In this document: one piece after another, positions 1 through 25,399 of the stretch | Layout: each line of letters begins with the position of its first letter | Numbering within the stretch: position 1 is the first letter of the stretch | Source: a virus | Reading direction: 5' to 3' (one strand) | DNA: 25,399 nt | Virus record (IMG/VR): IMGVR_UViG_3300032516_005962 | Span: 1 to 25,399 of that record | Notes under the pieces: generated by a model | Databases searched by the model: none | The model's input: the letters and a program-made list of their open reading frames with translations, nothing else | What the model was told of the DNA's origin: nothing | Position numbers and translations under genes: made by a program

Positions 1-1524
1 GAGCCCCTGGGCATCCTCCTCGGTCACTCGGAAGAACACCGACTCCGGCGCGTACATCGAGTCCAGCAGCCAAACCCGCGCCGCGATCGCCGCCCAATCC
101 TCCCGCAGGCAGGCGATGTCGAGACTGGCTCTGACGTTGCCCTCCTCCAACAGCGCCAACGTCTGCCGGGCCGTCCTGGGAGCGTTCGGGCGATCGCTCG
201 CCCGGCCCAAGTTCATTTCCGTGCGGCCAGTCAGCCGCTCGCCGTAGGCCAAGCAGGCCTGCTCCTCCGCGATTGGGTACTCGAGGTTCGCCGGCGCAAG
301 TAGGAACCTGGCGCTCGACGGGTCGGCGGTCGGAATCGCCTGCCGCGGCTCGTACGGCGCCGCCTCCGGCTCGTACCCTTCCCCTGGACGATACAGAAGG
401 ATCGGCCCCACGCTGAACTGGCCACCTTCCGCGCCCAGATTGTGGGCCACGGAGGCCTGGGCCTCGACCCGCTCGAGCAGTTCTCCGAACGACCCACACC
501 AGTAACTCCCATCGCGCACCAGGGCGCTCTCGACGAATGGCCGGCGCTGCGCCATCAGCGGGTACATCTCCGCCAGGTCCTGGACCCCGATCACTCGGTG
601 CAGATCCGGCTGGTAGCGCACCACCAACTCACTCTCGAACCGCTCGCGCCCGCCCAAGTTCCCCGCGCTAGCGTCCTTCCGGCCTTTCAACCGCCGCCAC
701 TTCCCGTACCATTCCCAGATACGCACGGCGCCACGTGCGCTCAGGTTACTCTCGCGGTTCACCCCTTCGGCCAGGTCGAGTTCCCGCTTCAGTTCATCGC
801 CCTGCCAGTCCCGGTCCCTGCGCTGCTCGCCCAGCTTGACCAGCTCCTCGAACCGGTCCTCGATGCCCTGGTACAAGACACCATCCGCCCGCAGGAGCGC
901 GTCCGGAGTGTCCTGGTACTTGCGGAGCACGAAACTGAAATCGTGGATTGTGTCCGCGTCCTCCCCCGGCACGATCAAGTCGTCTGGTTGGAGCGGCTCG
1001 AACCCCGGCCCCTCGTAATCGACTAACTCGACTTCCCCGCCATCCTCAGTAGGCGCCCAGAAAGTCTCACGCCGCCACGGCGCGTAAGCGTGCGCCCGGC
1101 CGAAGAGGATTCTACGAAAACTGAACGCACAGGCCTTGTGCCGGATCCGCATCGACTGGAACAGCCGCCACAGCATGTAGCGGCTGACCTTACGCACCTG
1201 GCGCTGGTCAGAGGGCCCCGTGGGTTTGGCGACGATCTCCGAATCGTCGCCAAACAGCGCCGCAAACTCGTTCGCCCACTCGCTGAAGACATGCCACTGA
1301 GTCATCGGCACGCGAAAGTTCGGGACATCCTCCTCGCCGGCGATCGGCTCGTCGGTCAAGTCGCGCCAGCGGCGCAGGTATCGCCGGAACCGCTCGATCC
1401 GCGCGTCGTGATCGCTCCGGGCCGCGTGGTAGTCTTCCTGGATCCGGTCCGCCAACCGCCCCATCTCGTTGCGCGACAAGGCGAGCTGCCGCCCATGCGC
1501 CCGTCGAATCGAAGCCCCGTTCAT
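1..1524 (-). CDS. Phage portal protein, C-terminus cut by window edge
   Basis: The frame is open for 508 codons from an ATG at 1524 to base 1 with no stop, so the C-terminus lies outside the window. Portals form the dodecameric ring at the capsid vertex through which DNA is packed and ejected. I see an N-terminal acidic/basic helical start, an aromatic-rich central part (EWYGKWRR near residue 260) and, near residue 460, the stretch RTARQTLALLEEGN. That stretch is of the type seen in portals and head-tail connectors of short-tailed phages. The location, last in an operon after terminase, agrees. The start follows the previous stop codon by one base and has no clear Shine-Dalgarno, so translation is probably coupled. 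The portal call rests on synteny and overall character rather than a diagnostic motif. A different head-vertex protein is the main alternative. Confidence 0.8.
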   Translation of the reverse strand, partial: MNGASIRRAHGRQLALSRNEMGRLADRIQEDYHAARSDHDARIERFRRYLRRWRDLTDEPIAGEEDVPNFRVPMTQWHVFSEWANEFAALFGDDSEIVAKPTGPSDQRQVRKVSRYMLWRLFQSMRIRHKACAFSFRRILFGRAHAYAPWRRETFWAPTEDGGEVELVDYEGPGFEPLQPDDLIVPGEDADTIHDFSFVLRKYQDTPDALLRADGVLYQGIEDRFEELVKLGEQRRDRDWQGDELKRELDLAEGVNRESNLSARGAVRIWEWYGKWRRLKGRKDASAGNLGGRERFESELVVRYQPDLHRVIGVQDLAEMYPLMAQRRPFVESALVRDGSYWCGSFGELLERVEAQASVAHNLGAEGGQFSVGPILLYRPGEGYEPEAAPYEPRQAIPTADPSSARFLLAPANLEYPIAEEQACLAYGERLTGRTEMNLGRASDRPNAPRTARQTLALLEEGNVRASLDIACLREDWAAIAARVWLLDSMYAPESVFFRVTEEDAQGL

Positions 1525-1525
1525 G

Positions 1526-1804
1526 TCAGAGGGTTGGCGTCGCCGCCGCGTCCAGCGGCCCGGTCTTCTTCAGCGCCGCAAGTTGCCGCTCGATCGCCCC
1601 ATCCACTACCCTGTCGAGCACCTCCACGGGGATGCCCTCAAACGAGGCGTCCTCACGCAGCGCCTCGAGCACCGTGGCCTTGACGACCTCTTTCTTGACC
1701 AGGCCCGTGCCGCCGCCGAACACCCGCTCGACGGCCTTGATGAGCTCGGTAAGCCCCGGCAGAAGTCCTGCCATGAGACCGATAATCCGCAGAAACAGTT
1801 GCAT
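1526..1804 (-). CDS. Small membrane-associated phage protein, holin-like
   Basis: This is a 92-residue protein. The ATG at 1804 is preceded by a strong AGGAGGAG ribosome site, which decides this start over longer readings. Residues 1-20 (MQLFLRIIGLMAGLLPGLTE) are hydrophobic and could insert in or lie on the membrane. The rest is helical and charged, with VKKEVVKATVLEALRED followed by a conserved-looking PVEVLDRVVDGAIE. This layout, one short hydrophobic N-terminus and a regulatory-looking soluble tail, is found in several small phage proteins annotated as holins. No family assignment is possible by eye. It lies between a hypothetical gene and the portal in the packaging operon, and the next gene starts one base after its stop. 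It may instead be a minor structural protein. Confidence 0.6.
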   Translation of the reverse strand: MQLFLRIIGLMAGLLPGLTELIKAVERVFGGGTGLVKKEVVKATVLEALREDASFEGIPVEVLDRVVDGAIERQLAALKKTGPLDAAATPTL

Positions 1805-1818
1805 CGCTCCTCCTGCTC

Positions 1819-2235
1819 TCACTTCTTCCGGTCCACCGGCGCCCGCCCGCGCGCCATGACCTCCAGCCGCCGCGGCCCGGTCAGACTCTCCTCGATATAG
1901 TGCGGCCGCTCCGGCAGCGGCACGTGTTCCTCGATCGCGCTCAGTGCGACCGAGCACACCTCGAGGAACACTTTCTTCCCCAGCCGGTCGAACACTTTCG
2001 CGGCGTCCTTGATCGTGCGCTTGTTCTGGCAGGCGCCAACCACCGCCACGTACCGTGTGCCGTCGAATGTCGCCGACGCGGTGGCCTTCAGCCCCTTCGT
2101 CCACCCCAGAATCGTTTCGCGGATGGCCGCTGCCCGCTTCGCTAACGGCGCCGCCGCCGCGATCTGCTTTTGCAGGTCGCCTAATTCGTCGATCAACTCG
2201 GCCGAGGTCGGCGTTTTCAAAGGCTCCCGTTTCAT
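1819..2235 (-). CDS. Conserved-looking phage protein of unknown function
   Basis: This is a 138-residue protein starting at an ATG at 2235 behind a GGGAGGA ribosome site. The N-terminal 50 residues (SAELIDELGDLQKQIAAAAP and following) are predicted coiled coil. They are followed by a compact domain with FDGTRYVAVVGA near residue 58, the phrase TIKDAAKVFDRLGKKVFLEV, and PRRLEVMARGRAP at the end. I do not recognise a named family. The coil-plus-small-domain plan resembles small phage proteins found beside terminases, and a role in head assembly or packaging regulation would fit but is only inferred from position. It starts 3 bases after the stop of the upstream zinc/HTH gene and precedes the holin-like gene by 14 bases, so it belongs to the packaging operon. 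Confidence 0.65.
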   Translation of the reverse strand: MKREPLKTPTSAELIDELGDLQKQIAAAAPLAKRAAAIRETILGWTKGLKATASATFDGTRYVAVVGACQNKRTIKDAAKVFDRLGKKVFLEVCSVALSAIEEHVPLPERPHYIEESLTGPRRLEVMARGRAPVDRKK

Positions 2236-2237
2236 TG

Positions 2238-2834
2238 CTATCCTCCCGCGGCCATCACCTGAAGTCGCATCGACACTGGCTTGGCGATCTGCTCTCGATC
2301 CACGTAGTGGCCGCGGTAGTAGTCCCCGGTCGGGTAGATCGCGTAGGGCTGCATCTCCAGGTAGGCTCGCCCCAATGTCTTCTCGATCCGATAGACCGCG
2401 TGGAAGAAGTTCCCGCGATCGACGTGCGGAAAACCGTTCACACCCGCCGCGTGCGCCATCCGGACCCACCGCGCCAACAACGGTAGGCACGCCCGCCAAT
2501 CCATCTCGCAGAGGAAGTGCAGGCGAAACACCTGAAACTCGAAATCGTTGAGCAGCCGCCGGGCGATCAAAACAAAGTCCGCGCAAAACTCGGCATCTTT
2601 GTTCCCGTAATTGAATCCCATGCGCCGGCAGACCTCGGCCCTACTGGCGCGATACAGCCACAGTCCCACCGCCTGAGCGTACCGATACCGGGTCAGTGCT
2701 CCCCGGAAGGCTGACCGCAGCGCGCATCCGCAGAGGGCGACCTCGTTCCGGGCTTGATAGGTCCCGAGACCATAGCACTGGGCGCACCCGCGACGTGCGT
2801 TCCCCAGTGCGACCCCTCGCATCGCGTCCGTCAT
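2238..2834 (-). CDS. Zinc-ribbon plus helix-turn-helix protein of the packaging operon
   Basis: This is a 198-residue protein whose ATG (2834-2832) overlaps the terminase stop codon by 4 bases (ATGA), which fixes the start. The N-terminal part has two Cys pairs, C17-AQ-C20 and C35-G-C37, spaced as in a small zinc ribbon. Residues about 85-165 run DFVLIARRLLNDFEFQVFRL, then a second helix, then DRGNFFHAVYRIEKTLGRAY, which looks like the region 4 helix-turn-helix of sigma-70 type proteins. A DNA-binding role is therefore likely: a late transcription regulator, or a packaging accessory that recognises the phage end. No enzyme motif is seen. The same operon encodes a complete sigma factor, so this may be its partner or a degenerate relative. 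Confidence 0.7.
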   Translation of the reverse strand: MTDAMRGVALGNARRGCAQCYGLGTYQARNEVALCGCALRSAFRGALTRYRYAQAVGLWLYRASRAEVCRRMGFNYGNKDAEFCADFVLIARRLLNDFEFQVFRLHFLCEMDWRACLPLLARWVRMAHAAGVNGFPHVDRGNFFHAVYRIEKTLGRAYLEMQPYAIYPTGDYYRGHYVDREQIAKPVSMRLQVMAAGG

Positions 2835-4588
2835 AGCCTGATCGTCGGCGCCCTCTCCCCGGTGGTTCGTCGGCGACGGCCGTACCGGACTGCACCCCCG
2901 ACCGCGCTCCGTGGCGGCGCTGGCCGCTTCAGCCCCAGCAGTCGGGCATCCGCAGGCGGGTGCTCGAGGCCCACCACCCCCAGCGCCAGCGCAAACACCT
3001 CGTCGTCGTGACACCCGGCTTGCGCCGCCGGCTTCCCGCTCGCGTGGACCACGAACGTCCGGCACTCGGCCAGAGTGTTCGGATCCCGGATCACCACCGC
3101 CAACTCCCGGATCGCGGTGTCCAGTTTGCTGACTAACTGGATCCGAGTGACGGTGGTCGTGAGCCACCCCAGGTGCGAGAGAACGTTGTGCGCCTCCGGC
3201 GCGTACAGGTCGTCTGGCTGCGGGTGCCGGTGATAGATCAGCGCGGGCGGATACCCCTGGTGCTGAAGTTCGGTAAGTAGCGCCAGGCCGGCGCCGTTCG
3301 CCTCGGGCACCAAAAAGGCCCAGTTGTACCATCGCGCCAGCAGTGCCAGATAGACTCCCGCCGGCGATGGCTCCATGCGCGCCCGCAGCTTGCACACCTG
3401 CTCGCCGGTGTCTCGATCGATCACCGTGGCCACGGTGTAGTCCCGATCCGAAGCCCCGACCGCCTGCGGTCCCGCCGCGTCGATGCCCTCCGCCACGTCC
3501 ACCCCGATCACGTACAGCCGCTCGCGGCCGGGCTTCTTGTAGAGTGTGACGACCCCGCGATCCCGCATCTCGAACTGGATGTGCGTCTTCGGGCCTAGAG
3601 CGACTTCCACGAGCTCGCCCACCGGGGCGTCCCGAATGATCGGCATTCTCGCCAAATGCACGTGCGAGAATCGCGGCCGGCCCGAGAACAGGAACGCTTC
3701 CTCGGGGCAACTGGGGTACTCCTGGCGGAAGGTGTCCGGGTTGTTGTCGCAGTTGTTCCGAATGCACCAGCGCCGCCAGTTGAGTTGCTCCAGGCTCAGG
3801 CCGTACCGCTCGGCCAACTCGTACTCCTCATCCGTGAGCGACCGCTGGAACTCGTCCGCCGGCACGTCGAGAGCGCGCCGGTACTCCGGGTGCTCCCACC
3901 AGCCGCAGAAAATAGCCGTCCACTCGCATTCGCCCGCTGGGTCGTTCGCGCGTTGCCAGAGCTGGTAAAACTCGTTCCCGATCCCGTTCGCGGTGCTTTC
4001 AATCACCACCATGGTGTCCGGGTCGTCGGGCACCGACTGGATCAAGGCCGCCATGAGCGTCCGGGCGTCCCGCCAGAACGCGAACTCGCTCAGGTGCAGG
4101 TAGCGCAGTGAGAACGCGCGGCCCTTCCGAACGTTATTGGCGGTCGAGACCTTGATGTAGGACTTGTTCGCCCACCGCAGGATGCCGCGGTTGTCCTGCT
4201 TGAGCTTCGGGAGGCCGATCACGCCACGGAAGGGTTGATAGGTGTTCTGGAAGTGCTGGTAGTATCCGAAGATCTCCTCGGCGGCTTCCTTGTCGTGCGC
4301 CACCACCATCCCCTTCTGACCGCCCTGGAAGGGGATCTCCTGGAAGAATCTGGCGGCCGTCGCCGTCGAGACGAACACCTGCCGCGCTTTCAGGTAGATG
4401 ATCCGGATGGGGCGGCGCTTCTGGCGCAGCTCCTCGATCGCCAACCGCAGCTTCTCCGGCGCCGGCGCGAAGCTAAAAGGAATGATCTGGCCCTGCTTGT
4501 CCTGGACGGAGAGACACTCCTCCGCAAAGGTGCGGTGAACCTGGAAGTCCCGATACGCCTCCGCCAGCGCTGCCCGCGTGAGTGGCAC
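2831..4588 (-). CDS. terL: Terminase large subunit (packaging ATPase/nuclease)
   Basis: This is a 585-residue motor that pumps DNA into the prohead through the portal and cuts it. The ATPase half shows a deviant Walker A, KARQVFVST (residues 67-75), Walker B LRYLHLSE with the catalytic Glu at 168, and the coupling motif IESTANG near 197. The nuclease half has the RNase H-like acidic set: VIGVDVAEG (Asp364), PEANGAG (Glu429) and HDDEVFALALG (Asp528/529). All key residues are present and the length is normal. The start is a GTG at 4588 without a clear Shine-Dalgarno, and no better start lies upstream in frame. A REP-like palindrome fills the 31-base gap to the sigma gene. Terminase small subunit and portal are in the same operon. 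Confidence 0.95.
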   Translation of the reverse strand: MPLTRAALAEAYRDFQVHRTFAEECLSVQDKQGQIIPFSFAPAPEKLRLAIEELRQKRRPIRIIYLKARQVFVSTATAARFFQEIPFQGGQKGMVVAHDKEAAEEIFGYYQHFQNTYQPFRGVIGLPKLKQDNRGILRWANKSYIKVSTANNVRKGRAFSLRYLHLSEFAFWRDARTLMAALIQSVPDDPDTMVVIESTANGIGNEFYQLWQRANDPAGECEWTAIFCGWWEHPEYRRALDVPADEFQRSLTDEEYELAERYGLSLEQLNWRRWCIRNNCDNNPDTFRQEYPSCPEEAFLFSGRPRFSHVHLARMPIIRDAPVGELVEVALGPKTHIQFEMRDRGVVTLYKKPGRERLYVIGVDVAEGIDAAGPQAVGASDRDYTVATVIDRDTGEQVCKLRARMEPSPAGVYLALLARWYNWAFLVPEANGAGLALLTELQHQGYPPALIYHRHPQPDDLYAPEAHNVLSHLGWLTTTVTRIQLVSKLDTAIRELAVVIRDPNTLAECRTFVVHASGKPAAQAGCHDDEVFALALGVVGLEHPPADARLLGLKRPAPPRSAVGGAVRYGRRRRTTGERAPTIRL

Positions 4589-4607
4589 TGCTGGTGAGTC
4601 GGCACCT

Positions 4608-4630
4608 GTGGGACAGGCTTCAGCCTGTCG
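4608..4630. repeat. REP-like palindrome at the end of the sigma gene
   Basis: The arms GACAGGCT (4612-4619) and AGCCTGTC (4622-4629) are perfect inverted repeats around a 2-base loop, preceded by GTGG. The minus-strand stop codon of the sigma gene (4622-4620) lies inside the palindrome, so the element supplies the end of that protein. The same core recurs at 14227-14268, 21892-21909 and 22264-22281. Confidence 0.8.
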
Positions 4631-5165
4631 CCGTCCTGGAGTATCCGGCTTGCTCGAGGGCCCTACGCATACGCACCAGCATCCGCTTGTTCAACTGGCA
4701 GGTGCGACTCTCATTCACGCCCAGTCGCTTTCCCACGGCCTTGAGGAACAAGCCATCCGCGTAGTAGAGCCGCGCCAACTCCCGATCGCGCGCCGGCAGC
4801 GTCGCCAGCGCTTTGGCGAGTAATGCGCGCTCCCTCTGCCGATCGAGATCCTCATCGACGGTCGGATACTCGACCACTTGGACCTGACCGCTGGGGACCA
4901 TCAGTGATCCCAGCTCCTGGGCGTAGTGCGACCGCCGGTAGTGGTCCCACACCCGCCCACGCACCCGCCGCCAGGCGTAGCACGGGAAGGATGTGCACCG
5001 GCTGGGATCGTAGTCCTCCGCCGCGTGCAGCAATTCCATGAGCGCCCAGGCCTCCAGATCGTCGAGCTCGATCCAGGGCGGCATGCGCCGCTTGACGCTC
5101 AGCGCGACCAACCGGGCCAGCCCGCGGTACCGCAACACCAGGTCGTTGCGTGCGTCAACGTCCAC
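4620..5165 (-). CDS. RNA polymerase sigma factor, FliA/WhiG-like, lacking region 3
   Basis: This is a 181-residue sigma-70 family protein. Region 2 covers residues 5-80: LVLRYRGLARLV, then WIELDDLEAWALMELLHAAE for core binding, then FPCYAWRRVRGRVWDHYRR, which corresponds to the 2.3-2.4 promoter-melting and -10 helix. Region 4 covers about 120-175 (TLPARDRELARLYYADG, then a helix-turn-helix ending NKRMLVRMRRALEQ) and would read the -35. The linker is short, so region 3 is absent. It lies between the two terminase genes and overlaps the small subunit gene by 11 bases. The GTG start has a good GGGAGGAAG site. A phage-encoded sigma in the packaging operon suggests it redirects host polymerase to late genes. 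The last residues come from a REP-like palindrome, so the natural C-terminus may have been altered. Confidence 0.88.
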   Translation of the reverse strand: MDVDARNDLVLRYRGLARLVALSVKRRMPPWIELDDLEAWALMELLHAAEDYDPSRCTSFPCYAWRRVRGRVWDHYRRSHYAQELGSLMVPSGQVQVVEYPTVDEDLDRQRERALLAKALATLPARDRELARLYYADGLFLKAVGKRLGVNESRTCQLNKRMLVRMRRALEQAGYSRTATG

Positions 5166-5652
5166 GGGGTCTTCCTCCCTCGAAGACGGCTCGGAGGCGA
5201 TCCATGGTCAGGAGGGTCGGATCGCTCGATTGATCGCCGCCGCTCGGCACGCGTGGCTGCCCGGCGGTGACTAACTCGATCAGGCGCTTGACGGCTTGCA
5301 GACGTGCGTAGTGGTCGGCGCCCAGATCCAGGGCGCCGCCCTCTTTCGTCGCCACCACCTTGGTGGCGGCCAGCCCCTCGCCGATCACGCTTACCGCCTG
5401 TGCAACCAGGGCACGCAGGGCGGCGTGGTGGTCGGCAAGGAACGTGGCCAACTCGACCTGCGTCTCTGGTTGCTGCGCCTCCCGCGACGCCCACTGCCGC
5501 GACACGCCTGTCTCGCGCGCTACCTGCGCAATCGCCTTGCCCGCTACAACGCCCGCCGCGATCGCGCGCCGCCTGGCCCTGCTCCTCACGGCCCCCGGTC
5601 GTTTTACTGAGCCGCGACCGTCAGGGAGCGGTTTCTTCTTGGGTTTCGGCAC
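5155..5652 (-). CDS. terS: Probable terminase small subunit (HTH DNA-binding)
   Basis: This is a 165-residue protein, first gene of the packaging operon. A helix-turn-helix lies at about residues 36-60 (KAIAQVARETGVSRQWASRE), typical of small terminase subunits that recognise the packaging site and load the large subunit. The rest is helical, with AQAVSVIGEGLAATKVV and HYARLQAVKRLIELV as likely oligomerisation helices. The start is a GTG at 5652 with only a weak ribosome site. The N-terminal KPLPDGRGSVKRPG comes from a repeat element at 5612-5632, so translation could really begin further in, for instance at the GTG encoding Val22. Gene order (this gene, sigma, large subunit) supports the call. 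A transcription regulator is the alternative. Confidence 0.75.
   Translation of the reverse strand: MPKPKKKPLPDGRGSVKRPGAVRSRARRRAIAAGVVAGKAIAQVARETGVSRQWASREAQQPETQVELATFLADHHAALRALVAQAVSVIGEGLAATKVVATKEGGALDLGADHYARLQAVKRLIELVTAGQPRVPSGGDQSSDPTLLTMDRLRAVFEGGRPRGR
5612..5632. repeat. DGRGSV-type repeat element inside the first packaging gene
   Basis: On the minus strand the stretch encodes LPDGRGSV. It contains an imperfect dyad (ACCG...CGGT). I remember this peptide as a frequent read-through of a dispersed repeat in acidobacterial genomes. That is memory and has not been checked here. It sits at the very start of the coding region, where it could also be 5' leader. Confidence 0.5.
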
Positions 5653-5738
5653 GCCACCATACGTCGTCGCGAGCCGACGACGCCTTCAGACCTCTGCGGG
5701 CTGGCGCGCCCACGCCCGCAGCGCATCCCCTACGGGGA
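5653..5738 (-). promoter_or_regulatory. Structured 5' leader of the packaging operon
   Basis: Between the -10 box and the GTG start the minus-strand transcript can form three consecutive stem-loops: CCCC/GGGG near 5727-5737, an 8-bp stem CTGCGGGC/GCCCGCAG (5694-5701 with 5714-5721) and an 8-bp stem CGTCGTCG/CGACGACG (5662-5669 with 5675-5682) ending 9 bases before the start. No normal Shine-Dalgarno is seen. Translational control of the operon is plausible, but unrelated repeat insertion could give the same picture. Confidence 0.5.
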
Positions 5739-5744
5739 ATTATA
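5739..5744 (-). promoter_or_regulatory. -10 box (TATAAT) of the packaging operon
   Basis: The minus strand carries a perfect TATAAT here, about 87 bases upstream of the first packaging gene. The -35 region 17-18 bases further up (TGGTAA/GGTAAA, near 5762-5768) is a poor match to TTGACA, as expected for an activated promoter or one needing a different sigma region 4. Confidence 0.6.
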
Positions 5745-5866
5745 AGCGAAAGTGTGCTCGATTTACCACACTTTCCCACGCGGGTGGGTGGGTTGCCGGA
5801 ACACCCACTCACCCACCGAAGTCCTCTTCTTCTAATTCTTTCTCAATAATGATGGGAGGCCCTCTG

Positions 5867-5920
5867 ACCGAAACTCCACTTCCCGTTCAACCGAAACTCG
5901 GGTTCCGGTGTCCGAAAACG
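5867..5920 (+). repeat. Iteron-like CCGAAA repeats in the divergent control region
   Basis: ACCGAAACTC occurs at 5867-5876 and again at 5890-5899, and a third copy with CCGAAAACG begins at 5912. The CCGAAA cores are 23 and 21 bases apart, about two helix turns, so a protein would meet them on the same DNA face. They lie between divergent operons and about 370 bases upstream of a replication-initiator-like gene. A further CCGAAACT is at 10812. They could be iterons of an origin or operators of an early regulator. Confidence 0.55.
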
Positions 5921-5967
5921 AACACAGGTACTCCAGTTGCGGTATCCATCCCGACTAAAAATACTTC

Positions 5968-5997
5968 TTGACAGACTTCGTAGTTTTGCGCTTAAAT
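5968..5997 (+). promoter_or_regulatory. Consensus plus-strand promoter giving a leaderless transcript
   Basis: A perfect TTGACA (5968-5973) is followed after 18 bases by TTAAAT (5992-5997, four of six consensus positions). Seven bases separate the -10 from the ATG at 6005, so the expected transcription start falls on or next to the start codon. There is no Shine-Dalgarno in between. This is a strong host-sigma promoter for the early operon. Confidence 0.75.
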
Positions 5998-6004
5998 CAG
6001 AAAC

Positions 6005-6223
6005 ATGCGGGCTCCTCTGAACCTGGCTGAGGCTGCCCGCACCTTACGCACCGGTCGGCCCCGCTCCCGAGTACGCGAGGCCGCTCGCCTCCTAAAATCG
6101 GCCGTCCGCCACTGTCGGGGCGGCCGTCCGCGAACTCGCAAGCACCTCGTCGGTCGCTACTGCGAGTGCTCTGAGTGTCGCCTCAGCCGCAAGGCGGCTC
6201 TGAAGCCTAAACCCCCGGCCTGA
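6005..6223 (+). CDS. Small basic Cys-containing protein, first early gene
   Basis: This is a 72-residue, strongly Arg/Lys-rich protein read directly from the promoter at 5968, apparently leaderless. The segment EAARLLKSAVRHCRGGRP (residues about 25-42) matches EAGRLLQARRRHRRGGRP in the product of the gene at 10870 at 12 of 18 positions, and both continue into a Cys pair (here C-E-C-SE-C around residues 53-58). The two are therefore likely homologous. A small zinc-binding, DNA-binding regulator is the best inference, and no named family is recognised. The C-terminal KPKPPA overlaps one arm of a stem-loop at 6199-6234 and may be repeat-derived. The next gene starts 61 bases downstream. Confidence 0.65.
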   Translation: MRAPLNLAEAARTLRTGRPRSRVREAARLLKSAVRHCRGGRPRTRKHLVGRYCECSECRLSRKAALKPKPPA

Positions 6224-6234
6224 CGGGCTTCAGA
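6199..6234. repeat. Inverted repeat around the stop of the first early gene
   Basis: TCTGAAGCC (6199-6207) and GGCTTCAGA (6226-6234) are perfect 9-bp arms with an 18-base loop that contains the stop codon. No T-run follows, so it is not a classical terminator. The arms carry the GGCTTCAG core also seen in the REP-like elements, so it may be a diverged copy of that family. Confidence 0.5.
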
Positions 6235-6284
6235 CACACTATCTGTTATCGGAAGCCGCAGGCCGGGAGAAGGAGAATGGGCCC

Positions 6285-7286
6285 GTGGCATCGCCAGCCC
6301 GGAAGCCGCTCGAGGCCGTGTCTGAGCGCCGGGCCTCAGGGCTTCCGGCCTGGCTAGCAAGGTTCACCCCGTTTCCTCCGCATTTCTTCCGCGAGTTGGG
6401 CCGCCGCCTCGATCACGCAGCCTTCGTCTGCCTCGGCATCATCCTCGAGGAGACGGTCGGGAAGCCCCGAACTGCCGGGTCGCCGCCACCGGAGATTTCC
6501 GATCCAATCACCGAGGAGCAGTTCGCAACTTGGGCGGGTCTCACCACGGCTGGCGTCCGGAAGGCGCTCGGCGACCTCGACCGGCACGGTCTCATCAAGC
6601 GCCACAAACGAGGCCGCGGTTGGTGCTACGCAGTCCAACCGGAGCAACTATTCGCCTTACCTGAGCGAGGGCGCCGCACGCTCGACCGCACGGCCATGGC
6701 TGTGCCGGTAGAGGTCGTGTCAATCGCCCTCACCTGCCCGCTGGGCTCCGAATGCCCTGTGCACGAGGTCTACGAGGGCCCAGCGGGGCTGACTAACAGC
6801 CTTCTCCCGGACGAACAAAAAGCGAACGATACCGCAAGCCGGGTTGCGGTATCCTTCGCCCCGTCTTCGCCCTCGCCAAACGGCGATCTCCGCGCGATGC
6901 TGGAGCGCACGTTGAGTGCCAAACTGTACTCAGTCCCCGACCAACCCGTCCTCAACCTGATCGGTAAGGCGCTCGGCGACGCCCCCATCCGCGACCTCGA
7001 AGCCGCCATCGAACTCAAGCGCGACAAGATCCGAAGTTGGCCGTTTGTGCCTCTCCTGGCGAAGGACTGCCGGGTGGCCTGGGAGCGCCTCGGTCGCCCG
7101 GCGTCCTACGACGCCCTGCTTGACGAGCTGGTTGATGCGACCGGCGACGCCGCGCTCGCCGTCGCCCGCAGGATCCTGGCGCATCCCGCCTGCGCCACGC
7201 AGCAGCGCACGCAACTGCTGCGCATGTTCCCCGGCCTCCACTGGGAGGCCCACAACCCGGAGGTTCCCCATGCCCATCCGCCCTGA
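6285..7286 (+). CDS. Winged-helix replication-initiator-like protein
   Basis: This is a 333-residue protein. The start is a GTG at 6285, 8-10 bases after an AAGGAG site; the nearby ATG at 6277 is out of frame. Residues 28-118 look like a winged helix: FPPHFFRELGRRLDHAAFVC, then ITEEQFATWAGLTTAGVRKA and DLDRHGLIKRHKRGRGWCY as the recognition helix and wing. This pattern is that of phage replication proteins of the lambda O/DnaD type. A variable Pro/Ser-rich linker (about 160-205) leads to a helical C-terminal part (DLEAAIELKRDKIRSWPFVP near 245-265) like primosomal helicase-loading domains. Iteron-like repeats lie just upstream. The 3' end overlaps the HNH gene by 17 bases. A transcription regulator is less likely but possible. 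Confidence 0.7.
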   Translation: MASPARKPLEAVSERRASGLPAWLARFTPFPPHFFRELGRRLDHAAFVCLGIILEETVGKPRTAGSPPPEISDPITEEQFATWAGLTTAGVRKALGDLDRHGLIKRHKRGRGWCYAVQPEQLFALPERGRRTLDRTAMAVPVEVVSIALTCPLGSECPVHEVYEGPAGLTNSLLPDEQKANDTASRVAVSFAPSSPSPNGDLRAMLERTLSAKLYSVPDQPVLNLIGKALGDAPIRDLEAAIELKRDKIRSWPFVPLLAKDCRVAWERLGRPASYDALLDELVDATGDAALAVARRILAHPACATQQRTQLLRMFPGLHWEAHNPEVPHAHPP

Positions 7287-7668
7287 GCTCCGCCAATTCT
7301 ACGGCCGCCACTGGCGCACCGTCATCCGCCCGCGCATCCTGGCCCGCGCTCGCGGGCGCTGTGAGGACTGTGGCGTCCCGAACCGTCTTGAGACGTTGCG
7401 GGTCGGCTCAGCTTGGTTCGAGGGGCGCAACTCCCGCTGGTACGACCATCGGGTGAGACTCCCCCGACCGGTGCGCCAGGCTCACCGCGTCCGCGTCATC
7501 CTCACCATCGCCCACTTCAACCACGATCCCGCCGACAACCGCGACGAGAACCTCATGGCGCTCTGCCAGTGGTGTCACCTGCACCACGATCAGTCGCACC
7601 ATAAGGCCACGCGCTCCGCCCGCAAAGACGCCCGCCGGCCGCTCCTGGCTGGCCAGGAGGCCGCATGA
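7270..7668 (+). CDS. HNH nuclease-family protein
   Basis: This is a 132-residue protein. Structural Cys pairs are C31-ED-C34 and C99-QW-C102. The HNH fold is visible as VILTIAHFNHDPADNRDENL (from residue 76) followed by MALCQWCHLHHD. The histidines at 82 and 85, Asn94 and His103/106 correspond to the metal and catalytic positions. Such proteins nick or cut DNA with one metal ion. In phages they assist packaging, act as homing endonucleases or degrade host DNA. The arrangement, two zinc-coordinating pairs flanking HNH in a small stand-alone protein, is common in phage early or packaging regions. It overlaps the preceding gene by 17 bases and the next by 4 (ATGA), so it belongs to the early operon rather than being an inserted homing gene. 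Confidence 0.85.
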   Translation: MPIRPELRQFYGRHWRTVIRPRILARARGRCEDCGVPNRLETLRVGSAWFEGRNSRWYDHRVRLPRPVRQAHRVRVILTIAHFNHDPADNRDENLMALCQWCHLHHDQSHHKATRSARKDARRPLLAGQEAA

Positions 7669-8000
7669 GACCGCACGTGGACAACCGCGCTCGTTGCCCC
7701 GCATCCTTCTTCCGCCGGCAACCGCCGCGCCGGCGCGGTCGGGGTTGGCTGGATCCGGGGCAGTTGCGCAACCTCAGCCCGGAGGACCGCGGCTACCACG
7801 ATGGCTATCATGACCGCCACGGCCCGGTGACCGTCAACTACTACCGCTCCCAGGACTGGCTCGCCTGGCTGCGTGGCTGGCGGGTCGGGCAGGAGGAGTT
7901 GCGCCAGGCCGAGATCACGGAATTCGGCGCGACCCTGCGCCTCCCCCCCCCCGAAAACCGTCAACAAACGTCAACTGTCGGAGGTGCGCATGCCGCCTAG
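7665..8000 (+). CDS. Small early protein with a C10 tract, unknown function
   Basis: This is a 111-residue protein starting at an ATGA overlap with the HNH gene. Central residues GYHDGYHDRHGPV and WLAWLRGWRVGQEEL (about 42-78) have the Gly/Trp/Tyr spacing of ribosome modulation factor-like small proteins (YxxGY...WxxGWxxG). The match is loose and should not be taken as assignment. Ten consecutive C at 7943-7952 encode LPPP near residue 93. After it the tail is short and unremarkable, and a loss of one C would instead join this frame to the next gene. The end overlaps the next gene by 11 bases. Confidence 0.65.
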   Translation: MRPHVDNRARCPASFFRRQPPRRRGRGWLDPGQLRNLSPEDRGYHDGYHDRHGPVTVNYYRSQDWLAWLRGWRVGQEELRQAEITEFGATLRLPPPENRQQTSTVGGAHAA

Positions 8001-8217
8001 AAAAGTGGACACCGGCCCGGACCTGTCCATTAAAATTGACACCCTCAGCGTCTACGGGAAGATCCTGGCAGACGTCAAGTTGCTAAACCAGATGGCCCGT
8101 GAACTGCCTCACCACGAGGACGTCGAGGGCACCATGCGCGTGATGGCCAGCGCGATGAAACGCCTCGATTCGAACCTGGACATCATTCTGAGGTCCCACC
8201 TGCGGATCGGGCCATGA
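7990..8217 (+). CDS. Small hypothetical phage protein
   Basis: This is a 75-residue protein. The ATG at 7990 is preceded by a GGAGGT site at proper spacing, which supports an independent start although the frame is open further upstream. The sequence (IKIDTLSVYGKILADVKLL, then MRVMASAMKRLDSNLDIILR) looks like a short all-helical protein suited to dimerise. No family is recognised. It overlaps the gene before by 11 bases and the gene after by 4, which is the packing seen throughout this early operon. Confidence 0.65.
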   Translation: MPPRKVDTGPDLSIKIDTLSVYGKILADVKLLNQMARELPHHEDVEGTMRVMASAMKRLDSNLDIILRSHLRIGP

Positions 8218-8528
8218 GTTGGGAAGCCAAAATTCTGCCCGTCTCGCCTCGGGCCCGCGAATGGATGGAGGTGCTGGGCACCCTCACCGTGCGCGTCCTC
8301 GATCCGCTGCCCGTCCGCAACTGCGCCTGCGGTGGCTATGCCGATTTCTATCGCCTGGACGTCGCCAGTCTCAGCGTCGAGCAGCGCGACCGCCTATGCG
8401 CGCACCTGACCAAGCGGTTCGACCTGCCGGCGCCGTTCGTCCAGCACTTGATGGACAACCCAGACCACGGCGTCCCCATCCTGGCCGACGACGTCTATGT
8501 GCCCCTGCCCCTGGCCTACGTGGTATGA
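8214..8528 (+). CDS. Small hypothetical protein with CxCGG motif
   Basis: This is a 104-residue protein that starts at an ATGA overlap with the previous gene and ends in another. The motif NCACGGYADFYRLDV (about residues 39-53) gives one close Cys pair. The following SVEQRDRLCAHLTKRFDLPA is a helix and PILADDVYVPLPLAY a beta-rich end. No second Cys pair is present, so a full zinc site would need a dimer or other ligands. Function unknown. Coding is supported by the translational coupling on both sides. Confidence 0.6.
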   Translation: MSWEAKILPVSPRAREWMEVLGTLTVRVLDPLPVRNCACGGYADFYRLDVASLSVEQRDRLCAHLTKRFDLPAPFVQHLMDNPDHGVPILADDVYVPLPLAYVV

Positions 8529-8800
8529 AGCGTCCACTCGATCCGCAGACCCCCGACGAATGGCAACTCGCCGTGGACGCCGCCGATGCCTGCCTGGCGC
8601 TCGACGCGGCGCGGCAGTACGGGTTAGTCACCGGCGGCCCCAAGGTCGATGTCGAACGTGCGCTGTGGATCGTCGCACAAGGAAAACTGCGCGGCATCCA
8701 GCCACGCCCCGACGCGATCAAGAACTTCCTCGCCGCGCTCATGCGCCAGGACCTCGGCCTGCCGCCGGATCCCGCCCCCGACAGCACGAAGGTGGTGTAA
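8525..8800 (+). CDS. Small hypothetical helical protein
   Basis: This is a 91-residue protein, coupled by ATGA to the gene before. It has a likely helical body (DEWQLAVDAADACLALDAAR and DVERALWIVAQGKLRGI) and a Pro/Asp-rich tail. The phrase EQWQSAVDRA in the next gene product resembles its DEWQLAVDAA, so the N-termini of the two may be related. No family is recognised and no catalytic motif is seen. Confidence 0.6.
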   Translation: MKRPLDPQTPDEWQLAVDAADACLALDAARQYGLVTGGPKVDVERALWIVAQGKLRGIQPRPDAIKNFLAALMRQDLGLPPDPAPDSTKVV

Positions 8801-8802
8801 TC

Positions 8803-9066
8803 ATGCCTCACCCCGATCAGCCGAGCTCTGAGCAGTGGCAGTCCGCCGTGGATCGCGCCTCCGGGCCGGTGAAGTTCGTGATCGTGGGTCAACTCGTCTC
8901 AGTAGATCCCGTGGGCCGGGAAGGACTCGTCATCTGGGAGGGGCGACTGGGCGAAGTATTGGTTCAGGCCCGAGTGGTCCACGTCGCCGGCGACTGCGCG
9001 TGCGGGTTCTGGCACAACCCTGAGACCAGCCAACTCCTCGGCCGGCCGCTCGCGGAGGGCCCATGA
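8803..9066 (+). CDS. Small hypothetical protein with a CxC motif
   Basis: This is an 87-residue protein starting 2 bases after the preceding stop. The core is beta-rich (VKFVIVGQLVSVDPVGREG, LVIWEGRLGEVLVQARVVHV) and resembles a small barrel. It is followed by GDCACGFWHNPE, whose Cys and His residues could bind a metal. The N-terminal SSEQWQSAVDRA resembles the gene upstream. Function unknown. The end overlaps the next gene by 4 bases. Confidence 0.6.
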   Translation: MPHPDQPSSEQWQSAVDRASGPVKFVIVGQLVSVDPVGREGLVIWEGRLGEVLVQARVVHVAGDCACGFWHNPETSQLLGRPLAEGP

Positions 9067-9407
9067 GCGCACCGGCCACCGCCGCGTACGATCCGGACCT
9101 CGACGACATGGAGGGGCGTCTCCGCTACGCCTACGCTCACATCGCCGGCGAACGCGCCGAGCCGGGTCCGGACCACACGCTCGGCCTGCGCATGGACGGC
9201 GGAGCTTCCGAATTCGCCGCGGATCCCCTGTACGACGATCTGGGCGTGGAGGAGACTCAGCGCCAGGCCCGCATCGCCGCCGGCGTCGAGCACACCTGCG
9301 TGGTCTGCGGCTGCTCCGAGTCGCGCGCCTGCCCCGGCGGCTGCGTCTGGGCCAAACCGAACTTATGCAGCCGGTGTGCTTCTGCGGCCAGGGAGGCCTT
9401 CCCATGA
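9063..9407 (+). CDS. Cys-rich zinc-binding phage protein
   Basis: This is a 114-residue protein in the ATGA-coupled chain. The first 75 residues are acidic and probably helical or disordered. The C-terminal part holds seven cysteines (79, 82, 84, 90, 94, 102, 105) in CVVCGCSESRACPGGC followed by LCSRC, a pattern able to hold one or two zinc ions. Similar Cys-rich tails (CxVCGC...ACxGGCxW...CSxC) are frequent in small phage proteins of unknown function. A nucleic-acid or protein-binding role is likely, but nothing more specific can be said. Confidence 0.7.
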   Translation: MSAPATAAYDPDLDDMEGRLRYAYAHIAGERAEPGPDHTLGLRMDGGASEFAADPLYDDLGVEETQRQARIAAGVEHTCVVCGCSESRACPGGCVWAKPNLCSRCASAAREAFP

Positions 9408-9637
9408 AGCCCCGCCTCGAGCACTGGCGCTGCGACGTCTGCCGCGAACGCGGCAGCGTCCCCCGGGCGCGCTCGGCCGCCGTGCTGTTGCAGCGCATCC
9501 TGGCGCAGCACTACGAGCGCTCCCCGGAGTGCGACCTGGCGCCGCGCCCGCCGACCGTCGCCATCGGCCACGACGGCGGCGGCTGGGTCCTGGGCCGGCC
9601 ACAGTCCACCGGGCCCGCCGCCGACGAGCCCGCATGA
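9404..9637 (+). CDS. Small zinc-finger-like protein
   Basis: This is a 77-residue protein starting at an ATGA overlap. It has C10-DV-C13 near the N-terminus, and a helix (SAAVLLQRILAQH) leading to HYERSPEC (His36, Cys43), so CxxC...H...C could close a single zinc finger. The tail from residue 50 is Pro/Gly-rich. It follows another Cys-rich gene, so the two could act together. Function unknown. Confidence 0.6.
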   Translation: MKPRLEHWRCDVCRERGSVPRARSAAVLLQRILAQHYERSPECDLAPRPPTVAIGHDGGGWVLGRPQSTGPAADEPA

Positions 9638-9954
9638 CCTGCCTCGCCGCGTCGAAACGAGGTCTCTGTTTCTTCCGGCGTTGTGCCAACAGATACCACG
9701 CTTGGCGCCTCCTCCGTGAGTTGCAAACCCTGGCGCTTGTAATGCAGAGAAGAATCGGTGACCCTTTTGAGTGCCCGCCCGGCCCACTGTTACGCGCCCA
9801 TCGTCAGTACGAGGCCCTCACCTACCTGCCCGCCCTGGACCTTTGTGCGTTCCCCCCCGATTCACCCGACTGGACCAATGATCGAGTCCTCGCGCTGACG
9901 TATGCCCTGAAGTGCATCGCACCTCCGCGTCGCCCCTACATTCAACCGATGTGA
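9634..9954 (+). CDS. Small hypothetical early protein
   Basis: This is a 106-residue protein, coupled by ATGA to the previous gene. The N-terminal half is basic with four scattered Cys and an amphipathic helix (YHAWRLLRELQTLALVMQRR). The C-terminal half contains PALDLCAFPPDSPDWTNDRV. No known family is recognised. Composition is less GC-extreme than in its neighbours around 9640-9760 (several A/T-rich codons), which might mark a recently acquired piece. Confidence 0.55.
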   Translation: MTCLAASKRGLCFFRRCANRYHAWRLLRELQTLALVMQRRIGDPFECPPGPLLRAHRQYEALTYLPALDLCAFPPDSPDWTNDRVLALTYALKCIAPPRRPYIQPM

Positions 9955-9970
9955 GCGCCGACAAGCCAGC

Positions 9971-10153
9971 ATGACCATCACCTTGATTGACCTTCGCGCC
10001 GTCGGCGGCGCCGGCGTGGTCGCCCAAAACACGCAAAAGCTCGATGCCCAGCCCGACCTGCTCGTCGTTCGCTGGTCGGACGGCTCCATCTCGACGGTCG
10101 CCTTCGCCCCCCGCGACACTGGGCCGGCGCCGACCACGGGACCGGCCGCATAG
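9971..10153 (+). CDS. Very small hypothetical protein
   Basis: This is a 60-residue protein, 16 bases after the previous stop, with no strong ribosome site. The sequence ITLIDLRAVGGAGVVAQ and LLVVRWSDGSISTVAFAPRD suggests a small beta domain followed by a Pro/Thr tail. Coding is supported mainly by its fit in the gene chain and by sensible residue composition. Confidence 0.5.
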   Translation: MTITLIDLRAVGGAGVVAQNTQKLDAQPDLLVVRWSDGSISTVAFAPRDTGPAPTTGPAA

Positions 10154-10159
10154 ACGGAC

Positions 10160-10360
10160 GTGGCTGACCTGACGTCGCGCCTCTACCGGCCGTCGCCGGC
10201 CTACTGCTGCGAGGCGTGCGTGTTCGGGCGCGGCGCACACGCCCAGTGGTGCACTGCCGGCCAACTAACTCTCGACGTGTGCGAGCGAGCCCTCCGCGAC
10301 TTCCTCACGGCTCCGTTCGTCCGGATCCGCAACCCGACCTGGATCGGACCGTCGAGTTGA
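10160..10360 (+). CDS. Very small Cys-containing protein
   Basis: This is a 66-residue protein with a GTG start 6 bases after the preceding stop. AYCCEACVFGRGAHAQWC (residues 15-31) contains four Cys and a His, enough for a zinc site, and a helix (LDVCERALRDFLTAPF) follows. It fits the run of small metal-binding proteins in this operon. Function unknown, and the start could be disputed. Confidence 0.5.
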   Translation: MADLTSRLYRPSPAYCCEACVFGRGAHAQWCTAGQLTLDVCERALRDFLTAPFVRIRNPTWIGPSS

Positions 10361-10412
10361 GCGCTGTCGATCTCTTTCGCGCGCCAGTCGCCCGGCGGCC
10401 TCGCGCGCAAGC

Positions 10413-10421
10413 TGTTATACT
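10413..10421 (+). promoter_or_regulatory. Extended -10 promoter just before a leaderless GTG
   Basis: TGTTATACT gives the TGn extension plus TATACT (five of six consensus positions). No -35 is seen, as is usual for extended -10 promoters. The GTG at 10428 lies only 6 bases after the box and has no Shine-Dalgarno, so the transcript would be leaderless. Confidence 0.5.
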
Positions 10422-10427
10422 TGGCCC

Positions 10428-10697
10428 GTGCCTGAACGCGAACCAATACTCCAAATCGGATCCACCGCCAACGTCGTACGAGTCAGCGCTGCGAATTACC
10501 TGTTAGTCTGTCTCTGCGACCATCATCCGGACGGGTCGTACGCACCAACACCCCTCCGCCGCCTCAGCGCTGCAGTCCCTCACTTGGCAGGGTTAGGGCC
10601 AGTCGGTGTAGTCGTTTATGTCCTCGGTGATGACGGCTCATATGTACCACTGACTGTCGACCTCCTGCGCCAGCTCCACATCCGTCCCGACGAGTGA
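10428..10697 (+). CDS. Small hypothetical protein behind an internal promoter
   Basis: This is an 89-residue protein with a GTG start directly after an extended -10 box. The sequence is beta-rich (TANVVRVSAANYLLVCLCDH and GPVGVVVYVLGDDGSYVPLT) with a repeated DGSY motif in both halves (HPDGSYAPTPL, DDGSYVPLTV), which suggests an internal duplication. Base composition is less G+C-rich than most neighbours. Function not recognised. It may be expressed separately from the upstream chain. Confidence 0.5.
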   Translation: MPEREPILQIGSTANVVRVSAANYLLVCLCDHHPDGSYAPTPLRRLSAAVPHLAGLGPVGVVVYVLGDDGSYVPLTVDLLRQLHIRPDE

Positions 10698-10717
10698 GCC
10701 CTCGCGCGCAGGTGTAG

Positions 10718-10735
10718 TTGCGCCCGGTGGCGCAA
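10718..10735 (+). terminator. Short stem-loop after the 10428 gene
   Basis: TTGCGCC (10718-10724) pairs with GGCGCAA (10729-10735) across a 4-base loop, 20 bases after the stop. No U-run follows, so termination would be weak or Rho-assisted. It is placed at the end of a transcription block, before the next promoter region. Confidence 0.35.
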
Positions 10736-10811
10736 GCAAAGCAGCGCCGCCGGCATCCGCCCACTCCCTCCCCTCCATAATTATTTCTGCCCGCGAATCA
10801 ACGGCTTGCCC

Positions 10812-10862
10812 CCGAAACTACGTAGTGGGTACTTTACATCAACAACGCAGCTATGGCATGAT
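10812..10862 (+). promoter_or_regulatory. Candidate promoter and operator before the 10870 gene
   Basis: CCGAAACT (10812-10819), the core of the repeats at 5867-5899, runs into the perfect palindrome ACTACGTAGT (10817-10826). A TTTACA (10833-10838) and CATGAT (10857-10862, four of six) follow with an 18-base spacer, then 7 bases to the ATG at 10870. That geometry equals that of the promoter at 5968. The -10 is weak, and ATG codons at 10858 and 10861 are alternative starts. Confidence 0.4.
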
Positions 10863-10869
10863 GGCTGCG

Positions 10870-11046
10870 ATGACACGACAACGCAAACGGGCGAGTGAGG
10901 CCGGGCGGCTGCTACAGGCCAGGCGCCGGCATCGGCGCGGGGGCCGGCCAGCAGTCATCACGCCGTGCCCCTGGTGCCGCCAGAACTACGGCGCCGCGGC
11001 TCTCCGCCGCCACCTGCCCCACTGCCGGCAGCGACGAGGAGGATGA
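10870..11046 (+). CDS. Small basic C2H2-like zinc-finger protein
   Basis: This is a 58-residue protein if started at the ATG at 10870. In-frame ATGs at 10858 and 10861 would add four or three residues. EAGRLLQARRRHRRGGRP matches the product of the first early gene (6005) at 12 of 18 positions. Then CPWCRQNYGAAALRRHLPHC gives C-x2-C and H-x2-H-C at zinc-finger spacing. This is probably a compact DNA-binding protein, and its promoter shares the CCGAAACT motif with the divergent control region at 5867. It overlaps no upstream gene. The stop precedes the next ATG by one base. Paralogue pairs of this kind might be early regulators, but that is inference. Confidence 0.6.
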   Translation: MTRQRKRASEAGRLLQARRRHRRGGRPAVITPCPWCRQNYGAAALRRHLPHCRQRRGG

Positions 11047-11047
11047 C

Positions 11048-11272
11048 ATGCACCACACCGTCAAGTACGCCCTCGAGCGCCACGCCGAGGATCTTCCCAT
11101 CCGCGCGGATCTGCGCGCGGACGGCTACTACCACCTGCACTCTCGCACAGGCGAGCGGCGCGTGATCGGCAGTGCCGCGGCTAACACCGTGCTCGCCAAC
11201 GCCGACTGGCCCACTCGCGGCGGCAACGTGCTGCTCTGGATGCACGCCCGTCCACTGGATCGGGCGGCCTGA
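11048..11272 (+). CDS. Small hypothetical protein
   Basis: This is a 74-residue protein with a GAGGAGG ribosome site, starting one base after the previous stop. The sequence HTVKYALERHAEDLPIRADL, then GYYHLHSRTGERRVIGSAAA, then NVLLWMHARPL is compact and mixed alpha/beta with no recognisable family. It ends 10 bases before a very strong stem-loop. Confidence 0.6.
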   Translation: MHHTVKYALERHAEDLPIRADLRADGYYHLHSRTGERRVIGSAAANTVLANADWPTRGGNVLLWMHARPLDRAA

Positions 11273-11281
11273 GCCGCCCCT

Positions 11282-11316
11282 CCACCTGGCCGCGCCGCTC
11301 GGGCGCGGCCAGGTGG
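11282..11316. terminator. 15-bp perfect stem-loop between genes
   Basis: CCACCTGGCCGCGCC (11282-11296) and GGCGCGGCCAGGTGG (11302-11316) pair perfectly with a 5-base loop. No T-run follows, and the ribosome site of the next gene starts directly after the stem. It may end transcription with help, protect the 3' end of the upstream message, or control access to the next start codon. Confidence 0.55.
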
Positions 11317-11329
11317 GGAAGGCAAAGAC

Positions 11330-11791
11330 ATGACGATGATCGAGATCCGCAAATGGTCCGAGCGCCAGGCTCAGTTGGGCACCATGACGCCGGCTGACTA
11401 TCTCGCCGAGCACAACCGGTGCGCTCTGGCGATGGGGCAACCCACCATCACGGCAAACGATGATCTGCTCGACGATTACGCCGAGGCGCACGGCGACCGC
11501 GCCAAGCGGTACGGCCGCATCATTGCCGCCATCGCCGCGATCCCCGTGCGCAGGGAGTACGCCGGACTCGTCAACCGCCTGGAATGGCCCGACAACGGCG
11601 CCTGCAACGCAGCTCGACTACTCATCCGCAAGGGTGGGGAGGTCGCGGCACGCACCCGTGATTATCTGCGCCTGCGGTACGACCGAGTGCGCCGTGCCAG
11701 TGACCTGGTGCTCGACCAATGCTTGCTCCTCGGCACGGGCCACGGCTGGGGCGATCAGGATTTCCGGGGCGGTCCTCGGTATCCCTCGTAA
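11330..11791 (+). CDS. Hypothetical protein, last gene of the early strand
   Basis: This is a 153-residue protein with an ATG at 11330 after GGGGAAGG. The body is helical: EIRKWSERQAQLGTMTPADY, then DDLLDDYAEAHGDRAKRYGR, then GACNAARLLIRKGGEVAAR and SDLVLDQCLLLGTGHGW. No domain is recognised. The strong hairpin just upstream separates it from the preceding gene, so its expression may be set independently. It ends 7 bases before the stop of the recombinase gene, which runs the other way. Confidence 0.6.
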   Translation: MTMIEIRKWSERQAQLGTMTPADYLAEHNRCALAMGQPTITANDDLLDDYAEAHGDRAKRYGRIIAAIAAIPVRREYAGLVNRLEWPDNGACNAARLLIRKGGEVAARTRDYLRLRYDRVRRASDLVLDQCLLLGTGHGWGDQDFRGGPRYPS

Positions 11792-11798
11792 CCCCCAT

Positions 11799-12359
11799 TC
11801 ATCGCCTCCCAAACACTCGCCGCGCGAAATCGTCCCGCTGCGCGCTCGTGATCTGCGCGTAGATCACCGTGGACTGGATGTTGGCATGCCCGAGCCAGTC
11901 CTGCACCCGCCGAATGTCGCTGTCCGGCCGGCCCATCAGCCAGGTTGCGATCGAGTGCTTCAGGACATGGAAGTGGCGCTTCTCCGGCGCCAGGCCCGCC
12001 GCGGCGCCGTAGCGCTTCATCAGCCGGTCGAGTTGGTAGCGGGAGATTCCCCGTCTCCGCCGGGACGGGAACAAGGGGCCCGGATCGTATCCCCGCACCC
12101 TCAACCACGCCCGGAGCGCGCGCAGCTCCTCATCGGATAGCAGGTGCTCCCCGCTCCGCGACCCCTTCAGCCGGTGGACGTAGATCCGGCCGACCTTCAG
12201 CCTGACGTCGGCCACCTGGAGCAGCGCCACCTCGCTCGCCCGCAGTCCCCGCCAGAACGCCACCGTCCAGATCGCCCGGTCCCGGACGCTGCGAATCGCC
12301 GAAAACAGCGCCCGTAACTCCTCTTCTGTCAGGTACTTAGGAGTCACCGCGAACACCAC
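11799..12359 (-). CDS. Short tyrosine recombinase (integrase catalytic domain only)
   Basis: This is a 186-residue protein. The catalytic set of the lambda integrase family is present: Arg40 in GLRASEVALL, Lys65 in HRLKGSRSGE, His131 in HVLKHSIATW, His158 in DWLGHANIQST and the nucleophile Tyr167 in VIYAQ. The second Arg of the HxxR motif is Lys134 (HVLK), a variant I recall from a clade of bacterial and phage recombinases. The N-terminal core-binding domain of full integrases is missing, so the size is like FimB/FimE. It probably integrates the phage or resolves and inverts DNA. The start is a GTG at 12359 or the next codon, without a clear ribosome site. It is the last gene of a leftward recombination module. 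Confidence 0.85.
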   Translation of the reverse strand: MVFAVTPKYLTEEELRALFSAIRSVRDRAIWTVAFWRGLRASEVALLQVADVRLKVGRIYVHRLKGSRSGEHLLSDEELRALRAWLRVRGYDPGPLFPSRRRRGISRYQLDRLMKRYGAAAGLAPEKRHFHVLKHSIATWLMGRPDSDIRRVQDWLGHANIQSTVIYAQITSAQRDDFARRVFGRR

Positions 12360-12563
12360 AGATCAGTCATTCTGTTGCGTTCGCGCCCCTGGCCGCACGC
12401 AGAATCAATCACTTACAGCACGTCGGCAGGGGTCCAGCTTCACTGTAATGTGGAGTTAGACTCGAAATCGGTAGGCGCCGGCGGCCCCAGGCTCCGGAGT
12501 GGGCCGATGTGGAGATGCACCAGCCGTCCCAGGACCGCCTACTCTTGGGTGGGTAGAAGCACG
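12360..12563. other. Non-coding gap before the recombinase gene
   Basis: These 204 bases contain no convincing reading frame or strong hairpin. Their position beside a tyrosine recombinase makes them a candidate for the phage attachment site, but no repeat marks a core. A tRNA-like phrase near 12455-12475 does not fold into an anticodon arm. Confidence 0.3.
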
Positions 12564-12788
12564 CTACCCTGCACGTCGGCGCCGGAGCCCTCCGGCTGCA
12601 CCGCGGTCCAGCCGGCAACTCGACAGTAGCGCCGCCCGGCTGAAGATCGCCTCGTAGCTGATCGTGTACCGTTCCCGGTCGCCCTTCGGCCAGATGGCCA
12701 GGAACCCCGGATGCAACTCGATCACCAGCGGTCGCCCACGATGGGTGGACTTCGTTTCCCGCTGGATGATCCGGCGAACGAGTGTCAC
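12564..12788 (-). CDS. Small hypothetical phage protein
   Basis: This is a 74-residue protein. The start is the GTG of a GTGA overlap with the stop of the preceding gene (12787-12785), a tighter fit than the longer reading. RRIIQRETKSTHRGRPLVIE, then FLAIWPKGDRERYTISYEAI, looks like a small beta barrel with a conserved-looking KGxRxxYxxxYxAI ending. I have the impression of similar small proteins in other prophages but cannot name a family. It is part of the leftward recombination module. Confidence 0.65.
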   Translation of the reverse strand: MTLVRRIIQRETKSTHRGRPLVIELHPGFLAIWPKGDRERYTISYEAIFSRAALLSSCRLDRGAAGGLRRRRAG

Positions 12789-13012
12789 CGGTCGGCCTCC
12801 ACTTCGAGCCAATGCAGCCGGCCCTCCAGCTCCGCAACCTTGCCGGCGAGCTCATCCACCTTCCCCGCCACTGACAGCGCCTCTTCGACGCCGTGGTCCT
12901 CTGTCTCGGCGTCTCCCCGTCCACACGCCTCCACCAGAAGCGCGTCCAGGAGCTCCTTCATCGTCCCCAACCGGCATTGCAAGATGCCTTCGTGCGAAAT
13001 CAACACGCGCAT
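12785..13012 (-). CDS. Small coiled-coil protein
   Basis: This is a 75-residue protein with an ATG at 13012 behind a strong GGGAGGAGG site. The C-terminal third, VDELAGKVAELEGRLHWLEV, has heptad spacing of a coiled coil. The N-terminal ISHEGILQCRLGTMKELLDA is also helical. Probably oligomeric. Function not recognised. It overlaps the upstream gene by 13 bases and the downstream one by 4. Confidence 0.6.
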   Translation of the reverse strand: MRVLISHEGILQCRLGTMKELLDALLVEACGRGDAETEDHGVEEALSVAGKVDELAGKVAELEGRLHWLEVEADR

Positions 13013-13257
13013 GACATCCTCCTCCCAGCAACCAGTTCGTCGTCGTCACCCTGCGGTTGGTCCTTTGAGGGCGCCGGCGCCGGCGGATCGCTGGCCAGCA
13101 TCGATATCCACAAACAGAGCAACGCCAGAATCACCAGCACCGCCGCCAAGGCCCTCAGCCACGGAAATCGAGGGCGAGGGGCCTCCACTCCCCCGCCCTC
13201 AAGGTAGCGCAGGAACTCCTCCTGCGCCCTGCGATCGTACTCGCCGAACTCCGTCAC
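13000..13257 (-). CDS. Single-pass membrane protein
   Basis: This is an 85-residue protein started by the GTG of a GTGA overlap with the nuclease stop (13256-13254). A charged N-terminal part (EFGEYDRRAQEEFLRYLEGG) is followed by one transmembrane helix, WLRALAAVLVILALLCLWIS (about residues 33-52), and then a Pro/Asp-rich tail. The positive residues before the helix suggest that the N-terminus faces the cytoplasm. Function unknown: a small inner-membrane phage protein, perhaps for lysis or superinfection control. Confidence 0.6.
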   Translation of the reverse strand: MTEFGEYDRRAQEEFLRYLEGGGVEAPRPRFPWLRALAAVLVILALLCLWISMLASDPPAPAPSKDQPQGDDDELVAGRRMSCAC

Positions 13258-14048
13258 TCCTTCACCGTCCCGCCAAATTCGGCTTCGCACGCCCGCCAAA
13301 ACGAGCAGTACTTGCGCCCGCAGATCCGAGGATGCGCTCGATTCGGCATGTAGAGTCCCGCCCGGATGACGTCCCGCGCCAGTGGATACATCATGTCCAC
13401 GAAGCGCAGATCGGACTCCTCTACCTCGAATTCGAGTTGCACCAGCTTCGGGGTCTTGTTCTTCACCAACACGTCGATCCGCCCGCGCCCCGAGGCCTCG
13501 GGCAACAGCCGCCGATAAGTGGCCACCTGAAATACTTGATCCGGATCCACGTCCGAGGGTGTGTTCCTTACGCTCTTTAGGTCAATGATCGTGCCGTGCT
13601 GGTCCACCAGGTCCACGAACCCACGCACATGGACCCCGCCGATCTCGCCCCAGACTTCGTGCTCGATCAGTTTCGGTTGCATCTGTGGCGCCACCTGTTG
13701 GATCCAGATGGCCACCAGCGCCTCCCCCGTGGCTTCCAACTCCACCGCACTCTCGTCGTCGCGTAACTGCACCTTCTCTGACGCGAGTTCGCCGCCGAAC
13801 GCCAGTTGGAAGCTCTTCTGAGCTTCCGCCAGCGGCAAGTCGCGTTTCGAGAGTTTCTTGAATTGCATCGCGATCTTGGCGACCTTGTGTACTGCCCGGC
13901 CCAGCGCCAGGGCGCCGCCGCCGACGTCCGGAAGCCCCCGGACGTATTTGAAGTACCACTTCGCCGCGCAACCGATCAGGGTCTTGGTCTGGCTGGGGGA
14001 GAGCACCTCCCCCAGCCCGCCGAGCTGCTCTACAGTTGCGGTCGCCAT
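13254..14048 (-). CDS. PD-(D/E)XK nuclease, RecB/Cas4-like, with four-Cys Fe-S site
   Basis: This is a 264-residue nuclease of the RecB C-terminal/Cas4 family. It shows GRAVHKVAK (His54), GFVDLVD (Asp146), IIDLKS (Asp156, Lys158) and QVATY (Gln174, Tyr178), the complete catalytic order H-D-(D/E)xK-QxxxY. One upstream Cys (27, GCAAKWYFKY) and three near the end (243, 248, 254 in CGRKYCSFWRAC) match the arrangement that holds a 4Fe-4S cluster in AddB, Dna2 and Cas4. It should degrade single-stranded or resected DNA ends. I chose the ATG at 14048 because AGAGAGGG lies at the right distance; the ATG at 14057 would put it too close. It overlaps the preceding gene by 19 bases. Phages use such nucleases for recombination-dependent replication or host DNA breakdown. 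Confidence 0.85.
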   Translation of the reverse strand: MATATVEQLGGLGEVLSPSQTKTLIGCAAKWYFKYVRGLPDVGGGALALGRAVHKVAKIAMQFKKLSKRDLPLAEAQKSFQLAFGGELASEKVQLRDDESAVELEATGEALVAIWIQQVAPQMQPKLIEHEVWGEIGGVHVRGFVDLVDQHGTIIDLKSVRNTPSDVDPDQVFQVATYRRLLPEASGRGRIDVLVKNKTPKLVQLEFEVEESDLRFVDMMYPLARDVIRAGLYMPNRAHPRICGRKYCSFWRACEAEFGGTVKE

Positions 14049-14665
14049 GTGAGCCATCCCTCTCTGGCCGCCTGGATGAACAGTGTGGACGCCAACCCCT
14101 GCACGTCCTCACTCGTGAACGTCACAGAACGGCTGTGCGCCGCGCCATGCTGCTCCGCCGTCCTGACGGCCTCCAAGGCCATAATCAGAAACTCGGTCAT
14201 GGCCGCGCCGTACTCCACCTTGGTGGGACAGGCTTCCCCGGCAACGGGTCCGCAAGCGGAAGCCTGTCGGCCATCCTTCCCGTTCCCACTTGCGCCGACC
14301 CCCTTCCCGTGGGTACCATTGTCTCCGGGATAACCTCCCACTTCCCGTCCACCGGGCCCGGCGGCAGCCAGCTTCTGGGGCCCGGAGGCGGGAGGGCTCG
14401 TAAAATCGACCGACCACTTCAACCCGCGCCGGTTGCCGTCCCGCACTTCCTCCTTGCAGATCGAGAACGGCTCTCCCGGCCGGATCCTCAACGTCTCGAT
14501 TTGCTCCGCCACCTCCGGCTCGAGGTAAGCGATCCGGTTCTCGGTCAGGCTGACCATCACCTGATCGCCGTAGCGGCCTTCGACCCGCTTCGGTTCCGGG
14601 AACCGCGGATCGATCGCCACCACTTGCGGAACATTCGTCTCAAACCGCACTTTCTCACGTGCCAT
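14030..14665 (-). CDS. Phage protein of the recombination module, possible DNA-binding barrel
   Basis: This is a 211-residue protein. The ATG at 14665 lies 7 bases after a GGAGGT site, which rules out the in-frame GTG at 14674 that overlaps that site. The N-terminal 90 residues (VRFETNVPQVVAIDP, then GRYGDQVMVSLTENRIAYLE, then RIRPGEPFSICKEEVRDG) look like an OB-type beta barrel, as in small phage single-strand binding proteins; this is an inference from pattern. A Gly-rich linker follows, into which a REP-like palindrome has inserted 17 residues (about 132-148). The C-terminus (EFLIMALEAVRTAEQHG, then FTSEDVQGLASTLFIQAARE) is helical. It overlaps the nuclease gene and may feed it DNA substrate. 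Confidence 0.65.
   Translation of the reverse strand: MAREKVRFETNVPQVVAIDPRFPEPKRVEGRYGDQVMVSLTENRIAYLEPEVAEQIETLRIRPGEPFSICKEEVRDGNRRGLKWSVDFTSPPASGPQKLAAAGPGGREVGGYPGDNGTHGKGVGASGNGKDGRQASACGPVAGEACPTKVEYGAAMTEFLIMALEAVRTAEQHGAAHSRSVTFTSEDVQGLASTLFIQAAREGWLTWRPQL
14222..14273. repeat. REP-like element inside the recombination-module gene
   Basis: GACAGGCTTCC (14227-14237) and GGAAGCCTGTC (14258-14268) are perfect 11-bp arms around a 20-base loop, with GTGG before the first arm. The element lies in frame in a Gly-rich linker and is translated as GRQASACGPVAGEACPT. It belongs to the same family as 4608, 21888 and 22264, but with a longer loop. Confidence 0.75.
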
Positions 14666-14690
14666 TTCATTCACCTCCAGAAAACTCTTG

Positions 14691-14735
14691 CCCCGTGGGG
14701 CGGGTTCTCAACCCGCGCGCGGCTCTCAGCCGCGC
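14691..14735. repeat. Tandem palindrome pair in an intergenic gap
   Basis: GCGGGTT-CTC-AACCCGC (14700-14716) is followed directly by GCGCGGCT-CTC-AGCCGCGC (14717-14735), with CCCCGTGGGG in front. Both stems are perfect and share the loop CTC. This is a two-hairpin REP-type element between the frameshifted gene (stop at 14742) and the ATG at 14665. Confidence 0.75.
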
Positions 14736-14741
14736 TCCGAG

Positions 14742-15258
14742 TCACGCTGCCGCCGCCCACGCCACCATGCGCGCCGCGAATTGATCGTGCAGCACCCCGG
14801 CCACCTGCGCTCGTTGCCGCGCCTCCAAGGGCGCCAGTTCGCGCTCGATGAGCGCCGCCAGGCGCTCGCCCACTCGCCGCAGATCCGGCACCTCGCGCAC
14901 CGGCTCGAGCGCCCGCCGCGCTATCGGCCCCAACTCCAGCGCCCATTCCCAACTCTCTGCCCAAACCCGCGCCAGCTCCCGCCACTCGGCCGCTTTCCGG
15001 TCGTACTCCCAGAGCACGTACAGGTACTGCGAGGTTTTTTTTCCCCGATCCGTCGCTGCCGGCCCCTTCGAGCAGTACCGCCCGCGCCGGCAGATCGCTT
15101 TCGGCGATCTCGCTGCCCGGGCGCACGAAGCGGCCCTCGAACTCGAAACCGTTGACCGCGCTCGGCGCCACCCGCCCGAGCATTTTGGCGAACGTCACTG
15201 CGCTTCGCCGTGTCGCCGTCCTGGGAATCCGAACCATCCGTCCGCTGTCGTTTTCCAT
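14742..15258 (-). CDS. Phage protein of unknown function, split by an A8 tract
   Basis: From the ATG at 15258 one frame encodes MENDSGRMVRIPRT through RPGSEIAESDLPARAVLLEG up to eight A residues (15042-15035 on the minus strand). Past the tract this frame becomes Gly/Ala/Arg repeats, whereas the +1 frame continues with sensible protein: SQYLYVLWEYDRKAAEWREL, then RRALEPVREVPDLRRVGERL, ending MVAWAAAA at 14742. The two halves join as one protein of about 171 residues if one A is dropped. The second half has no start codon with a ribosome site. Either the gene is broken, the tract is a sequencing error, or the frame is corrected by polymerase or ribosome slippage. Function unknown. It heads the recombination module. 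Confidence 0.65.
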
Positions 15259-15270
15259 GGCGATCATCAG

Positions 15271-15334
15271 ATTATCATGCTCGCGTGAGCTTGTCAAGAA
15301 AAATCTTGCTAACGCGAGCAATTCGTGGTAACCT
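15271..15334. promoter_or_regulatory. Divergent promoter region with nested dyads
   Basis: On the minus strand TTGACA (15297-15292) and GATAAT (15276-15271) lie 15 bases apart, before the ATG at 15258. On the plus strand TTGCTA (15306-15311) and a weak TAACCT (15329-15334) lie 17 bases apart, before the ATG at 15341. Between them TGCTCGCGT/ACGCGAGCA (15278-15286 with 15312-15320) encloses CAAGA/TCTTG (15295-15299 with 15304-15308). Both promoters overlap the dyads, so one bound repressor could cover both. Confidence 0.5.
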
Positions 15335-15340
15335 GTTGAC

Positions 15341-15547
15341 ATGGCAAGGAAACGCGGCAAGGATCCCCACGCTCAGGCGCTCAACAGCAAGCGTAACGCG
15401 AAGATGTCGCCGGAGCGCCGCAGTGAGGTTGCCCGACACGCTGCGACTGCCCGCTGGGCGGCCATGTCACCCGAGGAACGTTCCGCGGCCGCCAAACGCG
15501 CCGCTCAGACCCGCCGCAAGCGCCGCCCCAAGAAAGCCTCGGCTTGA
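15341..15547 (+). CDS. Small Lys/Arg-rich protein with a duplicated motif
   Basis: This is a 68-residue, very basic protein. The motif MSPERRSEVARHAATARWAA (from residue 21) is followed by MSPEERSAAAKRAAQTRRKR, a clear tandem duplication. Similar S/T-P-E-E-R repeats occur in small basic bacterial proteins of unknown function, and DNA binding by charge is likely. The ATG lies 6 bases after a weak -10 and has no Shine-Dalgarno, so it may be leaderless. It is transcribed away from the recombination module from the shared dyad region. Its 3' end overlaps the tail of a convergent small ORF by 43 bases. Confidence 0.6.
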   Translation: MARKRGKDPHAQALNSKRNAKMSPERRSEVARHAATARWAAMSPEERSAAAKRAAQTRRKRRPKKASA

Positions 15548-15651
15548 CGATTGCGTCTGCGCCGGTGAGCGCCGAAGTCCTCGGCCAACTCGAAGTCCTC
15601 GTCCTCCCAGTGACAGAGTTCGTCCTCGAGGAAGCAGTGCTCAACCCTCAT
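15505..15651 (-). CDS. Tiny acidic-to-basic protein at the end of the virion operon
   Basis: This is a 48-residue ORF with an ATG at 15651 and a GAGGT site 8 bases upstream. It overlaps the stop of the membrane-protein gene by 11 bases. The sequence runs from acidic and aromatic (HCFLEDELCHWEDEDFELAE) to strongly basic (HRRRRNRQAEAFLGRRLRRV). The 3' end overlaps the plus-strand 15341 gene. Support is limited to the ribosome site and coupling. Confidence 0.45.
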   Translation of the reverse strand: MRVEHCFLEDELCHWEDEDFELAEDFGAHRRRRNRQAEAFLGRRLRRV

Positions 15652-15862
15652 CGGCGACCTCGACCGGGCGCCCGTGCCGCCGCCGCCCATCGTGCCGCTC
15701 GTCGCACACGCCCTGGCGCACGAAGTCACGGTCCACCTGGTCCAGGACGCGCTTCTCCATTTCCAGCAGCGCCACGCGCAGGCGCAGGCTCAGCCAGACG
15801 TTGAATCCCTGGGAGGCCAGCGCCACCACGCTCACCACCACCGCAATCAATCCGTCGCTCAT
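15641..15862 (-). CDS. Small one-TM protein with coiled stalk
   Basis: This is a 73-residue protein coupled to the giant protein gene by an ATGA overlap. Residues 3-22 (DGLIAVVVSVVALASQGFNV) form one transmembrane helix. The next 20 (LRLRVALLEMEKRVLDQVDR) form a coiled stalk, then comes FVRQGVCDERHDGRRRHGRP. The plan fits a small holin, spanin-like or other lysis-associated inner-membrane protein at the end of a virion operon, but no family is certain. It may also assist insertion of the giant protein. Confidence 0.65.
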   Translation of the reverse strand: MSDGLIAVVVSVVALASQGFNVWLSLRLRVALLEMEKRVLDQVDRDFVRQGVCDERHDGRRRHGRPVEVADEG

Positions 15863-18800
15863 GGCTTCTGGCCCCCCTTCACGAGATCTCGAATCGCCGC
15901 CCCGTGGTGTTGCCGCAGTACCGACAGTTCCTCCGGCGACTTCGTTTGCAACCCGCTGAGCACCTTCAGGATCAGGACGCCGCGCACCTTACCGCGTTCC
16001 TCGGCATTCGCCAGCTGCCACACGTCCAGGGCCTGATCCAACCCGAGACTCTTGAACCCGCGCGTGAATCGGTCCGTGGTCGCCTGGCGCAGGACTCGCA
16101 CCAGGTCCTCTCGTGTGAGGTTACCCGCCTTCATCTGCTCCGCGATGATCGGCCCCGCGGGTTTGTGTTGCCGCAATGCCTGCGCGACGTCTGCCCTGGC
16201 CCGCGCCCGCGCGTAGCTCTCCTTCGGCTGCGCTCCGGCTGGGCGGCGTTCTCCGAGTAGTTCGGCTTGGAGCGCCTCCGCCGGCGTCTGCGTGACGTAA
16301 CTCGGTGCCGCGGTGATCCCGATCATGGGCAGGACCTGCATGGCGACGCCCGCCCCGCGTTGCCGCTCGCGTTGAATGTTCTGGAAGGCGTAGGGCCGGA
16401 TCCCCGTGAAGTACTTCAGGCTGTCGAGGACCTGCTTGTAGGCCGGGTCATGCGGATCATGGATCATCGTGCCCCAGAAGTCCTCGTTCGTCAAGACGTC
16501 GGCAGTCCGCCCGACCAGGGGGTTCAGTTTGTTCCGCGCGGCTTGCAACGGGTGCGCCTGGCCGAGCCCCAATCCGAGCCAGTGCACCTGATCCTTCATG
16601 TAGCCCGGCCAACTGAACCGTTCTGGGCGACCCTGCTCGTCGTAGTTGCCAGTGCGCGGAAAGAAGTAGTCTTTGCGATCGTCCGGGAGCCGGCCCCACC
16701 GCAGGTAGGCGTAGACGGCTCCCATGAACCCGATCAGCATCGGCAGTGCCAGCACGTACGCCATGCGATGCGTGAACTCCGGCCTCCCCGGCGCCCCGAA
16801 CTCAGGCGGCGGTCCACCGCCCGCCGGCGGCTCTCCGCCGGCCGGCGGCGCCGGGCGCCTACCGACGATCCTCCGTCCGATGCGCCCGGCCTGCCGGGCG
16901 TAGTCGATGTAGCCGCCTCCGAGTTCGCGGAACGTGCCGAGGTTCCACCCCAAACTCTGCACGCTGATCATCCCGAGGTCTTTCACCGCGCGGTTCCAGA
17001 ACAGGTCGTCGTAGACGAGTTGGCCCATCCGGTTGTCCACCGAATCCCAGCAGCGGGCGAAGACTTGGCGGACCTCCTCACGGGTGGCGTTCTGCGGCAG
17101 CCGTGCGAGTTCGAACTGCGCCATGTCGGCGAACACCCCGAGTTTCTGCCGAGGCACAACCCACTCCATGATCGGCCAGGCCGCGGTCTCCATGACCGCC
17201 GGCAGCGCCGTGAGAAGTACTCCTGCCGGGTTCTTCGCGGTCCAGAAATCCGCCAGCCGTTCCCGGAACTTGGTGCGGTAAACCGGATCCATGCGCGCGC
17301 GCCCGCCGCCGGCCAGCATCGCTTCGATGATCTTGACGGTCTCCGGGTCCTGGTTCGTGGCCGCGAACCACTCCCGGATGACCTTGTTGCCCTTCAGGAC
17401 ATTCTGCACCGGCGAGATCGGTACTTCGAGTACCCGCTGGACCGCCTTCAGCGGCATCCCTGCCGCGAGGTACTTGAGCGCGATCGCCAGCTTGGACGTC
17501 GCCGCATCTACCGAAGTGAACCCGAGGTGGAACCCGCTGAAGCTCAACGACCACTGGACCATCAGGTTCGCGCTGCCCAAGAGCGGTCTGAACCAGCCTT
17601 TCTGCCGCAGGCCCGGGCTGAGGAAGTTCTTCAGCACGACCACCGCGGACTCCGGCATAAACCACTTGCCCTTCAGGACGAACCCGCCCAGTGGGTAGGT
17701 CGCGCTGCCCTCCGCCAGTTCCATGCCGTACCGGATTTCCTTCAGCCGCGCCAACTCGGGGTGCGCCTCGATGAAGTCCTCGAACCAGGTGAACGTTGCC
17801 GGCGCCACTCGCTCGAAGGCCTCCGGGGCGTGAACGTAAGCCGCCACCAGGTTGGCCATCTTCTCGGCTTTGCGGCGCACGTACCGCCGGAAGTGCGCCG
17901 GCGGTTCCCCGCCCAGCCGCAAGTCAGCGAGCAGGCGCAACTCCTCGCGGTGGGGCTTCGTCTTAACGACCTGCTGGGACAACTTGTACCGATGATCGAG
18001 CACGTGCCCGATCTCGTGGACCAGGACGCTCTCCGGCCCGGCGAACCGCGTCTTCACTTCGCCCTTGCCCGGCTGCGCGTAGCCCCACGCCGGCCCGCGC
18101 AAGGTGGCCAGCCGCTCGTGGGTAATCCCCAGGCTCTTGGCGAATTCCTCGAGCCCGCGCATCATCTCCGCATCAAAGGCTTCGCGCACTTTGATCTCGG
18201 GCGGGCCCCACACCGTTCCGATCGGGTCGGGTGTCTCGGTCCACCCGAACGGCGGCCGCCCACCCAGCGCCGGCACGAACCGCGCCAGGCCCAGGTCCTT
18301 CATCTCCCGGATGAAGCGGTGCGCCAGCAAGAAGCGGTCCATCTCGCGCAACTTGAGCAACACCAGGTCCACCGGATTCCAGCTCACCGGTTCGAGCCCG
18401 GCTTCGAGCCCCTCGCGGAAGAACAGGTACGTGCGTTTCTTCAGGAACGCTTTCGGCCCTTCAAGCGGCCGCCGCCCGAAAATCGCTCGCCAGATTTTGG
18501 TTCGCTCTTCCGTGCTCCGCCGTTTCCAGATGTGCGGGAAATAGGTCTCGTAGTACGCGGTGAGCTTCCCCTCGCCCAACCCCTGCACCTCCCGGCGATG
18601 GTTGTCCAGCAGGTTGCGGAACAATCCCGCGATCGCGTCCAGGTCAGTGTTTTCCTGGGCCTGGCCCTCCTCCATCCTGTGAATGAAAGTTGACACGAAT
18701 TCGTGGGGCTGCCCCCGGAAAAACTTCCGCGCCTTGCGTAGCGCGGCCTCGGCGTGGTCGAAAGCTCGCGCGGTTTCCGCCCCGTGCGCACGCAGGCTCA

Positions 18801-21800
18801 AAGCGCTCTGGCGCGCCATAACGTCCAGACTCGCTGGCGCAAAGGTCTTTCGGACGTCCTGCCTGAACTCCCGCACCGCGTCCGCCGCCGCTCGCAGACC
18901 CTCGATCATAGGGCTCGGCTCCCCGGTCACGGGTCCGCTGACGGACGCCACCGGCGCCGCCGCTGCCGCCGGCGCCGGGGTAATCATCCGCATGAGCAGC
19001 GGCTCGTCGCCGAACAGACCCTCCTCGGGCAGTGCATCGAACTTCGGGTCGAACAATTCGCCCTGCGGCGGCGCCGGCTCCTCGCTGAAGAGGCCCGGTT
19101 GGGTCACTCCCGCGGCTTTCCTGAGTTTGCGCCGCGCATTCTGGCGCGTCAGAGCGCTGTTGAACTCCGCGGTCAGTCGCTCGGCTTCGATTCGCCGCTG
19201 CTGCTCGGCTTCGGCTTCTCGTTGCTTTCCGGTGTCGAAGTCGGGGAAGAGCTCCCGCTGGAGAGTGGGGCCGGCTTCAGCCGGCCGTCCGGAAACATCT
19301 TGTCGAACGTCTCGTCGAAGTTCCCCTCCTGGTAAGCCTCGAGCAGCTTCTCCAGGTTGCTCACTGAGTCTTTGGACATCTGCCAACACCCTCCTAAAAT
19401 CCGGCGCCGCCCGGCGAAAAACCGCCAGTGCTTCGCGCCCATGCGCCGCCACAATGTACTCCAAGTAGCGCCTGATGAGGTATCGCGCCTGCTCCCGATC
19501 GAGCCCCAGCAGCCGCCACCCCACAGGTCCCTCGGCCAGGTGGGCCCCGAGTTCCGCAGCCAGGATCTCCGTGTCACGTGGATATCCGCGGCTGATCAGG
19601 TTGTCTGTGGCGGCATCAGCGAGTGGATCGGTGAGGAAGTACACCGCACCGTCCTCACCCATCAGGTTCCTGACCTCCGGCGAGATCTGGAACTGTTGTG
19701 CATGGTGAACCTCATGGCGTGCCGCCCTGACGGCCGTAGGGCCGGCCTGGACAACAACCACATGTCCCGTCTCCGCACCTGCCGCTTCGAGGACGTCGGC
19801 GAACGCGTTGGCTGCCGAGTCGCGGACTGTTCGCAGGCGTCTGATGACTCGAGTAACGCGGTACGCCTCCATCAACCAACCGCCCAAAGGACCGTGCACC
19901 TGCTCGGCCTCCTGGAGAACCAGCATCGCCTGCTGGTTGACCAAGACGAGGGTCGGATCCTGCGTTCCACCCTGGATTAACCGCGCCTCGGCGTCCGCAC
20001 CCATCTCTCGACCCGTGTCATATCCCCGCCAGGGTTTCAACGGCTTCCCGCGCAAGTGCCAGGTTTCCCCCCGCCGCGCTGTCCGCTCGAACGCCGCCGG
20101 CAACTGCTCCCGCATGAAGACCACCGGCTCCCCGGCGCCGGCGCCCTTCGCTTTCGGCCTGCGTTCGGCCTTCTCGATCTCTTCGCGTTTCTCGATAAAC
20201 GCCGCCCGAAACGCCTCCTCGGGCGTCAACGGCGTGAAGAACGACGCCGGCGCGCCCGGCCGTCCGTTCGCCTCTTCGCCGGCGAAGGCCCGGAAGACCT
20301 TGGCCGCGTTCACCGGCCCGAGTTGCAGGGTCTTGGCAATGGCGATCGCTGGCTGACTGTAACCCTCGGTCGTCGGCCACAGCGTGGCCTGGCCGATGTA
20401 GTCAGCCACGCTCCGAACGCCGTGCGCCCGCATTTCCTCGAGCAGGTCGATCGCCTCGCGCACCCACCCCAGGATGTTCCAGTCGCCCCGCTGCGCCACC
20501 CGGACGATGGGCGCCACCAGGCGTTCGAGCTTCGCGCGCAGTTCCGGCGGCGCCGCTTCAAACTGATTCGTGTCCCGAAACAGCCGCCCCACCAGCAGGC
20601 GCGCGATCCGGCGCTTGCCCTCCTCGGTCACCAGCTCGTATTTGCGGGCGGTCCCCTTGACCGCGCGCTCCTCGATGTACTCGCCCTTCGCCTGGTCGGT
20701 GATGACGCCATCGGCCACCAGCCGGGCAATCACCGCAGGTCCGCCGTCCCCTTCGAGTGCCTGAAGGAGCGTTCCCTCCGGCCCCTGTTCGTCGATCTTG
20801 CCGGCGATGAAGTCGAGTGTCTCCTGTGACACTCGCCTCGAGTCAGCCAGGGCGCGCTCCGCCGGCGTCAGCGCCGCCGTCCCCGTCTTGTTCAGGTCCG
20901 TGATGGCTTCCTGGGGATCGAGTTCCTCGTCCGGCGTCTGGATCACGCGGACCAGCACCGGCTGCCGGAACTCGTTCAACCGCACCGGATCCAGACCGAA
21001 GTTCCGCGCCTTCCCCGCCAGGTAGTCGCGGTACTTCTGCGCCAGGCCCGGCTCGTGCTCGTAGACCCACTTCAGGATCAACGCTCGCCCGTTCCCGCCG
21101 AGCGGTCGCCCGTAACGGTCGATCATCGTAGGGCCCTGTTCCGGGCCCGGATCGTCCGTCACGAGCCAGGCCGGATCGAATTTCGCCGGACTCCGGTTCA
21201 GGCGCACACGTTGCTGATTCACCGCCTTCGTGTAGTCCCGGTCGTTGACGTACGGATACTCCGGGTTGGGCTGGAAAGTGTTCGGATCGTGCGACGTCAC
21301 CAGGTCGGCCGCCTCGATCAGCCGGTACTGCGCCGGGTATCGCCGATCCTCTCCCGGGACCAGGATGGCGGTGGCGTCGCCGCTTTCCATGCGTACAGCC
21401 AGCCCCGCCACCACCCGCTTGTGTTTCACCTCCCGCGCCGACACCCGCGCCTTCGCCGGCTCCAGGGGCTTCTCTGGCGCAGGGGGTTTCGCCTGCGGGG
21501 CCACCTCGGGTTTGGCCTTGACCGGTGTGGGTTTCGCCGGCGCCGCCGCCGCCGCCACCGGCTCAGGCTTGGCTTTCGGCGCGACCACCGGCGCGGCAGG
21601 CTTCAGTTCGGCCGCCGCCGGGGCTAACTTCAGCAAATCCCCCCGCGCCTCGTCGAACCCCGCCTCGTCGTTCATCCCCGCGGTCTTCAGCGGCCCGGGC
21701 CCTGGATAATGCTCCAACTCGAGCAGTTGTTGCACCTGCGTGCGGTTCCGCACTTTCGCCAGCGACGGCGGGAGCCGATCCGCCTCCATCGCCTCGGCCA

Positions 21801-24417
21801 GCGCGCGCAGTGTCCCCTGCAACCGTTCGAGCCGCCCCGCCTCCCGCGCCAGGTCCTCCTGACTGCGCTGCCCGCGGCCCTTCGCCCGTGGGACAGACTT
21901 TAGTCTGTCGATGGCAGCCGTCAACTTCCCCGCCGCCTGCCTCAATCCGGCGATAACTATGGCATTCTTAGGCGCTACTTTTCGCGCCGGCTTCTTCACC
22001 CCGGAGGCCTCCAGTGCCGCGTCGAGTTCCGCCCGCACTTGCCGCGCCGCCTGGCGCATCGCTTCCGGGGTCTTGGCCGGCTCGGGCACGGTCAACCCGA
22101 GTTGCGCGGCGTAGTGCTGGAGCGACCGGACGTAGGTCTCGAGGGCTTTCCGCCGCTCCGGCGCCGTTCCCCGCGCGATCTCCAGGCTGGCGTACTTCTC
22201 GATCGCGTCCGTCTGCCGCTTCACGGCCTCGACCATGAGCGCCTGGTCTTTGCCCAGCCGTGGCACAGGCTTTAGCCTGTGAGGTTCCGCCGCCGGCGCC
22301 GCCGCCCCGCGCTCCGCCGCCGCCGGGACTCGCTCGACGACCTGCTCTGCTACCTTACCTGCCGCACTAGCCAGCCGGGCGACCTTCGGGTTCAGTATCA
22401 CCAGTTGATCGCCGCTGGCCGCCTTGAAGAACTTGATGTCTTGCCCCGCCAGTTCGCGCACGTTGCGGAGGGCGACGGCATCGTACCGCTTCGCGAGCGC
22501 GTCCCAGAAGTTCGGGTCGTCGACTGGGAAGACTCGTTTGCCGGCCACCTCGGTCGCCTCCCGAACCGCCGCCCGAAGTGAATCCTCACTGTCGATGGTC
22601 AGGACGGTGGCCTTCGGATCCACCCGGTAGGAGACCGGCGCCAGATCCCGGGTCTCCCAGGCGCCCAGTTCCACCATCCACTTCTGCTGGTCGTAATCGT
22701 AAAACGGGCGCCCTTGGTGGACGTTCTCCTCGGTGCCCTCGACCACCTGGCCTTCGCCCGTTCTGACCTCGACCTTGCTCCAGCGTTCGTCGTCCAGGGA
22801 CAAGTACAGTCTGTCCCCGGCCTCTTTGCCGGTGCCCGTCTCGCGCCCGAGCCCCGGCGCCATACCGTGCACCGGGGCCCGGGTGGCCTCGAAGGGTTGG
22901 CCCGCCTCGAGCGCCGCCGCCGACTCCGGCGTCGTCCAGTGCCGGAAAACCCCCGGCTCAACCGCTTTTCCTAGCTGACTAGGAATTTCCTCGGCCGGTG
23001 CCTGCGCGGGCGCGGCGACCACCGCCGGTTCGACCTTGGCCGGGACCGCCTCCTTCAGCGGCAGGTCAGCCCCCTTCTGTAACTGGATCTCCCTCTCGGC
23101 AGCGGCACGTATGGCCTCGGCGGTTCGGCGGTCAACCCCTGCCCTCACCAGGTCCGCCACCACGGGCTGGCTTTCGGGCACGCGGGCAACTTGGGTACCC
23201 GGTGGCGCCTCCAAGGGCCTCCCCGTGGCCTCCCCGGCTCTTTGGTGCCTCAACGTCTCGTCGATGATCTGGTCCAGGAGACTGACCTGGTCCTTCGTCG
23301 GCGCCGGCCCCTTGGCCTCTGTTTCGACCTCAACTAGCCGCCCCTGGGCGTCCTGGACCTGGACTACCTGGCGCTTCACCGCCGGCCCGGGTTCGCTCGG
23401 CGGTTTCCCTGGCTGCGGTCCTCGCCCGGGTGGGCCACCGGCGGTGCCTCCAGGTGCCTGGAGGTCGGCCGCGGTTCGTTGACGGCCTTCTCTGGCCTCA
23501 CGGAAGGCATCCTGGAGTTCTGGGAGGCCGCGAGCGGCTGCCCGAAGCGCCAAGGCGCTCAGAAGGGCATCGACCCCGGCGAATCCCCAGTCTTTGGCCG
23601 CCCCGTGCGGATCCCCGGCGAGGTACTTTTCGGCACCGCTAACTGTAGCCTTTCCTGCCCCGACGCCAGCGACCCCACCAATCACCGCCAGTGCGCCTCG
23701 GTAGAGAACCTGCCCTACCCTCGGAATGGCCTGTAGACTCCCCAGAGCGGTGGCGCCCAGCAGGCTCTCCGCTGAGGTGAACCCCGACGCCTGCTCCGCC
23801 GCCGATCGCATCCCGGTCTGAAGGGCGGTTTCGCCAGGAGCCTCCGGAGGAAACAGCAGGTCGAACCGAAAAGTTGGCTCCTCGAGGGTCTTGGCCTGGC
23901 GCCCGGTGATGTTTCGCTGGACGAAATCGTCCACGAAGTCCGCGACCCGCTCAGCCGGACTCCACCCCTGCAGGGGTGCCGGCTGGGGTTGCCCTGGCCG
24001 CGGCGCCGCCTCGACCACCGGAGTCGTCAAACTCGGGGCCACCCGGAGGCGTTTGACCGCCTCGACCGCCTTCCCGACGAGGGGCCGCACGACCTCGCCC
24101 AGCGCCTCCATCTCCGGCTCGGCGACGATCGGGCCAGTGGCCTCTGGCACGTCCAGGCCCGGCACCACCGGCGCCCGTCCCGCCTCCGGCAACGGGCCCA
24201 GCCGCTCCATCCCCGGCACCGCCGGCGCCGTCTCCCGTTGCCGCTTCAGGTCCACCAGGGCCAGGAATCGGTCCTGTTCGATCGGCTCCATCCCTCCAAA
24301 CCGCTCCGGAGCCGCCAGTTTCAGGGCAGACCTGCGCTCCTCTGGGTCGAGCGCGTAGAACTTCGGCGTGGCGAGGAGATCCTGGAGGGTAACGGTCGTC
24401 TGGGCCGCCGCGGCCAT
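15859..24417 (-). CDS. Giant phage polyvalent protein: ART-like, ParB/DdrB-like, two HExxH metallopeptidases, membrane C-terminus
   Basis: 2852 residues in one frame. The N-terminus LLATPKFYALDPEERRSALK is phage-virion-like, with Gly/Ala-rich hydrophobic stretches near 215-290. ADP-ribosyltransferase-like region about 490-680: FRHWTTPESAAALEAG, RLYLSLDDE, YDAVALRN and DQLVILNP; the catalytic Glu is not certain. Then coiled coil and a Pro/Ala/Lys linker (about 930-1000). ParB/DdrB-like domain about 1010-1250: AADLVTSHDPNTFQPNPEYP and GRPLGGNGRALI. First zincin-like domain: HEVHH at 1568-1572, with AAELGAHL (Glu1622) as likely third ligand. Second: HEIGH at 2134-2138, with Glu2185 in KAEKMANLVAAY. 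The C-terminal third carries a hydrophobic helix (about 2551-2574) and resembles the tail domains of large polyvalent proteins. In that published class such proteins are packaged and injected to counter host functions. The next upstream gene ends 1 base before it. Confidence 0.88.
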   Translation of the reverse strand: MAAAAQTTVTLQDLLATPKFYALDPEERRSALKLAAPERFGGMEPIEQDRFLALVDLKRQRETAPAVPGMERLGPLPEAGRAPVVPGLDVPEATGPIVAEPEMEALGEVVRPLVGKAVEAVKRLRVAPSLTTPVVEAAPRPGQPQPAPLQGWSPAERVADFVDDFVQRNITGRQAKTLEEPTFRFDLLFPPEAPGETALQTGMRSAAEQASGFTSAESLLGATALGSLQAIPRVGQVLYRGALAVIGGVAGVGAGKATVSGAEKYLAGDPHGAAKDWGFAGVDALLSALALRAAARGLPELQDAFREAREGRQRTAADLQAPGGTAGGPPGRGPQPGKPPSEPGPAVKRQVVQVQDAQGRLVEVETEAKGPAPTKDQVSLLDQIIDETLRHQRAGEATGRPLEAPPGTQVARVPESQPVVADLVRAGVDRRTAEAIRAAAEREIQLQKGADLPLKEAVPAKVEPAVVAAPAQAPAEEIPSQLGKAVEPGVFRHWTTPESAAALEAGQPFEATRAPVHGMAPGLGRETGTGKEAGDRLYLSLDDERWSKVEVRTGEGQVVEGTEENVHQGRPFYDYDQQKWMVELGAWETRDLAPVSYRVDPKATVLTIDSEDSLRAAVREATEVAGKRVFPVDDPNFWDALAKRYDAVALRNVRELAGQDIKFFKAASGDQLVILNPKVARLASAAGKVAEQVVERVPAAAERGAAAPAAEPHRLKPVPRLGKDQALMVEAVKRQTDAIEKYASLEIARGTAPERRKALETYVRSLQHYAAQLGLTVPEPAKTPEAMRQAARQVRAELDAALEASGVKKPARKVAPKNAIVIAGLRQAAGKLTAAIDRLKSVPRAKGRGQRSQEDLAREAGRLERLQGTLRALAEAMEADRLPPSLAKVRNRTQVQQLLELEHYPGPGPLKTAGMNDEAGFDEARGDLLKLAPAAAELKPAAPVVAPKAKPEPVAAAAAPAKPTPVKAKPEVAPQAKPPAPEKPLEPAKARVSAREVKHKRVVAGLAVRMESGDATAILVPGEDRRYPAQYRLIEAADLVTSHDPNTFQPNPEYPYVNDRDYTKAVNQQRVRLNRSPAKFDPAWLVTDDPGPEQGPTMIDRYGRPLGGNGRALILKWVYEHEPGLAQKYRDYLAGKARNFGLDPVRLNEFRQPVLVRVIQTPDEELDPQEAITDLNKTGTAALTPAERALADSRRVSQETLDFIAGKIDEQGPEGTLLQALEGDGGPAVIARLVADGVITDQAKGEYIEERAVKGTARKYELVTEEGKRRIARLLVGRLFRDTNQFEAAPPELRAKLERLVAPIVRVAQRGDWNILGWVREAIDLLEEMRAHGVRSVADYIGQATLWPTTEGYSQPAIAIAKTLQLGPVNAAKVFRAFAGEEANGRPGAPASFFTPLTPEEAFRAAFIEKREEIEKAERRPKAKGAGAGEPVVFMREQLPAAFERTARRGETWHLRGKPLKPWRGYDTGREMGADAEARLIQGGTQDPTLVLVNQQAMLVLQEAEQVHGPLGGWLMEAYRVTRVIRRLRTVRDSAANAFADVLEAAGAETGHVVVVQAGPTAVRAARHEVHHAQQFQISPEVRNLMGEDGAVYFLTDPLADAATDNLISRGYPRDTEILAAELGAHLAEGPVGWRLLGLDREQARYLIRRYLEYIVAAHGREALAVFRRAAPDFRRVLADVQRLSEQPGEAARGLPGGELRRDVRQDVSGRPAEAGPTLQRELFPDFDTGKQREAEAEQQRRIEAERLTAEFNSALTRQNARRKLRKAAGVTQPGLFSEEPAPPQGELFDPKFDALPEEGLFGDEPLLMRMITPAPAAAAAPVASVSGPVTGEPSPMIEGLRAAADAVREFRQDVRKTFAPASLDVMARQSALSLRAHGAETARAFDHAEAALRKARKFFRGQPHEFVSTFIHRMEEGQAQENTDLDAIAGLFRNLLDNHRREVQGLGEGKLTAYYETYFPHIWKRRSTEERTKIWRAIFGRRPLEGPKAFLKKRTYLFFREGLEAGLEPVSWNPVDLVLLKLREMDRFLLAHRFIREMKDLGLARFVPALGGRPPFGWTETPDPIGTVWGPPEIKVREAFDAEMMRGLEEFAKSLGITHERLATLRGPAWGYAQPGKGEVKTRFAGPESVLVHEIGHVLDHRYKLSQQVVKTKPHREELRLLADLRLGGEPPAHFRRYVRRKAEKMANLVAAYVHAPEAFERVAPATFTWFEDFIEAHPELARLKEIRYGMELAEGSATYPLGGFVLKGKWFMPESAVVVLKNFLSPGLRQKGWFRPLLGSANLMVQWSLSFSGFHLGFTSVDAATSKLAIALKYLAAGMPLKAVQRVLEVPISPVQNVLKGNKVIREWFAATNQDPETVKIIEAMLAGGGRARMDPVYRTKFRERLADFWTAKNPAGVLLTALPAVMETAAWPIMEWVVPRQKLGVFADMAQFELARLPQNATREEVRQVFARCWDSVDNRMGQLVYDDLFWNRAVKDLGMISVQSLGWNLGTFRELGGGYIDYARQAGRIGRRIVGRRPAPPAGGEPPAGGGPPPEFGAPGRPEFTHRMAYVLALPMLIGFMGAVYAYLRWGRLPDDRKDYFFPRTGNYDEQGRPERFSWPGYMKDQVHWLGLGLGQAHPLQAARNKLNPLVGRTADVLTNEDFWGTMIHDPHDPAYKQVLDSLKYFTGIRPYAFQNIQRERQRGAGVAMQVLPMIGITAAPSYVTQTPAEALQAELLGERRPAGAQPKESYARARARADVAQALRQHKPAGPIIAEQMKAGNLTREDLVRVLRQATTDRFTRGFKSLGLDQALDVWQLANAEERGKVRGVLILKVLSGLQTKSPEELSVLRQHHGAAIRDLVKGGQKP
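19270..19285. repeat. REP-like palindrome in the giant gene (copy 3)
   Basis: GCCGGCT-TC-AGCCGGC, a perfect 7-bp stem, with GGG before and CGTCCGG after. In the giant protein it is read as SGRPAEAGP near residue 1710, in the linker after the first metallopeptidase domain. Another frame reads DGRLKPAP, the usual read-through of this family. Confidence 0.65.
21888..21909. repeat. REP-like palindrome in the giant gene (copy 2)
   Basis: GTGG then GACAGACT-TT-AGTCTGTC (stem 21892-21899 with 21902-21909). The minus strand encodes DRLKSVPR near residue 838, inside a coiled-coil linker region. Confidence 0.75.
22264..22281. repeat. REP-like palindrome in the giant gene (copy 1)
   Basis: CACAGGCT-TT-AGCCTGTG, a perfect 8-bp stem preceded by TGG. 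The minus strand encodes HRLKPVPR near residue 714, just after the ADP-ribosyltransferase-like region. Confidence 0.78.
23963..23978. repeat. 16-base perfect palindrome in the giant gene
   Basis: CACCCCTGCAGGGGTG is fully self-complementary. It is read as APLQGWSP near residue 149, in a Pro-rich linker between the N-terminal motif and the first hydrophobic stretch. Its sequence differs from the REP-like family, and its flanks are also GC-rich. Confidence 0.6.
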
Positions 24418-24418
24418 C

Positions 24419-25384
24419 TCACCTCTTCTGCGCCTTCCGCTTGTCGGCTTCCAGTTCGGCGAATAATGCGGCTCCGGTCCCCTTCTTCGGTGCCGGCGTT
24501 GCCGGGGCCGCCCCAGGGCTTTTGCCCTCGCCGAAATCTGTGATGGCCTGCATCAGTTCCTGTGGACTCATCTGGCCGACCGTCCGCGGCTTCACCGCGC
24601 CGCCGCGAGCCTTCCGCAGGATCGGTAGGTACCGTTTCTTCACCGTGCCGGTCTTGTCCCGTTCGACCAGATCATCCAGTGTTGTCCGGATCCGTTTCTC
24701 GTCCGCCTCCGTGCCCGCCCGCTGAACCACCTCGCTGGCGACGAGGTCATCGAACTCGGCCTCGCGGTCCTTGCGCTCCAGTCGCCGCTGGTTGGCCGTC
24801 GTCACGTCGCGCGCCTCCGTCCGGATCCGCGCCACGTCCTCCTGGGTTTTTCGGAGCTTCGTGCTCTCGCCGGCGGCGAATGTCTGGCGACTGGTCTCGC
24901 GCGCCCCCGCCGCCACGTCGCTTTCCCGCCCGGTGATCACTGGGATCATGGCGCGGTTGACCCGCCCCACTCCCGGCACGTCAACCTGCGCCGCTTCCTC
25001 CTGAACAGGCAACAGGGCGCGCGCCTTCCCGACCGCGAGTTGAGTCTCAATGTCCCCAAGACTCTTCAACTCGCCGACCTTGCCCGCCAGTTCACTGGCG
25101 CGTTTCTCCTCGGTCGTCGGCACGTAGTACCGCCGGCCGCGGTAGGCCACCGTTCGGTCGGTCGGCGTCGGTATCTGCGCCGGGACAACCGTCCGTTCTG
25201 GGGGCAGCCCCAACCCCGGCGCCCCCGTGAACGTCGGCCCGGGCAGTTCCGCCTGGTGCCTTCCCTCGGTCATCGGCCTGGCGCCGCCCTGGAGCAACCC
25301 GAGGTTCGCCTGAAGTTCCTGCAACTCGTTTTCGCGTTTTTCTCGCCGGATGGCGCGTTCGAGCGCTTCTTGCTGCATGCTCAT
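24419..25384 (-). CDS. Coiled-coil phage virion-type protein, possibly extending past the window
   Basis: At least 321 residues. The first ATG in the window is at 25384, with a second two codons later. There is no clear ribosome site, and the frame stays open to the right edge (codons read QALRG before the ATG), so the true start may lie outside. The protein is rich in Glu, Arg, Lys and Gln with long helical stretches (LERAIRREKRENELQELQAN, later KLRKTQEDVARIRTEARDVT), a central RGRRYYVPTTEEKRASELAG and a Pro/Ala/Lys tail. It lies one base upstream of the giant gene. By position it may be an internal core or ejection protein acting with the giant protein. No family is recognised. Confidence 0.65.
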   Translation of the reverse strand: MSMQQEALERAIRREKRENELQELQANLGLLQGGARPMTEGRHQAELPGPTFTGAPGLGLPPERTVVPAQIPTPTDRTVAYRGRRYYVPTTEEKRASELAGKVGELKSLGDIETQLAVGKARALLPVQEEAAQVDVPGVGRVNRAMIPVITGRESDVAAGARETSRQTFAAGESTKLRKTQEDVARIRTEARDVTTANQRRLERKDREAEFDDLVASEVVQRAGTEADEKRIRTTLDDLVERDKTGTVKKRYLPILRKARGGAVKPRTVGQMSPQELMQAITDFGEGKSPGAAPATPAPKKGTGAALFAELEADKRKAQKR

Positions 25385-25399
25385 CCCGCGGAGCGCCTG

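Follow-up and report, generated by a model that had tools for sequence, protein, structure and literature searches.

Here we describe a putative phage-encoded sigma factor whose gene lies between the two terminase genes of a virus, an arrangement that recurs in many relatives of that virus. The stretch analysed (hereafter the window) is a 25,399-base IMG/VR record for which no completeness estimate is given. On its minus strand, a sigma-70-family gene (4620–5165) stands between a terminase small subunit-like gene (TerS; 5155–5652) and the gene for a terminase large subunit of 585 amino acids (TerL; 2831–4588). We consider it rather probable that the gene encodes a phage late sigma factor that, being itself a product of the late operon, would create positive feedback.

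From family profiles and a structural model, the product (181 amino acids, GTG start) is predicted to be a sigma-70-family protein that is nearest to FliA/WhiG, minus region 3. In sigma-70 proteins, region 2 serves core binding and −10 recognition, and region 4 contacts the −35 element and the beta flap. Pfam recognized region 2 (Sigma70_r2, PF04542; 6.1e-9, 36 bits against a cut-off of 24) and region 4 (Sigma70_r4, PF04545; 8.6e-9, 35.2 bits against 24.1) in the window protein, with no match to region 3 (PF04539), and the general sigma-70 model TIGR02937 was passed with 74.4 bits (cut-off 42.9). FliA ranked first among NCBIfam models (3.1e-29, 102.5 bits), and the FliA/WhiG model TIGR02479 gave 6.2e-29 and 101.3 bits; both matches are split in two stretches and both scores lie below the cut-offs (201 and 189.6, respectively), probably because region 3 is missing. 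Sigma homologues elsewhere in MAGs match over about 230 amino acids, compared with the 181 of the window protein. FliA and WhiG also came first in sequence searches of the PDB. An AlphaFold2 model (pLDDT 83, pTM 0.47) has two confident parts joined by a low-confidence linker at residues 89–102; the top Foldseek row is an integrative model labelled RPSD-RPOB, followed by WhiG and sigma-28, and WhiG and FliA head the named families, although whole-chain TM-scores reach only some 0.4, as the two sigma domains are loosely placed. Having only sigma2 and sigma4, by Pfam and by predicted structure, is a trait of ECF (group 4) factors, but the affinity by sequence is different: FliA/WhiG models outscore, and PF08281 fell below its cut-off. 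A sequence-only reading of this DNA had assigned the protein to the FliA/WhiG type; these group 3 factors are indeed its best sequence and named structure matches (NCBIfam, PDB and Foldseek), but the window protein departs from them in its missing region 3, in falling short of the curated family cut-offs and in being encoded in a terminase operon.

That reading had also placed the gene between the terminase subunits, and this is borne out by the two Pfam regions above their cut-offs, by the TerL match to phrog_2 (1.4e-23; tblastn also links it to annotated phage TerLs) and, for TerS, through relatives. The TerS-like gene of the window has a weak N-terminal HTH match, a helical model and a C-terminal tail that resembles those of its relatives, and profile relatives occupy the same place elsewhere. 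Its match to phrog_2538 is weak (E = 0.048). The TerS-position ORFs of relatives L091 (3.7e-5) and L090 (1.4e-4) match phrog_2538, a 'terminase small subunit' profile, those of L007 and L099 match it weakly (0.07 and 0.043, with L099 also matching the TerS profile phrog_1482 at 0.001), and those of L092 and L093 gave no TerS match in the PHROG search. Most of the L090 protein can be aligned with L011's clear TerS (phrog_4044, 5.9e-32), and none of 500 shuffles did as well; in the same test of the window ORF, 47 and 266 of 500 shuffles were as good. Its predicted structure (pLDDT 69) had no significant fold match in the PDB. Because the window ORF itself fails the shuffle alignment test, its putative identity as TerS depends on the family link to the relatives.

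The GTG of the sigma gene (5165–5163) lies inside the TerS gene, the stop codon of which is at 5157–5155, so the two genes overlap by 11 nucleotides; a likely ribosome-binding site read from the sequence, GGGAGG (5174–5179, minus strand), sits within the end of the TerS gene. Translational coupling of the two genes had been asserted from the sequence: the overlap and the ribosome-binding site are seen, and coupling can fairly be inferred from them. In the window, sigma is the second gene after a divergent intergenic region (5653–6010) that separates the minus-strand packaging genes from plus-strand genes. The operon gene after TerL encodes a conserved protein of 198 amino acids (2238–2834, minus strand; ATGA overlap with the TerL stop), with a Cys-rich N terminus and an HTH-like C terminus by eye and no family match for the window copy; it is possibly a second regulator. 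Homologues were noted by eye in L006 and L159, and the L159 copy weakly matches sigma region 4 (E = 0.019). The next large same-strand gene (1–1524) runs off the window; its identity as a portal was guessed from position only and is unsupported by sequence: PHROG gave no match, and neither did BLASTP against two annotated portals. A palindrome (4612–4629) spans the sigma stop codon and has an exact copy in the L003 contig and in no other of 179 loci; we take it to resemble a dispersed bacterial repeat. Farther along, a minus-strand gene (15859–24417) encodes a protein of 2,852 amino acids of the polyvalent-protein type, with a ddrB-like ParB domain (2.5e-12).

The arrangement was surveyed among TerL relatives. 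Viral scans covered the best 80 loci from each of at least 566, 138 and 90 relatives, which favours near TerL relatives, and loci were counted if their TerL scored 520 bits or more against model A5. This set aside 25 lower rows (not deduplicated), including L314 and L323, which have weak sigma matches upstream. Of 86 distinct TerLs, 7 with no sigma and less than 1,200 nucleotides upstream were dropped, leaving 79 evaluable; these retain 4 sigma-bearing loci with less than 1,200 nucleotides upstream (L193, L266, L279 and L263) and two near-identical pairs (L191/L226 and L253/L319), L319 being scored as 'none' despite the distant sigma of its near-identical partner L253. Among the matches listed, 56 of the 79 relatives carry a related sigma gene, in the same orientation, in the 3.5 kb upstream of TerL, and 39 have the exact order TerS–sigma–TerL, sigma being no more than 1.4 kb from TerL. 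The other sigma-bearing loci comprise 10 sigma–TerL pairs in which TerS was unrecognised, 2 with sigma farther away and TerS present, 3 farther away without TerS, and 2 in which sigma precedes TerS (L220 and L221). When the same flank requirement was applied to both classes, the counts were 52 of 75 for sigma and 38 of 75 for the exact order. A location between terminase subunits had been called uncommon beforehand; no other state is as common within this TerL clade. Two of the nearest annotated TerLs have no sigma annotated beside them.

An overlap between the sigma and TerS genes is seen in 12 of the 15 loci compared, window included and with start codons as chosen; the remaining gaps are 12 nucleotides (L099), 1 nucleotide (L161) and 45 nucleotides (L159). 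The first-round relatives share the gene order, with sigma proteins 23–83% identical to that of the window. Some loci vary the theme: L090 carries a tandem pair of sigma-like genes between TerS and TerL (4944–5516 and 5513–6043), the L010 gene (1358–1889) is split over two reading frames by a frameshift, an error or decay, and a DUF3102 protein lies between sigma and TerL in L007 (1745–2245) and L094 (5319–5861).

No sigma was recognisable in 23 of the 79 relatives, some of which share a TerL subclade with sigma-bearing loci; TerS is close to TerL in 14 of these, farther away in 2 and unrecognised in 7. On the TerL tree, the presence or absence of sigma requires 11 changes, compared with a mean of 20.1 for shuffled labels, and none of 500 shuffles was as low. 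Sigma is therefore clustered on the tree, with several gains or losses; this larger tree replaces a picture of 2 changes from the first, 21-row tree, from which the region-2-only row L098 had been left out. The type of TerS is linked to the presence of sigma, in a manner that is suggestive only: the HTH type occurs 37 times with sigma and once without, and the Sf6 type 4 times with and 15 times without, in counts that contain only two phylogenetically independent pairs and rely on an HTH-type model built from ORFs adjoining sigma genes, which favours the HTH–sigma pairing. Replacement of sigma by another regulator is not general in the sigma-less relatives. In L095, one of these, a NusG/KOW-like protein is encoded upstream of TerS (3821–4420); in single-sequence searches within 4 kb of TerL, its relatives were found in 1 of 23 sigma-less and none of 56 sigma-bearing loci, and those of the LuxR-type HTH protein of L011, which is also sigma-less, in 2 of 23 and 2 of 56.

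A scan of genomes yielded eight loci, six in Acidobacteriota MAGs and two in Christensenella. The arrangement is present in four of the Acidobacteriota MAGs (L092, L093, L094 and L099); L098 has a region-2-only sigma well upstream of TerL, and L095 has none. Neither Christensenella locus has a sigma beside TerL, and one of them (L097) has a weak region-4 match about 3.9 kb upstream. Further genome searches gave 59 loci, of which 7 have sigma near TerL (four re-hits and the new L135–L137); no sigma was found in the other 52, mostly with far more distant TerLs, within flanks of about 1.5 kb. Judging by the relatives in MAGs, the host of the window virus is probably acidobacterial.

In a tree of 14 phage sigmas and 8 homologues elsewhere in six MAGs, a branch with support of 98/96 separates the two sets; the split L010 gene was left out, and the phage rows L093, L099 and L159 have long branches. 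Relative to L002, L003, L006 and L092, dN/dS is 0.17–0.44 for sigma, 0.21–0.30 for TerS and 0.08–0.17 for TerL, values that are rough for the pairs in which dS exceeds 1. The phage sigma genes are under purifying selection, and these ratios, together with the conservation counts, make the gene more than a chance ORF. Pfam found region 2 in all 14 family proteins scanned (13 above the cut-off), and region 4 above the cut-off in 8 and below it in 2 (L093 and L161); region 4 was unfound by Pfam in L159, L160, L098 and the second sigma of L090. All of the proteins scanned, window included, match phrog_351 and most also match phrog_1740 (both 'RNA polymerase sigma factor'), but these are broad profiles. 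Among 50,697 phage records there was no match covering most of the window sigma; the coverage reached by three unannotated faecal 'Bacteriophage sp.' records is 40–43%. For the sigma of L091, one match was obtained, to a 595-kb uncultured phage record (24.5% identity), and for that of L093 there was none in the corresponding search.

In two longer relatives, sigma stands towards the start of a long block of probably late or virion genes, as judged from a putative operon structure based on genes called with a crude in-house caller. In G005 (48.1 kb), a run of 45 called genes (4358–40509) shares one strand without exception, with TerS sixth and sigma seventh. The gene for the major head protein follows sigma at a distance of about 10 kb (16930–17856; phrog_371, 1.6e-12), and the two matches obtained from eight proteins scanned in the block were both to head or virion proteins. 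A similar block in G004 (46.5 kb) is interrupted by three small contrary ORF calls. No obvious promoters were seen by eye in the gaps of the block.

We searched for promoters that such a sigma factor might use. A −10-like hexamer, TATAAT (5739–5744, minus strand), is a candidate upstream of TerS with no −35 match. The sequence-only reading was right that the −35 is weak there, as no sigma-70 hexamer pair occurs in 5500–6100 of the window, but its suggestion of autoregulation from this site is unsupported: the hexamer is a generic −10, and the equivalents in relatives (TATACT in L002 and L003, TATAAT in L006, nothing clear in L092) have no conserved −35. TATAAT is present on the late strand in 2 of 37 TerS-upstream regions. 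A match with two mismatches to the FliA-type promoter TAAA-N15-GCCGATAA, read by eye as TAAA-N14-GCTTATAA, stands just before TerS (5765, minus strand); it was rejected as evidence, being one of three two-mismatch sites on that strand of the window and absent from the aligned relatives. Counts of FliA-type sites, observed against those expected from first-order Markov shuffles and with spacings of one site counted apart, were 17/11.2 (plus) and 16/10.4 (minus) in the window and, per strand, 10/10.6 and 11/10.8 in G001, 20/12.2 and 18/14.6 in G002, 9/5.6 and 13/10.1 in G003, 47/49.8 and 58/36.1 in G004, and 81/50.8 and 59/43.2 in G005. Four of the 12 strand scans exceed the shuffles by about 2–2.5 SD, on the late strand in the window and G005 and on the other strand in G002 and G004; we rejected the excess as evidence because it is not consistently on the late strand.

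A common motif before late genes had been proposed as a check, and nothing convincing emerged when the late strand was searched for FliA-type, sigma-70-type or, without bias, any bipartite motifs. In a test for motifs shared between late gaps, which left out G002 as a near-copy of G001, G003, G004 and G005 fell within shuffles; G001 (4 regions) scored 3 against a mean of 2.02 (range 2–3), and the pooled set of 36 regions scored 6 against 4.45 (range 4–6), from a GC-rich pair. In the 37 TerS-upstream regions, sigma-28 promoters were no better than in shuffles (best mismatches 4.00 versus 4.02). An enrichment of GCCGAT in these regions (14 versus 4.7 in shuffles) was rejected, with TerL coding controls at 9.2 and GCCGATA in 0 of 37. 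By the condition that the sequence-only reading had set, this weakens the case for a late sigma, but the test has low power because the late genes appear to form one long block with few gaps and the sigmas are diverse. Sigma-70-like pairs have mean best mismatches of 4.43 on the late strand and 3.65 on the opposite strand of the 37 regions, compared with 4.29 ± 0.09 in shuffles; because enrichment is on the opposite strand only, the late genes may use no ordinary promoter type, whereas the divergent early genes may do so. In the window, a promoter-like TTGACA, 18 nucleotides, TTAAAT for the plus-strand genes (5968–5997) has a TTGACA that is invariant in five aligned phages. Three tandem palindromic repeats near ACCGGAACTNNAGTTCCGGT (5867–5886, 5890–5909 and 5924–5943) lie between the divergent gene sets and look like repressor operators; L003, L006 and L092 also have three, each with one 23-nucleotide spacing.

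A close precedent concerns Xpf, a factor that acts on the late operon of PBSX; its gene presumably precedes the PBSX terminase pair instead of lying inside it, whereas the window sigma lies between the subunits. Xpf of Bacillus subtilis is described as a prophage-linked, 19.95-kDa, 'positive control' sigma-like factor with sigma2 and sigma4 only (PMC10141391, PMC9836290; also PMC4243946). On that account, it resembles the window sigma in its domains and its prophage link, and differs in its Bacillota host and in its placement in Group IV (PMC10141391, PMC9836290), the window sigma being nearest to FliA/WhiG. Phage sigma factors that act on sporulation in Bacillota are also on record: ELDg168 and ELDg169 of Bacillus phage Eldridge form a neighbouring pair (PMC9429907) and in this resemble L090, with its two adjoining phage-borne sigma genes; the word 'terminase' is absent from the main text of that paper. 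Phage sigma-like late activators and phage dormancy sigmas are thus already known, and a sigma factor between terminase subunits was not found described in the open-access literature searched (PMC).

For the favoured late sigma, we infer core binding, promoter targets, timing and, because of gene order, a feedback loop. The protein would be a minimal, phage-specific sigma2–linker–sigma4 factor nearest to the FliA/WhiG branch. Host polymerase would first transcribe the operon at a low level from the region before TerS, for which TATAAT is one candidate, and ribosomes ending TerS would restart on the sigma gene, so that sigma accumulates with TerS. It would then bind host core RNA polymerase and direct it to one or more late promoters, including one before TerS, and the resulting feedback would commit the infection to packaging and virion production. 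The two sigma domains and their fold, the overlap with TerS, the conserved order, the clustering on the TerL tree, the separation of phage sigmas from the MAG homologues, selection, the G005 block, the strand difference in sigma-70-like pairs before TerS and the Xpf precedent support this reading; the lack of a convincing late-strand motif, the sigma-less relatives and genome loci, and the patchy recovery of region 4 count against it. It is doubtful that HTH-type TerS and sigma go further and form a cassette that wires packaging to late transcription. In such a cassette, the two overlapping genes would usually come and go as a unit, and TerS might act as a gate on sigma or as its competitor at the same DNA, which would keep late transcription in step with packaging capacity.

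The absence of region 3, and the TATAAT or TATACT with no conserved −35 in the window, L002, L003 and L006, would also suit a sigma-like activator that is no true sigma, with region 4 docking on DNA or polymerase beside the host sigma-70 holoenzyme to activate a late promoter with a good −10 and a poor −35. We regard this as unlikely: region 2 is found in every family protein scanned and is kept where region 4 is unfound, and TATAAT is rare in the late-strand upstream regions. Alternatively, the factor might redirect host polymerase to FliA-type or other host promoters (motility, stress or dormancy), its terminase location only setting the timing. The nearest characterised relatives are host FliA/WhiG, our motif searches returned no phage target promoter, and published phage sigmas alter host dormancy (PMC9429907), but such a function has no need to stay beside terminase genes across so many relatives, and we think it improbable. 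Its position between the subunits, and the HTH matches shown also by TerS-like proteins, could indicate a packaging accessory whose DNA-binding domains act with TerS or TerL and have no role in transcription; the presence of region 2, a polymerase-binding domain, in all 14 proteins scanned and the TerL relatives with no recognisable sigma make this very improbable. The split gene of L010 is what a chance ORF or decaying gene might look like, an explanation to which we give almost no credence, as the domain scores, dN/dS and above all the wide conservation refute it in practice.

Acidobacteriota are an abundant, little-studied phylum. If the late-sigma reading is true, a phage lineage linked to them runs its late genes by its own region-3-less FliA-type sigma factor, encoded in the packaging operon. 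This would provide a testable late switch and a marker for mining metagenomes for the lineage, and the sigma-bearing and sigma-less relatives with similar TerLs would offer a natural comparison of how a late regulator changes.
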